NCBI RefSeq assembly: GCF_026427595.1 | Contig: NZ_CP101527.1 | Coordinates: 753,001 to 817,000 of the forward strand | Source of the DNA: Alkalimarinus sediminis | GTDB taxonomy: Bacteria; Pseudomonadota; Gammaproteobacteria; Pseudomonadales; Oleiphilaceae | Length of the DNA stretch: 64,000 nt | Direction of reading: 5' to 3' | In this document: positions 1 to 64,000 of the stretch, in pieces | Layout: each line of letters starts with the position of its first letter | Position numbering within the stretch: the first letter of the stretch is position 1 | Made by a program: the position numbers and the translations under genes | Notes under the pieces: model-generated | The model's database searches: none | The model's input: the letters and a program-made list of their open reading frames with translations, nothing else | Told to the model about the DNA's origin: nothing

Positions 1-344
1 GCTATGAATTCATCATATTCGGCTTCAGTGATGGGCTGATTTTCAGACGCTTTTAGGACGATGCGCCTTACACTTTCGTGTAAGGAGATATGGAGTTGAC
101 CTAGTCGAGGAAATTCATCTTGATCTTCAGTAAAACGGCTATGTTCACCATAATACCAAAGGCCAAAACCACAGTGTCTATAGGCATCTGACTGGATAAA
201 CTCTTCAGAAATAGGCAGGCCGCAAATGAGCTTCTTGTTCCACTCAGCAAGCCATCGATTGTGCAAGAGCACTGCATTATTAATCGCGATAATATCGCTA
301 TTAATTTGTGATACAACTGTGCTTTGGCCAGACTCTGAAAGCAT
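1..344 (-). CDS. CZB (zinc-binding) domain protein, probably a DgcZ-like diguanylate cyclase; 3' part outside the window
   Basis: The gene runs off the left edge, so only the first 114 codons are visible. They form a chemoreceptor zinc-binding (CZB) domain. Putative Zn ligands are His28, Cys58 (in HCGFGLW), His85 and His89 (in LHISLHE). The spacing of 30, 27 and 4 residues is the same as I recall for E. coli DgcZ (His22, Cys52, His79, His83), in which zinc binding to this domain inhibits the attached GGDEF domain. The ATG at 342-344 follows GAGGGG at a good distance. The GGDEF domain itself is not visible, so the enzyme identity is inferred; a CZB chemoreceptor-type protein is the alternative. 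It is probably a separate unit from the methyltransferase gene that lies upstream on the same strand. Confidence 0.75.
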   Translation of the reverse strand, partial: MLSESGQSTVVSQINSDIIAINNAVLLHNRWLAEWNKKLICGLPISEEFIQSDAYRHCGFGLWYYGEHSRFTEDQDEFPRLGQLHISLHESVRRIVLKASENQPITEAEYDEFI

Positions 345-447
345 CTAAACCCCTCATGTTGAATGAAAGTGCAGTTCACTACTTCATACAATCCAGTATA
401 GCGCGATGATAGTGCAATAATTTGATCTAATGCAGGCGAAATGCTAG

Positions 448-1068
448 TTACCTGTATTGAGCGTAACCCCAGTAGTTAAAACCTGCTATTTTGGGGGTAG
501 AAGGGAGGTATCGTGTTTCCATGTCTTTAATGGTAAACCCGGTTTTCTCGAGGCACTCAGGTATATTACGGTTTAGATTGCAGCCACCGGCTACTTTTTT
601 CCAATAAGGGTTAACACGCTGTTGCCAACGCTTGATAGACTCATCCGGTGCTTCACCGTGCTCACAAAAAAGTAGTTTCCCTTCTGGTTTGAGGACTCGC
701 TTCATTTGCTCTAATGCGGTTTTCCAGTCGGGGATGGTGCAGAGTGTGTAGGTTAGCAAGATGGTATCGACACTGTTGTTATCGAGTGGGATCTCTTCGC
801 CAGGCAGGTCTAACCACTTGATATCAATACCTGATGCAGCAATATTCTTTTGTGCTTTTCGGCGCATCCCCTCCGCGGGTTCAAGCCCCCAAATAAACTC
901 CACATTTGCAGTATTGTAGTAAGGTAAATTAAGTCCAGAGCCAAATCCGACCTCTAAAACACGACCCTCTGCATAGGGTACGACTTTATTACGCTGCCTC
1001 AATACTGGCTTACTGCTGCAGGCTAGGTTAATAACATGTGGCAAAAGGTAGTTTTCGTATAGGCTCAT
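448..1068 (-). CDS. Class I SAM-dependent methyltransferase (Methyltransf_11 type)
   Basis: 206-residue soluble protein with a Rossmann-type methyltransferase core. Motif I reads VLEVGFGSGLN (about residues 37-47). An acidic strand-2 region follows (GLEPAEGM), then LPLDNNSVDT-like post-motif residues and LLTYTLCTIPD (about 104-114). Later, VLKPEGKLLFCEHGEA is the usual motif III area. It resembles the UbiE/METTL7-like family often annotated only as class I methyltransferase; the substrate is not predictable. It starts 4 nt after the stop of the upstream mutarotase gene on the same strand, so the two are probably co-transcribed. No strong ribosome-binding site is seen, which fits translational coupling. 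Confidence 0.85.
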   Translation of the reverse strand: MSLYENYLLPHVINLACSSKPVLRQRNKVVPYAEGRVLEVGFGSGLNLPYYNTANVEFIWGLEPAEGMRRKAQKNIAASGIDIKWLDLPGEEIPLDNNSVDTILLTYTLCTIPDWKTALEQMKRVLKPEGKLLFCEHGEAPDESIKRWQQRVNPYWKKVAGGCNLNRNIPECLEKTGFTIKDMETRYLPSTPKIAGFNYWGYAQYR

Positions 1069-1072
1069 GAGG

Positions 1073-1987
1073 TTAAGTACTCGCTAATATGCTAAGCGTA
1101 GCGGTGATCGACTGTTGAGGCTGTACCTTCCAGGTGTTTGCAAATGCAGCACCGCGTTCTACGCAGATATATTCATCATAGTGTTCAGAAGTGATATCTG
1201 CCATCTTCTCGGCAAGTTTGATTCCGGGGTTCCAAACGATAGCAGTAGGGCAGTTGTTACCTCTTAATAGTAATGATGGTGAGCCTGTAATGACCTGTTC
1301 TGAACCAACGTTCTCATAGACCCTGTCTACCTCTGACTCAAAGCAAATAGGGCCATGCTGTATTGTGCGTGTAAGGTCTTGAGTGGCATCAAGGTAGGCG
1401 TGTTGATTTAAGCCTTCAACCTCTGCCACCTTTAAGTTATCGACATTAAAGTAGCTGTGTAGTGCCCAGCTAAATGGCATTGTCTCGGTGCCGGTATTCT
1501 GTGCGATAAATGAAATGTGGATATGCTCTGCAAGCGTCATCACCAGTTTGAGCGAGAATGCATGAGGAAAGAGGGGCGTGTCACTCTTATCAGAGGTGAA
1601 GCTGAAGGTTAGTTCAACGATGCCTTGGTCGTTTTCAGTGATATTAACCAACTGCCAATTACGGGTGCGAACAAAGCCGTGCTTGGGTTTTAGCGGGTCT
1701 TGCTGATTAACACCAAACCAAGGTGCGCAGATTGGAATACCGCCTCTTATCGGTTGACCTTTACTAAATATGGCCTTTGGGCTTAACCAAAGCCAGGGTT
1801 GTGAATCTTGAGGCATAAACTCCAACAACTGAGCACCCTGAATTGAAACAACTGCATTGCAGTGAGGGCTTTTGACGTGCAGAAGTTCAATAGATTCAGG
1901 TGAACCGTACAATTCACGACTATCAGTTAATGAAATAGAAGGAGCTGCTGATAGTTGCTGCATCACTGTTTGGATCGTCACAGGCAA
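1073..1987 (-). CDS. D-hexose-6-phosphate mutarotase (YeaD-like aldose 1-epimerase family)
   Basis: About 304 residues, the normal length for the family. The enzyme interconverts alpha and beta anomers of hexose 6-phosphates in the cytoplasm. Family signatures seen are GGIPICAPWFG (substrate-binding Arg/Gly region, about residues 81-92), KHGFVRTRNW (catalytic-His region, about 102-111), WALHSYFNV (second His, about 172-180) and VVWNP-like AIVWNPGIKLAEKM. The listed start is a TTG; GTG at 1981 or GTG/ATG near 1966 are alternatives, with AGAG just upstream favouring TTG or the first GTG. The gene lies 17 nt downstream of the MATE gene and overlaps nothing; it is probably part of a minus-strand operon ending with the methyltransferase. 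Confidence 0.9.
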   Translation of the reverse strand: MPVTIQTVMQQLSAAPSISLTDSRELYGSPESIELLHVKSPHCNAVVSIQGAQLLEFMPQDSQPWLWLSPKAIFSKGQPIRGGIPICAPWFGVNQQDPLKPKHGFVRTRNWQLVNITENDQGIVELTFSFTSDKSDTPLFPHAFSLKLVMTLAEHIHISFIAQNTGTETMPFSWALHSYFNVDNLKVAEVEGLNQHAYLDATQDLTRTIQHGPICFESEVDRVYENVGSEQVITGSPSLLLRGNNCPTAIVWNPGIKLAEKMADITSEHYDEYICVERGAAFANTWKVQPQQSITATLSILAST

Positions 1988-2004
1988 AGTTCTCTAGTTA
2001 ATAA

Positions 2005-3378
2005 TTAAGGCTCAAGCACGTGAATTTTTGCTCTTAGTTTAGTGAATGCTAGTACGCCGGCGAGCATGTTAGCAATCATTACGCCAGCAAAAATCCCCAC
2101 GATCCCCCATAATTGAGCGCCAATGAGAGAGAGTGGAACCATTAAAACAAACAGGCGAGTGAGTACTAAGCTCGCCGCCTGTTTAGGTTGATGAAATGCA
2201 TTATAGGTGGCACTCGTTACTATAATTAATCCCATGCCCGCATAACTGATGGGAACCACTCTAAGAAACATCTCTATCAGACCAATAACATCCGGGTTGT
2301 CTGAAAAAAGTCTCGCAATAACGGGGGCACTAATCGCGAGCAGAACACAGAGGCTCGCACCCCAGAGCAGTGCAAACTTAATAGCAAAGTGAAGACTTTG
2401 TTGCACCCGTTGATGCTTTTTAGCTCCCCAATTCTGACCAATAAAAGGGGTAAGTACAGATGAGAGCGCCATTACTCCAATCATCGCCAACGACTCTATG
2501 CGAGTGCCGACCCCTAAAGCAGCCACGGCAGAGTCACCGTATGAGGCTGCCAAATGGGTGAGTATTCCGATCGTAATTGGTGCCATCATATTGGTGGCCG
2601 CTGCAGGTATAGCGAGCTTAAAGAGCGATTGCCAGGAGTGCCAAAGCTCTTTTAGCGTGGGTAATACAAAGGTGAGCATTTTCTCTCTTACGCCCAACAC
2701 CCATATAGAAAAAAGAAAGGTAAGAGAGTATGAGATGAGTGTTGCCAATGCCGCACCGGTGAGCTCTAACCTCGGAAAAGGGCCTATGCCGAAGATTAAG
2801 AGAGGGTCGAGAATGATGTTAACTGCAGCGGCGACCAACATCACTCTACTCGGAGTTTTGGTATCCCCCGTTGCCCTGATAGCGCTATTACCGACCATTG
2901 GAATAACCACTAAACCAACGCCAATATACCAAACCGACATGTAGGTATGGATGAGGCCTATTTGCTGAATAGACGCGCCCAAAAGCATAAAGGTAGCGTC
3001 GATTGTGAGGTAACCGGTTAGTGCGACTAAAAACACCAGAATAAATGCAAGCCCAAGGCAGTCAGTGGTTAAGCGTTTGACATGATCTTGATTGCCAGAG
3101 CCAATTGCTCGTGAGACTAGTGCAGAGGTGCCGACGCTTAACCCCATGGCGAGGCTGATCACGATCATAGTGACCGGGAAGGTAAAACTAATGGCCGCTA
3201 GCTCTTTTGCGCCTAACTGGCCAACATAAAATGTGTCGACCACGTTAATAAATATAATCGATATAATCCCTAGAGCCATATGCCTGGAAAGAGATATCAA
3301 AGTTTTATCAACAGGGCCTTGAGTAAGGCGTGCGGAAGACTTTTTTCGGGGTGTTGTATTAGGTGATTGTGTAGTCAT
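2005..3378 (-). CDS. MATE family efflux transporter
   Basis: About 457-residue polytopic inner-membrane protein with twelve predicted hydrophobic segments in two six-helix bundles, as in NorM/DinF-type multidrug and toxic compound exporters coupled to Na+ or H+. Family signatures include the first-helix region HMALGIISIIFINVVDT, then VGQLG, and SALVSRAIGSGN. The second half repeats this as MAPITIGILTHLAASYG and PFIGQNWGAKK. ATG at 3378 is preferred over an in-frame TTG one codon upstream; no clear Shine-Dalgarno is seen. Substrate unknown. It heads a minus-strand run with the mutarotase and methyltransferase genes, but a metabolic link between them is not evident. Confidence 0.9.
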   Translation of the reverse strand: MTTQSPNTTPRKKSSARLTQGPVDKTLISLSRHMALGIISIIFINVVDTFYVGQLGAKELAAISFTFPVTMIVISLAMGLSVGTSALVSRAIGSGNQDHVKRLTTDCLGLAFILVFLVALTGYLTIDATFMLLGASIQQIGLIHTYMSVWYIGVGLVVIPMVGNSAIRATGDTKTPSRVMLVAAAVNIILDPLLIFGIGPFPRLELTGAALATLISYSLTFLFSIWVLGVREKMLTFVLPTLKELWHSWQSLFKLAIPAAATNMMAPITIGILTHLAASYGDSAVAALGVGTRIESLAMIGVMALSSVLTPFIGQNWGAKKHQRVQQSLHFAIKFALLWGASLCVLLAISAPVIARLFSDNPDVIGLIEMFLRVVPISYAGMGLIIVTSATYNAFHQPKQAASLVLTRLFVLMVPLSLIGAQLWGIVGIFAGVMIANMLAGVLAFTKLRAKIHVLEP

Positions 3379-3443
3379 CAAGGCAGTATACTACATTTAG
3401 ACGTAGCAATATCTGCCTAGATATATTTAACGACTCAGCTACG

Positions 3444-3971
3444 TTACCGTTGAGCGAGTTGCTGTTTTTGCACATGCTTTTTGAGCTCAGATCTAAAGGT
3501 GACCAATTCATGTATCTGTTGTTTTATAGTCGCCAATTTATGCTGGTCTTTAACTCTGTTTTTTGTATATAGGTTTAACGACTGATACTGGCGACTTGCT
3601 TGGGAAAAGATCGTGCCGGGCTCAATGTACTTCATAAAGTCTTTACAGCTTGAGCCACCGTCTCCGGTACTGATAGCTGTTTGACAGTCAGCAGATTTCG
3701 TCCAAGCTTCAGATATAATGGTTGCGACTCGATCAATACGTTGATCGAGAGGGCCATCTAATAGGATGGGGTGCTTATATTGGTTGCGCCCATCTAACTC
3801 TTCCCACCAGTGCGATGACTGTTGCCTCTCGGTAGAGGCTTGGATGGTTTTGCTAATCTGGTTGCAAGGAGTATCAGAGTAGACGGTTCGTTGATTTATT
3901 TCGCAGGTATGGATATCCGCAAAGGCGTTTGCAGATAACAGGCTTACAAGTAATGCAGTAGATACTCTCAT
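3444..3971 (-). CDS. DUF4124 domain-containing periplasmic protein
   Basis: About 175 residues. The start is placed at ATG 3971 because GGGG lies 6 nt upstream; a TTG four codons earlier is less likely. Residues 1-18 (MRVSTALLVSLLSANAFA) are a signal peptide with cleavage after ANAFA. The mature N-terminus, IHTCEINQRTVYSDTPCN, is the typical short DUF4124 segment with its two cysteines. The rest is charged, helical and not recognisable, apart from a possible third and fourth cysteine (DCQTA, SSCKDF). The exact role of DUF4124 proteins is unknown. It lies 65 nt upstream of the MATE gene. Confidence 0.75.
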   Translation of the reverse strand: MRVSTALLVSLLSANAFADIHTCEINQRTVYSDTPCNQISKTIQASTERQQSSHWWEELDGRNQYKHPILLDGPLDQRIDRVATIISEAWTKSADCQTAISTGDGGSSCKDFMKYIEPGTIFSQASRQYQSLNLYTKNRVKDQHKLATIKQQIHELVTFRSELKKHVQKQQLAQR

Positions 3972-4136
3972 GTAGTGCCCCAAATTATTATTGGTTTATG
4001 TTGTTATAATGTAGCTCCCCTCCATGAGCTGCTGCGATATCGTACCGCTTATTGGTGTGATGAAATAGTACACAGGTCAAAAAAATGACTTTGTGTTCAC
4101 TAATATTGGCTCTCTTGATGTAATAAATTGATTTTA

Positions 4137-4427
4137 TTAGTAATTTGTCCAGTTTTCCTTGATCCAAGCTTTTGCCTCTAGCTGGGAGCCAATATCATAA
4201 GGTATGCCAGCTTTAATCATCTTCTCAACCTTTCGGGCATACTTCATTTCATCAAACTTCCAGATCAATAGAAGTTGGTTTATCAAGTAGAGCACTTGGT
4301 TGCCATCTCTCGGTTCAAATGGTACATCGGCCAACTCCCCTGAGATTTTTGGATCGTTTGCTGGGATGTCAGGCCACTGGTAATGATCTTTAAACAGAAG
4401 TTGATCTTTTAGTAGCAACATATACAT
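4137..4427 (-). CDS. Conserved-looking hypothetical protein, 96 aa
   Basis: A small soluble protein with a strong ribosome-binding site (GAGGTGG, 4 nt before the ATG at 4427), so I regard it as expressed. The sequence begins hydrophobic (MYMLLL), has a proline/acidic middle (PDIPANDPKI) and a helical, aromatic C-terminus ending AWIKENWTNY. No domain is recognised and no cysteine or catalytic motif stands out. It is AT-rich and flanked by AT-rich non-coding DNA, unlike its neighbours. An open fragment on the same strand ends 15 nt upstream. Confidence 0.55.
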   Translation of the reverse strand: MYMLLLKDQLLFKDHYQWPDIPANDPKISGELADVPFEPRDGNQVLYLINQLLLIWKFDEMKYARKVEKMIKAGIPYDIGSQLEAKAWIKENWTNY

Positions 4428-4840
4428 TAAACCACCTCATTGTTATAAGGACTGAACCGTTTTTAACTGCTCAATTGCTTTAAGTGCCAGACGGCTATTT
4501 CCATGATATTTAGAATAAAAAAAGTTTAACTGATAAATTTTATGATTTGGATGGGGGTGCAATACGGGTATAGCACTTAATTTAGGGTTTTTTAATTTTG
4601 CTCGTTGAGAGTCGCAGTTATTTTTATGTTGAGTTCTAGTCGGGGAAACGTTAATGCTCTTTTACCGCTAAATATAGAATGGCGTCTATTGACCTAATTG
4701 CCTCAACCACCCCATATTTATCATTCGCTAAGAAAACAAAACACACAAATCATTACTGATAATTACCCCCGTATTGTTTACAATCGCGACTCCAAAATTG
4801 CTCTGGTTTTACGTTCCAGAACGCATCATAGGTGAATGAT
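4428..4840. other. 413-bp AT-rich intergenic region with possible gene remnants
   Basis: Lies between the divergent 96-aa hypothetical and trhO. On the minus strand a frame is open from about 4661 to a TAA at 4443-4445 (72 codons). It reads like protein near its end (KYHGNSRLALKAIEQLKTV), but it has no ATG or GTG, only an internal TTG. A second minus-strand open stretch from a GTG near 4735 reads DKYGVVEAIRSIDAILYLAV before a stop near 4655. These may be the decayed remains of one gene upstream of the 96-aa protein, or chance frames in AT-rich DNA. It should also hold the trhO promoter, but no convincing -35/-10 pair is visible. Confidence 0.3.
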
Positions 4841-5836
4841 ATGTCCCAAACAGTAGTATGCGCGTTATATAAATTTGTAACGCTTGAAGATTTCGAAGCG
4901 CTTCGCCAGCCGTTGCTTGACGTGATGCTGAAAAACGAAGTTAAAGGCACTTTGTTGCTCGCCAAAGAGGGTATCAATGGCACTGTCGCTGGCAGTCGTG
5001 AGGGCATAGATGCGCTGTTGGCATGGTTGCAAACAGATAACCGATTAGCCGATATCTCCTATAAAGAGTCCTACGATCAAGATGTCCCGTTTAACCGAAC
5101 CAAGGTCAAGCTCAAAAAAGAGATTGTCACGATGGGGGTTGAAGGCATCGATCCAAATCACATTGTGGGCACCTACGTTAAACCAAAAGATTGGAATGCG
5201 CTTATTTCTGATCCTGAGGTGTTGTTGGTGGATACTCGAAATGACTATGAAGTTAATATTGGCTCGTTTAAGAATGCTCTCAACCCTCAGACAGAGACAT
5301 TTCGTGAGTTTCCTGAGTATGTAGAAAAGCACCTTGACCCTGCAAAGCATAAAAAGGTCGCAATGTTCTGTACGGGGGGTATTCGTTGTGAAAAGTCGAC
5401 TGCCTTTTTAAAACAGCAAGGTTTCGATGAAGTTTATCACCTCGAAGGCGGTATACTTAAATATCTCGAAGAAGTTCCAGAAGAGGATACCTTGTGGGAA
5501 GGTGAGTGTTTTGTTTTTGATAATCGTGTCGCGGTCGATCATAAGCTTGAAAAAGGGCAGTATGACCAGTGTAATGCGTGCCGTTTTCCGATTACCGAGG
5601 ATGATAAGCAGAGCGAACGCTATGTGATCGGGGTGAGCTGTCCTCACTGTTTCGACAAAACTACGCCCGAGCAAAAAGCTCGATATGAAGAACGCCAGCG
5701 ACAAATTAACCTTGCTTCACAGCGAGGAGAGCAACACGTTGGAGGTGAAGCCGCTAAAGTAATTGCTAAAAGACGAGAGCTAAAGCAAGAGGCTAGAATT
5801 AAACAACAACAGCGCTGCTCTGATCACCCGGGATAG
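4841..5836 (+). CDS. trhO: tRNA uridine(34) hydroxylase TrhO (YceA family, rhodanese-like)
   Basis: 331 residues from ATG 4841, which has AGGTGA directly upstream; a GTG three codons earlier overlaps that site and is rejected. TrhO carries out the oxygen-dependent hydroxylation of U34 in several tRNAs, the first step towards 5-methoxy- and 5-carboxymethoxyuridine. Order of domains: an N-terminal acylphosphatase-like domain ([17 protein letters not shown], about 36-52) and a central rhodanese domain (about 118-215) with the active-site loop [12 protein letters not shown]-terminal cysteine-rich segment follows (CNACRFP and SCPHC), which looks like a zinc site. The tail is basic ([16 protein letters not shown]). 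It stands alone on the plus strand. Confidence 0.93.
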
Positions 5837-5837
5837 A

Positions 5838-6275
5838 TCAGGCTTTAGGAGGAGGGATAGTCGCAAGTACGCTACTTTTCTCTCCTCGTAGTACCTTGAG
5901 AAGTTCTTTTCTAGCAACATCGTTAGCGATTCCTTTCTGTTCTAGATAACTCATCATCTTATTAAAATGCTGTCTCCGCTTGTGGCCCCTCTCAGACATG
6001 TCGCGTCTGTCGCCGAATTCATCCATGAGCGTTGAGCCACAAGGGCAGTTGCGAAACACCTCAACAATCGTGGTGCCATCTTCTTCAAGTGCTGATTTCA
6101 TTGATGAGGTTGCTGCGGGTATTTTTTCGGTCTCATGCAGAAACTCTTCTGCAGTCTGATATGTTCTACCACAGCACGCACAGCTTTTTGGAAACGCCGA
6201 CTCTGCCAAGGCGTTAAGCCCATCGAATAGTTCTTTATCTATGGTGGCAGTGCTCTTGCCGCCCTTGCTGTGCAT
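5838..6275 (-). CDS. Hypothetical protein with two CxxC / CxC motifs
   Basis: 145 residues, not recognised. Two cysteine pairs, SCACCGR (about residues 31-37) and NCPCGSTL (about 75-82), probably bind zinc or another metal. The segment between them is acidic/helical and the C-terminal half is strongly charged (DRRDMSERGHKRRQHFNKMM) and ends in a proline-rich tail (TIPPPKA). The gene converges with trhO, the stops being 2 nt apart. It lies upstream of and divergent from the histidine kinase operon, so a regulatory link with that operon is possible but unproven. Confidence 0.6.
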   Translation of the reverse strand: MHSKGGKSTATIDKELFDGLNALAESAFPKSCACCGRTYQTAEEFLHETEKIPAATSSMKSALEEDGTTIVEVFRNCPCGSTLMDEFGDRRDMSERGHKRRQHFNKMMSYLEQKGIANDVARKELLKVLRGEKSSVLATIPPPKA

Positions 6276-6607
6276 TTTGTCTGACCGTCACTATATTGGT
6301 TGATATCTTTACTATAGGCATGAGCAGATAATTGATCAAAAAATATTCTTTGACCATGTTGTGTAATCTTACCCTTTAAGTAAGACCTAAACTATGCGCC
6401 TCCATGGGCGGTTCGTTTCTCAACTTTTCTGCGGCTACTTTCTTAATTTCACGTTGCTGCATTTGTGCACTTCAGCTTCTGTTTTTCTGATTTCGAACTA
6501 TAGTTATTAAAAGACCTTTGTAAAAGTATGGTTTATTGCCTTGGTGCGCAGGTGTGTTGTTGTGCATAGAGTATTCAACGAACAGTGATATCAATGAGCA
6601 ATAATAA
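6276..6607. other. 332-bp intergenic region upstream of the histidine kinase operon
   Basis: It separates the divergent cysteine-motif hypothetical gene and the kinase operon and presumably carries both promoters. The only sharp signal I see is a 10-bp perfect palindrome, AACTATAGTT, at 6496-6505. No hairpin terminator, small gene or clear sigma-70 promoter could be supported. Confidence 0.35.
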
Positions 6608-8344
6608 TTGAAAAAGTCCATATCAAAAAAAATCACGTTAACTGTATGTATTCTTCTTATTACGCTTAATTTGGTTGTCAGTTTTGTTGGTTATCTTAAA
6701 GACATCAAAGAAGAAGAGAAACGCTTTGATCAACGTGCCCGATATATCACTGAGATAGCATCACAGTCCGGTACTAATCTGTTATGGGATTTTGAATACA
6801 ATAAGCTAGCGCTTTTTAGCCAGTATATTCTGGAAGACCCTTTATTATCAGGCGTTTTATTCGTTTCTCAGGTAAGTGGAGGTAGTGAACCAGGCCACGT
6901 TGTCGGCTTTGTCAGAGGGAGGGGCGCAGTTGATGAAGAAATAGTTAACCTTAGCGATCACTACCCTAACTTTTATGATGATACTAGTCGTGCAGACCTT
7001 ATCTGGGGTGATGAAAAGATAGGGGAGTTATGGCTATTTTTTGATCGACGAGCGGTACACGCTTATCAAGATCAGAAAATGTGGGCAGAGCTTATTCGGC
7101 AAACATTGATCTTTCTAATATTTTTGATCGCTATCTATCTCGTGCTGCAAACACAGTTTGTTATGCCTTTCAAACGTTCTCATGAATTGGCAAAAGCACT
7201 CACCGAGAAGTTTAATCAGTTTAACAAACACCTGGGCGCAGGAGGTAGTTTAGAGTCTAGTCGTTTCACCGATTTTAATGCTTTGATAGACCGTTATGCT
7301 GTGCAGCTTGATCGACAAGATGAAGTCGGTGATTTCTATCGAGCATTTAATGCGTTAGTGAACGCTATTACGATGATACTATCTGAACTCTCTCAGTACT
7401 CCAATCAACTAAGCATACTAAATGAAGAGCTTGAGCAGCGCGTAAGCGATAGAACGCAAGAGCTTGAAGATGCTTGTATTGACCTAAAGAACACGCAAAG
7501 TCGCATGGTGCAGCAAGAGAAACTTGCCTCAATTGGTCAGTTGGCAGCGGGTGTGGCTCATGAAATAAATAACCCTTTGGGTTATATCAGCAGCAATATT
7601 AATCGGCTTGAAGAGTATTTAAACGATCTCTTTGCTTATGTTGAAGAACTGGAAAAACAAATAACTCAGAGTGAGATTGTTGATACAGATGGTGTGATTA
7701 ACCCATCTTTAGAAGCGCTAAAAGCCAAATTTGATTATGCTTTTATTAAGCAAGATCTCCCAGAGCTTTTGAAAGACTGTGTTGAAGGCAGTGTGCGGGT
7801 TCAAGGTATTGTTGAAAACCTTAAATCTTTCTCTCGTATGGATGATGCTGGCAAAATCATCGAGTTTGATATTAATGATGCCGTAAATAGTACCCTTAAA
7901 TTAGTGCACAACGAACTAAAGTATAACTGTGATGTAGAGCTAGATCTGCAAAGCTCGTTAAAGATTTTGGGTCACTACGGCCAAGTTAATCAGGTTATTT
8001 CAAACTTATTGGTTAATGCATCCCATGCCATAAAGGATACTGGCAAGCATGGCACAGTCTCGATTAAGACCTGGTCAGATGATCATAACGTCTATTTGGT
8101 TGTAAAAGACACAGGTAAGGGCATACCAGAAGAGATTGTAGATCGGGTATTTGAGCCCTTCTTTACCACTAAGGATGTGGGTAAGGGGACAGGATTAGGT
8201 CTTAATATTTCCTACGATATTATTGTTAATAATCACGGGGGTGAAATTTCAGTTGAAAGTGAAGTCGGCAAGGGAACTTCATTTTTTATAAGTTTACCTG
8301 ATTGTAACCCTGGCACTCATCAGGAGGAATTTGACGGTGGTTAG
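6608..8344 (+). CDS. Membrane-bound sensor histidine kinase
   Basis: 578 residues from a TTG start; the ribosome-binding site is poor. TM1 lies at about residues 9-29 and a periplasmic sensor at about 30-160. TM2 is at about 163-182, followed by a linker (HAMP not recognisable) and a coiled coil (about 265-305, [19 protein letters not shown]). The HisKA-type H-box [10 protein letters not shown] has His318 as the phosphorylated residue. The ATPase domain shows the N-box [16 protein letters not shown]1 [10 protein letters not shown] and G2 GKGTGLGL. All catalytic motifs are present, so it should be active. It is followed after 3 nt by a second kinase and then two REC proteins. The kinase belongs to the HEINNPL-type group, common with HD-GYP or HDOD response regulators. 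The signal is unknown. Confidence 0.9.
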
Positions 8345-8347
8345 CGC

Positions 8348-10168
8348 ATGACACTTAGTAAAATTCTTGGTGATAAATCGGTTAATCAAGCGTCTTGTAT
8401 TGACTTCATTATGCACCTCAAACAGACGATTCCGAGTGTCTCTATCGCTTGGTTATGGCATGGCCAATCATTTTTAAGCTCAATGGAAAACTCTCTGATG
8501 ATTAATGGCTTGGGGGTGATTTCAGCTGTACCAGAGGTTATATATCAGCAACTACCTTCACATGTGTTAGCTAACCAGTGGCAAGAATTTGAATTTGAGT
8601 ATTTGTCCAAGTGCTACGGCTGTAAATGCATCACAATGAGACCGGATGAGGACTACTCTACGTTGTTGCTATTTGGTGAGCAGCTGCCGGTCATTTCGCC
8701 TCATCAGCGAGATATCGCAGAACTTTGTCTGACGCATATTTCGTTTTTGAGACAACAACAAGATATTGACTTAAAGCTGAAAGAGCTTGGGCGTCATATG
8801 CTCTATCAAATCGTATGGTCTGAGAGTCTCGAGTGGATTAGAACCCTTGAAGTTGAAGATGATGCGTTTTACAAAAAACTGATGGTGCGATTAATGCTCC
8901 TGACAGAGTCAAGTGCGGGAGCTATATATATTGAGGCTGATGATGCTAGACCGGTTTGGCACTACAAAGGACTTAGCTATGAGGATATAGAGCAAATAGA
9001 GGGGATACTTAAAGATAAAGAGAAGGATCTTTATGTGTCAATGGTGATGGAAGAGTATAACCATTTGCCCGATGCTCATCCCGATTGCCCTGTTGTTGAG
9101 AACCATGCACACCTTTTTCTCTGCCCGGTTATTGATCCTAATGGGCGTCGGAAAGCGATCATTCTGTTGTCAAAAAGATTATTGCAAGATTGTTACTCCA
9201 TTACTGACCACGTCTATATTAATCAGCTGATTACTCAGGTTTATACGGGTATTGAGAAGAATAGACTAGTAGCGGCTCTTGAGAGTTCAAATCGGTCACT
9301 TGAGAAAGAACATAGGGCGCAAAAGGTCCTGATTCAGAAGCTTCAAGATACCCAAGACCAGCTTTTACAGTCAGAAAAGATGGCATCCATTGGCCAGCTA
9401 GCCGCAGGTGTTGCCCATGAAATCAATAATCCTATTGGCTTTGTAAACTCGAATTTATCGACTCTGTCAGAGTTTAGCCAATCGATGTTGACGGCTATTC
9501 AAAAGATAGGAAAGCAAATAGAAGCAGGTAACGATAGCGAACTCAAACAGTTTTACACTGAGCTGGCTGAAGAGCATGAAGTTGACTTTATAACAGATGA
9601 CCTGCCATCTCTACTGGCAGAATCCAAAGACGGCATTTCTAGAGTTAAAGATATAGTGCAGGATTTAAAAGATTTTTCCCGCACAGATAGTGGCGAATTT
9701 GCCACTGTAGATATCCACAATATTATTGATAAAACACTTAACCTCATTCATAGCGAAGTTAAATATAGTGCAGACTTAACAACAGAATATGGTCAACTAC
9801 CTGAAGTTGAGGTGATGGAGTCGCAGATTGGTCAGGTTATTCTAAACTTATTGGTGAATGCTTCTCATGCAATAGAAGACAAAGGCAGCATCCATATCAA
9901 AACAACGTTAAATGAAGATCAGAAAAGTATTCAGATATCGGTAACTGACTCAGGAAAAGGCATTTGCCCTGAGCATTTAGGAAAGTTGTTTGACCCCTTT
10001 TTTACCACAAAACCCGTCGGTAAGGGGACCGGTTTAGGGCTTTCGCTCTCTTATGGAATTATTCAGCGCCACCATGGAGATATCGAAGTCACAAGCGAAC
10101 TAGGTGTAGGCACGACATTTAGGGTAACACTGCCGATTGTACAACCGCCAATATTAGATGGTGAGTAA
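8348..10168 (+). CDS. Cytoplasmic sensor histidine kinase
   Basis: 606 residues, no membrane segment. The N-terminal half (1-310) is an unrecognised sensor, probably with a GAF-like region (about 160-300: [21 protein letters not shown], then [20 protein letters not shown]). It includes a short cysteine cluster CYGCKC (about 89-94). A coiled coil (about 310-345) leads to the H-box [11 protein letters not shown], with His358 as phospho-acceptor. The ATPase domain is complete: N-box [17 protein letters not shown]1 [15 protein letters not shown] and G2 GKGTGLGLS. Its catalytic half closely resembles the upstream kinase, which suggests gene duplication. The start lies 3 nt after the upstream stop. 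The CYGCKC cluster could sense redox state or bind metal. Confidence 0.88.
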
Positions 10169-10224
10169 CTTAGAAATCAGATGGTGAGTAACTTAAAAAC
10201 TAGATAGTGAGTAACTGAAAATGG
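10156..10224 (+). repeat. Three tandem copies of a 23-bp sequence across the kinase stop and the next start
   Basis: Copies at 10156-10178, 10179-10201 and 10202-10224 are nearly identical. The shared core is AGATGGTGAGTAACTTA, with AGATAG in copy 3. Copy 1 contains the real stop codon (10166-10168) of the second kinase, and copy 3 ends with the ATG of the next gene. Every copy carries a stop codon in the same position, so the duplication lengthened the spacer from about 6 to 52 nt without altering either protein. Confidence 0.95.
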
Positions 10225-11534
10225 ACTTAGAAAAAAGTGAAAGTGTTCTATTTGTCGACGATGAGCCCGCCATACTGTCATCACTAAAGCGCCTTTTCAG
10301 AAAGTCGAATTTTAACTGCTATTTTGCCGAAAGTGGAGAAGAGGGGCTAACGTTACTGGAAACACAACCGGTAGATCTTATTGTTTCTGATATGCGTATG
10401 CCGAAGATGAACGGTGCTGAGTTTTTGGCAATCGCTCGTTCGAAATGGCCTGATACGGTACGGATACTCTTAACAGGGCATTCAGATATCAGTGCAACGA
10501 TTGATGCACTCAATAAAGGCGGAATTTACCGCTACATCAGCAAACCTTGGAATGACCAAGAACTACAAGAGGCGATAGATCAGAGCCTGCGTTTACGTAG
10601 GCTAGAGCGGGAGCGTGTCGAGCTTTTAGAGCTTACTCAAACGCAAAATGAAAAGCTACAGTCATTTAATGCTGAGCTAGAAGAGCGAGTTAAAGCTCGC
10701 ACACAGGAAATACAGCAAACCGCTGACATGCTTGACCTCGCTTATGAAGAGTTAAAGCAAAGCTATGACATGTTTATAAGGGTGTTCTCGACCATTGTTA
10801 GTAGTCGTTTCAATACACATCGAATCAACTCTAGCATGATGGCTGACCTAGCCAAGAAAATTTCAGAAAAAGTTAACCTGTCAGAAGACGAAGTTACTCA
10901 TATCTACTATGCCTGTCTATTACATGAGTTAGGCAAACTAGGGTTGCCAGACAATATACTAGCGGCACCTGAAGTAACATTAGATAACGAAAGCTTGGAG
11001 ATATATCGCCAATACCCCGCCTTGGGTGAAATGATTTTAATGAGCATCGATAAGTTGGCACTCACTGCAAAAATTATTGGCACTCATATGGAGTGTTATG
11101 ACGGAACAGGTTTTCCAACCGGCCTGAAAGGTAGCGCTATTCCAAGAGGGGCAAGGATACTGAGAGTCGTACGAGATTTTGTTGGGTTGCAGATGGGGGT
11201 TATAGATCGAGACCCAATGAGCAATGATGCGGCATATAGTTATATCAAAAGTAATGCCGGTAGACTCTATGACCCTGGTGTTGTCAAAGTGCTAGGCCTA
11301 TTCCAAAAAGAATTTGTGATCTCTTCTGTTAACGCAGACGAAATGAAAATTGATGTGATGGCATTGAAGCCCGGCATGAGGATTTCTCGGGATGTGACCA
11401 ATGTAAACGGTATTTTATTGATATCTAAAGACTTCCCTCTTACCGAAACTATTATCGAACGTTTTATGTCGATTGAACGACTAGAACATAGGAAATTGAA
11501 CGTTTATATCTATCTCGATGGAGAAACAAAATGA
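10221..11534 (+). CDS. Response regulator with a degenerate HD-GYP domain
   Basis: 437 residues. The REC domain (about 8-125) has Asp57 in SDMRMPKMNG as phospho-acceptor, Thr84 region LLTGHSD and Lys107 in ISKPWND. A coiled coil (125-180) is followed by an HD-GYP-type domain (about 190-370). The HD-GYP domain is a c-di-GMP phosphodiesterase fold, but key metal ligands are altered. HDxGK is HELGK (Glu236), the usual His after the bundle is Tyr (YRQYP), HHE is THME, GYP is GFP, and the ADxxDA motif is VRDFVG. It is therefore probably not an active phosphodiesterase. A C-terminal extension (about 370-437, ALKPGMRISRDV) resembles a common HD-linked beta segment. It overlaps the next gene by 4 nt. 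Confidence 0.85.
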   Translation: MDLEKSESVLFVDDEPAILSSLKRLFRKSNFNCYFAESGEEGLTLLETQPVDLIVSDMRMPKMNGAEFLAIARSKWPDTVRILLTGHSDISATIDALNKGGIYRYISKPWNDQELQEAIDQSLRLRRLERERVELLELTQTQNEKLQSFNAELEERVKARTQEIQQTADMLDLAYEELKQSYDMFIRVFSTIVSSRFNTHRINSSMMADLAKKISEKVNLSEDEVTHIYYACLLHELGKLGLPDNILAAPEVTLDNESLEIYRQYPALGEMILMSIDKLALTAKIIGTHMECYDGTGFPTGLKGSAIPRGARILRVVRDFVGLQMGVIDRDPMSNDAAYSYIKSNAGRLYDPGVVKVLGLFQKEFVISSVNADEMKIDVMALKPGMRISRDVTNVNGILLISKDFPLTETIIERFMSIERLEHRKLNVYIYLDGETK

Positions 11535-12061
11535 GCGTGGTCGTAATTATTGATGATGAGGTCAACATTCTGAAGGCGATTCAACGAGTATTACGGCATC
11601 AGAACTGGGAGATACTAGCCTATCATGACCCTCATGAAGCTATTCGAGCGTTAAGTGGGCGTAATGATGTTGATGTGATTATATCTGATTATCGAATGCC
11701 GCAAATGAATGGTGTTGAACTGTTGCAGACCCTTAAACAACAGTGCCCTGACTCTATTCGTATGATTTTAAGTGGCCAAGTTGATATGGAAGCGGTTTTA
11801 AATGCAATCAATAAAGCGGAAGTTTACCGATTTATTATGAAACCCTGGAACGATGAAGACTTGGTTATTACACTTAAAAATGCCATTGCCCACAATCAAC
11901 TTATCAAAGAAAACAAACAGTTGGCCGAGACTGTGAGGGCTCAACACCGAGAAATCAACCGGCATGTTACTGAGCTTAAACGCCTGGAGAAGGAGTCACC
12001 TGGTATTACCAAAGTTGACTGGGGAGAAGATGGGTCGATAGACCTAACGGACGAATTTTAG
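11531..12061 (+). CDS. Response regulator, REC domain with short coiled-coil tail
   Basis: 176 residues. REC domain with Asp9/Asp8 acidic pair (IDDEVN), phospho-acceptor Asp53 in SDYRMPQMNG and Lys104 in IMKPWND. This is almost the same signature as the preceding REC domain, so the two are probably paralogues. The C-terminal 60 residues are charged and helical (ENKQLAETVRAQHREINRHV) and end with an acidic stretch (DLTDEF); there is no DNA-binding or enzymatic output domain. It overlaps the previous gene by ATGA, showing translational coupling. It is likely a phosphotransfer or protein-binding partner in the kinase-kinase-REC-REC system. Confidence 0.88.
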   Translation: MSVVVIIDDEVNILKAIQRVLRHQNWEILAYHDPHEAIRALSGRNDVDVIISDYRMPQMNGVELLQTLKQQCPDSIRMILSGQVDMEAVLNAINKAEVYRFIMKPWNDEDLVITLKNAIAHNQLIKENKQLAETVRAQHREINRHVTELKRLEKESPGITKVDWGEDGSIDLTDEF

Positions 12062-12083
12062 TTAATTATGTTGTTGGTTTGAA

Positions 12084-13223
12084 CTAAACCGAGATGACTC
12101 GATTTCGTCCAGTTCGTTTGGCGGTGTAAAGCGCTTTATCGGCTCTGCTTAATGCGCTCTCAAGAGACTCTTGTTGTTGCATTTCAACAACACCGATACT
12201 AACGGTGAATGTGATCATTTTATCGTCTTTGTAGTTCACTTCTAGTTGCTCAATCAACTGTCGGATTTTTTCAGCGGTTTGGCTGGCGCGAGCCAAGTCG
12301 AGGCCGGGGAGTGATATAGCAAACTCTTCTCCACCGAGTCGGCTAAACATATCGGTATCTCTTAGGTTGTTTCTACAGGCATTAGAAAACTCAATTAGGG
12401 CGATATCCCCCGCATGGTGGCCGAAGGTATCATTCACCTTCTTAAAGTGGTCAATATCAAGCATCATAACTGATACTGGCATTTGGTAGCGCACTTGATA
12501 ACTATGATGTTGCGATGCTTGAGCAAGAAAGTAGCGACGATTATAGGCGCCTGTTAAGTCATCTTTAATCGCTAGTTGGGTTAGTCGTTTATTTGCTTCT
12601 TCAAGCTCTTTTTGAGTCTCTTGTAGTCTTTTGTTAAGTATTTGAAGGTGTTCATAGCGGGTATGGCCTTCTCGCTTATTCAGCTGCTCAAGTTCTGACT
12701 TTAGGGTAGCATCTGACTGAGACGCGTGAATGGTTGCGTATTTTCGTCCATTTCGTGTCTCAATCGCTGTGACCAGTGCGCGCATGTTACATTTCATCGC
12801 CAAGCTAAATATACCCGACGCTTTGCCGCAAATAAGCGGTAGGTTATCACAGATGTTTTTGGTTTCACGTATGACCAATTCGAAAGGGTCTTCTATTTCA
12901 AAGACAATTTTTTTGTTGACCCAGTCTACTGAAGTTAGGGTCATAGTACCCCAACCAGCATTGCTAACAACCTCGGCCCACTGAGTAAAACCTTGCTCAA
13001 AATTGCTGTCTTTACGAGTTGAGATATAGTTGTAATTCTCGGTGGCACCTTCAGCTGCTTGATAGGCAACTAATAGAAAGTAAAAACTTTCGCCCAATTG
13101 CTCTATTAAGGGGGTTAGCATGTGCAGGAGTGTTGGTTTCTTCCATAAAAGAATACCTTCGTTTCCGAAAAAACGAAGTTTTTTTTCTTGATCATCCCAC
13201 CGATATCCTTCAGGCAGTGACAT
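12084..13223 (-). CDS. Diguanylate cyclase (GGDEF) with an N-terminal sensory domain
   Basis: 379 residues from ATG 13223, chosen because GGAG lies 9 nt upstream; the frame is open to a TTG five codons earlier. The C-terminal GGDEF domain (about 215-379) has the active-site motif GGEEF and an intact inhibitory I-site RDTD five residues before it. It should therefore make c-di-GMP and be product-inhibited. The N-terminal 170 residues are a globular domain that could belong to the V4R/heme-NO-like sensory folds (ending ICGKASGIFSLAMKCNMRAL); this is only a suggestion. A coiled coil (about 185-215) joins the two. It converges with the kinase operon, stops 23 nt apart. Confidence 0.9.
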   Translation of the reverse strand: MSLPEGYRWDDQEKKLRFFGNEGILLWKKPTLLHMLTPLIEQLGESFYFLLVAYQAAEGATENYNYISTRKDSNFEQGFTQWAEVVSNAGWGTMTLTSVDWVNKKIVFEIEDPFELVIRETKNICDNLPLICGKASGIFSLAMKCNMRALVTAIETRNGRKYATIHASQSDATLKSELEQLNKREGHTRYEHLQILNKRLQETQKELEEANKRLTQLAIKDDLTGAYNRRYFLAQASQHHSYQVRYQMPVSVMMLDIDHFKKVNDTFGHHAGDIALIEFSNACRNNLRDTDMFSRLGGEEFAISLPGLDLARASQTAEKIRQLIEQLEVNYKDDKMITFTVSIGVVEMQQQESLESALSRADKALYTAKRTGRNRVISV

Positions 13224-13470
13224 AGAACAATACTCCAAATACCATGCCCCGAGATGGTGCGTTAGGCAGGTGAATTTAAACCATAAGAACTGTACCGCGG
13301 TTATTATAACAATAGTCGCAAAACTAAGCTTTTGCGACTGGGTAATATGTGTTCATTTAAAGGTGGTTTTTACAAGGTTTAACAGTTAAAGGCGGGGTGT
13401 GTTCAATGGATAAGCTCTAACTGTTAAATGCGAGACGCCAAGTATTGGGCTTCAATAGCTTGGCAAATGG

Positions 13471-14682
13471 CTACTTTAGTTCATTTGAACTCTTACCAAG
13501 CATTCGTCTGGCGACGATAAGCTGTTGTATCTGCTGAGTGCCTTCAAAAATATCGAGAATTTTTGAATCTCTTGCCCACTTTTCTAATAGGTGAGACTCA
13601 CTAAAACCGAGTGTTGAGCATAACTCTGCACACTTTAACGTAATGTGGTTGGCGGTTCGGCCTGCTTTGGCCTTTGCCATGGAGGCTTCTTTTGAGTTTG
13701 GTAAGCCATTATCAGCCATCCATGCAGCTTTTAATGTGAGTAGGCGAGCGGCCTCTAAATCAGCTTCCATTCTATACAACTCTGCTTCGCTAGCTAATGA
13801 GTTGTTAACAGGGTCGGCATAGCCTGCTATGACGCCGGCCGAGTTTAACAATGAACGTGTAAGCTCTAAAGAGGCTCGTGCCAACCCTACTGCCATGGCA
13901 GCAACCACTGGACGGGTGTTATCGAACGTCTGCATTACACCGCCAAAGCCCTTTTGCGTGTCAATTTCAGGGTTCCCTAGCAGGTTTTCTTTGGGCACTC
14001 TACAGTTTTCGAACCGAATAGTGGCAGTGTCTGATGCTTTGATGCCTAGTTTTTTGTCTAACCGAACCAGCTCCATGCCGGGGGTCCCTTTTTCAACGAC
14101 AAAAGACTTAATAGCCGCACGACCGAGTGACTTGTCGAGAGTGGCCCATACAACGACTGCATCACAGCGGCCACCTGCAGTAATGAAGATTTTCTCGCCA
14201 TTGATGACATATTGATCGCCGTCGAGTTTAGCGGTGGTTTTGATATTAGCTGAGTCAGAGCCAGCCTCGGGCTCTGTTATTGCCATGGCGGCCCATGTGT
14301 TTTTATATCGGTTGAGTTGCTCTTGATTGGCAACAGCCGCTATTGCCGCATTACCCAGGCCTTGTCGGGGTAGGCTTAAAGCGAGCCCGACATCTCCCCA
14401 GCACAACTCAGTGAGACCAAGAACTGTGGCCATATTACTGCCATTTTTTATGCTTTGGGCGTCTTCGCTGTCGTTGTCTTGTTTTAGCTTCGCTGCGCCA
14501 GCGCCACCTTTAATATCACCATCATTCATGCCATCCATAATGGAAGCTAGCATATCGAGCTCAACTGGATATTCGTGTTCTGCTACATCGTATTTTCGAG
14601 AAATAGGGCGAAAAACTTCTAAAGCGACCTGCTGTGCTTGATTAATTAGAGCATTAAATTTACGAGGTATTTCAAAATTCAT
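13471..14682 (-). CDS. Acyl-CoA dehydrogenase, probably catalytic
   Basis: 403 residues, standard length for the flavoprotein family that oxidises acyl-CoA to trans-2-enoyl-CoA. Signatures seen are MAITEPEAGSDSANIKTTA (FAD/substrate loop, about 131-150), VINGEKIFITAGGRCD (about 161-176), the helix-G region FDNTRPVVAAMAVGLARA (about 251-270) and, near the C-terminus, ILDIFEGTQQIQQLIVARR. The Glu of FEGTQQ is at the medium-chain-type catalytic position. ATG at 14682 follows AGGACG at about 8 nt. It lies 56 nt downstream of a second acyl-CoA dehydrogenase-like gene, which lacks that Glu; the two probably form a hetero-oligomer. Confidence 0.92.
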   Translation of the reverse strand: MNFEIPRKFNALINQAQQVALEVFRPISRKYDVAEHEYPVELDMLASIMDGMNDGDIKGGAGAAKLKQDNDSEDAQSIKNGSNMATVLGLTELCWGDVGLALSLPRQGLGNAAIAAVANQEQLNRYKNTWAAMAITEPEAGSDSANIKTTAKLDGDQYVINGEKIFITAGGRCDAVVVWATLDKSLGRAAIKSFVVEKGTPGMELVRLDKKLGIKASDTATIRFENCRVPKENLLGNPEIDTQKGFGGVMQTFDNTRPVVAAMAVGLARASLELTRSLLNSAGVIAGYADPVNNSLASEAELYRMEADLEAARLLTLKAAWMADNGLPNSKEASMAKAKAGRTANHITLKCAELCSTLGFSESHLLEKWARDSKILDIFEGTQQIQQLIVARRMLGKSSNELK

Positions 14683-14738
14683 CTTTTACGTCCTGTGTTT
14701 AAACGCATTTAATTTGCATATCAAAATTGTGATGTTGG

Positions 14739-16058
14739 TTAAGCATGAAGACCATACAAAATAGCGATAGATCTCATATCGCGATACCAACGTTCAACAG
14801 GATGTTCTTTGATAAAACCGTGGCCGCCTAGCAGTTGTACTCCATTGGTTCCGATTTCCATAGCTTTGTCGGCACAAAGTACTTTGGCTAGATAGGCTTC
14901 TCGATGAAAGGGTAGTCCTTGCTCGCAGCGGCTTGCGGCTCGGTAGGTAAGAAGGCGCATGCCTTCGAGCTCAATCCCCATATTTGCGATCATAAATGCG
15001 ACAGATTGCCGATGACTCACTGGTTCTCCAAATGCGATTCGTTCGTTACAGTACTTAATGACATAGTCCTGAATAGCCTGAGCGCAGCCAATGGCTAACG
15101 CACAGCCTGCCAAGTTAGATAGGTCAATGCAGGTTTGATAACAGAAATGCTCATCACCTAACAGTGCATCTAATGGTAACTGAACATCTTTAAAGGTGAT
15201 GGTACTTAGCTCTGCAGCCTTGAGCCCCATGGCTGGGCTTGACTCAACAGAGATACCCTTTAACGCACTATTAACAATAAAGAGATTTTGTTCACCGCCA
15301 GGTGAAGAGGCGGCCACCAGAAAGAAGTCGGCCCTCTCGCCGATTGCTACGGCACTTTTTTTCCCATTCAACAGGTAGCCATCTTCTATTGGTGTTACCC
15401 GTGTCTTGAGTTTGTTGGGGTTAAAAAGCGGAGAAGGCTCATTGATGGCAACGGTGGCAAATAAGCCTTTATCGTGCTCCAGAGATCGTGTAAGAGGGGC
15501 TAACCAACTGGACTGCTGAGCTTCGGTCCCCCAACGAGTCAAAATATTTGCAACACTTATGGTAGAGAGTAGGGCAGTTGCGATACCCATATCACCAGAG
15601 GCTAATGCTTCTATGATAATTAGGTTGCTGACCGTTGATGGCGTGTCTGTAAAGCCACCGTATTGCTCCGATACTGAATATGCCAACATGCCGAGTTCGT
15701 TTGCTTGTTGAAAAACTTCATCGGGGGTTGCTGCTTGGCTGTCAGCTTCGTATGCGGAGTCTCGGATAATATCAGATGAAAAACGGTCGAGGGTGTCTTT
15801 GATCAATCGTTGATCTTCAGAGAGAGAGGGGTCAAAAAGAGTTGCTGCTTGCTGCTCTTTAGTTGGTGTTGTTTGCTTAAAAAAAGCTTTTGCCTGCTGC
15901 ACTGTAGCATTAGTAGAGGATACAACCTGAAACCCTGTACGTGTTGATAAATAGGCTATTTTTTCCGCCGGTCGTTGCAATTTGAGCTTTTTAACTAATG
16001 ATGAACCTGCAAACTTGTTAACGGCGGATAAAGCAAAGCCGATTGTATCTTTAGCCAT
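14739..16058 (-). CDS. Acyl-CoA dehydrogenase-like protein lacking the catalytic Glu
   Basis: 439 residues. Residues 1-75 are an extra N-terminal region not seen in standard acyl-CoA dehydrogenases. The family fold follows (FDPSLSEDQRLIKDTLDRF, VAINEPSP in place of the usual xITEPEAGSD, YLLNGKKSAVAIGERADFF, GHGFIKEHPVERWYRDMRS). The chain ends at IAILYGLHA, where active relatives have the YEGTxQ segment, so the medium-chain-type Glu is absent. The alternative Glu position on helix G is also not Glu (CIDLSNLAG). The serine of the FAD loop is changed too. It probably acts as the non-catalytic half of a heterodimer with its downstream neighbour. AAGGA lies upstream of ATG 16058. Confidence 0.85.
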   Translation of the reverse strand: MAKDTIGFALSAVNKFAGSSLVKKLKLQRPAEKIAYLSTRTGFQVVSSTNATVQQAKAFFKQTTPTKEQQAATLFDPSLSEDQRLIKDTLDRFSSDIIRDSAYEADSQAATPDEVFQQANELGMLAYSVSEQYGGFTDTPSTVSNLIIIEALASGDMGIATALLSTISVANILTRWGTEAQQSSWLAPLTRSLEHDKGLFATVAINEPSPLFNPNKLKTRVTPIEDGYLLNGKKSAVAIGERADFFLVAASSPGGEQNLFIVNSALKGISVESSPAMGLKAAELSTITFKDVQLPLDALLGDEHFCYQTCIDLSNLAGCALAIGCAQAIQDYVIKYCNERIAFGEPVSHRQSVAFMIANMGIELEGMRLLTYRAASRCEQGLPFHREAYLAKVLCADKAMEIGTNGVQLLGGHGFIKEHPVERWYRDMRSIAILYGLHA

Positions 16059-16333
16059 AGTTGATACATCCTTTAAATCTTAACGCGATAGTCTGACCTG
16101 TTTTATTGTTCTGCGCATGCTCAAGAGATTACCTGAGTAGATATCGTGGTCTAATCTTCTGATTGCTTCAATCTAATATCAACTTCAATCAACTGAGTGT
16201 ACGTACATTTAGAATGCATGTACAAACAGGATTGTAGCAATGGCTGTTTTTAGTCTCCTTGGCGTCTACTCGGCCAACTATCTCTAATCGCTACCTTGAG
16301 CGACCACTTTGAGTCGACCCACTCAATGAGCGG

Positions 16334-17023
16334 TTATGGCAAGCGAATACGGAATACACCACCACCTAAATCGCCGCCATTTTCTAGCTCTATACTGCCT
16401 GTTTCATCACCTTGTTTATGGAGCTTTGCGACTTGATAGGCAAAATAGAGCCCAAGGCTTGTACTGCCAGACTCGAAATCAATCCCCTTAAATATCTGTC
16501 CCGGTGCGTTGCACATTGAAGCTGGGTAGCCTGCGCCATTATCTGAAATCTCAAACACCGTATGGCGACCATCGTGATAAGCCTTTAGCTTTATTTTGTC
16601 CCGCGTATAGCGAGCCGCATTGGTTAATGTATTGTTGATAATACCTGCGGTCATGTCACGATCAAAATATCCCACCAGGTCATCTTCACACTCTATAATC
16701 AATGATATAGAGCGAGAGTTAAGTAGGACTTCATAGCGGGCGGCTTGCTCCTCAAGAAAGTCGCGGATGTAATGTTCGTCTATGTGTACAGAGAGTTTGT
16801 CGTTCTCCAGTCGATAAACCCCGAGAAGCTGGATAAGGTCGTTATTGACCCGTTCAGCTTCGTATTGAAGCGTGGCTACTTTGCCTGATTTTTTCATCTC
16901 TTCAGGAAGCTCATCGCTAATCAGCTCCAACGAATGCAGCAGCATACTGAGGGAGTTCTTCATATCATGTACCGATGATGCCATAACCATTGAAAAATCG
17001 GGTTTTGATGGATCTTCAGTCAT
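16334..17023 (-). CDS. Small soluble histidine kinase without sensor domain
   Basis: 229 residues from ATG 17023 (AAGGAAGG 4-7 nt upstream; the frame is open further but that start has no site). The H-box SSVHDMKNSLSMLLHSLE begins only about 17 residues into the protein, so there is no sensor domain. The ATPase domain has N-box INNTLTNAARYTRD, G1 ISDNGAGYP and a G2-like STSLGLYF. It is an orphan-type kinase that must receive its input from a partner. It lies 79 nt downstream of a REC-TPR gene and near a membrane-anchored REC gene on the same strand, and these three probably form one system. Confidence 0.85.
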   Translation of the reverse strand: MTEDPSKPDFSMVMASSVHDMKNSLSMLLHSLELISDELPEEMKKSGKVATLQYEAERVNNDLIQLLGVYRLENDKLSVHIDEHYIRDFLEEQAARYEVLLNSRSISLIIECEDDLVGYFDRDMTAGIINNTLTNAARYTRDKIKLKAYHDGRHTVFEISDNGAGYPASMCNAPGQIFKGIDFESGSTSLGLYFAYQVAKLHKQGDETGSIELENGGDLGGGVFRIRLP

Positions 17024-17101
17024 TGTGCCTTCCTTTATCATCAAAAATTTTCAGTTGTAATTATTCGTATAACACCGTAGCTGCATAAGTCGGTGCGATA
17101 G

Positions 17102-18754
17102 CTAGCCTGTTTTAAGAGAGTTAGCGAGTGAGTCTACTTTTTTGGCAAGGCTAGTTAAGCGTTTGTATTGCCTGTGTTGACTCGGTATGTGCTTAACGTT
17201 ATTCAGGTACTGATTTAAACCCTCAACCTCTTCACGTTCAGGTGTTGTGTTTTCAAATGATTTTAAAACTACCTGAACCAAGTTCAAGTTAAGCGCTGGG
17301 TGTTTAGGGGCTTCTTTAAGTGCGTCTTTAAACGTATCAATTGCTTTGGTTAAAAACCCCTCTTCGAAGTAAGAAATACCTTGTTTGTTAAGCTCACGAG
17401 CTTTCATTTTCTGGCGTAAACTGACCGGTTCATCAAGTAACTCTTCGATACTGCTGAGAATATCTGGGTCGTCTTCGAATCGTTGTGCTAATGAGTGTAG
17501 CACTCGCTCCGCTCGATCAGTCTTATCTAGGCGATAAAGTGTTTTGGCAAATTCGATGCCTGTGGATGCATCAATGCTAGATTCATCAATGAGCGACTCA
17601 GCAACAGCAAATGCGGCTTTTGCCGCGTTTTCATCGTTTTGGTTCTGGTGTACTCTAGTCTCAATCAAGCTAGCGCTTGCTCTCACATCGTTACGATTAT
17701 ACTTTTTGGTCGCCTTATCGAGTGTGTTTATCGCTTCTTCAGCATACTCTTTTGCCTTTTCAGGCTCACTGCCTTCGCAGCCATCTGATAGGCTCCGTCC
17801 TAAGTTTAAATAGTTATCCGCTGAATCATGTACCGAGTGGTTGGCATATTTAACCGTTGCTTTATAGGCTGAGATCGCCCCCTCAAGATCCTGATTCATC
17901 GTGCATAGCTCACCCAGATGTTGCTGCCTAGGGACTGCTAATGGTGAAATCGATGTGGCTTGTTTGAGAATGATCTGAGCCTCTTTACGCTTGCCGGTTT
18001 TTTCATAAGCTTCAGAAAGGTAGTCGTAGGCCTCGACGTAGTCTTTATTATTATTGATGAGTGTTTTAAATTGTTCGATAGCCTCTGAGTATTGTTGCTG
18101 CGCCATCTGAACTTTTCCTAACCCTAGTCGAGCCCAAGCGATTTCGCGCTTACTCAATATATCCTCATATAGTTTCTGAGCATGCTGATAGTCACCGGTC
18201 AAGTAATAGAGGTGCGCCAGAGTTTTGTGACACCAACTTTTGTATCGACTGCCTTTGTTTATTTCTTGAGTACAGAGAGTAATGGCTTTGGGATAGTTCT
18301 CAAGATCAAGCTCTTTGTTGATCGGTAGTAGTGCTTGACGTTGTAAAATGAGCGCATCCATTCTTTTTTGCAGCACTGCTTTGGTGATGGGCTTAGCGAT
18401 GTATCCGTCTGGTTGGCACTCTTTGGTGCCAATTACCACTTCTTTAGAGGTTTCTGCGGTGACTAGAATAAATAGGCTGGTGCGCTTTAATCGCTTATGG
18501 AACCTTAGCTCCTCAAGAACCTGTTGGCCAGTTTGACCATCCCCCATATTATGGTCACAGAGTACAATGTCATATCGCTCGAAGGTGCATTTTTGCACGG
18601 CATCTTTACCATTGCCTGATACATCAATATGCTCCACTCCAAATGAACGAAGCATCTGCTTAACAGATATACGAAAGCTTTCGAAATCATCGACAATCAG
18701 GAATTTAAGCTTTTTGTAGGTTTTAGGTAGTGCTACCGTTTCTTTAATGTTCAC
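17102..18754 (-). CDS. Response regulator with C-terminal tetratricopeptide repeats (REC-TPR)
   Basis: 550 residues from a GTG start. REC domain about 15-135 with the acidic pair VDDFE, phospho-acceptor Asp67 in LCDHNMGDGQTG and the conserved Lys in YIAKPIT. The rest (about 150-545) is helical, with recognisable TPR units. Examples are KTLAHLYYLTGDYQHAQKLY, ARLGLGKVQMAQQQYSEAIE, YDYLSEAYEKTGKRKEAQII and the C-terminal NKQGISYFEEGFLTKAIDTF. TPRs bind proteins, so phosphorylation probably gates assembly with another protein rather than DNA binding. Related REC-TPR proteins occur in Pseudomonas, Shewanella and Vibrio. Upstream on the strand is the membrane-anchored REC gene, 54 nt away. Confidence 0.9.
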   Translation of the reverse strand: MNIKETVALPKTYKKLKFLIVDDFESFRISVKQMLRSFGVEHIDVSGNGKDAVQKCTFERYDIVLCDHNMGDGQTGQQVLEELRFHKRLKRTSLFILVTAETSKEVVIGTKECQPDGYIAKPITKAVLQKRMDALILQRQALLPINKELDLENYPKAITLCTQEINKGSRYKSWCHKTLAHLYYLTGDYQHAQKLYEDILSKREIAWARLGLGKVQMAQQQYSEAIEQFKTLINNNKDYVEAYDYLSEAYEKTGKRKEAQIILKQATSISPLAVPRQQHLGELCTMNQDLEGAISAYKATVKYANHSVHDSADNYLNLGRSLSDGCEGSEPEKAKEYAEEAINTLDKATKKYNRNDVRASASLIETRVHQNQNDENAAKAAFAVAESLIDESSIDASTGIEFAKTLYRLDKTDRAERVLHSLAQRFEDDPDILSSIEELLDEPVSLRQKMKARELNKQGISYFEEGFLTKAIDTFKDALKEAPKHPALNLNLVQVVLKSFENTTPEREEVEGLNQYLNNVKHIPSQHRQYKRLTSLAKKVDSLANSLKTG

Positions 18755-18808
18755 CTGATAATTCTCTATGATAGCCTCTAAACAACTCGTACCTTATAAG
18801 ACTCAACG

Positions 18809-19561
18809 CTAATTAAGAAGATCAATAATCTCCTGAATCAGGCTCTGCATAACATCTATTCGATCGTCGAAGCTATTTATCACCGACTCTACATGACCAA
18901 TTTCAATCCAGGCTGATACCCCGATAAACAGTGCAACGGTAATGGCTACAGTTGAAATACGGCTGCTTGAGAAAAAAGGCTCGTGAGATTTTGGATCGAT
19001 AGACTGCCTAGACGTGTTAGCTGCTACTTCTTGTTTAAACTGCCTGAACTCTTCATAGAGCTCCTCATAAGCTGTTTCTACTGTAGATAGGCGGCCTGTG
19101 AGTTTGCGCAGTTTATCTTGGCTATTATCATTGCTGCTTTCTCCATTGGTTGACGATAGCTCTAGTTCAGAAATCTCTTCTTCCTGAGCTTGGTGAAGGC
19201 AGAGTCTGTCGAGCATCAGGTAGAGCTTTTCCCGGTCAATCTGTTTTGAAATAACTCCCACTGCACCCAGCTTATGAGCCTCTTTATAGTATTGAAACGC
19301 GTTTTGAGAGGTGTACATAATGACCGGAATGTTACGGGTATCAGGGTTTAGTTTAATAGCTTTTAGCGTCTCGAAACCGTCGATGCCCGGCATGATATGA
19401 TCAAGAAAGATAAAATCAGGTTTGTAGCTTCCTAGCTGCTTGAGCGCGTCTTCCCCTGAAACGGCTTCTCGACAGGCCATTCCGATGTTACGAAGAACTT
19501 TTGATAGCAGCAGACGGGCAGTAGATGAATCGTCTACGACAAGGGCTGTTTTTTGCGACAC
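18809..19561 (-). CDS. Response regulator with C-terminal transmembrane anchor
   Basis: 250 residues, GTG start. REC domain (about 1-125) with VDDSST, phospho-acceptor Asp54 in LDHIMPGIDG and the switch region IMYTSQN; the conserved Lys is in ISKQID, lacking the usual following Pro. An acidic linker (ELELSSTNGESSN) and a coiled coil (about 155-190, LRKLTGRLSTVETAYEELYE) lead to one membrane helix (about 204-222, STVAITVALFIGVSAWIEIG). A short tail of about 28 residues lies on the far side. Membrane-tethered REC domains are uncommon. First gene of the three-gene signalling cluster with REC-TPR and the small kinase. Confidence 0.88.
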   Translation of the reverse strand: MSQKTALVVDDSSTARLLLSKVLRNIGMACREAVSGEDALKQLGSYKPDFIFLDHIMPGIDGFETLKAIKLNPDTRNIPVIMYTSQNAFQYYKEAHKLGAVGVISKQIDREKLYLMLDRLCLHQAQEEEISELELSSTNGESSNDNSQDKLRKLTGRLSTVETAYEELYEEFRQFKQEVAANTSRQSIDPKSHEPFFSSSRISTVAITVALFIGVSAWIEIGHVESVINSFDDRIDVMQSLIQEIIDLLN

Positions 19562-19778
19562 AATTAGACTCGTTTTTATCTTTGATTAGAGTGCGAGCTC
19601 CATGCGCTCCTTTAAGTGTCTCAATAATAGCGACTAAGACACGACTCATTTAATTGTAGCAACTTACTCGATTTTAGGATATTTAGTTTAAATTGAATAC
19701 ATGTTATGTTCCTGAAGCCATAAGAAGTCAATTATAAATAGGGTGTTAGCTTGCCCTGCCAACAAGGAGAAATACGTT

Positions 19779-20276
19779 ATGAACGGAAGAGTTGTAGTGG
19801 TTTTTTTGAGTCTGTTAATGCTGCAAGGGTGTGGTGTTGGTTGGGGGTTGTCTGCCGTTAGTTATGGGGCGCTCCAGGTTAGTGTCGCTGCAGAAGACGT
19901 CAGAAAGAGGGCAGAAGCGACTAACGCGATGGAGCCAGAGTTAATCGATACCTCTATCGAAGCGATTAGTCAAAATAAAGTACTTGATGCTGAACGCGCT
20001 TACCTACATATATACGAAGATAAATCAAACCCTGACAATGTTAGAGCGCAGGCGTTGTATCAAAATGGCTTGATGTATGGTGTACCGACTCATAAGCATT
20101 ACAGTAAAGAGCGAGCGATGATGTACTTTGAAAAAGTGATGGAAGAGTTCCCGCATTCAGATCAGAACCTTGAGGTTAGCAAACGCATTGCAGAGCTTCA
20201 GGACCCAAGTAAAAAACCCGCATATTATGAACCTAATAAGATGCTATTAATACCGAATACCCCTGCTTCAAAATAA
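19779..20276 (+). CDS. Outer-membrane-type lipoprotein with TPR-like region
   Basis: 165 residues from ATG 19779, which follows AAGGAGA at 8 nt; an in-frame GTG 12 codons earlier has no site. The signal peptide MNGRVVVVFLSLLMLQGCG has a lipobox LQGC, so the cysteine at about position 18 should be lipidated. The mature part is soluble and helical, with a short TPR-like region (AYLHIYEDKSNPDNVRAQAL then ALYQNGLMYG, about 75-100, and MMYFEKVMEEFPHSDQN). Function unknown; Sel1/TPR lipoproteins of this size often serve as envelope scaffolds. Single gene with its own upstream region. Confidence 0.8.
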   Translation: MNGRVVVVFLSLLMLQGCGVGWGLSAVSYGALQVSVAAEDVRKRAEATNAMEPELIDTSIEAISQNKVLDAERAYLHIYEDKSNPDNVRAQALYQNGLMYGVPTHKHYSKERAMMYFEKVMEEFPHSDQNLEVSKRIAELQDPSKKPAYYEPNKMLLIPNTPASK

Positions 20277-20344
20277 GCGGGATAAGGTAAAAAGTTAAGG
20301 TTAAGGTATCGCTTAAACTGTTGTTATTCCTAGTTGGAGTCGTT

Positions 20345-21004
20345 ATGTTGAATTTGGCGTTTGAGAAGCGAGTAGTTATCAATGCAGCGCTCGAAAACTG
20401 GGTTGCCAGCCCATCTGCTGGGGTCTTTAGAAAGCGCCTAGCCTTCTCTGAAGGCCCAACAGGGCATGTGACCAGCATCGTTAAATATGAAAAAGGTGCT
20501 GATTTCTCTGCCCATAAGCACCCCTTAGGTGAAGAGATTCTAGTATTAGAAGGCGTCTTTTCTGATGAGACGGGTGACTATGGAGCAGGTACTTATATTC
20601 GCAACCCTCCGGGCAGTCAGCATACGCCGTTTAGCAAAGAAGGGTGCACGATCTTTGTAAAGCTCAATCAGTTTAGTGAGCGCGATGATCAGTTTGTAAG
20701 GGTAGATGCCACACAATCAAAATGGCTGCCAGGTATCGGCGGTTTGCAGGTTATGCCCTTGCACGAGTTCGAGCATGAACATGTAGCACTAGTAAAGTGG
20801 CCTGCCAAGGAAGTGTTTCAGCCCCATCGTCACTTTGGTGGTGAGGAAATACTGGTGCTATCGGGCGAGTTTTGTGATGAGTATGGCCGCTACCCAGCAA
20901 ATACTTGGATCCGTAGCCCTCATCAAAGCCAGCATCACCCATTTGTTGAACAAGAGACTATTATATTTGTAAAAACAGGTCATCTTCCATTGTCAGGGTA
21001 TTAG
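20345..21004 (+). CDS. Double ChrR-like cupin domain protein
   Basis: 219 residues from ATG 20345 (GGAG 6 nt upstream). Two cupin modules in tandem. The first (about 40-100) reads SAHKHPLGEEILVLEGVFSD then YIRNPPGSQHTPF. The second (about 140-210) reads QPHRHFGGEEILVLSGEF then WIRSPHQSQHHPF. Both keep the HxH...E...H metal-ligand set of ChrR-type cupins, which in the ChrR anti-sigma factor bind zinc. No zinc-binding anti-sigma N-terminal domain is present, so this is a stand-alone cupin, perhaps an oxygenase-like or stress-related protein. The stop codon lies inside a threefold repeat. Confidence 0.85.
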   Translation: MLNLAFEKRVVINAALENWVASPSAGVFRKRLAFSEGPTGHVTSIVKYEKGADFSAHKHPLGEEILVLEGVFSDETGDYGAGTYIRNPPGSQHTPFSKEGCTIFVKLNQFSERDDQFVRVDATQSKWLPGIGGLQVMPLHEFEHEHVALVKWPAKEVFQPHRHFGGEEILVLSGEFCDEYGRYPANTWIRSPHQSQHHPFVEQETIIFVKTGHLPLSGY

Positions 21005-21061
21005 GTTTTTGGGCGATCGTATTAGGTTTTTGGGCGATCGTATTAGGTTTTTGGACGAGAG
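20999..21061 (+). repeat. Three tandem copies of a 21-bp sequence at the 3' end of the cupin gene
   Basis: Copies at 20999-21019, 21020-21040 and 21041-21061; the first two are identical (core TATTAGGTTTTTGGGCGATC) and the third has three changes near its end. The first copy includes the real stop codon TAG (21002-21004), and each later copy repeats it. Confidence 0.95.
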
Positions 21062-21137
21062 TATGAGCGTCATTAGCTAATCAAACTTCTGATATCGGTT
21101 AACTGTTTACAACGTTACTTTAAAATAGGAAAAGCCA

Positions 21138-22025
21138 GTGAGCGAAACACACTTAAACTATACATCCAAACCGAACAATGGCATGGCCATGGCAAAAGCG
21201 TTGGTCTTACCAAGATCGGGTTTTAACGCAAATACTGGCTTGCCTAACCTGCAGGCTCACTGGCGGGGCGCAACCGTTGATGCTGACAACCTCAGCGGTT
21301 ACTTTTCAACACTAAAACTTAAAGCAGTTGACCACCTGCCTATTTGCTACCCCCATGTGATGGCGGGCACTATGCACATGAACATGCTAGCGCATAAAGT
21401 GTTCCCTATTCGTCTGTTAGGGGCGCTCCATCTTAAAAATAGAATCACGCAATACCGCCCAATAAAACCCAGCGAAAAAGTAGATATCGATGCCAAAATT
21501 GGAGATTACCGCTTAACGGAGAGTGGTGTAGAGTTTGACTTTGTTACGGACGTAACTGTTCAAGGTGAACTGGTTTGGCAGGAGATTACCATCTATTTTG
21601 TGCGCGGTAAGTTTGGTGGTAAAGATAACCCAAGCAAAACAAAAAGTTTTGAATTAGAGAGCTTGGCCGATGCCAAGGTTGTGCATGAGTGGCATATACC
21701 TACAACCCGCGGTAAAGCCTACGCTAAAATCTGTGGAGACTATAACCCCATACATATGTCACCTTTAGCTGCAAAGTTGTTTGGCTTTAAACGAGATATT
21801 GCCCATGGTTTCGGTGTTATGGCGCAAGCCATTGAATATTCTAAGGCGTTAGCCGATATCGAAGAGGGTAAAACGATTCAAGTTGATGTGGTGTTTAAAG
21901 GGCCAGTATTTTTGGGTAGTGATGTGACAGTGCGTCAAAATGCAGAGCAGGATGCAGAGCGCTATGATATCTACTGCGGAGACAACTCCAGACCCAATAT
22001 CTGTCTATCGGTCAAGACTCTATAA
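21138..22025 (+). CDS. MaoC-like (R)-specific enoyl-CoA hydratase / dehydratase
   Basis: 295 residues from a GTG start with AGGA 7 nt upstream. Two hot-dog folds are expected. The C-terminal one carries the hydratase-2 motif GDYNPIHMSPLAAKLFG (about 196-212), whose Asp and His are the catalytic pair, followed by DIAHGFGVMA. Enzymes of this family hydrate trans-2-enoyl-CoA to (R)-3-hydroxyacyl-CoA, or act as dehydratases in fatty acid or PHA-related pathways. The N-terminal half (HVMAGTMHMNMLAHKVFPIR) is the non-catalytic half. It is flanked by a repeat-bearing region and an HDAC-family gene; no operon partner is clear. Confidence 0.85.
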   Translation: MSETHLNYTSKPNNGMAMAKALVLPRSGFNANTGLPNLQAHWRGATVDADNLSGYFSTLKLKAVDHLPICYPHVMAGTMHMNMLAHKVFPIRLLGALHLKNRITQYRPIKPSEKVDIDAKIGDYRLTESGVEFDFVTDVTVQGELVWQEITIYFVRGKFGGKDNPSKTKSFELESLADAKVVHEWHIPTTRGKAYAKICGDYNPIHMSPLAAKLFGFKRDIAHGFGVMAQAIEYSKALADIEEGKTIQVDVVFKGPVFLGSDVTVRQNAEQDAERYDIYCGDNSRPNICLSVKTL

Positions 22026-22074
22026 ATTCACAAAACCTGACCTGTTGAATAGAGCCTATACCGTTAGACAAAAA

Positions 22075-22108
22075 GAATGAGGTGAGCCAAAAGGAGGCTA
22101 CCTCATTC
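22075..22108 (-). terminator. Strong hairpin with T-run on the minus strand
   Basis: GAATGAGGT at 22075-22083 pairs with ACCTCATTC at 22100-22108, and an inner AGCC/GGCT pair strengthens the stem. The plus-strand A-run just to the left gives a U-run only to a minus-strand transcript. No minus-strand gene precedes it nearby. It may act as a rho-independent terminator against antisense reading, or work as a plain hairpin ending the MaoC transcript. Confidence 0.5.
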
Positions 22109-22159
22109 CGTTAATATCATCGAAGGTTTATCAAAAACTGCAGGGTAGTTTCAGTGCTT

Positions 22160-23080
22160 ATGCTCCCGCTTATTTATCACCCAAATTATTCATGCCCATT
22201 TCCAGATAACCATCGCTTTGTGATGAGTAAGTTTCGTCGCCTACTTCAGCGTGTGCAAGATCGAGGGTTTATTGTACCAGACCAATCCAATCTGTTTACT
22301 CCAAACACTGCAGATATGCATGACCTCTCTATTGCCCACTGTCCTGAATATTTACAAGATCTGTTGAGCAACAGTGTAAGTTCAAAGGCGTGGCGTCGAG
22401 TGGGTCTTGAGTGGAGCCAGGGCTTGGTGGACAGGACGTTTACCGCGCCCAATGGTACGTTGTTGAGTGCACAATTAGCTTTGAAACACGGCATTGCTTG
22501 TCATCTGGCAGGAGGAACTCATCATGCCCACCGAGATTATGGCAGTGGGTTTTGCATGATTAATGATCTCGCATATACCGCATTGCAACTGCTAGAGCGC
22601 AAAGAAGTGAATCGCATACTTATCTTTGACTGTGACGTTCACCAAGGCGATGGTACTGCGTCGATTTTGTCAGATGTTGATGGTGCCTATACCTGCTCGA
22701 TTCATTGTGAGAAAAACTTCCCGTTTCGTAAGTCTACTAGCGACCTTGATATCGGGTTACCATTAAACATGAAAGATGCTGCTTATTTAGATGTAGTAGA
22801 TGATACCTTGCAAAGGGTGCTGTATCAGTTAGAGCCCGATATAGTCTTGTATGATGCAGGAGTCGATGTGTGGGAACATGATGACCTGGGTAAACTGGAT
22901 ATTACTTGGCAAGGGATCGAAAAACGCGACCATCTCGTACTCGAAACATGCCTCAGCCGAGGAACTCCCGTAGCCACTGTGATTGGTGGCGGCTATGATA
23001 AAAACCATGAACACTTGGCGAAGCGCCACAGTATTGTTATTGAGCAAGCACATGCGCTTGTTTATGGAGATAGGGAGTAA
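22160..23080 (+). CDS. Histone deacetylase / acetoin utilisation AcuC family hydrolase
   Basis: About 306 residues; starts at ATG 22160 (a GTG two codons earlier is an alternative). The family removes acyl groups from lysine or from polyamine-type substrates with a Zn ion. Motifs seen are GGTHHAHRDYGSGFCMIND (His-His pair and the Asp-charge relay, about 116-134), FDCDVHQGDGTA (Zn-ligand Asp/His, about 154-165), CSIHCEKNFP and DAGVDVWEHDDLGKLDIT (Zn-ligand Asp, about 232-249), GGGYDKN near the end. All zinc ligands seem intact. The true substrate in bacteria is usually unknown. Confidence 0.9.
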   Translation: MLPLIYHPNYSCPFPDNHRFVMSKFRRLLQRVQDRGFIVPDQSNLFTPNTADMHDLSIAHCPEYLQDLLSNSVSSKAWRRVGLEWSQGLVDRTFTAPNGTLLSAQLALKHGIACHLAGGTHHAHRDYGSGFCMINDLAYTALQLLERKEVNRILIFDCDVHQGDGTASILSDVDGAYTCSIHCEKNFPFRKSTSDLDIGLPLNMKDAAYLDVVDDTLQRVLYQLEPDIVLYDAGVDVWEHDDLGKLDITWQGIEKRDHLVLETCLSRGTPVATVIGGGYDKNHEHLAKRHSIVIEQAHALVYGDRE

Positions 23081-23141
23081 CAGATATTACCTAATCCATT
23101 TCTGGATCTATTACGTAAAGCCTTTTATAAATAAATTGTTA

Positions 23142-23783
23142 ATGGGGCCAAATGTGAAAAATATTCCAGTGACTAAAAAGCCTAATCCACAGGGCAAAGG
23201 TCTAGTAGCCGTACTAGATGAGCTTGATAGTCGCCGAACCTACGAGTGCTCTGGTAGTGCTGTATCGCTCTCTCAAATATTACATGACTATGCGATATCA
23301 CGATTGATTCTCTGTGCTCAATTCAACTTTAAGCCTGTTACGAACACCCATTATTACCTTTATGTTAAAAATCAAACTCTTCGACTTAGTTTAATTGCTC
23401 CTCGTGAGTGGAGAGATGACCGCTTTGGTTATTATATTTGTCGATGTTTACTTGAGGAGTCTATGTTTTGGCGGGTCTCAGATAAAAACCAACATCCCGA
23501 CACCGCTGAGCACCTTGCGTCCGCTATAACGCCACTCAAGCATACCTTGCTGTCAGACTTTAATGCTGATGTTCCGTTAGAAACTGCGCTGCCTTACTAT
23601 GACGAGCGGCTCCCTTTTCATCGTCGAGTGATGGCCAATGCCCTCGCTGTTCAAGTGCGTGACCGAATACCTGAGGCGCTACCTAGAAGCTTTAAAGCGC
23701 TTGGAAAACAGTATGGCGGTGGTGTTGGAAAGATCCCGCTGTTACATGAGTCATTTGATGCAGACGGAAAGGTCGTATCTTAA
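23142..23783 (+). CDS. DUF2452-like conserved hypothetical protein
   Basis: About 213 residues. The frame stays open upstream into the HDAC gene, but the conserved part begins near MGPNVKN, so I place the start at ATG 23142. GTG 23154 has GGGG 6 nt upstream and is an equally good choice. The sequence after the start, KKPNPQGKGLVAVLDELDS, together with LCAQFNFKPVTNTHYYLYVK and PREW.DDRFGYYICRC, matches what I remember of the DUF2452 family, which has unknown function and is widespread in Pseudomonas. It starts 62 nt after the HDAC stop, so an operon is likely. Confidence 0.7.
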   Translation: MGPNVKNIPVTKKPNPQGKGLVAVLDELDSRRTYECSGSAVSLSQILHDYAISRLILCAQFNFKPVTNTHYYLYVKNQTLRLSLIAPREWRDDRFGYYICRCLLEESMFWRVSDKNQHPDTAEHLASAITPLKHTLLSDFNADVPLETALPYYDERLPFHRRVMANALAVQVRDRIPEALPRSFKALGKQYGGGVGKIPLLHESFDADGKVVS

Positions 23784-23950
23784 ATCTATAGTGCGTTGGT
23801 ATGTGATCCATTATGCCACCTAAACGTATATAGATAGGAGCAACAATAAACACTCTCATCGCTTACTTGCTGCTCATACTTCAGCTAGTTTTACGAGTAG
23901 ATGTTTTCTAAGTGTTGGCTCTGTAAGTATGAGGCTTATCAAAAATCGAT

Positions 23951-24006
23951 GGGTACATAGCAGTTAAGTAAAGGGTACATAGCAGTCAAGTAAAGGGTAC
24001 ACGGGG
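23951..24006 (+). repeat. 22-bp direct repeat (two full copies plus a partial third) just before a gene start
   Basis: Copies at 23951-23972 and 23973-23994 differ at one base (AGTTAAG versus AGTCAAG) and a third, partial copy (GGGTACAC) follows. The gene at 24012 starts right after it. The duplication thus lies in the 5' leader of that gene. Confidence 0.9.
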
Positions 24007-24011
24007 GAAAG

Positions 24012-24272
24012 GTGGAGCATCATATTGAACCACAAGTAGTCTTGTTAGCCGCCGAAAAAATCAGAGAAGTGGGCGAAGCAAGAGAGGGGCGGCACTACTA
24101 TCAGCAGTTAGCACTGGAAATTAGCTATGATGGTTACACCATTGTTATTAGTGACCCGAAGGTAACGCTGACGCTGTTTTTCCACAACAAAGTTAAAGTG
24201 GACTATCGGCAATCGCAAGATTTGGACGATTTTTACCGGCGTCTAATTCAACTGGCCAAAGATGAAGACTAA
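24012..24272 (+). CDS. DUF3081-like small conserved protein
   Basis: 86 residues from a GTG start with GGGGGAAAG upstream. Features that match my memory of the DUF3081 family of gammaproteobacterial small proteins are the helical N-terminus (VLLAAEKIREVGEA) and the middle pattern DGYTIVISDPKVTLTLFFHN, then a helical end (LDDFYRRLIQLAK). No catalytic or membrane features. It is followed after 17 nt by a HAD phosphatase, probably one operon with the 46-aa membrane protein after it. Confidence 0.7.
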   Translation: MEHHIEPQVVLLAAEKIREVGEAREGRHYYQQLALEISYDGYTIVISDPKVTLTLFFHNKVKVDYRQSQDLDDFYRRLIQLAKDED

Positions 24273-24289
24273 GTTGTTTTGAGGATCGA

Positions 24290-24925
24290 ATGATTAAAAA
24301 TACCATCTCACCACTGTTGCAAGAAGCCGCCCCTAAAGCGATTATTTTCGATCTTGATGGAACGCTTGTAAGTTCTAATTTAGATTTCTCTGCGCTTAGC
24401 AAAGAGGTCGGTTGTTCGCCGGGAGATGATATTCTCAAGTACACGGAATCGCTCCCTGCTTATGAGCGTAGAAAAGCTGAACAAATTATATACGACTATG
24501 AGATGAAAGATGCCGCATCTTCCGTTGTGATTGATGGCGTGCACGATATGCTGGTAGCACTCAAGCAAGCGAGTATTGATACTGCGATTGTAACCCGTAA
24601 CTCTGCCGAGGCAACGTCTATAAAACTAGCTCGAGCAGGGTTGTTGGTAGAGCACGTTATTACTCGTGAAGAAGCCCCTCCGAAACCCGCCCCTGACGCA
24701 TTGTTGCAAGTAGCGGCTCGTTGGCAGCACTCACCTGTGGAGTGTATTTATGTTGGGGATTTTAGATATGACCTAGAAGCCGCACTTAATGCCAACATGC
24801 ATGCGGCATGGTTTTCTAACGGTGTTGATACACCGCCTTCATATGCTCAGTTGGCGCATTTCACGTTTGATCACTATAGAGATTTCTTAAACCGCCTGAA
24901 CGATTATTGGCAGGGGAGTGAATAA
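24290..24925 (+). CDS. HAD family hydrolase (phosphoglycolate phosphatase-like)
   Basis: 211 residues from ATG 24290 (GAGGATCG upstream). All four HAD motifs are seen: I IIFDLDGTL (nucleophile Asp, about 20-28), II VTRNSAEA (about 98-105), III Lys in EEAPPKPAPDAL (about 123-134) and IV YVGDFRYDLEAA (about 155-166). The cap is the small helical type 1. Substrate is uncertain; related proteins are phosphoglycolate or phosphoserine-type phosphatases. Its TAA overlaps the ATG of the next small gene by one base. Confidence 0.88.
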   Translation: MIKNTISPLLQEAAPKAIIFDLDGTLVSSNLDFSALSKEVGCSPGDDILKYTESLPAYERRKAEQIIYDYEMKDAASSVVIDGVHDMLVALKQASIDTAIVTRNSAEATSIKLARAGLLVEHVITREEAPPKPAPDALLQVAARWQHSPVECIYVGDFRYDLEAALNANMHAAWFSNGVDTPPSYAQLAHFTFDHYRDFLNRLNDYWQGSE

Positions 24926-25065
24926 TGCTGTTTGCTGGGGTGTTTTCTGTGGCTGTTTTGCTGGTACTAACTATATGCTTTTATATCCGAGTACCCTCAA
25001 CAAGGCAGCAAAAAAAGCCCGCAGCTAATTGCATTCGCCACAATGAAGAAGATAGCGAGTTTTGA
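24925..25065 (+). CDS. 46-residue single-pass membrane protein, coupled to the HAD gene
   Basis: Too short for most gene callers. ATG 24925 overlaps the HAD stop by one base (TAATG), a classic translational-coupling layout. Residues 1-22 (MLFAGVFSVAVLLVLTICF) are one hydrophobic helix. The rest is a short charged tail with two cysteines and an acidic end (EEDSEF). No family is recognised. The good coupling and clean membrane helix support a real gene; no function can be stated. Confidence 0.5.
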   Translation: MLFAGVFSVAVLLVLTICFYIRVPSTRQQKKPAANCIRHNEEDSEF

Positions 25066-25094
25066 ATATTTCTGCAGGACTATATGGCAAAGAC

Positions 25095-25117
25095 CTCGTA
25101 GAGGGCGTTACCCTCTA
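25095..25117. terminator. Perfect 9-bp hairpin between convergent genes
   Basis: CGTAGAGGG, loop CGTTA, CCCTCTACG, lying between the 46-aa gene (plus) and hemH (minus). There is no U-run on either side, so it could be a weak bidirectional terminator or an RNA-stabilising hairpin. Confidence 0.5.
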
Positions 25118-25127
25118 CGGTACAATA

Positions 25128-26216
25128 TTATGATTTGGGCGCTAAAGGTGAACGCTTATAACGTTGCTCTCGTGCTTGGTAATCAGGAGTAGGGTGCTTC
25201 CAGTCTTGTAGGTTTGACTCCGCAATTGCTTGCAGTAAATCGATATGCGCTTCGTCTGAGTTAAGGGCAGGAATATAGTTATATTCGCTTCCACCTGCTT
25301 CAATAAAGTAATCACGATTCTCTATCGCGATCTCTTCCAGTGTCTCAAGACAATCAGCAGCAAAGCCGGGGCAAAATACCTGTATGCTTTTAACGCCTTT
25401 AGCAGGGAGTGATTTCAAGGTTTGATCTGTATATGGCTGAAGCCACTCAGCTTTACCAAAGCGAGATTGAAAGCTGGTGATGACTTTGCTTTGGTCTAGC
25501 TCTAATGCTTCAGTCAGTAATCGAGCGGTGACATGACAATGGCAGTAGTAAGGGTCGCCCATTTCTAAATAACGTTTTGGTACCCCGTGGAATGAGAGCA
25601 TTAGCATTTCGGCTTTACCGTGCTCTTGCCAATATGCTTTTATTTTGTCGGCCATCGCTTTTATGTAAAGTGGGTGGTCGTGATAAGACGATACAAAACG
25701 AAGCTCTGGTATCCAGCGTCGGGATTTTAAGTTTAACGCGAGTGCATCAAAGGTTGACCCTGTGGTTGAGCCAGAATATTGAGGATACAAAGGTAAGACC
25801 ACGAGTTTTCTAGCACCCGCTTCAAGCATGGAGTCTACCACACTGTCGATTGACGGATTGCCATAACGCATAGCGTACTCGACTATTACCTCTTCTCCCC
25901 ATGATTTCTGCAGTCTATCTCTTAGTGCAGTGGTTTGATCTTGGGTGTGCCAAAGCAACGGCGAGCCTCGCTCGGTCCAAACTGACTTGTATGCATGAGC
26001 TGATTTTTTAGGACGCACCCGCAGGATAATTCCATGGAGAATCATCAGCCAAACTAAACGAGGAATTTCAACAACACGGGGGTCAGACAAAAACTGTTTA
26101 AGGTAAGTTCTCAGCGCAGGGGTTGTTGGCGCATCTGGTGTACCCAGGTTGGTAATGACAACGCCCACCTTATCTTTTTGCTGATGGCTAAAACTATCTA
26201 AGCCCTTAAATGCCAT
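25128..26216 (-). CDS. hemH: Ferrochelatase HemH
   Basis: 362 residues; inserts Fe2+ into protoporphyrin IX, the last step of haem synthesis, at the inner membrane face. Motifs are VGVVITNLGTPDAPTTPALR (N-terminal), MRYGNPSI, LPLYPQYSGSTTGSTFDAL (about 141-159), the catalytic His in LSFHGVPKRYLEMGDPY, then QSRFGKAEWLQPYTD and PGFAADCLETLEEIAIENR. This is the bacterial protobacterial-type enzyme; there is no C-terminal membrane helix. Upstream lies a possible small membrane ORF and then two initiator tRNA genes. Confidence 0.96.
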   Translation of the reverse strand: MAFKGLDSFSHQQKDKVGVVITNLGTPDAPTTPALRTYLKQFLSDPRVVEIPRLVWLMILHGIILRVRPKKSAHAYKSVWTERGSPLLWHTQDQTTALRDRLQKSWGEEVIVEYAMRYGNPSIDSVVDSMLEAGARKLVVLPLYPQYSGSTTGSTFDALALNLKSRRWIPELRFVSSYHDHPLYIKAMADKIKAYWQEHGKAEMLMLSFHGVPKRYLEMGDPYYCHCHVTARLLTEALELDQSKVITSFQSRFGKAEWLQPYTDQTLKSLPAKGVKSIQVFCPGFAADCLETLEEIAIENRDYFIEAGGSEYNYIPALNSDEAHIDLLQAIAESNLQDWKHPTPDYQAREQRYKRSPLAPKS

Positions 26217-26230
26217 AATAATGATCCTGA

Positions 26231-26377
26231 TTATGTGTTCTCGTAATATGACCTAGATAACCATGCTGGGTCTTTTAAAACGTTGGACATGGCAATATAG
26301 CTACTGATGATGCCTATAACGTATATCGAAAATACAACGATGTAGAGTATACGCAAAGGCATGCATATTGGATTCAT
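26231..26377 (-). CDS. Possible 48-residue membrane protein upstream of hemH
   Basis: From an ATG at 26377 the frame gives MNPICMPLRILYIVVFSIYV, a clean hydrophobic helix, then DPAWLSRSYYENT, and it ends 14 nt before hemH. There is no ribosome-binding site, and the frame stays open upstream with non-protein-like sequence. It could be an unannotated small membrane protein or chance. It occupies most of the 302-bp region between hemH and the first tRNA gene. Confidence 0.28.
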   Translation of the reverse strand: MNPICMPLRILYIVVFSIYVIGIISSYIAMSNVLKDPAWLSRSYYENT

Positions 26378-26518
26378 TCTATTAGTACGAAATGTTTGTC
26401 GCAATAGGGAAGCCTGACGACTCGTCTTAGAATAAACGCTTTTTAGCAGTCGGGGCTGGCGTAGATCAAATTCCAGACGAAAAAAAACCAACTAGATTTC
26501 TCTAATTGGTTTTTTAAT

Positions 26519-26595
<77 letters not shown>

Positions 26596-26668
26596 TCAAT
26601 ACTGGTATTTCAAACTAAATTGTCGTTGAAATTTACAAAAACGACTCTTTGAATCGACTTTCTAAATT

Positions 26669-26745
<77 letters not shown>

Positions 26746-26992
26746 TCAACGTGGGGCGTATACTATAGATGGGTAGTGAATAGGTCAAGTCTTTATTGTA
26801 TCAAGAGTGTAATTGAAAGGGGGATAGAGGGCTGTTAAAGAAATAATTGACCAACATTATTTCTGATACACGAACTATACAACCTAAATGCTGAAAATAG
26901 TTCTATTTTGGTTTAGGCTAAACAGGTTTTATGATTAATAAAAATAATATTGATGTTCTAAAAATGAGTTAACACTCAGAGATATAGCCCTT

Positions 26993-28051
26993 ATGCCGAC
27001 TGTTGAAGAGCTGATTGATCGAGCGAGAAAAAACGAAGAGATAGCTCGTCGCTTGTTTGATATTGAAGTGCAGATAATGAATATCGGGCACTGTTCTGAT
27101 TTTTTTGATCAGCTACTAACGCTTGTAGCTGAAAAATTCAATATTGAACATGTATGGGTTTCACTGACAGATTCACCTATCAATGATCATATTCTCAGGT
27201 CAATTTGTGGTGATAGAGAGCAAGAGCAGAGCTCAGCGCTGCATGTGATGGCCACTATGGATTTTCTTCAGGCTACACAGAGCAGCAGAGAGCCGATTTT
27301 GATAAACGATGGTTTTAAAAAGTATCGTTACCTGATTCCTCAGGCGGTTTATCCCAAGCTAGGGTCGATGGCGATTCTGCCCCTTGTTGTGGATGGCAAA
27401 ATAATTGGTAGTCTTAACCTGGGGGATAATTCTCCTGATCGTTATGAACCGTCGAAAGATAGCTTCTTTTTAAAACAGTTAGCGGTAAAAGCGTCTATTT
27501 CACTTGCGGGTGTGTCTATTCGTGAAAAAATCAGTTTTTTAGCCACCCGTGACCCACTTACACTATTACGCAATCGTCGCGAAATGGAAGAGTCTCTCGA
27601 GCGGGAGTTAAGCCGCAGTCGCCGCCATCATGACCCACTGGCACTTGTTTTTATTGATTGTGATGACTTCAAGTTGGTCAACGATACCTATGGGCATGAT
27701 TGTGGTGATCTGTATCTTAAATATGTTGCTAACAAACTCATAGATATGACCCGTAAAGGGGATATGGTCTTTCGCTTTGCCGGTGATGAATTTGTGCTAG
27801 TGTTACCGAATCAGAATACCGCAGATGCCGAAATGATAGCGGGTCGTATCAAAGATCACCTTTCTGCATCGCCGCTGATGTATCGAGGTTTACAAGTTTC
27901 GGTATCGATTAGCTATGGGTCTATCTCGACAGATCAACTAGTAGAGCCAACCCATAAAACGTTGCTCAAAGCGGCTGATGAAAAACTCTATCAGATGAAA
28001 AAACACAAACCGCCCCGTTGTTCGTTGATTGAGGCATTTGATCTCCACTAG
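26993..28051 (+). CDS. GAF-GGDEF diguanylate cyclase
   Basis: 352 residues, ATG 26993, no clear ribosome-binding site. The N-terminal 165 residues are a GAF-like domain (LTLVAEKFNIEHVWVSLTDS, then LGSMAILPLVVDGKIIGSLNLG), a cytoplasmic small-molecule sensor fold also similar to DUF484. The GGDEF domain (about 185-345) has the variant active site AGDEF with the I-site RKGD five residues before it. AGDEF proteins can still make c-di-GMP. The remaining metal and guanine positions (FIDCDDFKLVNDTYGHDCGD) look intact, so it is likely active. No membrane helix. Confidence 0.9.
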   Translation: MPTVEELIDRARKNEEIARRLFDIEVQIMNIGHCSDFFDQLLTLVAEKFNIEHVWVSLTDSPINDHILRSICGDREQEQSSALHVMATMDFLQATQSSREPILINDGFKKYRYLIPQAVYPKLGSMAILPLVVDGKIIGSLNLGDNSPDRYEPSKDSFFLKQLAVKASISLAGVSIREKISFLATRDPLTLLRNRREMEESLERELSRSRRHHDPLALVFIDCDDFKLVNDTYGHDCGDLYLKYVANKLIDMTRKGDMVFRFAGDEFVLVLPNQNTADAEMIAGRIKDHLSASPLMYRGLQVSVSISYGSISTDQLVEPTHKTLLKAADEKLYQMKKHKPPRCSLIEAFDLH

Positions 28052-28079
28052 TTATACTTGCGACAGTTATACTTGCGAC
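28050..28079 (+). repeat. 15-bp tandem duplication at the cyclase stop codon
   Basis: AGTTATACTTGCGAC is present twice, at 28050-28064 and 28065-28079, with only the last base differing beyond. The copy boundary falls within the TAG stop (28049-28051). Confidence 0.92.
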
Positions 28080-28112
28080 TCCCTAAAGAGATTTGCCTAT
28101 TTGGGCGTATGC

Positions 28113-29123
28113 TTAACGCTCACCTTGTCGGTATGCACCTGGCGTTAACCCTGTCCATTTCTTGAAAGCTCTATGAAAGGTACTTGGCTCTGTAAAGCCA
28201 ACGAGTTCGGCTATTTCGTTAATGGAAAAGTCTTGGCGGCTTAGATGGTAGATTGATTGATCTCGTCTGATATTGTCTTTGATCTCTTGGTAGGAGGTGT
28301 TTTCTTCTTTAAGGCGTCTTCTTAGGGTCTGGGGGCTTAAATTAAGCACTGAAGCGATGCTTTCAAAGTCAGGTAACTCATCTCTGAGGTTACGACCTAT
28401 TCGCTGCCTTATTTGACTGGTAAAACTATTATAGTCATCAGGCTTGCCGAGAAGGTTGGCAGGTGAAGATTTTAAAAACTCTTTTAATTCGGGCTCGTCG
28501 CGAATGACGCCTTCAGCCAAGTAGCGAGAATTAAAGGTCAGTTGTGTATGGGGTTGGTCAAACGACAAAGGGCAGTGGAATAGATGTTTATACTCATCTG
28601 CATGGGCAGGTTTTGGGTAGTTAAATGCTACTTGGTCTAGCACAATTCGTTTGCCTGTAAGCCAGCATGAAAAACGATGCCATATAACCAGCAAACTCTC
28701 TTGTAAAAAATGGTAGGGGTCATCGAGAGGCTCTTCAAATGCAACGGTCAGGTGGGATTGATTACCACTTTGGCTTAGCGTCATAGACACAGGTTTTTGG
28801 AATAAATTATAAAATGCATCTGCACGCTTATATACGCTTTCGAGAGTGTTGCAATGTATGGTGAGGTAACACATGGTTGCGAAGGTGCCGGGTTTGCTTT
28901 TGCAGCTGGCAAAGCCCATATACTCATCTTGCATGGTGTTCCATATTACCTGCATAAGGTGAGTGTATTGTTTGCCTGTAACTCTCGCGCCTGACTGTTG
29001 CATTAGGTCAGGCTCAATCCCGGCCTGTATTAATATCTCTTTGGTGTTGAAACCTTCCTTGTCAGCGCCGCTTAATGCGGCTTTAACGAAATGCTCTGAA
29101 ACAGTTAGCTTGGCCATATCCAC
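28113..29123 (-). CDS. AraC family transcriptional regulator
   Basis: 336 residues. N-terminal arabinose-binding-like (Arabinose_bd/DUF-type) domain, about 1-225, with the pattern MAKLTVSEHFVKAALSGAD and CYLTIHCNTLESVYKRADAF. C-terminal AraC DNA-binding domain (about 235-330) with two helix-turn-helix motifs: SIASVLNLSPQTLRRRLKEE and FSINEIAELVGFTEPSTFHRAFKKWTGLTPGAYR. Many relatives control lipid, ether or CoA-metabolic genes. Divergent from the CoA-transferase gene; a palindrome lies in the shared region. A second AraC gene (30466) lies on the other side of that gene. Confidence 0.92.
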   Translation of the reverse strand: MDMAKLTVSEHFVKAALSGADKEGFNTKEILIQAGIEPDLMQQSGARVTGKQYTHLMQVIWNTMQDEYMGFASCKSKPGTFATMCYLTIHCNTLESVYKRADAFYNLFQKPVSMTLSQSGNQSHLTVAFEEPLDDPYHFLQESLLVIWHRFSCWLTGKRIVLDQVAFNYPKPAHADEYKHLFHCPLSFDQPHTQLTFNSRYLAEGVIRDEPELKEFLKSSPANLLGKPDDYNSFTSQIRQRIGRNLRDELPDFESIASVLNLSPQTLRRRLKEENTSYQEIKDNIRRDQSIYHLSRQDFSINEIAELVGFTEPSTFHRAFKKWTGLTPGAYRQGER

Positions 29124-29165
29124 CCTGGTTAATGCCTGCTCGAAAATAAACGATTTACATCATCT

Positions 29166-29185
29166 TACTGAGTAATCACTCAGTA
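29166..29185. promoter_or_regulatory. 8-bp inverted repeat, candidate operator
   Basis: TACTGAGT, 4-nt spacer AATC, ACTCAGTA; a perfect symmetric site in the 160-bp region between the divergent AraC and CoA-transferase genes. Such symmetry suits a dimeric repressor (TetR- or GntR-like) rather than AraC, which prefers direct repeats, so the binding protein is not identified. Confidence 0.5.
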
Positions 29186-29287
29186 TGGCAAATAATGCTA
29201 CTACAAATGTCGTTATTTAACATTGAAGGGGTCACACTACGACCTTAAGATGAAGTATAAAAATATACAGAATAGATGGAGCCCACC

Positions 29288-30469
29288 ATGTCAGGACCAC
29301 TTAAATCTCTAAAAATACTCGATTTTTCAACACTGTTACCGGGTCCTTATGCGTCTATGATGCTGGCAGATATGGGGGCTGATGTATTGCGTATTGAGTC
29401 GCCAACGAGGTTTGACTTAGTTCGATTTTTACCCCCTATGGATGGTGCTACTTCTGCTAGCCATGCTTTTTTGAATAGAGGAAAGCGCTCACTGGCGTTA
29501 GATTTAAAGAAGCAGGGAGCGGTTGATATCATTAAAAAGCTGATTAGTGAATATGATGTGGTGTTGGAACAGTTTCGCCCCGGCGTTATGGAACGTTTAG
29601 GGCTTGGCTACTCTGTGCTGTCTGAGATAAACCCGTCTTTAATTTACTGTTCGATTACTGGGTATGGGCAAACGGGCCCATACAAGCAGCGGGCAGGGCA
29701 TGATATTAACTACTTGGCCCTAGCGGGTGTGTCTGGTTATAGCGGTCGAAAGGAGCAGGGGCCTCCTCCCCTTGGCATTCAAGTGGCTGATGTTGCAGGT
29801 GGCTCTCATCATGCGGTAATGGGGGTGTTGGCTGCGGTCATTCATCGGCAGCAGACAGGTGAAGGGCAGTTTGTTGATATCAGCATGACTGATGCAGCGT
29901 TTGCAATGAATGGTATGTCTGGTGCCGGCTATCTTGCTGCGGGTGTGGAGCCTCAAACTGAAGAAGGGGTGCTAAATGGCGGTAGTTTTTATGACTATTA
30001 TGAAACCAAAGATCACCGTTATCTGGCCGTTGGGGGGTTAGAACCGGCCTTTATGACGGCTTTGTGTGATGTGTTAGAGCGGCCCGACTTGGTGAGTATT
30101 GGCCTTAGTCAAAAGCAAAAAGACCAACAGGAGTTCAAGTCATTTTTGACCTCCTGCTTTAAGCAGCATGATTACCAACACTGGTTGGAGGTATTTAAGC
30201 AAGTGGATGCCTGTGTTGAGCCTGTGTTGAGCTTTGCCGAGTCTGCTCAGCACCCACAACTACGAGCACGAGATATGGTGATTGAAGTAGCACGCCCCGA
30301 TGGCTCGATGCAGCAACAAATTGGCCACCCCATCAAATTCTCTGCTACCCAGTGTGAGTCAGCTTATATTGGCGGGGGGGTAGGACAGCATACGGATGAA
30401 GTGCTGTTAGAACAGGGGTTTTCAGAGGCAGACATTAAGCAATATCGAGAGCAAAAGCTTTTTGGTTAG
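29288..30469 (+). CDS. CaiB/BaiF family CoA-transferase
   Basis: 393 residues from ATG 29288 (GGAG 6 nt upstream; an ATG four codons earlier overlaps that site). Transfers CoA between carboxylic acids (class III). Signatures are LKILDFSTLLPGPYASMMLAD, GADVLRIESP, RGKRSLALDLKK, EQFRPGVMERLGLGY, ITGYGQTGPY and the active-site aspartate region VDISMTDAAFAMNG. The 3' end overlaps the opposite AraC gene by 4 nt. It is located between two AraC regulators; substrate not predictable (alpha-methylacyl-CoA racemases belong to the same family). Confidence 0.92.
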   Translation: MSGPLKSLKILDFSTLLPGPYASMMLADMGADVLRIESPTRFDLVRFLPPMDGATSASHAFLNRGKRSLALDLKKQGAVDIIKKLISEYDVVLEQFRPGVMERLGLGYSVLSEINPSLIYCSITGYGQTGPYKQRAGHDINYLALAGVSGYSGRKEQGPPPLGIQVADVAGGSHHAVMGVLAAVIHRQQTGEGQFVDISMTDAAFAMNGMSGAGYLAAGVEPQTEEGVLNGGSFYDYYETKDHRYLAVGGLEPAFMTALCDVLERPDLVSIGLSQKQKDQQEFKSFLTSCFKQHDYQHWLEVFKQVDACVEPVLSFAESAQHPQLRARDMVIEVARPDGSMQQQIGHPIKFSATQCESAYIGGGVGQHTDEVLLEQGFSEADIKQYREQKLFG

Positions 30470-31500
30470 CTTTGCTCTCGGTATTCACCGGGTGTTTTAC
30501 CTGTCCAGGTTTTAAAGCTGCGGTGGAACGAACGCGCTTCAGTAAAACCGAGTCGAACAGCGATCTCTTGTAGCGGTAGTTGGCTGTTTTTAAGATAGTC
30601 TTCAGCGAGTTCCTGTCTAACTTCATCAAGTATCTGCTGATAACTGGCAGATGCTTGTTGTAGTTTTCGTTGCAGTGTTCGAGCGTTCATACCCATCAGT
30701 TCCGCGACCATATCTTTGCGGGATACGCCTTGTTTTAACTGTGATCGAATGGCATTTTTTACTCGGGTATAGAGTCTTTCTGAATCATCTGAAAGTATAG
30801 ATATCTGAGAGGATGCATGCTCCTCAAGTGTTTTTCGAAGAGATTGATTGGGTTGCCGTAAAGGGGTATCCATGTACTGCTGGTTGATCACTAGGCAGCT
30901 TAAGGGTTGGTCAAATATTACTTTGCAGCGAAACAACTTTTCATAGGCTTCAATCAGATTAGCCGCCGGCTTTTCGTGCTCTAAGCGCACTTCTAATGGA
31001 CCTTCTTCAATGTTAGCTAGCCAGCGGCTGTAATTGCACCAAGAGGCGAGTACATTGTCGATCATATGCTGACGAACGATTGGGTCGGTGTAGGCGCAGT
31101 TCCAAGTGATCAGAAAACGCTCTTCATTATTCTCATCATTTCTTTCGGTGCCGATGGTTGTGACGCCCATATCACCGACTAACTTCTCATAAGGAATAAC
31201 GCGATCGATGGCCTCTTTTAGGGTCGAACAGCTCATAGAAATATAGCCTAAAACACTATAAGAACCAGGTTGCACATAATTGCCTGATTTTAGCCCGAGT
31301 AACGGATCGTTGGATTGATCAATAAGGCTTCTGATAAGTTTTTGAAACTGTTCGCCAGTAATACGTTCGTTTTCTTTAGAAATGAGTGCGGGTGACAAGC
31401 CGGCTGCATGAAGTGTGGTGGGAATAGATAACCCGGTGTCTTCTGCATAACGAAGATATTGTTGTATTGCCGGAACCGATGCGAACCCTAAATGCTTCAT
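30466..31500 (-). CDS. AraC family transcriptional regulator of the AGPS-like operon (probable)
   Basis: 344 residues. Same type as the other AraC protein here: N-terminal Arabinose_bd-like domain and C-terminal AraC HTH pair (MVAELMGMNARTLQRKLQQA and LPLQEIAVRLGFTEARSFHRSFKTWTGKTPGEYR). Divergent from the AGPS-like gene at 31770 across 269 bp, and its 3' end overlaps the CoA-transferase stop by 4 nt. The divergent layout suggests that it controls the AGPS-GlpD-FGGY operon. Confidence 0.9.
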   Translation of the reverse strand: MKHLGFASVPAIQQYLRYAEDTGLSIPTTLHAAGLSPALISKENERITGEQFQKLIRSLIDQSNDPLLGLKSGNYVQPGSYSVLGYISMSCSTLKEAIDRVIPYEKLVGDMGVTTIGTERNDENNEERFLITWNCAYTDPIVRQHMIDNVLASWCNYSRWLANIEEGPLEVRLEHEKPAANLIEAYEKLFRCKVIFDQPLSCLVINQQYMDTPLRQPNQSLRKTLEEHASSQISILSDDSERLYTRVKNAIRSQLKQGVSRKDMVAELMGMNARTLQRKLQQASASYQQILDEVRQELAEDYLKNSQLPLQEIAVRLGFTEARSFHRSFKTWTGKTPGEYREQS

Positions 31501-31769
31501 TTAACTGATTGATCTCTATTATTTTTTGTATTAATGCCACGACTGTTTGGTAGTGCTAGCATTGAAGTAACTTGTAAGTTGATGAGTGCTGGCTCTTAAT
31601 CAGTGGCTTAATTTGATGCTTGAGTTGTCGCCATAGGTCACTGACTGGAAAACTATTATCTATAGTATGTCCCACCATCACAAGTATATTTATTGATCGT
31701 CAAATAATTCTTAAATCGATCAAAATATCCATTAATTGAATTTATAAGAGTGTTATAAGGGGAAAGGTT

Positions 31770-33371
31770 ATGCGTCGTTGGAATGGTTGGGGTGATGAAG
31801 CAAATAGTATGGATTTACCACCTACAGCGGATAATTTCTTAACTGAGCGAGTAGGTACAGCAACACCTTTACCGAATATTACGTTGGAAGACGCTGTGGC
31901 CAAAGTGCCTGCCTCCCGTCTTCCGGCGCATCCGCTGATTGTAACTGCTGAAGAAGATCGTGTGAGGCATGCTCGTGGGCAGAGCTTGCCTGATCTATTT
32001 GCTACACGCAGCGGCGACTTTGGTGTTTTTCCGGATGGGGTTGCTTATCCTGAAACCAGCGATCAAGTAGCAGAGCTGCTTAAATTCTGCAGTGAAAAAG
32101 ATGTTCTGGTAATACCTTATGGTGGCGGCACAAGTGTTGTTGGCCATGTTAATCCTTTTCAGTCAGAGAAGCCTATTCTGACGATTGATATGGGGCGAAT
32201 GAACCGCTTAATGGATCTTGATGAAGAGAGTCAGATTGCAACATTTGGTGCGGGTACTCCTGGCCCTCAGGTTGAAGCTCAGCTGCATGCAAGAGGTTAT
32301 ACACTAGGTCACTTTCCCCAATCGTTTGAATTAGCGACTTTAGGTGGCTGGGTGGCGAGCCGTTCGAGTGGTCAGCAGTCCTTACGTTATGGTCGTATTG
32401 AACAGCTATTTGCGGGTGGTCGAATGGAAACGCCAAAAGGACGTTTAGATATTCCTACATTTCCAGCCTCCTCTGCCGGGCCTGATATTCGCGAGATGGT
32501 GCTCGGTTCAGAAGGGCGCATGGGAATTATTAGCGAAGTTAAAGTTCGTGTTTCTAAATTGGCTGATCAAGAAAACTTCTATGTGATTTTCTTCCCCGAT
32601 TGGTCTAAAGCCAAAAATGCAGCTAAGGCGCTGGTACAGTCCCGTATCCAGTTATCAATGTTGCGTTTAAGTAATGCGATTGAAACCGAAACTCAGTTGG
32701 CATTGGCAGGTCATGAGCTGCAGATCGCATTAATGGAAAAGGCCTTATCCTTCAGGGGCGCATCTACTGGCAAGTGTATGATGACGCTAGGGCTAACGGG
32801 CTCTAAAGATCAGTGTAAGGCCTCTCTTGCTCAACTCAAGAAAATCACCAAGTCTTTCAATGGCGTATACACCGGCACGATGCTAGGGAAACGCTGGGAA
32901 GAGAAGCGATTTACAATGCCTTATCTGCGAGAGGCATTATGGGATAAAGGCTATGCCGTCGACACTCTTGAAACCGCTACCAATTGGGAGAATGTTGATA
33001 CCCTACTAAACAAAATGGAGGAGAGTCTCCGCACTGCACTTAACAGCGAAAACGAAAAGGTGCACGTATTTACTCACTTATCTCATTTTTATGGTCAGGG
33101 CTGTAGTATCTATACCACTTATGTTTACCGAACGGCAGACAGCTATGAGAAAACTCTTGATCGTTGGGCCAAGCTTAAACACTCAACCTCTGAGGTGATT
33201 GTTAATAATGGCGGTACGATTAGTCACCAACACGGTGTTGGTAAAGACCATGCTCCATTCTTGCCGGTTGAGAAAGGGGAGTTGGGGATCTTTGCGATCA
33301 GAACCTTATGTGATGCATTTGACCCTGAAAAAAGAATGAACCCAGGTACATTGCTAGTTGATGACAAATAG
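31770..33371 (+). CDS. FAD-binding oxidase related to alkyl-dihydroxyacetonephosphate synthase (AGPS)
   Basis: 533 residues, ATG 31770 with AGGGGAAAGG upstream. PCMH-type FAD domain (about 90-270) with FPDGVAYPETSDQVAELLKF, VIPYGGGTSVVGHV, YTLGHFPQSFELATLGGWV and GPDIREMVLGSEGRMGIISE; the C-terminal FAD-oxidase_C domain ends GGTISHQHGVGKDHAPFL. These are AGPS signatures, including GHxPxSxExxTxGGWVxxR. AGPS exchanges the acyl group of 1-acyl-DHAP for a fatty alcohol, making an ether bond. The HHHG of AGPS is HQHG here, so the exact chemistry may differ (glycolate- or lactate-oxidase-like is the alternative). First gene of a three-gene operon. Confidence 0.85.
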   Translation: MRRWNGWGDEANSMDLPPTADNFLTERVGTATPLPNITLEDAVAKVPASRLPAHPLIVTAEEDRVRHARGQSLPDLFATRSGDFGVFPDGVAYPETSDQVAELLKFCSEKDVLVIPYGGGTSVVGHVNPFQSEKPILTIDMGRMNRLMDLDEESQIATFGAGTPGPQVEAQLHARGYTLGHFPQSFELATLGGWVASRSSGQQSLRYGRIEQLFAGGRMETPKGRLDIPTFPASSAGPDIREMVLGSEGRMGIISEVKVRVSKLADQENFYVIFFPDWSKAKNAAKALVQSRIQLSMLRLSNAIETETQLALAGHELQIALMEKALSFRGASTGKCMMTLGLTGSKDQCKASLAQLKKITKSFNGVYTGTMLGKRWEEKRFTMPYLREALWDKGYAVDTLETATNWENVDTLLNKMEESLRTALNSENEKVHVFTHLSHFYGQGCSIYTTYVYRTADSYEKTLDRWAKLKHSTSEVIVNNGGTISHQHGVGKDHAPFLPVEKGELGIFAIRTLCDAFDPEKRMNPGTLLVDDK

Positions 33372-33390
33372 TTAGCGGCAAAAGGGTGCT

Positions 33391-33423
33391 GCAACCATTC
33401 GCCGTCGCAGGTTGAGTGGTTGC
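33391..33423 (+). other. 7-bp hairpin followed by T-run in the operon spacer
   Basis: GCAACCA (33391-33397) pairs with TGGTTGC (33417-33423), with TTTTG after it, in the 87-bp gap between the AGPS-like and GlpD-like genes. It is a weak, possibly partial terminator, but operon reading through it is likely, because the next gene has a good ribosome-binding site and the same direction. Confidence 0.4.
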
Positions 33424-33458
33424 TTTTGTCATGATGGGTGTGTTCTTTGGAGAAAAGC

Positions 33459-35093
33459 ATGAGTGAAGTCGTTTGGTCACCTGGGTGGCGTGAACAGCAG
33501 ATTAATAAGCTGAGATTACAGTCTGGCGAACAAAAGTGGGATCTTATCGTTATTGGTGGTGGTATTACCGGTGCTGGCGTGTTTCGTGAGGCAACACGAA
33601 GAGGGTTGAAGGTGTTGCTGATAGACCAGAAGGACTTCGCATGGGGTACCTCGAGCCGGTCTTCAAAAATGGTGCATGGAGGGCTGCGGTACCTCGGTTC
33701 TGGTCAATTTGGCCTAACCCTTGACTCGGTCAAAGAGCGTCAGCGCTTGTTACAAGAAGCGCCTGGATTGGTGGACCCACTTAACTTCTTGATGGGGCAC
33801 TATAAAGGTGGTTTTCCCGGCCCATTTATTTTCAATATATTGTTGACGATTTATGACTGGATGGCGGGCAAGCGGAATCATAAGTTTATCAAGCGTGCCG
33901 TGAAAGACTTTTTTGCCCCTGGCATGAAGAGCGACAAATTGAAAGGTGCCACGCAATTTGCAGATGCTGTTACCGATGATGCGAGACTTGTGCTGCGAGT
34001 GCTGCATGAGGCAAAAAACGAAGGTGGAGTAGCGCTTAATTATCTATCGGCACAAGACACTATACGCAAAGATGGGCGAGTGGTGGGTGTTACCGTAAAA
34101 GATGAGCTAGAGGGGAGCTGTTTTGATATTTTCGCCAACGCAGTAATCAACGCCTCTGGCGCCTGGACTGACGAATTGCGCGCTAGCTTGGGGGCTGATG
34201 CGGTTATTCGCCCGTTGCGAGGAAGTCATCTTATTGTCCCTTCATGGCGCTTGCCGGCCGCCTATTCGGTTAGTTTTTTTCATCCAAAAGACAAACGACC
34301 GGTATTTGCCTTTCCATGGGAAGGGGTGACGGTTATAGGTACGACCGATCTTGATCATCAGCAGTCTATGAGAAAAGACGCTAGCATAACCCAAGAAGAG
34401 GTTGATTATCTGATTGACGCTGTTAACCAGCAGTTCCCCGGTGCACATATTGCAGAGTCTGATGTGATTGCGTCTTATTCTGGTGTGAGGCCCGTTGTAG
34501 GGACAGGTTCCCTTAACCCATCGAGCGAGAAGCGTGAACACTCTATTTGGGATGACCATGGCCTGATTAGTGTAGCCGGCGGCAAGTTAACAACATTTAG
34601 GTTAATAGCTTTGGATGTTCTCAAAGCGGCAAATGATTATCTGCCAGATCATGATATCGACAGTGATGATGCAGCTATTTTTAAAGGCTCAAGCGTATTA
34701 GAGCCAGAATTAAAAGATCAATCGGTGTTTACTGCTCAGCAACTAAGGCGTTTGAATGGCCGTTACGGGCGTGATGCAGAATCTATCATTAATCATGCTT
34801 TAGATGGCGAGTTAAGCCCCCTTGAAACAACTGAGACGCTCCTGGCTGAGCTGCGTTGGGCGCTTGAAAACGAAATCGTGGTTCATCTTGATGATCTGTT
34901 ATTACGTCGTACAAGGCTTGGGCTATTGCTCAAGGAGGGTGGAGAAGCAATTCTAGAACGGGTTAAACCGCTCTGTCAGTCTATCCTATGCTGGAGCGAT
35001 GCGAGGTGGAACACCGAGGTATCTAACTACCGCCAGTTGATACAAACCTGTTATGGCTTGCCCAAGCAGCGTGATCGTGGGGATGCATTATGA
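33459..35093 (+). CDS. FAD-dependent glycerol-3-phosphate dehydrogenase family protein (GlpD/GlpA-like)
   Basis: 544 residues from ATG 33459 (GGAG 7 nt upstream). The FAD-binding Rossmann fold reads DLIVIGGGITGAGVFREATR, then SSRSSKMVHGGLRYL, and the C-terminal half (about 400-540) is the GlpD-type domain. It oxidises glycerol-3-phosphate to dihydroxyacetone phosphate, passing electrons to quinone. In the operon it follows an AGPS-like gene and overlaps the kinase gene by 4 nt (ATGA), so all three proteins probably act in one pathway on glycerol derivatives. Whether it uses G3P or an alkyl-glycerol phosphate is open. Confidence 0.88.
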   Translation: MSEVVWSPGWREQQINKLRLQSGEQKWDLIVIGGGITGAGVFREATRRGLKVLLIDQKDFAWGTSSRSSKMVHGGLRYLGSGQFGLTLDSVKERQRLLQEAPGLVDPLNFLMGHYKGGFPGPFIFNILLTIYDWMAGKRNHKFIKRAVKDFFAPGMKSDKLKGATQFADAVTDDARLVLRVLHEAKNEGGVALNYLSAQDTIRKDGRVVGVTVKDELEGSCFDIFANAVINASGAWTDELRASLGADAVIRPLRGSHLIVPSWRLPAAYSVSFFHPKDKRPVFAFPWEGVTVIGTTDLDHQQSMRKDASITQEEVDYLIDAVNQQFPGAHIAESDVIASYSGVRPVVGTGSLNPSSEKREHSIWDDHGLISVAGGKLTTFRLIALDVLKAANDYLPDHDIDSDDAAIFKGSSVLEPELKDQSVFTAQQLRRLNGRYGRDAESIINHALDGELSPLETTETLLAELRWALENEIVVHLDDLLLRRTRLGLLLKEGGEAILERVKPLCQSILCWSDARWNTEVSNYRQLIQTCYGLPKQRDRGDAL

Positions 35094-36646
35094 CAGAGCG
35101 TTATATATTAACGATCGATAACGGAACGCAAAGTATTAGAGCGCTGCTATTTGATGGCGAAGGAAACTTGATTGGTAAGGGTAAGCAAGAGCTAGAGCCT
35201 TACTTTTCAGCAAAACCTGGTTGGGCGGAGCAGCACCCAGAATATTACTGGGAGTCGCTAAAGTCTGCGTGTGACAAGTTGTGGGCATCGGTTGATGTTG
35301 ATCGCACCAAAATTGAAGGCATGTCGGTTACGACTCAACGAGGTACGGTTATTAACCTTGATCAGCAAGGTAGACCCTTGAGACCGGCTATTGTGTGGCT
35401 TGACCAACGCCATGCAGAAATTGAAGGCCCGGTTAAAGGGTTGTGGGGGGTGCTTTTTAAGATTGCCAGAGTAGGCGATGTCGTTAAGCGCTTTCGAGAA
35501 AAGTCTCAGGCGATTTGGATTAAACAGAATCAACCTGAAATTTGGCAGAAAACCCATAAGTTTCTGCTGCTTTCAGGGTATTTAACCTATCAGCTGACGG
35601 GGCGTTATGTTGATTCCGTAGGGTGTCAGGTCGGATATATCCCGTTTGATTACAAAAAACTCCGCTGGGCTGCCAAATCAGATTGGCGATGGGATGTACT
35701 GCCTTTAACACCTGATATGTTGCCAGAGTTAGTTCAGCCTGGTGATGAATTGGGACGCGTTACCGCGCAAGCGGCCAAACATACCGGTATTCCTGAAGGC
35801 ACAAGGCTAATAGCATCAGCCTCTGATAAAGCCTGTGAGATTGTAGGGTCCGGTGGTCATGCACCTCACATTGGTTGTATGAGTTATGGTACTACTGCAA
35901 CCATCAATACCACTAATAAGCGGTACGTTGAGTCTATCCCTTATATGCCTCCTTACCCTTCAGCAATTCCAAAGCTCTTCTGTTCTGAAATTATGATCTA
36001 TCGTGGTTTTTGGATGGTGAGTTGGTTTAAAAAGGAGTTTGGCCACCGTGAGCAAAAAATTGCAGATGAGCGAGGGATTGAGCCTGAGCAATTATTTGAT
36101 GAGCTGGTTAATCAAGTGCCTGCAGGTTCGATGGGGCTGATGTTGCAACCATACTGGTCACCAGGTGTAAGAGATCCTGGGCCAGAAGCCAAAGGTGGTA
36201 TTATTGGCTTTGGTGATGTGCATACCCGTGCGCATATCTATCGCGCCATCTTAGAAGGGCTAGCCTATGCACTTCGCGAAGGCAAAGAGCGAATAGAAAA
36301 AAGAACTGGGCATAAGATTACCAAGCTACGTGTAGCGGGTGGAGGATCGCAAAGTGATGCGGCCATGCAGTTAACGGCTGATATTTTCGGTATACCTGCA
36401 GAGCGTCCTCATACTTATGAAACATCAGGCTTAGGTGCTGCGATTGATGTAGCGGTTGGGTTAGGAATACATCCTGATTTTGATACGGCTATCAGCAAAA
36501 TGACGCGAGTAGGGAAGGTCTTTGAGCCTAATCCTGACGCAGTGAAGAAATATGATCGCTTGTATAAAGAGGTCTATTTGCAGATGTATAACCAGTTGCA
36601 GCCACTCTATAAGTCCATTCGCGATATAACTGGCTATCCTAATTAG
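35090..36646 (+). CDS. FGGY-family carbohydrate kinase (glycerol kinase-like)
   Basis: 518 residues. FGGY kinases phosphorylate small polyols or sugars with ATP. N-terminal signature ILTIDNGTQSIRALLFDGEG, middle ASASDKACEIVGSGGHAP and C-terminal LRVAGGGSQSDAAMQLTADIFG, with the ATP-binding region. It resembles glycerol kinases and xylulokinase-like members; the substrate is not readable from sequence. Start codon overlaps the upstream stop (4 nt). With the AGPS-like and GlpD-like proteins, a route that phosphorylates and oxidises glycerol or an alkyl-glycerol is likely. Confidence 0.9.
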   Translation: MTERYILTIDNGTQSIRALLFDGEGNLIGKGKQELEPYFSAKPGWAEQHPEYYWESLKSACDKLWASVDVDRTKIEGMSVTTQRGTVINLDQQGRPLRPAIVWLDQRHAEIEGPVKGLWGVLFKIARVGDVVKRFREKSQAIWIKQNQPEIWQKTHKFLLLSGYLTYQLTGRYVDSVGCQVGYIPFDYKKLRWAAKSDWRWDVLPLTPDMLPELVQPGDELGRVTAQAAKHTGIPEGTRLIASASDKACEIVGSGGHAPHIGCMSYGTTATINTTNKRYVESIPYMPPYPSAIPKLFCSEIMIYRGFWMVSWFKKEFGHREQKIADERGIEPEQLFDELVNQVPAGSMGLMLQPYWSPGVRDPGPEAKGGIIGFGDVHTRAHIYRAILEGLAYALREGKERIEKRTGHKITKLRVAGGGSQSDAAMQLTADIFGIPAERPHTYETSGLGAAIDVAVGLGIHPDFDTAISKMTRVGKVFEPNPDAVKKYDRLYKEVYLQMYNQLQPLYKSIRDITGYPN

Positions 36647-36667
36647 CGATGCATTTGTTTCAGGCAT

Positions 36668-36699
36668 AAAAAAAGCGGGTGACTTGGGTCATCCGCTTA
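36668..36699 (-). terminator. Rho-independent terminator, minus strand
   Basis: AAGCGGGTGAC (36673-36683), loop TTGG, GTCATCCGCTT (36688-36698): an 11-bp stem with one G-U pair. The A-run at 36668-36674 gives a seven-U run to minus-strand RNA. It would stop transcripts coming from the REC-GGDEF gene at 36950. It lies 22 nt after the FGGY gene and, without its U-run, could also slow plus-strand polymerase. Confidence 0.75.
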
Positions 36700-36773
36700 A
36701 AGGAAATAAAGGCATGAAAACAATAAAACGTTTGGATCGTCATCCTGATCTATACCTATGACCGTATAGGCCC

Positions 36774-36808
36774 ATAAAAACAGCGGAGGTACTACTTAAC
36801 CCTCCGCT
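36774..36808 (-). terminator. Second hairpin terminator, minus strand
   Basis: AGCGGAGG (36782-36789) pairs with CCTCCGCT (36801-36808); the A-run to the left (36776-36780) gives the U-run to the minus strand. Outer CCCATA / TATGGG bases extend the stem around a small bulge. It is the first terminator met by transcripts from 36950; the one at 36668 follows 80 nt later. The remaining part of the 303-bp gap (36647-36949) shows nothing else. Confidence 0.7.
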
Positions 36809-36949
36809 TATGGGGGATACTACTCAAATCCACAATTAAAGGATAAGAGCTGGCCGCCCATTTTTCTATGATAGATTGGTAAAGGACTGTTTTTAAACGT
36901 TAGCGCAGTGTAACGGTATGTAAGCATGTCTCGGTTTTAAGCGATAGAT

Positions 36950-37927
36950 TTACGCTAACGCTTGTGGTGCGCTTTTCCATCGATGGATCGAAATAGTGCC
37001 AGTATCATATGAGTACTGCAGTTTGTTAAGTGCTGTGCGTTCAACTTCTGATGCTTTAGGAGGTGTTTGATCGCTACTGATTGCACAAATGCTGGTACCC
37101 GATTGAACAGAGACAAAGCCAGCTGTGGTTTTGAAGGCTTTTAGATTGATGCCATCATGAATTCGTCTGTAGCAGCTGGTCGTGCAGTGGTCGATATTAC
37201 CGAAACTGGCAATTACGGCAAACTGACTTTCACTCACTCTACATACCGTATCGAGCGGTCTTATTAAGTGACGCAACCGTCTGGCAATACCCAGAAGAAT
37301 CTCTTCTTGTACAGTATGGCTATAATTAGACTTGATCTGTGCCCAGTTTTTTATGCCCAGTAATAGATAACTTGTGGCTCCGCCTCTTGACTCTGAGTGG
37401 TCGAGATTGCCTGACAACTTCTGCTGTGCGAACCTTTGGTTGCCAAGCCCTGTCTGCAGATCGATAACGTTTTTGGCCTCTAATTCACGGTTGTTATCCA
37501 CTAACAACTGGTTTGCAAGCAGCAGTGAGTTTTGAAGGTCTACAATTCGATCTGCGGCATAAATGCGTGGCAGAAGCTGTTTGTTCATATCAGACTTATA
37601 AATAAAGTCATCCACACCTCTATCGAAAGCTTCAGCAAGTGCTTCAACGCCCTCTTTTGCAGTTAACAAAATGATATAGGTGTAGTGGTTTATCTGCTCA
37701 TCAAACTGGCGTACACGTCCAGCCATCTCCAAGCCATCCATTTCTGGCATCAGCCAGTCTGCAACCAGAACACTAACAGGTCGCTCTTCCATCATCGCTA
37801 GAGCAGATGCAGCACTGTTGGCGAAACGAATATCTCTGTAACCCGCTAATTTAAGTGTTTTTCCAATGATAGTGCTACTGAACTTAGCATCATCAACAAC
37901 AAGAATAGGTAAGTCTAAATTGGGCAT
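36950..37927 (-). CDS. REC-GGDEF protein with inactive GGDEF domain but intact I-site
   Basis: 325 residues. REC domain (about 1-125) with VVDDAK, phospho-acceptor Asp in VADWLMPEMDG and Lys region FIYKSD (Lys present, Pro absent). A helical linker (about 125-155) leads to a GGDEF fold (about 157-320), whose GG(D/E)EF motif is SESQF. The metal-binding and catalytic residues are lost, so it cannot be a cyclase. Five residues before it the I-site reads RPLD, the RxxD signature, which suggests that it binds c-di-GMP. It is followed by two terminators, so it is a single-gene unit. Confidence 0.88.
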   Translation of the reverse strand: MPNLDLPILVVDDAKFSSTIIGKTLKLAGYRDIRFANSAASALAMMEERPVSVLVADWLMPEMDGLEMAGRVRQFDEQINHYTYIILLTAKEGVEALAEAFDRGVDDFIYKSDMNKQLLPRIYAADRIVDLQNSLLLANQLLVDNNRELEAKNVIDLQTGLGNQRFAQQKLSGNLDHSESRGGATSYLLLGIKNWAQIKSNYSHTVQEEILLGIARRLRHLIRPLDTVCRVSESQFAVIASFGNIDHCTTSCYRRIHDGINLKAFKTTAGFVSVQSGTSICAISSDQTPPKASEVERTALNKLQYSYDTGTISIHRWKSAPQALA

Positions 37928-38144
37928 ATTAAAAGTGTCTAAAAAGTGATCTATAGATTAGTTTTCAATGGGTGGAGTTCTTTATTGTTGTAGCCATGAA
38001 AACTGATTCAGTACAAGCATTAAACGTTACGCTAAACACTTGGTTGGATTATAAAAAAATCTTACACAGCATAGAGTGATTATTGTTTTCTGTCTATGAT
38101 CAACTTTAATTGGAGTGAACTGGATCTCTGATATTAAAAAAATG

Positions 38145-38161
38145 AATCGATTCGCTATAAT
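38145..38161 (+). promoter_or_regulatory. -10-like element with a 10-bp palindrome upstream of yajQ
   Basis: TATAAT at 38156-38161, 51 nt before the start codon, preceded by the palindrome GAATCGATTC at 38145-38154. No good -35 was found. Probably the promoter of yajQ. Confidence 0.4.
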
Positions 38162-38211
38162 GGCTTTATCATAATCACCACTTACTAATCAGTTATAAAT
38201 GGAGTCTTTAA

Positions 38212-38700
38212 ATGCCATCATTTGATACGGTTTCAGAAGTAGATATGCATGAAGTAACGAATGCTGTTGATCAAGCAAAACGAGAAATGGGTAATCGCTG
38301 GGACTTCAAAAAAGTTGACTCTAATATTGAGTTTAAAGCAAAAGAAGAAGTTGTGGTTTTAAGTGCAGAAGAAGAGTTTCAGTTAGATCAACTGTACGAC
38401 ATTCTATTGATGGCGTTTGTAAAGCGTAAGTTAGATGGCCGTGCGCTGGCAGAAGGTGAAGATAGCAAAGCGGGTAAGCAGGTGAAGCGAACCTATAAAC
38501 TAAGGCAAGGGATCGATCAGCCTACCGCCAAAAAAATAGTCAAAATGGTTAAAGATGCGAAGTTAAAAGTACAAGTTGCCATACAGGGCGACAAAGTACG
38601 TATGACGGGTAAGAAACGAGATGATCTACAGGAAGTTATGGCTTTTTTACGAGAATCAGATATTGAGACGCCTTTGCAGTTCAATAACTTCAGAGATTAG
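38212..38700 (+). CDS. yajQ: YajQ family c-di-GMP-binding protein
   Basis: 162 residues, GGAG 8 nt upstream of the ATG. The family has two ferredoxin-like domains and binds nucleotides or nucleic acid; c-di-GMP binding is known for Xanthomonas and Pseudomonas members, and phage or regulatory functions have been reported. Family signatures are MPSFDTVSEVDMHEVTNAVD, GNRWDFKK, and the C-terminal RVTGKKRDDLQ-like VRMTGKKRDDLQEVMAFLR. It stands alone on the plus strand, close to a gene for a probable c-di-GMP receptor (36950). Confidence 0.95.
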   Translation: MPSFDTVSEVDMHEVTNAVDQAKREMGNRWDFKKVDSNIEFKAKEEVVVLSAEEEFQLDQLYDILLMAFVKRKLDGRALAEGEDSKAGKQVKRTYKLRQGIDQPTAKKIVKMVKDAKLKVQVAIQGDKVRMTGKKRDDLQEVMAFLRESDIETPLQFNNFRD

Positions 38701-38717
38701 AACCTAAAGAACCAAGG

Positions 38718-40298
38718 CTATTGATCTTTGAATGCCGCATGGCGCTGTATTAGATAGATTAACACTAACACAGGCAGCCCCATTAAACTGGCGACTAAAA
38801 AGAAGCTTGAATAACCGAGGTTGTCGACCATGCTGCCTGAATACCCACCGATCATTTTAGGCAGCAGGGTCATCAGTGAGCTAAATACCGCATATTGTAC
38901 AGCGGTAAATGAAACATTGGTCAGGCTTGACAAAAATGCAACAAAGGCTGCGCTAGCCAAGCCTGCAGTAAGGTTGTCGGCAGAGATTACCAAATAGAGC
39001 AAAACGATATTATGGCCGGACTCAGCGAGCAGCATAAATAGCAGATTAGTCACTACGGTCAACGCAGCACCCAAATATAGTATTCGAATCACGCCATAAC
39101 GCATCGCAAGTAGGCCGCCTAAAAAACCCCCGGCAATGGTCATGAATAGCCCAAAAGTTTTAACCACTGTGGCGATTTCTGATTTGGTAAACCCCATATC
39201 TTGAAAAAACACATTAGAGATAACGCCGAGTACAATATCTGAAATACGATAAAAACCTATAAATGCGAGCAGCAGAATAGCGAGTTTGATGCCGTAACGG
39301 CTGAAAAAATCGGCTACTGGATCGATGTAAGTCTCTTGAACCAGTGCTCGCTCATATAACGGCGAGTATGACATTGCTTTAATGAACGCCACCACGAACA
39401 AGAGCCCTAGCGTTAACCGACCTGTTTCAATTATTAGGTTTGATAGCACTCCATTATCGGTTAGTGCTGTTAATTGATCTTTTAGGAGTTCTGACTCATT
39501 CGCAGTGAGTAGATAGGCGATTACAAAAATGGCAATGCTCATGATGAATATTGACAAAAATTTGAGGTATTGCTGTGTACTATATTGGTGAGTTAAAGAG
39601 GATTGGTGAGTTAAAGAGGATTGGTGAGTTAAAGAGCGCGGCTGTGCAGGTTCTTTGATGAGTAATGTCGTTATAAGTCCGACCAACATTGATAGACTCA
39701 TGCACAAATAGGTCACTTTCCAAGCCGAATAATCATATGCTTCTGCAGTTGAGCCAAGATAGCTTGCCAACACTAAAGCGCCAGCACCAGAGGTAAGCAT
39801 GCCAATACGGTAGCCCGCAATATAAGTCGAAGACATTAACGCCTGCAACTCTTGTTCGGCTGACTCGATACGGTAGGCGTCTATAACAATATCTTGAGTG
39901 GCAGCAGAGAAGCCTAACATCACCACGACTATTGCCATAAGGTTTAAAGCATTCTGTTCTGCAGGGTCCACCATGCCGATCAGTGCGATAGATGACATGA
40001 TGGCCAGTTGCGAAACGGCTAACCATCCTCGACGGCGACCAAGCATTCGAGTTAGAAAGGGGAGTGGCATTTTATCGACCAAGGGCGCCCATAAGAACTT
40101 AAACGAATAGGCTAAAGCTGCCCAACTGAAGTAAGTAACGGTTGACCGTTCAACACCCGCTTCGCGTAACCATAGAGATAACGAAGAAAAGATCAATAAT
40201 AGAGGGATACCTGCAGAGAACCCCAAAAAAAGCATAGTGATGACTTGTGGGTGTCGAAATGACTTTAATGACTGAACCCAATTATGGTGCTGATGCAT
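38718..40298 (-). CDS. AmpG-like major facilitator permease
   Basis: 526 residues with about 12-14 hydrophobic helices. AmpG imports GlcNAc-anhydro-muropeptides for cell-wall recycling. Family features are the N-terminal MLFLGFSAGIPLLLIFSSLS, WLREAGV and KFLWAPLVDKMPLPFL, then QDIVIDAYRIES. The second half has the long loop and helices typical of the extended AmpG group. A short direct repeat (SLTHQS three times) sits in the cytoplasmic loop between the two halves. Assignment to muropeptide transport is by family only. Confidence 0.85.
   Translation of the reverse strand: MHQHHNWVQSLKSFRHPQVITMLFLGFSAGIPLLLIFSSLSLWLREAGVERSTVTYFSWAALAYSFKFLWAPLVDKMPLPFLTRMLGRRRGWLAVSQLAIMSSIALIGMVDPAEQNALNLMAIVVVMLGFSAATQDIVIDAYRIESAEQELQALMSSTYIAGYRIGMLTSGAGALVLASYLGSTAEAYDYSAWKVTYLCMSLSMLVGLITTLLIKEPAQPRSLTHQSSLTHQSSLTHQYSTQQYLKFLSIFIMSIAIFVIAYLLTANESELLKDQLTALTDNGVLSNLIIETGRLTLGLLFVVAFIKAMSYSPLYERALVQETYIDPVADFFSRYGIKLAILLLAFIGFYRISDIVLGVISNVFFQDMGFTKSEIATVVKTFGLFMTIAGGFLGGLLAMRYGVIRILYLGAALTVVTNLLFMLLAESGHNIVLLYLVISADNLTAGLASAAFVAFLSSLTNVSFTAVQYAVFSSLMTLLPKMIGGYSGSMVDNLGYSSFFLVASLMGLPVLVLIYLIQRHAAFKDQ
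39583..39636 (-). repeat. Three in-frame 18-bp repeats in the permease gene
   Basis: 18-bp units (core GATTGGTGAGTTAAAGAG on the plus strand, first base T in the first copy) occur three times in tandem. They code on the minus strand for SLTHQS repeated, and lie in the central loop, where length changes are tolerated. Confidence 0.95.
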
Positions 40299-40365
40299 AA
40301 ATATTTGTTCGTAAAACGAAAAGTGCAGCTATCATAACCACTTTTAAATGGCTTGGCGATGACCT

Positions 40366-40701
40366 TCACCATTGATATGTCGATAGCTTGACTTTACCCG
40401 AGGGTGAAAATGACACCCCCTCAGCTTCGAGTCTTGCTCTTTGCTGTTGGTATTTTTCGCTGTTGGAGGGGAATGAAATAGCTCCTTGGGCGTTCATTAC
40501 TCGGTGCCAAGGAATGCGAGTTTGTTCGGGAAGGTTGCGTAAAATATAACCAACGTAGCGAGCATAACCCGGAAGTCCTGCTTTTTTTGCGACTTCACCA
40601 TAACTCGTTGCACAGCCAAATGGGATTTGGCTAATAACGGCTAAGATTGCTTGTGCATGGTCAGGGGTGTTCATAGCGTAACCAACAAGGAGTTGCATCA
40701 T
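40366..40701 (-). CDS. atl: Alkyltransferase-like protein Atl (MGMT fold without active cysteine)
   Basis: 111 residues. Belongs to the O6-methylguanine-DNA methyltransferase fold; the PCHR active site reads PWHRV (about 62-66), so the acceptor Cys is Trp as in E. coli YbaZ/Atl proteins. These bind O6-alkylguanine and recruit nucleotide excision repair. Other features are ATSYGEVAKKAG and YARYVGYILRNLP. Start: ATG ATG at 40701/40698 with AAGGAG upstream; a second Met at 40674 is an alternative. The site is inside a hairpin. It lies 28 nt downstream of a FabG-like gene. Confidence 0.88.
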   Translation of the reverse strand: MMQLLVGYAMNTPDHAQAILAVISQIPFGCATSYGEVAKKAGLPGYARYVGYILRNLPEQTRIPWHRVMNAQGAISFPSNSEKYQQQRARLEAEGVSFSPSGKVKLSTYQW

Positions 40702-40720
40702 TAAGTGGCAACTCCTTGTT
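40684..40720 (-). promoter_or_regulatory. Perfect 13-bp RNA hairpin enclosing the atl ribosome-binding site
   Basis: AACAAGGAGTTGC at 40684-40696 and its exact inverse GCAACTCCTTGTT at 40708-40720 with an 11-nt loop. In the minus-strand mRNA, the AAGGAG site is in the 5' arm and the two AUG codons are in or at the loop, so folding should hide the Shine-Dalgarno. No U-run follows, so it is not a plain terminator. Confidence 0.8.
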
Positions 40721-40728
40721 ATTTGTCC

Positions 40729-41490
40729 TTAAATTCTAAGGCCGCCGTCTACTTCAATTACACGGCCCGATAGATAGTCATTCTCGAGAATGAATGCTAC
40801 CGTTTGTGCAATTTCGTCTGGCTCACCCATACGTCGTAACGGGATCTGGCTAGTCATCATTTCTAATGCTTCAGGCTTCATTGATGCGGTCATTTCTGTT
40901 GCGATAAACCCTGGTGCAATGGCCATAGAACGGATGCCATAGCGCGCTAGTTCTTTAGCCCATGTGACTGACATTGCTGAAACGCCTGCTTTAGCTGCAG
41001 AGTAGTTACTTTGGCCCATGTTACCTGCACGAGAAATACTGGCAATGTTAATAATGCAGCCTTTGTTATCGTTCTTGATCATCTGGGAAGCGGCTTCTCT
41101 GCCACACAAAAATACACCTGTGAGATTAACATCGATAACCGCCTGCCACTGCTCCAGTGACATTCGTTTAACAATCTCTCCATTTTTGGCTTTTATCAGT
41201 AAACCGTCCCTAAGAATACCTGCATTGTTTACTAGCCCGTCAATTTTACCAAAGTCATTGCCGATGGCTTCGAACGTCGTAATAACGTCCTCTTCCTTTG
41301 CAACATTACACAGATAAGCTTTGGCTTGGCTACCTGCTTCTTCACAGAGTGTTACGGTCTCATCGAGCCTGTCTTGGCTGAGGTCTATCAACGCAAGCTT
41401 TACGCCTTTACCAGCCAGATAGACGGCCATAGCACGGCCTAATCCTTGTCCACCACCGGTAATAGCTACAACAGAATCTTGAAGTTTCAT
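40729..41490 (-). CDS. 3-oxoacyl-ACP reductase family SDR (FabG-like)
   Basis: 253 residues, classical short-chain dehydrogenase. TGGGQGLG cofactor motif (residues 11-18), NNAG (about 90), catalytic Ser-Tyr-Lys in [19 protein letters not shown], and the C-terminal FAPGFI-like [12 protein letters not shown] and GRVIEVDGG. Most similar to FabG-type NADPH-dependent reductases; it may be a true FabG or a paralogue acting on other 3-oxoacyl compounds, because the rest of the fab cluster is absent. The next gene on the strand is atl. Confidence 0.88.
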
Positions 41491-41703
41491 ATTTGACCTT
41501 AATATAAAGAGATAGTTGGATTAATATCGAGAAGTTTGCGACAAGCGCACACGGCGCGATATTATGTCAGTATTCATTACATGTGGCCACAAGTTCAAAT
41601 AGTGAAATAGTAACTATTGCATTGCATAGCCTGCCTATAATGTCTGTATGAGCCCAATGTGCTGACCTTTACAGGGTCTTCGTTATTAACTATCAGGATT
41701 ATT

Positions 41704-42225
41704 ATGAAAATTTTATTTGTACTGTTTGTTGTTATGCCCGTGGTAGAAATGACGGTTTTGATAAAAGTGGGTTCATTAATCGGTGTGTGGCCAACTATTC
41801 TATTTGTACTTCTCACAGCCGTAATCGGTGCTTCACTATTGAAGCGTCAAGGGTTAAGCACGTTGATGCGCGCTAATCAGAAGATGAATGCCGGTGAGTT
41901 GCCAGCTAAAGAAGTGGCAGAAGGTTTTATGCTCGCCGTTGGAGGCGCTCTGTTGTTGACCCCCGGATTCGTGACAGATGCGATTGGCTTTGCTCTACTA
42001 GCGCCGTTTGTTCGAAGCCTGATGATAGGTCAGTTGATGAAAAGAATGGTTGTAGCCGGGTCTCAACAGTTCACTCAGGGTTACAGTTCAAGTCGTGGGC
42101 CATTTACCCATACCACAACCTCTTATAGGACCTACGAAGACCAAAATGGTGTGATAATCGAAGGCGAATTCCAAGAAGAGTCATCGAGAAAGAGTCATCA
42201 TTCTGATCAGATAGAAAAAAAGTGA
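41704..42225 (+). CDS. fxsA: FxsA family membrane protein
   Basis: 173 residues from ATG 41704 with AGGA 6 nt upstream. FxsA is a small inner-membrane protein whose overproduction in E. coli lets phage T7 avoid exclusion by F plasmid PifA. Three to four membrane segments: MKILFVLFVVMPVVEMTVLI, IGVWPTILFVLLTAVIGASL, and the LTPGFVTDAIGF motif. The cytoplasmic tail has a hydrophilic C-terminus. It sits immediately upstream of groES-groEL, the same order as in E. coli and many gammaproteobacteria. Confidence 0.92.
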   Translation: MKILFVLFVVMPVVEMTVLIKVGSLIGVWPTILFVLLTAVIGASLLKRQGLSTLMRANQKMNAGELPAKEVAEGFMLAVGGALLLTPGFVTDAIGFALLAPFVRSLMIGQLMKRMVVAGSQQFTQGYSSSRGPFTHTTTSYRTYEDQNGVIIEGEFQEESSRKSHHSDQIEKK

Positions 42226-42244
42226 TTATTTTTCACCTTCCTCT

Positions 42245-42273
42245 ATTGAAATGAGTTTTTCAAGCCCCATTTA
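42245..42273 (+). promoter_or_regulatory. Sigma-32 (heat-shock) promoter of groES-groEL
   Basis: ATTGAAA at 42245-42251, 13-bp spacer, CCCCATTTA at 42265-42273, which closely matches the consensus CTTGAAA / CCCCATNT. It lies about 155 bp upstream of the groES start. Confidence 0.88.
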
Positions 42274-42428
42274 TAGAGCCACCACTATTCAACTGATGTT
42301 AACGTGACGTCCGTTTACTGATAAAACGCAGTAGCGGCCTATGCGTTAGGGTGAGTTGTTAAATAGTTATTATTAAATTTAATACTGTTTTTTTCGGATT
42401 AATAATCTAATTTTGGAGAATCTGTGAA

Positions 42429-42719
42429 ATGAAGATCCGCCCGTTACATGATCGTGTAGTTGTACGTCGCAAAGATGAAGAAACTACTACTGCAAGCGGC
42501 ATCGTACTTCCAGGAAGTGCAGCCGAAAAACCATCACAAGGCGAAGTTGTCGCTGTAGGTACTGGACGTATTATGGATAACGGAGACGTTCGTCCATTGG
42601 CCCTTAAAGAGGGTGATATCGTTGTATTTGGTCAGTATTCTGGCAATACCGTTAAGGTTGATGGCGAAGAGCTATTGATCATGAGTGAAAGTGAAATCTT
42701 TGGCGTACTTGAAAGCTAA
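42429..42719 (+). CDS. groES: Co-chaperonin GroES
   Basis: 96 residues; heptameric lid that caps GroEL during protein folding in the cytoplasm. Sequence hallmarks are [18 protein letters not shown] (N-terminal), [13 protein letters not shown] (mobile loop) and the C-terminal [15 protein letters not shown]. All residues typical of the family are present. The ribosome-binding site GGAG is somewhat distant from the ATG. Forms an operon with groEL (65 nt gap) under the heat-shock promoter. Confidence 0.98.
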
Positions 42720-42778
42720 TTAAGTCTAGGTATCGAGCTTTTAACAGGTTTTATTTCAAAGGTTAATTGAAAGGATAA

Positions 42779-44437
<1,659 letters not shown>

Positions 44438-44496
44438 TCAGCCCCTAGCTGTTAGCTGATAAAGGCGAGTTTATCGCGCTTATCAGCCACTTTATG

Positions 44497-44532
44497 AAAA
44501 AGCCTCTTTTAATTAAAAGGGGCTTTTTTTTG
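44497..44532 (+). terminator. Terminator of groES-groEL
   Basis: AAGCCTCTTTT, loop AATT, AAAAGGGGCTT with a single G-U pair, followed by a run of eight T (44524-44531). Typical rho-independent terminator. Confidence 0.92.
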
Positions 44533-44673
44533 TTGGGTGAAAAGTCGCAAACAAAATAAAGTGAAGGTTTTGGGTATAAATACCAGATTAAAGCTGGATT
44601 TAACGTTAGAATTGGTCTGTAATTCATTGAAGTTATGTGCTCATTACTGAGTACCCAAGAAGAAAAGAGTCAC

Positions 44674-45423
44674 GTGTTTAAGAAAATACTACTACTTGTG
44701 CTAGTTGGGGTTGTCTCATATACCTGCTTTTTGATTGCGACATTACCGGCCAGTTTTGTTTGGAAACATGTCTCACCCCGGTTGCCGTTAAAGTCGTTGC
44801 AGCTTGATGTAAAAGGCGTTTCTGGCACCGTTTGGAATGGTGCCGCGCACTTGCGTTCAAAGGGCGTTGAGGGTGTGTTGCAGTGGGATATACGACTTTC
44901 AGGCCTGTTTACTGGGTCGCTACCAGTAGAAATTGTGATTAAGAGTAGTGCTGGTATGTTAACGACCAATGTTCGCTTGCATAGCAACGGAGTTGAGGTA
45001 AGTGATACCAAGGGTGATATCGCACTGCTGCCTTTGAATCCGGCATTGAAAAGACAGCGAGTGACACTGAATGGTACCCTTAACATAGATCGCTTGTCTG
45101 TTGGTTATTTTGATGGAGTCTTGACCGAGGCTGATGGTTTGTTTGGTTGGACGGGGGGTCGAGTTGAGTATCCAGCAGGAAGAGAGGTTCATGGCAACGA
45201 ATTTCCCTCTTTCACAGGTAAACTAAGTCAGGCATCAGGCATCACGTCGCTGATGATTCAAGACGCGGAATCTTCGATTAACTCAATTGAAGGCACTATG
45301 GATAGCAGTGGTGTTGCGACATTAAAAGTCAAACGCCGGTTATTAGATTTGGCCAATGAACCGTGGCCAAAAAATTCAACAGAATCCGATGTGGTTTTTA
45401 AGATTCGCAGAAAAGTTCTGTAG
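44674..45423 (+). CDS. gspN: Type II secretion system protein GspN
   Basis: About 249 residues from a GTG at 44674 (AGAG 4-8 nt upstream); ATG 44635 gives 13 extra residues. One N-terminal membrane helix (FKKILLLVLVGVVSYTCFLI) followed by a periplasmic domain typical of GspN (SLQLDVKGVSGTVWNGAAHL and LQWDIRLSGLFTG). GspN is an accessory T2SS protein, present in only some systems. Next gene is gspC, 86 nt away. Confidence 0.8.
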   Translation: MFKKILLLVLVGVVSYTCFLIATLPASFVWKHVSPRLPLKSLQLDVKGVSGTVWNGAAHLRSKGVEGVLQWDIRLSGLFTGSLPVEIVIKSSAGMLTTNVRLHSNGVEVSDTKGDIALLPLNPALKRQRVTLNGTLNIDRLSVGYFDGVLTEADGLFGWTGGRVEYPAGREVHGNEFPSFTGKLSQASGITSLMIQDAESSINSIEGTMDSSGVATLKVKRRLLDLANEPWPKNSTESDVVFKIRRKVL

Positions 45424-45492
45424 AATAGCGAACAGGCTAGGGTAGTATTGGGGTGTTTGTACCCCTTCTCAGTATTAAAAGATAGGTTTTGA

Positions 45493-45520
45493 ACGTGGTA
45501 GCAGAAACGTGGTAACAGAA
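45493..45520 (+). repeat. 14-bp duplication of the gspC start region
   Basis: ACGTGGTRGCAGAA twice, at 45493-45506 and 45507-45520. Both copies carry a GTG. The copy-1 GTG (45495) follows TAGG and opens a 6-codon frame (MVAETW) ending in TAA (45513-45515); the copy-2 GTG (45509) opens gspC. Confidence 0.9.
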
Positions 45521-46381
45521 AAGCTTAATAAAGCGTCTCTATTGGATAAACTCCCTCAGTGGATATTAACGCTTCTATTGCTGTGCTTTGTCGTTTATTG
45601 TTCAAAACTCTTAGCAGTGCTTACCTGGGGGTTATTGGGCGCAGATGAGCAGTATGTGGGTTCTACTCATTTTACCGCCAATACTAATGCGCAGTCTTCG
45701 CGTGAATCAGTAGACAGCTCTATACTATTGACACAGAGTCTTTTTGGTAAACAGGAGAGCTCCCGTCCTAACCAACAACTGATGAAAACAGTTGAAGCAC
45801 CCAAAACCAAGCTACAACTGCAGCTCAAAGGGGTGTTTACCTCCGAGCGTGAGAATGAATCTAGTGCTATAGTTGCTCAAAGAGGGCAGCGAGGCGAGTA
45901 TTTTAAGATCGGTGACCAGTTGCCAGGTAATGCCGAGTTGGTAGCGGTCTATAGTGACAGAGTTCTGCTCAAGCGCAATGGAAGGCTTGAAACTCTTAGT
46001 TTTGAAGATGCAAAAAAAGCCAATAACAGCATAGCTAAAGTAAAATCAAACAATAACAGGCCAAAAATATCATCCCCACAACAGTTTGTTGATGTGGCGG
46101 AGCAGAGATTAACAGAAAACCCAACAACCGCATTAGCCTCGGTAGGGTTGAAACCAGTACAAGAGGGTACGGCCTCTGGGTATGTTTATGATGGCAATAA
46201 CCCAATGTTAGCGGGCATGAACTTAAAGCCGGGTGATGTTGTAAGGTCAGTGAATGGAAACCCTTTAGGTGATATCAATAAAGATAAGGCGCTGTTGAAG
46301 CAGTTATACCAAGAGGGGAGCTTAGAGGTAGAAGTAGAGCGTGACGGGACTAGTTTTTATATAAACTACCCACTACGTTAA
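45509..46381 (+). CDS. gspC: Type II secretion system protein GspC
   Basis: 290 residues, GTG start. Inner-membrane linker between the outer-membrane secretin and the inner-membrane platform. Features: N-terminal cytoplasmic stretch and TM (ILTLLLLCFVVYCSKLLAVL, about 20-40), HR domain (about 95-165, LQLKGVFTSERENESSAIV) and a C-terminal PDZ domain (about 215-285, MLAGMNLKPGDVVRSVNG). The start lies within a duplicated sequence, which makes the N-terminus uncertain. Confidence 0.9.
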   Translation: MVTEKLNKASLLDKLPQWILTLLLLCFVVYCSKLLAVLTWGLLGADEQYVGSTHFTANTNAQSSRESVDSSILLTQSLFGKQESSRPNQQLMKTVEAPKTKLQLQLKGVFTSERENESSAIVAQRGQRGEYFKIGDQLPGNAELVAVYSDRVLLKRNGRLETLSFEDAKKANNSIAKVKSNNNRPKISSPQQFVDVAEQRLTENPTTALASVGLKPVQEGTASGYVYDGNNPMLAGMNLKPGDVVRSVNGNPLGDINKDKALLKQLYQEGSLEVEVERDGTSFYINYPLR

Positions 46382-46516
46382 TTAGCGTTACTAGCAAGAG
46401 GAGTGACCTTATTCAAGGCCAGTGACCTTGTGTAGGGGCAGACCTTGCGTAGGGTTAGAATTGTAACGATACTTTTAGCTTAAGCCATTAAGAATAACCA
46501 AACATAATATAGAAAC

Positions 46517-48523
46517 ATGGGAATACAGTTTTCGATGAAGCGGTTTATTTCGGTTAGTCACGTAATTATATTGAGCTTTTTGTTTATGTTCTCTCAGGCA
46601 TCCTGGTCTGACGAACAGACATGGAAAGTTAATCTTAAAGATGCCGATATCCGCGCATTTGTTACTCAGGTTTCTGATATTACGGGGTATAGCTTTGTAA
46701 TTGATCCTCGAGTAAAGGGTAAAGTAACAGTTATATCAAATGCCCCGATGGATCGTGATGCCGTATATGAAATGTTTCTGTCTGTGCTCCAGGTGCATGG
46801 CTTTTCGGCTATTCCATCGGAAGGCGTGATCAAGATAGTTCAGCAAAACGAAGCTAAGCAGAAAGCAACCAATTTAAGGCTGCTCTCTCGTGTACCCGCA
46901 GAGCAACTCGTTACAAGAGTTATTCAGGTTAAAAATGCCAACGCATTAGAGCTTGTCCCAATCCTTCGACCTATGGTTGCTAAATATGGCCATTTGGCAG
47001 GTGTTGCAGCTGCTAATGCGTTAATCATTAGTGATCATATCTCTAACATTAAACGTATTAGCAGTATTATCGATGAGTTGGATAGCCCGTCACAATATGA
47101 GCTTGAAGTCGTTCAGCTAGATGAGGCATGGGTAGGTGACATGGTTAAGCTGCTCGAAGAGCTTGCACCATCGGAGTTAGGCAAAGCAGGTGCTAAAGCC
47201 TCAACGAAGAAGTTTAGTGTTGTTGCAGATGAAAGAAGTAATCGCCTTATCATCAAAGGAGATGAGAACTTCCGAACTAAAATCAAGAAGCTTATTGCTA
47301 AACTTGATCAGCCGGCTGCTACCTTAGGTACGACCAAGGTCGTTCGTCTCAAGCATGCTGATGCGAAAGAAATGGCAGAGCTGCTCAAAGGGATCATGGG
47401 TGATATCAGCTCAGAGACCAAAGATCAGGGCTCTAAAAAGAGTAGTGGCTCCTCTGCTACAGTTTATGCTGATGAAGGTATTAACGCGTTAGTGATTAGA
47501 GCGGAGCCCTCTGTTTTGCAAGAGACAGAAGCAATAATTCGGCAGCTAGATGTGCGTCGTGCTCAGGTACTGATAGAGGCAGCGATTGTAGAAATTGGTG
47601 ATGAAAATACCAAAGGGTTAGGTGTTCAGTGGGCACTTTATGATGCAGGCGGTGCAGTGCCTGGGGCTCTAACTAACTTCGGTGAAGTGGGCGTAAGTGC
47701 TGCCAGTGTATTAAGCGCTATTGCGGCAGATGACCCTACCGCCGTTGGCAATGTTGCTCAAGGTGGTTTGACTATGGGCATTGGGCAGGAGAACAGTGGT
47801 ACGAGTTGGGGCGCATTGATACAAGCGCTTGACTCAAATACCGATGCAAACTTGTTATCCACCCCTAAAATTATCACGATGGACAATCAAGAGTCGTCTA
47901 TTATTGTGGGGCAAAACATACCCATTAAAACAGGTGAATCTACGACTGCTGGTGATGGTACTTCAAATCCGTTTACGACTATTACCCGGGAAGATATCGG
48001 TGTGAAGCTAGTGGTAACACCGAGTATTAGTGAAGGTGATTTGGTACGCCTGGAAATCACTCAAGAGATATCCTCAATCGCTGACAGTGTCGATGTTGCC
48101 GCTGATATCGTTACCCAAAAGCGTGAAATTAAAACTAATGTGTTGGCCGACGATGGTGAAACCATTGTATTGGGAGGCTTAATTACTGAAGACTATAGAG
48201 TTAAGGTAAGTAAAGTGCCTCTTTTGGGTGATATTCCCTGGGTGGGAGCTCTTTTTAGAAGTACGGAAAACAAACGACAAAAGCGAAACTTGCTGATTTT
48301 CCTTCGCCCAACAATATTGCGTGACAAGCTCAGAACCAAAGAGGTTACCGAAGAGAAATTTAATGCACTGTGGGAACTTAATCTCGGAATAAAAGAAGAC
48401 CGGGGACGTATTAGAGAGCGCTCTCAAGGCGAAATAATTCCTCGGCCTGCTGTTGATTCTTTGTTTGAAGGTAATCGCTTAAACGATACCGTTCAAGATG
48501 AAGCGTCAGAAAGCCAAGAGTAA
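46517..48523 (+). CDS. gspD: Type II secretion system secretin GspD
   Basis: 668 residues; forms the outer-membrane pore. Signal peptide about 7-30 (KRFISVSHVIILSFLFMFSQASWS). N0 domain (WKVNLKDADIRAFVTQVSDIT), then N1-N3 domains, and the secretin domain with VSKVPLLGDIPWVGALFRST (about 573-592) and NLLIFLRPTILRD. C-terminal S-domain-like acidic tail. The start could be 46517 or ATG 46535. gspE and the pseudopilin genes do not follow; the gene is last before a bidirectional terminator, so the rest of the apparatus must lie elsewhere. Confidence 0.94.
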   Translation: MGIQFSMKRFISVSHVIILSFLFMFSQASWSDEQTWKVNLKDADIRAFVTQVSDITGYSFVIDPRVKGKVTVISNAPMDRDAVYEMFLSVLQVHGFSAIPSEGVIKIVQQNEAKQKATNLRLLSRVPAEQLVTRVIQVKNANALELVPILRPMVAKYGHLAGVAAANALIISDHISNIKRISSIIDELDSPSQYELEVVQLDEAWVGDMVKLLEELAPSELGKAGAKASTKKFSVVADERSNRLIIKGDENFRTKIKKLIAKLDQPAATLGTTKVVRLKHADAKEMAELLKGIMGDISSETKDQGSKKSSGSSATVYADEGINALVIRAEPSVLQETEAIIRQLDVRRAQVLIEAAIVEIGDENTKGLGVQWALYDAGGAVPGALTNFGEVGVSAASVLSAIAADDPTAVGNVAQGGLTMGIGQENSGTSWGALIQALDSNTDANLLSTPKIITMDNQESSIIVGQNIPIKTGESTTAGDGTSNPFTTITREDIGVKLVVTPSISEGDLVRLEITQEISSIADSVDVAADIVTQKREIKTNVLADDGETIVLGGLITEDYRVKVSKVPLLGDIPWVGALFRSTENKRQKRNLLIFLRPTILRDKLRTKEVTEEKFNALWELNLGIKEDRGRIRERSQGEIIPRPAVDSLFEGNRLNDTVQDEASESQE

Positions 48524-48632
48524 TCACCATTCGCCGTTATGGCACCTTAACAAAACGATACGGTGGTCTGCTGTATCGTTAAAGGTCCAAACTTTTAAGG
48601 GCTGAAAACTCTTTTCACATACCGGAACAAAT

Positions 48633-48668
48633 AAAAGGGTCAGGTACTATTAAGTATCTGGCCCTTTT
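48633..48668. terminator. Bidirectional terminator between gspD and the M48 gene
   Basis: A 16-bp stem with two G-U pairs (AAAAGGGTCAGGTACT and its partner, loop ATTA), followed by TTTT on the plus side and by AAAA-derived U residues on the minus side. It ends both convergent transcripts. Confidence 0.92.
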
Positions 48669-48682
48669 GTGTTTCTAGGGCG

Positions 48683-50731
48683 CTAGCCTTTAGGTAGCAG
48701 CGGTGGCATAGGGCAGTCGAGTACCACGGCTACTAGTCGTAACAACTCATACTCGCGAGGGCTTACGGTGTTGTCAGCCATAACACACTCTATAAATGAA
48801 TCTATTAGTGGGCGCTTCAAAAGAGGAGATAAGAGTCTCAGTTTATTGAGAGCATGACTAATTGCTCGTGCATTAGTCGCTTTAGAATCTTGCCAGTCAA
48901 TGCTGTCTGAAAAGAGCCCAACGGCATGCTTAAAGCGTGTCTGCTGCTCTTTTTTATTGGTTGTTGATGCGATAGCAAACAACTTTAAGATGATCGCAAT
49001 TTCATGACTGACATCTTTAAATGAGTGGTATTTGCTCTTTATCTTATGGCCGTATGACGTCGTGAGTTGTTGCTTGGTTAATGTCACCAACGCAAATTCA
49101 AAGAAGGTGATCTTATGATCTACTTTTGTTAGAACCCCTAAATCATCTACTAGCGCTTGTTTATCGTCTTCGCTTAGGCTTCTGAGTGAGCTAACTGCCA
49201 TCTCAAAAATGGGTGTTCGTTGTTTGAGCGTTATACCTTTGAGTAATGGTACTATCTGTTTGTATTTAGCTGAGCTCAGGCTACTTTGTGAGCCTTGAGA
49301 TAGCTGCTTGATCGCCTTGGCGTGCAGATCTTCTGCAGTCTCACTCAGCATTAGGTGCAATACAGCGATCTTTGCGCCCTCAGATGTATGGATCAGTTGT
49401 TTCAGCTCAGTAGGTATCTCTTGCAATAGTGCGACTGCGTAATCTATGTGAGCAGGGCTGACGGTGCCGGTGGTCTGTTCTATCGCCGCAGCATTGCTCT
49501 GTAGAGACTGTATGCTGTTTGCAGGGGTCCCGATGGAGTCTAACGAGGCATCCTCTGCCAGCCCGCTAGAGTGGGGCGCAAGACCTAGTGCAGAGTCTGT
49601 AAGTGAATGCTCGCGGCTAGTTTGAGAGCTACTGACTTGAGAACGAGGGGGCTGAACTGTCGACGATGTGTTGTGTGGGGTGTGACTTGATGCTCGCTTT
49701 TTACTGGCATGTTTGCGTGCTTTGAACCGTACAAGGAATGAGCTATCAATTGTTGATATTCGTTCGTTTAAAGGCGGGTGTGAGGCTAAAAGGCCACTTA
49801 AATGAAGTTTAATTGACTCGGAAAAGCATAGATGATTAAGGTCTTCTGCATGTCGTGTCACACGGAGTTGTGAGCCTTCCTGGCTATCAAGTATCTTATA
49901 CAGCGCACTGGCAATACCTTCGGGGTTGCGCGTGAATTGCACCGACGCTGCATCTGCCAGAAACTCTCTCTGTCTTGAGATTGCCGCTTTAATTACTCTG
50001 CCCATAAACAGGCCGGTGTAGCCGATACAGATGAGTGTAAGACCTATAAATAGTAACGCTATATCATTTTTGCTTCTGCTCGAACGGTAATGGTGTGAGC
50101 GACTAAATGATGACCTCAGCAAAAATTGACCTATCTGGCCAATCAGTAGTATGCCTGCCAAAATTGCGATGAGACGAATATTAATCCGCATATCGCCATT
50201 GAGTATGTGGCTAAACTCATGGCCAATAACGCCTTGAAGCTCATCTCGTGTTAGTTGTTCTAGCGTGCCTCTAGTTACAACTAACACGCACTCGGTGGGC
50301 TCATAACCAGCCACAAAGGCGTTGATCGAGTGTTCATGATCCATTATGTAGAGTGTCGGCATCATCGTACCTGATGCAATCGACATCTCTTCAACCAAGT
50401 TGATAAAACGCTGTTCAAGTCTGTCTTGAGAGCTCAAGTCTACTTTTCTGCCTCGCGCCATTTCGGCAACAGCACTGCCACCCTTAGCTAGATTAATAAA
50501 CTGATGAATTGTCCCTATGAAAATGGTTAGTATGATAGCTGCGGATATATAGTGACTTATGCGACTCGAGAACCACTCAGCTAGTGTTAAGGGGTTCGAG
50601 TCGGTAAAACTGAATACAAAATAACAGATTAGATTGGTCGAAATAACGATAAGAGCAACCGCAATTAGAAATAGTATGCCTAAAAGTAAAGACTTCTTGC
50701 GGGCGGTTGCTTGATGATCGAAAAAGTTCAT
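48683..50731 (-). CDS. M48 family zinc metalloprotease with TerB-like C-terminal region
   Basis: 682 residues. Membrane helices near 16-38 and 61-80, then the protease domain with HEFSH (residues 171-175, Zn ligands and catalytic Glu) and the third ligand Glu256 in REFLADAASV. Two more helices follow (about 184-206 and 224-245). It resembles HtpX, but has a 330-residue extension: a low-complexity Ser/Gln/His linker (about 345-440) and a helical C-terminal part (about 440-682) whose end (DNTVSPREYELLRLVAVVLD) is TerB-like. It follows lemA by 13 nt. M48 proteases of this kind degrade misfolded membrane proteins; the partner function of LemA is unknown. Confidence 0.9.
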   Translation of the reverse strand: MNFFDHQATARKKSLLLGILFLIAVALIVISTNLICYFVFSFTDSNPLTLAEWFSSRISHYISAAIILTIFIGTIHQFINLAKGGSAVAEMARGRKVDLSSQDRLEQRFINLVEEMSIASGTMMPTLYIMDHEHSINAFVAGYEPTECVLVVTRGTLEQLTRDELQGVIGHEFSHILNGDMRINIRLIAILAGILLIGQIGQFLLRSSFSRSHHYRSSRSKNDIALLFIGLTLICIGYTGLFMGRVIKAAISRQREFLADAASVQFTRNPEGIASALYKILDSQEGSQLRVTRHAEDLNHLCFSESIKLHLSGLLASHPPLNERISTIDSSFLVRFKARKHASKKRASSHTPHNTSSTVQPPRSQVSSSQTSREHSLTDSALGLAPHSSGLAEDASLDSIGTPANSIQSLQSNAAAIEQTTGTVSPAHIDYAVALLQEIPTELKQLIHTSEGAKIAVLHLMLSETAEDLHAKAIKQLSQGSQSSLSSAKYKQIVPLLKGITLKQRTPIFEMAVSSLRSLSEDDKQALVDDLGVLTKVDHKITFFEFALVTLTKQQLTTSYGHKIKSKYHSFKDVSHEIAIILKLFAIASTTNKKEQQTRFKHAVGLFSDSIDWQDSKATNARAISHALNKLRLLSPLLKRPLIDSFIECVMADNTVSPREYELLRLVAVVLDCPMPPLLPKG

Positions 50732-50744
50732 AGCTAACTAGCGA

Positions 50745-51338
50745 TCAATCAAAAGATATCTTGACCGCTTTTTTAGCCTCAACATCTTCTAACTCGAATA
50801 ATGCGGTCTCTTTAAAGCCAAAAAATCCCGCGATAAAGTTATTTGGAAACTGCTCTCGATAAGTGTGATAAGCCATGACAAAGTCATTGTAGGCTTGTCT
50901 AGCGAATGAGACTTTGTTTTCGGTGCTTGATAACTCTTCCATTAGCTGCTGGATGGTCTCATTAGCTTTAATATCCGGGTATGCTTCTGCAACGGCATAG
51001 AAGTTAGCGAGGGCTTTATTTAAAAGATTTTCAGCGCCCATTAGCTTTTTGACTGCAGCACCATCTTCAGGATGCTGAGCGGCTGATTTTGTGGCCTGGG
51101 TAGCTTGGTTGCGGGCAGAGATGACCTTTTCAAGAGTCTCTTTTTCGTGGCTCATAAAGGCTTTTGCTGTGTCGACCAGGTTGGGGATGAGGTCATGTCG
51201 GCGTTGTAGCTGCACATCTATTTGAGAGAAACCATTCTTAAAGCGGTTTTTTAGCGTAACAAGCTTGTTGTAGATCGATATAAAGTAAAAGAGCGATACG
51301 ATGATTACCACTAGCCCGATTATAGTACTGGTTGACAT
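50745..51338 (-). CDS. lemA: LemA family protein
   Basis: 197 residues. One N-terminal membrane helix (TIIGLVVIIVSLFYFISIY, about 5-23) and a four-helix bundle (about 25-185) with the family pattern NRFKNGFSQIDVQLQRRHDLIPNLVD and ARQAYNDFVMAYHTYREQFP. Ends with FGFKETALFE and a Lys-rich tail. LemA proteins occur with M48 proteases or TPM-domain proteins in many bacteria, with an unknown role in the envelope. Good ribosome-binding site (GAAGGTG) upstream. First of the lemA-M48 pair. Confidence 0.93.
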   Translation of the reverse strand: MSTSTIIGLVVIIVSLFYFISIYNKLVTLKNRFKNGFSQIDVQLQRRHDLIPNLVDTAKAFMSHEKETLEKVISARNQATQATKSAAQHPEDGAAVKKLMGAENLLNKALANFYAVAEAYPDIKANETIQQLMEELSSTENKVSFARQAYNDFVMAYHTYREQFPNNFIAGFFGFKETALFELEDVEAKKAVKISFD

Positions 51339-51374
51339 AGTTCACCTTCAATAGTTATCAGGTTGATTAAGGAG

Positions 51375-53429
51375 TTAACCTATCTGCGGTGGATTCCTTG
51401 TGTATTCTAGTAGATACGAAAGAAATTCTTCGGCTGCGACGGGGCGGCTATAAAAGTATCCTTGCCCCATATCGCAGCCGCGACTGACCAGATAGGCCTC
51501 TTGCTCTTTGGTCTCAACGCCTTCGGCAATGACGCTAAGATGCAAACTTTTACTTAGTTGAATGACCGCATTCACAATGCTGGTGTCATCTTCGTCGATT
51601 AACAAATCATGAACAAATTGCTTATCGATCTTAACTTTATCAATTGGTAACTTCTTTAGGTAGCTAAGGGACGAGTAGCCTGTACCAAAGTCATCAATGG
51701 CTGTTGAAACACCATACTGCTTTATTTTATTGAGAGTCTCGACCGCATTGGATAGGTTTTCCATCACCCCTGTTTCTGTTATTTCAACTTCAAGGTAGCG
51801 TGGTTCGATGTGGTGCTTCTCTAGTGTGCTCTTTATATATGCTTCAATTGCCGAATCTTTCAGTTGAACAGCAGAGAGGTTTATCGCTAATTTAATAAAG
51901 TGCCCCTGTTGTTGCCATATTGCGGCCTGCCTACATGCTTCATCGAGCACCCAGTTGCCAATATCAACGATGGAACCATTATTTTCAGCGATGGGAATAA
52001 ATATATCGGGAGGCACAAACCCACGAGTAGGGTGAACCCATCTTAGTAGCACTTCAGCCCCAATAATGGCTTTACTCTGGTAGTCTATTTGAGGTTGAAA
52101 GACGATATGAAACTCATTATTGTTGAGTGCGTTTGAAAGGTCTTTTTCCATCGACTTTCTTTCACGCATTTCGCTATCAACACTAGCAACATAGAACTGA
52201 AATTGATTACGGCTAACAGTTTTTGCCAGTGTCATCGTCTGCTCTGATTTTTGCAGCAGGTCATCTGCATTGGATCCATCATCGGGAAAGATAGTAATGC
52301 CAATAGTGGTGTAGAGGTTAATGCTGTAATCTTCAATTTCAAAGGGTTCATTTAGCCGTTTAAGCAGCTTCTCAGCTAGTTCTGCTACGTTGTACGCATT
52401 ATGAATATTGTATTGAATGAGTGAAAACTGGTCGCCACCAAGCCTGGACGCGGTCTGCAGGGAACCATCATTGTTTGATAGTCTCTCAGCGAAGGCTTGG
52501 AGTAGTTGATCGCCTACTGTGTAGTTAAATTGGCTGTTGATCGATTTAAAGTCGTCTATACCGCAGCACAATACCGCCACTTTATGGCCGGCATGTTTGG
52601 CATCATCAAGCGTGTTTTGAAGGTGATTCCTAAACATTAAGCGGTTTGGAAGCCCTGTTAGTGGGTCATATTGTGAGAGTTTAAGGACTCGTGCTTCCGC
52701 TGCTCGTCGTTTTTGTTGGTTGTCAGATATCTCGCCAAGCAGGTCGTTGGCTGTATTTACCCAGACCCCTAACTCATCATTTTCATGGTTTCTGGGGGCT
52801 GGAATGCTCTGTCTGCCAGGTTCTGATGGGTTAACCCTTAGCAGTGACTGAATAATATTGGAGAGCGGGCGAGTCAAGAGGTAGTGATAAACTAAAAATA
52901 AGATGGCGGCTAGTATGCTAGCTCTGAGTATGCCCGAAATAAATACAACGACTGAACGTTCGATAAACAGCTCAGATTTATAGACGGTATCGATGGTGAT
53001 AACCAAGTCACCATAATAAACTGGCTCTGGCTCATGTTTAATTAATTGAACGCTAAATTGCTGCTCTTTGCCGAAAATTGGGTCAGTGAGCCAACGAAAA
53101 GGTGCTTCTTGCAGGGGGCGAGATTTTTCAGCAAGTAGTGTCTCATCGGGGTGGCCGATGCCTGCATAACGTATCTCTCTCTGCTGAAATAAACCTTCTA
53201 CTACCTGCTTAGCAAGCTCGGGATCTATGCTGTAAACCGCTTGAGTAGCAGGGTCTTTTACAACATCTAGTATTTGAGCGGCTTGATTTTTAAGCACATC
53301 CATGGCTCTGAAGGCATCTAGCGATATTTGGCCAATACTTAACAAACCACCTGCAAATAGAGCTGTTAATATCACCCAGCGAAGTAATTTTATAGATAAA
53401 CGCTGGTTTTTTGCATGCATTACTGTCAT
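51375..53429 (-). CDS. Membrane GGDEF-EAL protein, probable c-di-GMP phosphodiesterase
   Basis: 684 residues. TM at about 17-37, a periplasmic sensor (about 40-160), TM at about 165-185 and a HAMP-like linker. GGDEF (about 250-415) has the site GGDQF with the preceding SRL; Glu is replaced by Gln, so cyclase activity is doubtful. The EAL domain (about 430-675) has EVLLRW (EVL in place of EAL) and complete catalytic residues: EITETGVM, DDFGTGYSSL and VIAEGVET. Phosphodiesterase activity is therefore expected. Lies 36 nt upstream of lemA, but operon membership is uncertain. Confidence 0.93.
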   Translation of the reverse strand: MTVMHAKNQRLSIKLLRWVILTALFAGGLLSIGQISLDAFRAMDVLKNQAAQILDVVKDPATQAVYSIDPELAKQVVEGLFQQREIRYAGIGHPDETLLAEKSRPLQEAPFRWLTDPIFGKEQQFSVQLIKHEPEPVYYGDLVITIDTVYKSELFIERSVVVFISGILRASILAAILFLVYHYLLTRPLSNIIQSLLRVNPSEPGRQSIPAPRNHENDELGVWVNTANDLLGEISDNQQKRRAAEARVLKLSQYDPLTGLPNRLMFRNHLQNTLDDAKHAGHKVAVLCCGIDDFKSINSQFNYTVGDQLLQAFAERLSNNDGSLQTASRLGGDQFSLIQYNIHNAYNVAELAEKLLKRLNEPFEIEDYSINLYTTIGITIFPDDGSNADDLLQKSEQTMTLAKTVSRNQFQFYVASVDSEMRERKSMEKDLSNALNNNEFHIVFQPQIDYQSKAIIGAEVLLRWVHPTRGFVPPDIFIPIAENNGSIVDIGNWVLDEACRQAAIWQQQGHFIKLAINLSAVQLKDSAIEAYIKSTLEKHHIEPRYLEVEITETGVMENLSNAVETLNKIKQYGVSTAIDDFGTGYSSLSYLKKLPIDKVKIDKQFVHDLLIDEDDTSIVNAVIQLSKSLHLSVIAEGVETKEQEAYLVSRGCDMGQGYFYSRPVAAEEFLSYLLEYTRNPPQIG

Positions 53430-53560
53430 TAGCGGCTATAGTCTTGGTGGCGTAGAAGTTGGAGTAAAATCAAGTAACTATCAATCAGTGTAGCAAAAAA
53501 ATGGTATCGGGGAAGCTGTGAGAGCAAAGAAATGCGAAACGATCTTCAGCGAGGAGGGGG

Positions 53561-53598
53561 ATAATAAAAGAAACCGCGCAGAGGCGGCTTCTTTTTAT
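53561..53598. terminator. Terminator of sodB, bidirectional
   Basis: AGAAACCGC, loop, GCGGCTTCT with TTTTT on the plus side and TTTTATTAT on the minus side. It is the 3' end signal for sodB (minus). Confidence 0.85.
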
Positions 53599-53621
53599 AG
53601 CTTTTTAAGCAAACAATGGTT

Positions 53622-54203
53622 TTATGCTGCTAGGTTTTGAGCAACAAAATCCCAGTTTACAAGGTTCCAAAATGCCGTTAAGTATGCAGGACGAGCATTA
53701 CGGTAATCTATGTAGTAAGCGTGCTCCCATAGATCTACAGTGAGTAGTGCAGTCTGGCCTTCAGTCATTGGTGTACCAGCATTGCTAGTGTTTACGATCT
53801 CTAAAGAACCATCAGCGTTCTTAACTAACCAAGTCCAGCTAGCGCCAAAGTTGTTAACGGCTTTATCGTTTAATTGCGCTTGGAACTCTTCGAAAGAACC
53901 AAATGCAGCGTTAATTGCGTCAGCTACAGCGCCTGTTGGTGCACCGCCACCGTTAGGGCTTAGGCAGTTCCAGTAAAAAGTGTGGTTCCAGATCTGTGCA
54001 GCGTTGTTGAATACAGGGCCACTTGAAGACTTAATAATCTCTTCTAGAGTCTTTCCTTCGAACTCAGTACCAGGAACCATACCGTTTAGCTTATCAACAT
54101 AAGTCTTGTGGTGTTTGCCGTGGTGATACTCTAACGTCTCTGCTGAGATGTGAGGTGCTAATGCATCTTGTGCGTAAGGTAGTGCAGGTAGTTCAAAAGC
54201 CAT
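53622..54203 (-). CDS. sodB: Superoxide dismutase, Fe-type
   Basis: 193 residues from ATG 54203 (GGAG 9 nt upstream; an ATG five codons earlier overlaps that site). Disproportionates superoxide in the cytoplasm. N-terminal MAFELPALPYAQDALAPHIS is the typical FeSOD start. Metal ligands are His27, His74, Asp and His in the sequences HHGKHHKTYV, NHTFYWN, DLWEHAYYIDY. Gln in AAQIWNH is the mark of the Fe-type rather than Mn-type. Single-gene unit. Confidence 0.96.
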   Translation of the reverse strand: MAFELPALPYAQDALAPHISAETLEYHHGKHHKTYVDKLNGMVPGTEFEGKTLEEIIKSSSGPVFNNAAQIWNHTFYWNCLSPNGGGAPTGAVADAINAAFGSFEEFQAQLNDKAVNNFGASWTWLVKNADGSLEIVNTSNAGTPMTEGQTALLTVDLWEHAYYIDYRNARPAYLTAFWNLVNWDFVAQNLAA

Positions 54204-54383
54204 GCTGGTCTTCTCCATTGTTTTCTATCAGGAATTGCATTTGTTTTGATTTGATTGGCATCGTTCGAATTTCAGCCAAAGCCTTAGTCTTGATGCTCTA
54301 TTTGATCTACATCAAATCTATGTTGTGGCGAGATAATAGCACTGAAATCTCTGCGTATCTATATGTCTGCTACATATGATTGC

Positions 54384-54416
54384 TACCAACTATTAGATAA
54401 TTTCTAATAGTTGGTA
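54384..54416. other. Perfect 14-bp AT-rich hairpin between purK and sodB
   Basis: TACCAACTATTAGA (54384-54397), loop TAATT, TCTAATAGTTGGTA (54403-54416). There is no U-run after it for purK (minus). It may end the purK message or act as a DNA palindrome. Confidence 0.85.
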
Positions 54417-54443
54417 TAAGGGGCTAATAACGTGAAGGAAATT

Positions 54444-55559
54444 CTAGCTAATGGATGATATGAACTCTGGGCTACCAGGTAAAAATGTGGCCACATTTTT
54501 AACCCTCCATACGAGTTCTTCATAGCTGTCTGCCTGGACCGTGACATGGCCAAGCTTTCTACCTGTACGCTCTTCTTTGCCATAAAGATGAAGGTGAGCA
54601 TATGGTAGTTTGAGTATGGCTTCTTTATCGCCCTTTTCTGCGATGATGTTGATCATACATGTAGGCTTGTTGGCTGCAGTATTACCTAACGGCAGGCCTG
54701 CTATTGCTCTAAGATGGTTCTCAAATTGACTGCTGGCTGCGCCTTCAATTGACCAGTGTCCTGAGTTATGAACTCTTGGAGCCATTTCGTTTGCTATCAG
54801 GCCTTCAGGGGTTTCAAAAAGCTCAAGCGTTAGGATGCCAACGTGATCTAAATCGTTAATCAGCGCTTTAATATGGCTTTCGGCTTGTTGTTGCAGTTCT
54901 GTCGAAACCTTTGGTGCGGGTGCGATTGAGTAGCGAAGAATACCATCATGATGATTATTCTCTGCAAGAGGGTAAAAAGCTACTTCACCGGTAGTCGAAC
55001 GTGCAGCAATAATAGATAACTCACGAGAGAAATTAATAAACGATTCAACGATGACCGCGTCGTGATTAATTGAACTCCATGCTTGCTCAGCATCCGCTAC
55101 ATCTCTCAATACTGCCTGACCTTTTCCGTCATAACCTTCCGTGACAGACTTAGCGACAACAGGACAGCCCAGCTCCGCAGCGGCTTCAGCAAGCTCTTCC
55201 GCACTAGTGGCAACCCGATATTCAGCGGTTGGAATGCCGAGTTCAGTAAACAGGGCTTTCTCTTTGGCTCTGTTTTGGCACACTTCAATAGATTTAGATG
55301 AAGGATATAACGGTTTTAGTTTCTCTATTTTTTGAGTGAGCTCCAGAGGTAGATGCTCAAACTCATAGGTTACAACATCAACTTTATTGAGAAACTCTTC
55401 CAGTTTGGCACCAGAACCGCCTTTATCAACTAAAATATCACCAAAACCAACGCTTGGGGAGCCACTGGTATCGTAAAAACTAAATGACATCTCTAGGGGG
55501 TAGCCTGCTATTGCAAGCATTCGCCCTAACTGACCTGCACCCAATATGCCTACTTTCAT
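54444..55559 (-). CDS. purK: N5-carboxyaminoimidazole ribonucleotide synthase PurK
   Basis: 371 residues, ATP-grasp enzyme; makes N5-CAIR from AIR, ATP and bicarbonate in purine synthesis. Start [20 protein letters not shown] (Rossmann-like nucleotide motif), ATP-grasp region [20 protein letters not shown] and [17 protein letters not shown]. Overlaps purE by 4 nt (ATGA), so the two are co-translated. It gives the substrate for PurE. Confidence 0.97.
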
Positions 55560-56065
55560 TTTGCCGCTCTCTCAGATTCGCCTCTAGGGTCTGGATTATC
55601 TAGGATTGTTTGCGTTTGATTGGCTCTAAAATCATCAACTGCTTTTTTGATGTCGGCACTCTGTAATGCCAATATCTGACCTGCTAATAGGCCTGCATTG
55701 GTCGCTCCAGCTTTACCAATGGCGAGTGTCCCAACGGCTACTCCTCCCGGCATTTGTGCAATTGATAACAGCGAGTCAACGCCATTTAGCGTTCTCGATT
55801 GAACAGGCACCCCGAGCACGGGCAATGATGTTTGGGAAGCCACCATTCCTGGCAGGTGAGCAGCGCCGCCTGCACCTGCGATGATCACTTGAATACCTTT
55901 AGACTCAGCACTTTTTGCATAATCAAACAATAAGTCTGGTGTACGGTGTGCAGAAACAACCTTGGCTTCGTAAGCAATGCCAAGTTTTTCAAGCATTGTA
56001 GCGGCGTGTTCCATAGTGGGCCAGTCTGACTTAGAACCCATGATTAGGCCAACAAGTGGTTGCAT
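55556..56065 (-). CDS. purE: N5-CAIR mutase PurE
   Basis: 169 residues; converts N5-CAIR into CAIR. Signature [17 protein letters not shown], with [24 protein letters not shown] and VPVQS. The octameric enzyme's active-site His and Ser are present. AGGA 9 nt upstream of the ATG. First gene of the purE-purK operon, with a 258-bp upstream gap shared with the divergent hypothetical gene. Confidence 0.97.
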
Positions 56066-56323
56066 TTTGTGTCCTCAAGATAATTCAATGCTTATGGTGA
56101 CTACTATCCAACATTATACAGCGTAGTTTAGCAAAGAGGGTTACTCTTCATAAAACGATATGCTTGATCATTATTGAATGATTATTAGCCAGAAAAAGGG
56201 GCATATAGTAGAGATTCAGCGATTACCATGCAAACTCAATTTACTTTAGCAGCATGGAATCAGATAATTGGTTGCAGTAAAACAATAATTTCTAATGAAA
56301 AAAGTTAATGTTAAGGAGTTTAA

Positions 56324-57193
56324 ATGGAAGGTTTACGACCCGATAGAGATGAAGTCGATAACTTTCAGCGAAGCCGAAAGAGCGGAAAAACCGGGAAGGC
56401 TACAGCGAAACCAAGCGCTAAACCAAGCCTTGAGGTTAGGCCAAACAAGGCTCGTGCTAGTGCTCCAAAGCGTGGAGCGTCTATAAGTGTATGGCTTATG
56501 ATGGTAGTTATAGCCTCGGTGGTCTCTTGGCTTGGGTGGGAAGGCTACCAACAACAGCAGCGAATCAACGCGATGACTGCTGAGCTCAATGATGCGTTGG
56601 TGTTTATCAGGCAGAGCAAGCTATTGATGGCTCGCTTTGAGGGGCAGTTGAGTGAAACAGATGCAGAGCTAGAGGAGAGTGATACCGGCGCTCAAAAGAA
56701 AATGAAATTTCTTGAATCTGAGATTCGCAAACTTTGGGGCATAGCATATGACCGCAATAGAAAGGCAATTGCCGCAAGTGATGAATTAATAAAAGAGCAA
56801 GCAAAAGAACTAAAAAACATATCTGCTTCCCTGAAGAAGCAAACGCAAAGTATGGCTGATCTAGCCACGAAGACAGACAAAAGTGTCACTTCAGCGGTTG
56901 CTTTGCAATCTGAAGTCATTCTGTTGCGCGAGTTAAATGACCAATTGTCTGCTCAGCTAAAAGCGATCGAAGATGCATCAAGTAGCGCTATTGCTGAAAT
57001 CAGGCAAAGTGTTGAGGCATTAAAAAATGCCCCATCTGTTGAGGGGCGGGTACGTATGAATGAGGTAGCTATTGAGGCGATTGACGCGTCCAGGCTGCAA
57101 TTAAATGAGCGTATTGTCGCCCTCGATCGTCGTTTGAATGACCTCCAGTTGTCGGTTAAGTCGGCGCAACCAACGACTAAGACTGCGCCTTAG
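56324..57193 (+). CDS. Coiled-coil membrane protein of unknown function
   Basis: 289 residues, AAGGAG 7 nt upstream of the ATG. The N-terminal 45 residues are basic and Pro/Lys/Ser-rich (cytoplasmic). One TM helix (about 50-70, SISVWLMMVVIASVVSWLGW) is followed by a long coiled coil in the periplasm (about 75-285). Heptad-like regions include LLMARFEGQLSETDAELEES, KELKNISASLKKQTQSMADL and RIVALDRRLNDLQLSVK. No domain recognised. The architecture suits an envelope scaffold. It stands alone. Confidence 0.8.
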   Translation: MEGLRPDRDEVDNFQRSRKSGKTGKATAKPSAKPSLEVRPNKARASAPKRGASISVWLMMVVIASVVSWLGWEGYQQQQRINAMTAELNDALVFIRQSKLLMARFEGQLSETDAELEESDTGAQKKMKFLESEIRKLWGIAYDRNRKAIAASDELIKEQAKELKNISASLKKQTQSMADLATKTDKSVTSAVALQSEVILLRELNDQLSAQLKAIEDASSSAIAEIRQSVEALKNAPSVEGRVRMNEVAIEAIDASRLQLNERIVALDRRLNDLQLSVKSAQPTTKTAP

Positions 57194-57203
57194 TCAGTAA
57201 ACG

Positions 57204-57257
57204 CCTCAATCACAAGGTTCTCTCTAGAGGAGGCCTGTGGTTGAGGAGTTTGTTTTA
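57204..57257 (+). terminator. Terminator after the coiled-coil gene
   Basis: CCTCAATCACA (57204-57214) pairs with TGTGGTTGAGG (57236-57246) with one G-U pair, then GAGTTTGTTTT. Long loop of 21 nt, partly paired. Confidence 0.7.
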
Positions 57258-57306
57258 GAAGGTACTTATTATGGAGTCATACGTGTTGTTAGGTAAAAGG
57301 TGACAA

Positions 57307-58251
57307 ATGAAAGAGTCTCTATCAGCTGAGAGTTTACTTCAGCGCTTAATCGAGAAGCCCCCTGCTATAAGGGCGGGTGGTGAGTCTATTGTGGAGTGGT
57401 ATCATCAGCTTAGGCTTAATAGTGACCTCTCTGTATCAGATGATCTTGATGCGCTGACAGGTGGCTTCTATGCCAATAGTGTAGGCCAGGCGTTTGTTTA
57501 TGGCTACGAAGTGGCAATCCAGCGTCTAACGGGGCTGGATACGAAAGAGCAGTTAGCTGCTTTTTGTGTTACCGAAAATAAAAGTACTCATCCGCAATCT
57601 ATGCAAGTCTCATTGATAGAAGAGGGTGATAAGCTGCTATTAAGTGGAAAAAAGGACTTTGTAACACTGGCTAGCGACACCAAATGGTTGCTGGTTGCGG
57701 CAAAGTTTGGGATTTTGGACTCTGGCCGTAATCAAATAAAGTTGATAAAAGTTGATGCTTCTCTGCCGGGAGTAAATATTAAAATACTGCCACCATTGCC
57801 ATTTATTCCCGAAGTGGGACATGGTGTTGTAACGTTTGACTCCGTATCGATTGATCAACGTGATCTTTTTTTAGGCGATGGTTACGGTGATTATGTTAAG
57901 CTGTTTCGTTGGATTGAAGATATTAATGTGTTTATTTCTCTGTCTGGGTATTTGCTAAAAATAGCGCTAGTTTATCAGTGGCCTTTAGCATCAAGAGTAG
58001 AGATTATTTCAATATTGACATCGCTGCTAGGGATGCTGTCAGCGGGGGCGAATGAACCTATCGCTCATATAGCTTTTTATGACCAAGTCGCTCGGCTAGA
58101 GCGTTGGCTTGAACAGTATGATGATGCCTGGCAATCAGTAGATGTGGCAGTATCAGCAGCTTGGAAAAGAGATCGAGGGCTGTTAAAAATTGCTAGCTAC
58201 GCTCGGTCGGCCAGGTATAAAAAGGCGCTGAGTCGTTTGGCGCTTGTGTAA
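57307..58251 (+). CDS. Acyl-CoA dehydrogenase-like protein, no catalytic residue
   Basis: 314 residues, AAGGTG upstream of the ATG. Middle sequence AFCVTENKSTHPQSMQVSLI and LLLSGKKDFVTLASDTKWLL resembles the acyl-CoA dehydrogenase FAD-loop and beta-domain patterns (xxTExEAGSD and xxNGxKxFIT). The start and end are shorter than in active enzymes and the EGT motif is absent. C-terminal half is helical with basic residues (KRDRGLLKIASYARSARYKK). It is probably a non-enzymatic relative; function unknown. Flanked by unrelated genes. Confidence 0.65.
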   Translation: MKESLSAESLLQRLIEKPPAIRAGGESIVEWYHQLRLNSDLSVSDDLDALTGGFYANSVGQAFVYGYEVAIQRLTGLDTKEQLAAFCVTENKSTHPQSMQVSLIEEGDKLLLSGKKDFVTLASDTKWLLVAAKFGILDSGRNQIKLIKVDASLPGVNIKILPPLPFIPEVGHGVVTFDSVSIDQRDLFLGDGYGDYVKLFRWIEDINVFISLSGYLLKIALVYQWPLASRVEIISILTSLLGMLSAGANEPIAHIAFYDQVARLERWLEQYDDAWQSVDVAVSAAWKRDRGLLKIASYARSARYKKALSRLALV

Positions 58252-58370
58252 AAAAAGGGGGGGCAAAATGGCCTCAAGAGGCTAGCCATTGCAGCTTGGC
58301 CTCTTTGAATTGGGTGATTGAAGAAGTCGCTTGTTTTGGGGTGAGATATGTGCGCTCGCTACAAAGAGAC

Positions 58371-59102
58371 TTACTGCACTGCTAATCCTACCTCCAACGC
58401 TTCAAACCAATCTAGAAACTTACCTACGTTTTCACCGCGGAAGATTCTACCGTGTTGCGGCACCATCATTTCTATATCCAGTTTTCTAACCCTGCGTATC
58501 CAGTCTTGTTTGGCGCGGTTAGAGGGCATCCAACGTTGATGAAATAGCTGCATTTTATCAATTTGGTCGTTAAAATTTTCTATCTCAAAAGGTGCTTCTG
58601 GCGGCTCGAGCGCAGCGCCTATATCTCCTGAGAAGAGAATTTTGGCGACAGGGTCGTAGACATTAAAATTGCCAGAGGAGTGCAGGTAGTGGGCCGGGAT
58701 CAGTTGTAGATCGATATTACCTACTCGAATGGTTTCTCCTTGATCTCGTATAGGCGCATATTCGATATTATTCATGCCGAAGTGTCGAACGAACCCTTCC
58801 CACAGCCACGGACAGTGGAGTTTTGCATTGGGTAAAACCTGATCCCAAAGACCGAGAGAAGATATGATGTCTGGGTCTTGGTGTGAGGCAAAGAGGTGAG
58901 TGATGTTCTCAATGGGGACATATTTAAGTGTAGCAGCAAGCATAGGTGCAAATAGTTCGATTCCACCTGGATCTAGCAGAATAGATTGGTCGCCCGAGGT
59001 GATGAGAAACTGGTTAGTATCAATGATTTTTTCGGGCTTCCCCGGGTCTCGGCCAAACATTATCCAGCGGTGGTTTTCATTGTAGAGCGTTGTTGCCTGC
59101 AT
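58371..59102 (-). CDS. MBL-fold oxygen-binding di-iron domain protein (ODP)
   Basis: 243 residues. Metallo-beta-lactamase fold of the flavo-di-iron type: LLDPGGIELFAPML, metal motif SHQDPDI (His74, Asp76, Asp78), then AHYLHSSGNF (His138 or 141), FSGDIG (Asp160) and VPQHGRIF (His about 218). This is the ODP group, in which a di-iron site binds oxygen; the Treponema denticola homologue serves chemotaxis. No flavodoxin domain or membrane segment. It lies 25 nt downstream of a chemoreceptor-like gene on the same strand, making a two-gene unit. Confidence 0.85.
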   Translation of the reverse strand: MQATTLYNENHRWIMFGRDPGKPEKIIDTNQFLITSGDQSILLDPGGIELFAPMLAATLKYVPIENITHLFASHQDPDIISSLGLWDQVLPNAKLHCPWLWEGFVRHFGMNNIEYAPIRDQGETIRVGNIDLQLIPAHYLHSSGNFNVYDPVAKILFSGDIGAALEPPEAPFEIENFNDQIDKMQLFHQRWMPSNRAKQDWIRRVRKLDIEMMVPQHGRIFRGENVGKFLDWFEALEVGLAVQ

Positions 59103-59127
59103 GATGTTCTATTCTCTTTCTATGCTG

Positions 59128-59730
59128 TTATTTTTGATTTCCCAATAATGAAATTGAGTGAGATACGTGCTCTTTTATCTTGTTGGCCATTACCTGAATG
59201 CCGTCAGCCATTTCAACTAAATGCCCCTGAAACTCACCGGTTCTAACGGCTTCTAGCTTTGAGGTGACGGCGATTACATCAATTGCTCGCATGTGCTGTT
59301 GTATTTCACCAAGCTTGTTGCGTAACTCGCTCATTAGCTGACCAAAACGGTAGTCTAGTAACTTCTGCTTTTCATTGATTTCTGTGATAAAAAATACGAT
59401 GTCGTTTTGGTGTGTTGCACTTTCTGCCTGGTCGTAAGCAAGCTTGAGGTTGGTTAATACAGAGCTATTGCGCCACTCAACGACAGAGTGGGTCGATATT
59501 TCAAGTGCTGTTATGTTGATTGACTTCGCCAGCGTAATGGTTTCATTGGCTAACTCATCATAGAAGTTAGCAATGACCGCAAGCCCGGCTGCTTGACTAC
59601 CCGCTCTCAAGACGATTGCTCTTGCATTCTTCGACGAAATAGCAAGTTGCCGAGCGACTTGCTGAGCCTGATGAAGCTCTGACGCAATTTGAGCTGCCGC
59701 CACCGTTTGATTGGCGTGATTATCTGACAT
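59128..59730 (-). CDS. Chemoreceptor-like helical protein with two MCP-type signatures
   Basis: 200 residues, all helical, no membrane segment; AAGGTC upstream of the ATG. Residues 35-71 (NARAIVLRAGSQAAGLAVIA and ELANETITLAKSI) match the conserved C-terminal part of the methyl-accepting chemotaxis hairpin (NAAxEAARAGExGRGFAVVA). Residues 150-185 (IDVIAVTSKLEAVRTGEFQG and EMADGIQVMANKI) match again, with about one heptad missing at the tip. There is no ligand-binding domain. It probably forms a four-helix bundle of MCP kind. With the ODP protein encoded next to it, it looks like a chemoreceptor-type partner for an oxygen-sensing module. Confidence 0.65.
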   Translation of the reverse strand: MSDNHANQTVAAAQIASELHQAQQVARQLAISSKNARAIVLRAGSQAAGLAVIANFYDELANETITLAKSINITALEISTHSVVEWRNSSVLTNLKLAYDQAESATHQNDIVFFITEINEKQKLLDYRFGQLMSELRNKLGEIQQHMRAIDVIAVTSKLEAVRTGEFQGHLVEMADGIQVMANKIKEHVSHSISLLGNQK

Positions 59731-60085
59731 AAAACAATGACCTTTATAGTGTTACTTCTCGTCGAATCTAATTCTTTATAACCAATTGTTTAATATCGAA
59801 GTATAGACGAAGGTTTTTGATTGCCTAGTTTTTGACTGAATGATTTGGCATTGAATCTGAGGGGGAATCGGTATTGTTGTTCTGTGGTTAGTTCGAGAGG
59901 AAAATCTTAAGAATTGTTTCAAAATGTATCCTACGACTTGAGGTGCTTCTCAATTTTTAAATCATAAGTTTGTTAATATGTCTAAATTACCTCTAATACT
60001 GTAACTAAATCTAAATAGAAACGTATCTAAATATAGACGTATCTAAATAGGCAGTATTGGTGTTTAGATCTCGGAGTTTACTGAT
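59731..60085. other. 355-bp intergenic region with a threefold 16-bp repeat
   Basis: Between the divergent chemoreceptor-like gene and the lipoprotein gene. It holds imperfect tandem copies of a 16-bp unit ending in TATCTAAAT or AATCTAAAT at 60001-60016, 60017-60032 and 60033-60048. GGAG at about 60072 is the lipoprotein ribosome-binding site. Nothing else is supported. Confidence 0.6.
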
Positions 60086-61036
60086 ATGTTAAAAAGAATA
60101 TTGCAGTTAGCGCTTGTTGCCTTCATTGGGGCTTCTCAAACAGGGTGTTTGTACATGGCATTTGAGAAGCATGGTGGTGCTTTCTTGGTGCGGGTTACAG
60201 GCGAACAGTTCGTTCATATTCCCAATGACCAGTGGGACTCGTCCAATAATGCATTGGTTTATTTTTATCGACCAGATAGCCGTTGGGCGTCTGAAGAGAT
60301 TGATGCGCCCAGTGTTTTTATTGATGATCACCGCTATGTAAGCCTTCGAGCTAACGGATTTACATGGTTAGAGATGGCTCCGGGTCCTAAGCAGATAACA
60401 ATGAGAAGGCCTATCGGTTTATTGTTGGGCTTTGAGGGTCTTGGTAGTTTTTCTTTAAGTAAAATTGTCGATGCTGAGTTTAATTTAGAAGCCGGTAAAG
60501 TCTATTACTTCAGATATTCTGAAATTGAAGCTCCTTCGCAACCAAACCCAGACCTAGACCCTGAAGATGCACTGGCACAAGGGGATATGCAGTTAGTTTC
60601 TCGAGAGGTGGCGATTCAAGAGATTGTCAAAACTCGTTTTCTTGAAAATGAGCCCCCTTTTGCTAAAAACTCAGCTGGCACATCGATTGTAGAGCAGAAC
60701 AAAGAAGACGCTTATGAAAAAGAGAAAGCCAGACTTGAAGCAGCGCACGAAGAGGAGCTAGCGCAACTTAAACTTGATGGGCACTGGAAGAGCACTAAAT
60801 GGTACTGGCCGTTTGGTGGAGGTCCTACCAAGCGCACTGAAGCGGATATTCAGCTTCAGGAGCTAGAAAAGGAGCGAGAAGAGTATCTAGTGGCTTTAGC
60901 TGAAAAGGAAGAAAAAGCTAAAAAACCACGATGGTGGTGGCCTTTTGGCAATAAACAACAAGATGATCAAGCGCAACTGAAGAGAGAGTCAGAAGAGCAG
61001 GTTCAGGTTGTGTCTGCCGTTGGATACAGCCAATAG
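60086..61036 (+). CDS. DUF2846-like lipoprotein with two Trp-rich motifs
   Basis: 316 residues. Signal peptide (about 1-20) with lipobox TGC (residues 19-21), so lipidated and probably at the outer membrane. A DUF2846-like region follows (about 50-170: ALVYFYRPDSRWASEEIDAP, VSLRANGFTWLEMAPG, LEAGKVYYFRYSEI). Then two unusual repeats: KSTKWYWPFGG (about 234-244) and KKPRWWWPFGNK (about 282-293), separated by a Glu/Lys-rich helix. The motif WPFG may anchor the chain in a membrane or another protein. The function of DUF2846 is unknown. Confidence 0.75.
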   Translation: MLKRILQLALVAFIGASQTGCLYMAFEKHGGAFLVRVTGEQFVHIPNDQWDSSNNALVYFYRPDSRWASEEIDAPSVFIDDHRYVSLRANGFTWLEMAPGPKQITMRRPIGLLLGFEGLGSFSLSKIVDAEFNLEAGKVYYFRYSEIEAPSQPNPDLDPEDALAQGDMQLVSREVAIQEIVKTRFLENEPPFAKNSAGTSIVEQNKEDAYEKEKARLEAAHEEELAQLKLDGHWKSTKWYWPFGGGPTKRTEADIQLQELEKEREEYLVALAEKEEKAKKPRWWWPFGNKQQDDQAQLKRESEEQVQVVSAVGYSQ

Positions 61037-61104
61037 CGAATACCAATCGTTAATGCTCAATAGAAATATAACGTTGCTCGCATTAACAAGTGGGCAATAG
61101 TGTC

Positions 61105-61150
61105 TGTTAGTTGCTAGACTGAAATAGCATCAGTTAGTTACTAGACTGAA
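61105..61150 (+). repeat. 18-bp direct repeat, 28 nt apart, downstream of the lipoprotein gene
   Basis: GTTAGTTGCTAGACTGAA at 61105-61123 region and GTTAGTTACTAGACTGAA at 61133-61150, in the 189-bp gap before the next gene. Another short duplicate (CAATAGAAATATA) flanks it. Confidence 0.8.
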
Positions 61151-61225
61151 TGGTAGGCAATAGAAATATAAACGATTTGTTAGGTTATCTACTGTAGGGA
61201 TGGTTGAAAAACCTTAGGAACGGTT

Positions 61226-61615
61226 ATGGATGTAAAAAATGTAGTTGCAGATCGATTGGAGAGGGCTCGCTCGTTCGCTGAAAGCGTTAGAGGGGTTTAC
61301 GAAAAAGCATATCGTCACGCCACTGAAATGCGCAAAGAAGGCATTAGTGAATTAGTGAGAGGGATACAGCCAAGAGTGCAGGCAGCGGTAAAAGAGGGGA
61401 TAGATGAAGCTCGTTCGATCTTAGACGGAGTTAACCAATCGTTGGCTGATAAGGCTATACCCACTTTCAGGAAGGGTGCAGTTTCTAAAGAGCAGTTAGA
61501 GCAAAAGTCGAAACAGGCGCAACTGCAACCCAAAACCAAAAGCGTTAGTGAGTCGACCAAGAAGCCTTCTGCCACAAGAAAAAAGAGTACTAAGAAAACA
61601 CCGGTAAAAAAATAG
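61226..61615 (+). CDS. Small protein with phasin-like helices and Lys-rich tail
   Basis: 129 residues, AGGAACGG upstream of the ATG. Residues 1-75 form amphipathic helices (RLERARSFAESVRGVYEKA and RVQAAVKEGIDEARSILDG), a pattern common in phasins and in apolipoprotein-like proteins. Residues 85-129 are low-complexity and Lys/Ser/Thr-rich (KPSATRKKSTKKTPVKK), like the tails of AlgP or histone-H1-like proteins. It may therefore bind nucleic acid or membranes; both readings are conjecture. Followed by a strong terminator. Confidence 0.7.
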   Translation: MDVKNVVADRLERARSFAESVRGVYEKAYRHATEMRKEGISELVRGIQPRVQAAVKEGIDEARSILDGVNQSLADKAIPTFRKGAVSKEQLEQKSKQAQLQPKTKSVSESTKKPSATRKKSTKKTPVKK

Positions 61616-61682
61616 TGTTATTAGATTGGGTATATTTGCCCAAGATGGTCTGACTATAGCCTAGCGTTGATATTGTTGAACG

Positions 61683-61714
61683 AGCCTCTGCAAATGGATT
61701 GCCGAGGCTTTTTT
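61683..61714 (+). terminator. Rho-independent terminator after the Lys-rich gene
   Basis: AGCCTC (61683-61688) pairs with GAGGCT (61704-61709), then TTTTTT. The stem is short (6 bp) with a 15-nt loop. Confidence 0.75.
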
Positions 61715-61832
61715 AGTTCAGGTATTTTTAGTTTAGGGGGCGGTGTGGTCGCTCAGATGCAGTAGCTCAGGTAAAGTATGACGCTAAGTAAAATCATTAA
61801 CTGTCTCGAACTCTTAGGATGAAACGTGACAG

Positions 61833-62051
61833 TTAAGTGTGCTTCATTCTATTTAGCTGATCCAAAATGGTAACCCTAGAGTCAATCATATCTTGGTATG
61901 TTTTGACTAAGTCCTCTTGGCCTTTTAATGAGGCTCGTTTAATGATAACGAGACGTCTCTCATATAAGTTTATCTCTTCGGTTAACATTTTCTTTACGAT
62001 ATCGACTTGATAGTGATGCCCCTGGAAGTGGATCTCCTGCGCACGCCCCAT
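61833..62051 (-). CDS. Small hypothetical protein, 72 aa
   Basis: AAGGAGAG lies 7 nt upstream of ATG 62051, so expression is likely. The N-terminal 20 residues contain HFQGHHYQVDIVKK, with three His. The rest is an alternating charged and hydrophobic helix (LTEEINLYERRLVIIKRASL and DMIDSRVTILDQLNRMK). No family recognised. Single gene upstream of the tRNA array on the opposite strand. Confidence 0.6.
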   Translation of the reverse strand: MGRAQEIHFQGHHYQVDIVKKMLTEEINLYERRLVIIKRASLKGQEDLVKTYQDMIDSRVTILDQLNRMKHT

Positions 62052-62399
62052 AGCTCTCTCCTTGTAAGTTTAGTTGACCCTGTTCTACTCCAATAAAAGG
62101 GTTTCTTGGCACGCTCTTATTAGGTCATATGGCTCTTATTGTTATATGTACGCTTTTGCTTGTACTTTGCTTTTGCTTTCTTATCTATTCGTATTTGAAT
62201 AAAAGCATCAAACTGGTTACTAAAAGTTAAGCGTCAACCTGAAATATAGTCAGTGGGTGAAATATAATCCAATGCGTATTCATAATTAATTGGCTGCAGG
62301 TTTGATCTTCTTAGTCGCTTAAAATATAAGCAATTATTTTTGAAAATCAGAATATTTCCAAAATAGGCCTGTTTTTTTAAAAAAGTTGGAAGAATGCAT
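62052..62399. other. Gene-free region upstream of the tRNA array
   Basis: About 350 bp, AT-rich, between the divergent small hypothetical gene and the tRNA promoter. The run AAAATAGGCCTGTTTTTTTAAAAAA-like AT tract near 62360-62385 could be an UP element of the tRNA promoter. Nothing else is supported. Confidence 0.4.
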
Positions 62400-62427
62400 T
62401 TGACACTTTGCCAAGAATCAGTAGAAT
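62400..62427 (+). promoter_or_regulatory. Sigma-70 promoter of the tRNA-Val/Asp array
   Basis: TTGACA at 62400-62405, 16-bp spacer, TAGAAT at 62422-62427, GC-rich discriminator (GCGCATC) typical of stable RNA genes. The first tRNA begins 21 nt downstream. Confidence 0.88.
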
Positions 62428-62448
62428 GCGCATCTCCAATACGGGTTG

Positions 62449-62524
62449 GGGTGGTTAGCTCAGCTGGGAGAGCATCGCCCTTACAAGGCGAGGGTCACAG
62501 GTTCGATCCCTGTACCACCCACCA
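62449..62524 (+). tRNA. tRNA-Val (TAC), copy 1
   Basis: 76 nt with CCA. Acceptor GGGTGGT with ACCACCC; anticodon loop CTTACAA, anticodon TAC. All arms are regular. Confidence 0.95.
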
Positions 62525-62557
62525 ATATTGGAAATATAGTGAATGTTTTGATATTGC

Positions 62558-62634
62558 GGACCGGTAGTTCAGTTGGTTAGAATACCGGCCTGTCACGCCG
62601 GGGGTCGCGGGTTCGAGTCCCGTCCGGTCCGCCA
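62558..62634 (+). tRNA. tRNA-Asp (GTC), copy 1
   Basis: 77 nt with CCA. Acceptor GGACCGG with CCGGTCC and discriminator G; anticodon loop CTGTCAC, anticodon GTC. Confidence 0.95.
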
Positions 62635-62652
62635 TTATTTAAACAGTCCACT

Positions 62653-62728
62653 GGGTGGTTAGCTCAGCTGGGAGAGCATCGCCCTTACAAGGCGAGGGTC
62701 ACAGGTTCGATCCCTGTACCACCCACCA
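62653..62728 (+). tRNA. tRNA-Val (TAC), copy 2
   Basis: Identical to copy 1 over the tRNA, 204 bp downstream of it. Confidence 0.95.
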
Positions 62729-62763
62729 ATTTAGTGTAAAAGCTAAATATTAAAATTTGATGC

Positions 62764-62840
62764 GGACCGGTAGTTCAGTTGGTTAGAATACCGGCCTGTC
62801 ACGCCGGGGGTCGCGGGTTCGAGTCCCGTCCGGTCCGCCA
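62764..62840 (+). tRNA. tRNA-Asp (GTC), copy 2
   Basis: Identical to copy 1, 206 bp downstream of it. The Val-Asp pair is thus tandemly duplicated with divergent spacers. Confidence 0.95.
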
Positions 62841-63064
62841 TTAAACTTTAATATAATCAAGCAAGTCTTTAGTTATATTCTTTTGTTTACCTTCGATGTC
62901 ATAAATCTTTAATATTAGATTCATTTTTCTGAAATATTCTTCTATTACTCTTTCTATCATCAAGCAGCGATCGTTTCATACTAGTATTGCCTATTGCTTG
63001 GTTTTGACTATTTGAACGAGCTTAAATGCTTCGTTTGTTTAATACTTAATATAAGATAGAGAAA
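62841..63064. other. Region after the tRNA array with a weak minus-strand 39-codon frame
   Basis: On the minus strand ATG at 62958-62960 opens MIERVIEEYFRKMNLILKIY, with 19 more codons, ending TAA at 62841-62843, immediately beyond the last tRNA. AT-rich and without a ribosome-binding site, so I give it low weight. No clear terminator for the tRNA transcript is seen. Confidence 0.2.
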
Positions 63065-63154
63065 ATGTTTATGAGTGAATATGAAGACGATATGTTAGAG
63101 ATACTGTTTGATGAAATGGAAGATGACGAGGTTGATGATGCCATAGAGATGTAG
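63065..63154 (+). CDS. 29-residue highly acidic micro-ORF
   Basis: ATG 63065 (or 63071) encodes MFMSEYEDDMLEILFDEMED and nine more residues, mostly Asp, Glu and hydrophobic residues, then stop. A weak AGAG lies upstream. Its 3' end carries an inverted repeat TGATGCC/GGCATCA around the stop. No family. It could be a small acidic antitoxin-like or DNA-mimic peptide, or chance; shown with low confidence. Confidence 0.3.
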   Translation: MFMSEYEDDMLEILFDEMEDDEVDDAIEM

Positions 63155-63492
63155 GCATCACTTTATTCAACCCTTCTTACTGCTTAGCTAACTAGCATCT
63201 CTTTTTTCTCCTCTCTTTGCTGTTATACCCTATATCATAGAAAGTCGGACTTTGTTCACAATGAGTTGGGTCGCTGTTGTGATTCTGCTGTTGTGATTCT
63301 ATAGCTGGCTTCATTGTGCACGCTCACTCTTTGTAGCATATTATTTTATTAAGATTTGTTAGCATGCATTACTCATCACAGTGAAAGGTGTGAATCTGTT
63401 TTAAACTAGACCCTAATCAGTGTTAAATTTGAAATTGATGATATTAATATTGGCACCGCATTAGCAAGGTCATGTGATTTATTGAGGAATTT
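63155..63492. other. Gene-free region with an exact 14-bp tandem duplication
   Basis: GCTGTTGTGATTCT is present twice in tandem at 63273-63286 and 63287-63300. No gene, promoter or terminator could be supported in the rest. It leads to the ribosome-binding site GAGGAA of the last gene. Confidence 0.7.
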
Positions 63493-64000
63493 ATGGGAAG
63501 CCTAAAGCCAGATACATCTGTTGCCGTTTTCTTTATGGAGGGTAATACGGTTAGTAGGCAGATGCTGTTTTCTGAATTTGAAGCATTCTTAGATGGCTAT
63601 GTTGGTTTGTCGGACATGGCTGATAAAGAGGTTAAGGCAGTATATGTTGTCTTAAATGCTCAATTACAGGTCGAGGCGTTAGTCTTTTTCTTGATTTACT
63701 TCGACGACGAGGGGCGTGCTGATCCAGAATGGAATGTTCCGATTGAAAGGTTAGCCAGTATCTCCGGTAGTGGCCCTGATATGGGAGGCGGTGCTATTCG
63801 GTTATCTTGCCGCAGTCAATGTTCCATCAACTGGCACCAAAAGGAGTTGTGGGACCCAGATATGACGCCAGGGTCAAGTCATTTTGCTGCCATTAAAAAG
63901 GCGGTTGAGCAAAATAGACTGGGCTTTAAGAAGGCGAAAGTAGAAGAGGTTGTGCCTACCCTTCAGCCGGTTGATGTGGAAAACGAATCTATACCGACTG
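63493..64000 (+). CDS. Conserved hypothetical protein, 3' end outside the window
   Basis: 169 codons visible from ATG 63493 (GAGGAA upstream). Begins MGSLKPDTSVAVFFMEGNTV, then FSEFEAFLDGYVGLSD, VVLNAQLQVEALVFFLIYFD, SGSGPDMGGGAIRLSCRSQC and LWDPDMTPGSSHFAAIK. I recall similar conserved proteins from Pseudomonas and related marine bacteria, but no function. It is soluble in the visible part. Probably a longer protein with a C-terminal helical region. Confidence 0.8.
   Translation, partial: MGSLKPDTSVAVFFMEGNTVSRQMLFSEFEAFLDGYVGLSDMADKEVKAVYVVLNAQLQVEALVFFLIYFDDEGRADPEWNVPIERLASISGSGPDMGGGAIRLSCRSQCSINWHQKELWDPDMTPGSSHFAAIKKAVEQNRLGFKKAKVEEVVPTLQPVDVENESIPT

Follow-up and report, generated by a model that had tools for sequence, protein, structure and literature searches.

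In Treponema denticola, the oxygen-binding di-iron protein (ODP) has been described as an oxygen sensor coupled to TDE2496, a homolog of the methyl-accepting chemotaxis proteins (MCPs) that lacks transmembrane and sensor regions and can modulate CheA (PMC7666581). The coupling of ODPs to MCPs is already known from published operons (PMC7319448). Soluble single-chain MCP signalling domains, of unknown function, were noted in R. centenum and in a handful of other organisms, and an engineered single-chain Tsr was reported to signal (PMC4692393). DosM also carries two signalling domains in one chain, forming an elongated rod that has a tip at either end and bridges two baseplates (PMC7534058). CheO of C. 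jejuni has been described as an oxygen-responsive chemotaxis protein as well (PMC9665402).

The locus analysed here, from Alkalimarinus sediminis, resembles the T. denticola pair of ODP (TDE2498) and TDE2496 in that an ODP is genetically coupled to a presumably soluble MCP relative (PMC7666581, PMC7319448, PMC6978683). Unlike TDE2496, as far as its description goes, the partner is a single chain of about 200 residues with two degenerate tips, encoded directly upstream of the ODP gene; moreover, this pair is found in Gammaproteobacteria and some Alphaproteobacteria, and about 75 of 85 partners fall under the Pfam MCP cut-off. With the natural and engineered single-chain MCP domains it has in common that two receptor signalling halves are joined in one chain, but it differs from them, as they are described, in its tip-only size, the lack of an adaptation region, the separation of the E385 and R388 equivalents into different halves, and the ODP gene partner (PMC4692393). 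Whereas the tips of DosM are at opposite ends, those of the small protein would share one end of a compact bundle (PMC7534058). Aer2-like receptors represent the F7-cluster class, which the CheD cluster accompanying the pair resembles in gene order; in Aer2 the PAS and HAMP domains are in one chain, while in the present pair sensing is likely left to a separate di-iron protein (PMC7184735). In those parts of the open-licence literature that were available, no description was found of the short double-tip family or of its constant pairing with an ODP.

The gene pair and its distribution

The window, i.e., the whole stretch of 64,000 nucleotides that was analysed, carries two ORFs of 200 and 243 aa on its minus strand, the small-protein gene first and the ODP gene 25 nt downstream, with the coordinates given in the first-pass annotation. 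The following features were assigned:

59128..59730 (stop included), minus strand: double-tip MCP-derived protein, 200 aa (ORF; MCP homology)
59515..59676, minus strand: MCP hairpin 1, residues about 19-72 (profile match to MCPs; tip residue counts)
59140..59313, minus strand: MCP hairpin 2, residues about 140-197 (match of the C-terminal half; comparison of the halves; residue counts)
59103..59127, minus strand: intergenic gap of 25 nt between the small gene and the ODP gene
58371..59102, minus strand: ODP-type MBL-fold protein, 243 aa (PF19583; solved relatives; ODP alignment)

The pair is flanked at window positions 57307-58251 by the gene of an acyl-CoA-dehydrogenase-like protein (314 aa), convergent with the ODP gene, in which the middle domain alone was matched, with 31.1 bits just under the Pfam cut-off of 33.3, and at 60086-61036 by the gene of a DUF2846 protein (85.6 bits), divergent from the small receptor gene.

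The downstream gene encodes a true ODP, as had been proposed. Its product matched PF19583 with 251.2 bits (cut-off 27.2) over positions 1-194 of the 194 in the profile, and just two solved relatives were found within the E 0.001 limit, 6qrq (E 1.3e-64) and 6qnm (E 5.3e-52), both deposited as oxygen-binding di-iron proteins. The motifs HQDPD, AHxxHS, SGD and PQHG align with 6qrq, and across eight aligned ODPs HQDPD (74-78), H138, H141, D160 and H217, belonging to the HQDPD, AHxxH, SGD and PQHG motifs, are invariant; these conserved residues are taken here to be the metal ligands. By analogy with characterized ODPs, the protein probably senses O2 or Fe. A second ODP, 39% identical to that of the window, is encoded elsewhere in the same genome (L034:6395-7186, contig C1 near 4.222 Mb), with no small-protein neighbour at its locus.

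The distribution of the small protein was followed in scans of the order, the class and the phylum, and since at most 7-10 candidates were scored per genome and the neighbourhoods read in the class were those of the best 30 loci of 189 matches, the resulting counts are lower bounds. Matches at E 0.001 or better were obtained in 38 of the 293 genomes of the order, comprising 21 short frames (199-261 aa, E 2.6e-7 or better, that of the window included) and 17 longer MCP-like frames (331-1093 aa); an ODP gene adjoined all 21 short frames and none of the nine loci with longer ones. The 189 matches at E 0.001 in the 369 genomes of the class were mostly longer MCP-like frames. There, an ODP was adjacent to each of the 21 best-scoring frames besides the own one (210-321 aa, E 1.3e-11 or better) and absent beside the longer frames (0/8 loci). 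Among 398 genomes of the phylum, scanned with a cut-off of 1e-15, eight matches including the own genome were found, and the ODP stood beside five of five further short frames and neither of the two longer ones. The genome of A. sediminis has a single copy of the small protein.

Starting from the ODP, six exact peptides of the window protein, a choice that favours close relatives, led to 67 loci. Wherever the ODP was at least 48% identical, the small protein was encoded upstream (63/63 testable loci); at 40-41% identity it was missing from all three loci, two of which belong to Undibacterium. The neighbour relation expected in relatives was thus recovered from both sides, and the contrast between 63/63 and 0/3 rules out that the two genes were linked by chance. 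The closest ODP relative (97% identity) comes from an uncultured Oleiphilaceae bacterium, and the titles of the pair-bearing records include Reinekea, Thalassolituus, Bermanella, Hahella, Pseudoalteromonas, Colwellia, Cycloclasticus and Magnetospirillum.

In 106 loci, which include some contigs reached twice, the small gene always came first, and the two genes overlapped in 35 cases or were separated by 0-30 nt (53), 31-60 nt (13) or more than 60 nt (5). Across ten neighbourhoods, namely the window and nine loci from other genomes, nothing but the pair was common to all, and three other gene types recurred, each in two or three of the ten. Two different copies of the pair were observed in genome G274 (L033:5535-6921 and L035:6929-8357), the second of them about 2.3 kb from a CheV gene and less than 1 kb from an EAL-HDOD gene.

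Origin and asymmetry of the small protein

The small-protein family was assembled from 107 loci, some of which represent the same contig reached twice (e.g., L002 and L092), yielding 106 members (L141 is cut by the contig end) and 85 non-redundant ones at 90% identity, with lengths of 195-260 aa and a median of 205. Taken alone, the window protein matched the Pfam MCPsignal model (PF00015) weakly and under its cut-off (E 0.018; 15.3 bits against 34.6), so that the expected relation to MCPs emerged only with the family profile. This profile matched solved MCPs with an E of 1.8e-13 (3g6b), and its C-terminal half alone matched MCP tips with an E of 1.4e-7 (2ch7), ungapped through the turn. Two de novo helical designs (E 3.5e-6 and 5.2e-5) scored below the eight best MCP rows in the latter search, indicating some coiled-coil background there. 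When the N- and C-terminal halves were compared with each other by hhalign, a score of 36.6 over 64 ungapped columns was obtained, against a maximum of 27.4 for block-shuffled controls (n=59) and 14.8 for the reversed one.

Scanned singly against MCPsignal, 49 of the 85 members scored E 0.01 or better, and 10, Magnetospirillum proteins among them, scored 2.2e-8 or better, which is about the curated cut-off; with the C-terminal half alone, 10/85 were detected at E 0.01. Among ten members scored singly, L145, L150 and L132 passed the cut-off. Judged from its sequence, the small protein is two tandem MCP-type hairpin tips in one chain. The first-pass annotation had recognized this duplicated hairpin signature, and both halves indeed match solved MCPs, but the heptad that it considered missing at the second tip is unsupported, since the alignment of this half with MCP tips runs through the turn ungapped; what differs there is the residues, notably at the G395 and F396 equivalents. 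Likewise as annotated, the Pfam scan revealed no sensor domain; as no other domain was found in it either, the protein is likely soluble. In the NCBIfam scan no model scored above its cut-off.

Two divergent members, L081 and L082, are 12-13% identical to the window protein and adjoin ODPs of 49-50% identity; their second tip, GGESFQAVV, is nearer the usual MCP tip. Other short MCP-like frames were seen in the class scan, e.g., G517:C16 (229 aa) and G035:C32 (180 aa).

Residues of both tips were counted over the 85 non-redundant members. The positions are numbered here by what we take to be their Tsr equivalents, among which E385 and R388 are presumably trimer-contact residues. The E385 equivalent is Glu in none of the first tips and in 80 of the second ones (E160), whereas the R388 equivalent is Arg in 78 first tips (R42) and 20 second tips. 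Similarly, the N381 equivalent is Asn in all 85 first tips (N35) and in 28 second tips; Gly is kept at the G395 equivalent by 70 first and 3 second tips and Phe at that of F396 by 60 and 13, respectively, while G44 of tip 1 is present in 83 members. These differences indicate that each half retains a different part of the usual tip set, and across the family the E385 and R388 equivalents do not generally come together in the same half; in the window protein, tip 2 has both E160 and R163. E391 was considered as a third split residue and discarded, being acidic in 55/85 first and 53/85 second tips.

Positions 42 and 160 vary together: all 78 members with R42 have E160, as do both members with K42, and the five with Q42 (L074, L077, L078, L079 and L097) are the five with V160. 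This covariation suggests that tips 1 and 2 may be in contact within one chain, although the five Q42/V160 members look like one lineage and the change is perhaps a single event. Mean conservation is 2.16 and 1.83 in the tips and 1.15 elsewhere, a difference that 6 of 200 circular shifts attain when the unshifted one is counted. In MCPs the tip region holds the trimer contacts and the CheA/CheW determinants (PMC4692393).

The AlphaFold2 model of the small protein (85 sequences; pLDDT 93.3, pTM 0.83) has helices at residues 3-101, 105-162 and 165-197, and DSSP reported no helix break at tip 1. Foldseek superposed it on five single-chain four-helix designs (8d9p, 5vju, 6z0c_B, 6z0c_D and 8d9o) with rmsd values of 5.9-6.7 A over 201-208 columns and on three more single-chain designs at 8.8-9.0 A, the TM-scores of the designs being 0.44-0.51. 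A first model, built from 21 sequences, for the most part superposed less closely on these designs, and Foldseek gave no match at E 0.001 for either model. Since a straight 99-residue helix was judged unable to produce such superpositions, we infer that the small protein would fold as an up-down-up-down bundle whose two tips share one end, reproducing the tip of an MCP dimer in a single chain. If helix 3-101 turns at tip 1, the arms would measure about 33-58 residues. The methylation sites of MCPs lie farther from the tip, and the small protein contains neither methylation helices nor a full-length coiled-coil.

Chemosensory context of the pair

In nine neighbourhoods of 7.6-18 kb from other genomes, two of them from G274 and with a minority of their ORFs scanned for domains, no che operon was seen by eye around the pair. 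An MCP fragment (L036:54-560) is situated about 7 kb from the pair in the L036 neighbourhood. In G255, the pair shares its contig, at a distance of about 12 kb (L059:2312-5085 and 16806-18151), with a group comprising genes for an MCP and a CheW as well as receiver-domain-like ORFs, which by eye is possibly a type IV pilus chemosensory cluster.

A CheA dimerisation domain is encoded in 19 of the 21 genomes of the order that carry the pair and in 233 of the 293 background genomes, hence the generic presence of CheA was rejected as an informative marker; the two pair genomes with no match, G010 and G255, do possess genes for CheW and MCPs. Counted by eye, strong CheA matches (best E below 1e-18) were present in 19/21 pair genomes and about 71/272 others, which suggests a second CheA class, and because this threshold is arbitrary CheD was tested instead. 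CheD was found in 19/21 pair genomes compared to 77/272 genomes without the pair (Fisher, 1.9e-8). Stratification by family (11 pair-holding families, 76 genomes with the family listed) gave a P of 4.4e-5, which is conservative insofar as unlisted genomes could contribute only cases with neither the pair nor CheD, but indicative in that sister species are not independent. The two pair genomes without CheD, G010 and G052, are of the same genus.

The CheD cluster of A. sediminis (L056:9564-18264, contig C1 about 2.08-2.09 Mb) comprises genes for CheY (recognized by eye), CheA, CheW, CheR, CheD, CheB, a STAS protein and a SpoIIE phosphatase. It is close to the stage 1 F7 cluster as described, differing from it in its single CheW and in the lack of a receptor gene between this and CheR (PMC7184735), where the F7 label refers to gene order in the clusters read and not to phylogeny, and CheD is not exclusive to F7. 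In G004 a gene for a PAS-HAMP-MCP receptor is placed between CheW and CheR. The CheA of the CheD cluster is 51-57% identical to the CheAs of G004, G075 and G209, compared to 39-41% (best segment) with the CheA of its own flagellar region. Outside this cluster, the A. sediminis genome encodes a long MCP frame of 1089 aa (C1:2789714), which is its best MCPsignal match.

As every one of the 21 genomes of the order with the pair has further chemotaxis genes and CheD co-occurs with the pair, the latter looks like an accessory input, and its description as a stand-alone oxygen-sensing module is doubtful. Altogether, the MCP origin, the identity of the ODP and the conserved adjacency proposed by the first-pass annotation are retained, while the missing heptad and the stand-alone character are given up.

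Proposed function and alternatives

Given its homology to the ODP-MCP system of T. denticola, the pair is best read as an O2/Fe input to a CheA array, and this reading is based on homology and duplication, on the adjacency seen in every close relative that could be tested, on conservation focused at the tips and on co-occurrence. We consider it probable that the pair constitutes an ODP-gated input (O2/Fe) to a chemosensory array, acting by way of a non-methylatable single-chain receptor pseudo-dimer. The small protein would run up one helix to tip 1, down a second to a short turn, then up a third to tip 2 and down a fourth, and would represent a natural single-chain pseudo-dimer of MCP kinase-control tips devoid of transmembrane, HAMP, sensor and methylation regions. 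The ODP would bind Fe and O2 and may dock on this protein, altering the way in which its tip end engages CheA/CheW, and cytoplasmic O2 or Fe could thereby adjust the output of CheA. In Gammaproteobacteria the pair would likely act on the CheD-containing (F7-like) array, perhaps alongside the PAS-type receptor of that array. The promoter-like sites enriched upstream of the family (see below) and the superposition on four-helix designs also favour this reading. Weighing against it are the lack of a che operon around the pair in the neighbourhoods inspected, the absence of CheD (G010, G052) or of a CheA dimerisation-domain match (G010, G255) in single pair genomes, the degenerate first tips, the unbroken helix at tip 1, the low TM-scores and the lack of a convincing promoter-like site in the window.

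A more detailed joint reading is put forward tentatively. The two halves might divide the work of a receptor dimer, the first keeping the N381, R388, G390, G395 and F396 equivalents and the second that of E385. In the same tentative scheme, R42 and E160 might form the cross-contact that is normally made between two identical subunits, and this arrangement might fix which half faces the trimer axis and which one CheA/CheW. The ODP might then switch a single-chain receptor that serves as a non-adapting second oxygen input to (or a poison of) ancestral F7-type arrays, a proposal made with the same reserve.

Because the key trimer contacts are split between the halves, the main rival explanation is that of a decoy or anti-receptor, a rather unlikely one in our estimation, in which the degenerate double tip, unable to form productive trimers, would bind CheW, CheA-P5 or receptor dimers and so remove them from the arrays, and the ODP would switch it on or off depending on O2 or Fe. 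Besides the separation of the E385 and R388 equivalents, this explanation accommodates the L380 equivalent of the first tips, which is Lys in 51/85 members and Leu in 10/85, as well as the absence of methylation helices and the short length of the chain (195-260 aa). With E385 never Glu and L380 rarely Leu in the first tips, canonical trimer and CheW contacts may not form. A decoy would also agree with the report that in T. denticola CheA was more constrained when the ODP was deleted (PMC7666581). However, the strong conservation of N35, R42, G44 and E160 fits a defined docking role equally well.

It is improbable that the pair works outside chemotaxis, the ODP handling O2, NO or peroxide and the helical protein being a scaffold or the partner of another regulator. 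No che operon was seen around the pair, and the window ODP resembles the MBL half of flavodiiron proteins, matching flavorubredoxin NF008887 with an E of 8.9e-7 and 28.1 bits, far below its cut-off; nevertheless, the Pfam scan found no flavodoxin domain for electron supply, and the MCP-tip ancestry, the conservation of the tips and the co-occurrence of CheD speak against this alternative. Promoter-like sites bear on it in both directions. In the 200 bases upstream of the 85 members and of 258 control ORFs, FNR-like sites (1 mismatch or fewer), in line with a role outside chemotaxis, were found in 10/85 and 3/258 (P 8e-5), and sigma28-like sites (2 mismatches or fewer), which speak against it, in 16/85 and 12/258 (P 1.3e-4), with thresholds set after a first look at shuffles and related members that are not independent; decoy motifs were not enriched (4/85 and 9/258; 2/85 and 2/258). 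For the upstream region of the window protein, both an FNR and a sigma28 site were rejected, the best candidates having 2 mismatches each and the sigma28-like one overlapping the start.

Lastly, the small protein is very improbably just an ordinary cytoplasmic receptor like TDE2496 that has diverged and whose fused, specialised halves have no functional meaning, for although published ODP-MCP operons occur in two gene orders (PMC7319448) and about 10/85 members reach the Pfam MCP cut-off, a single chain of about 200 residues with two tips and an asymmetric loss of residues in 85 members contrasts with a one-tip homodimer.

Within a core complex, a receptor dimer places its two subunits differently, and the single-chain Tsr was engineered as a possible tool for handling the two subunits separately (PMC4692393). 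The double-tip family would be the natural version of this experiment, with 85 non-redundant examples and an asymmetric loss of residues. Since about 75 of these fall under the Pfam MCP cut-off, most members would be missed by chemoreceptor surveys based on cut-offs. The family also supplies a constant partner for ODPs of the window type and a candidate extra input for F7-type arrays.
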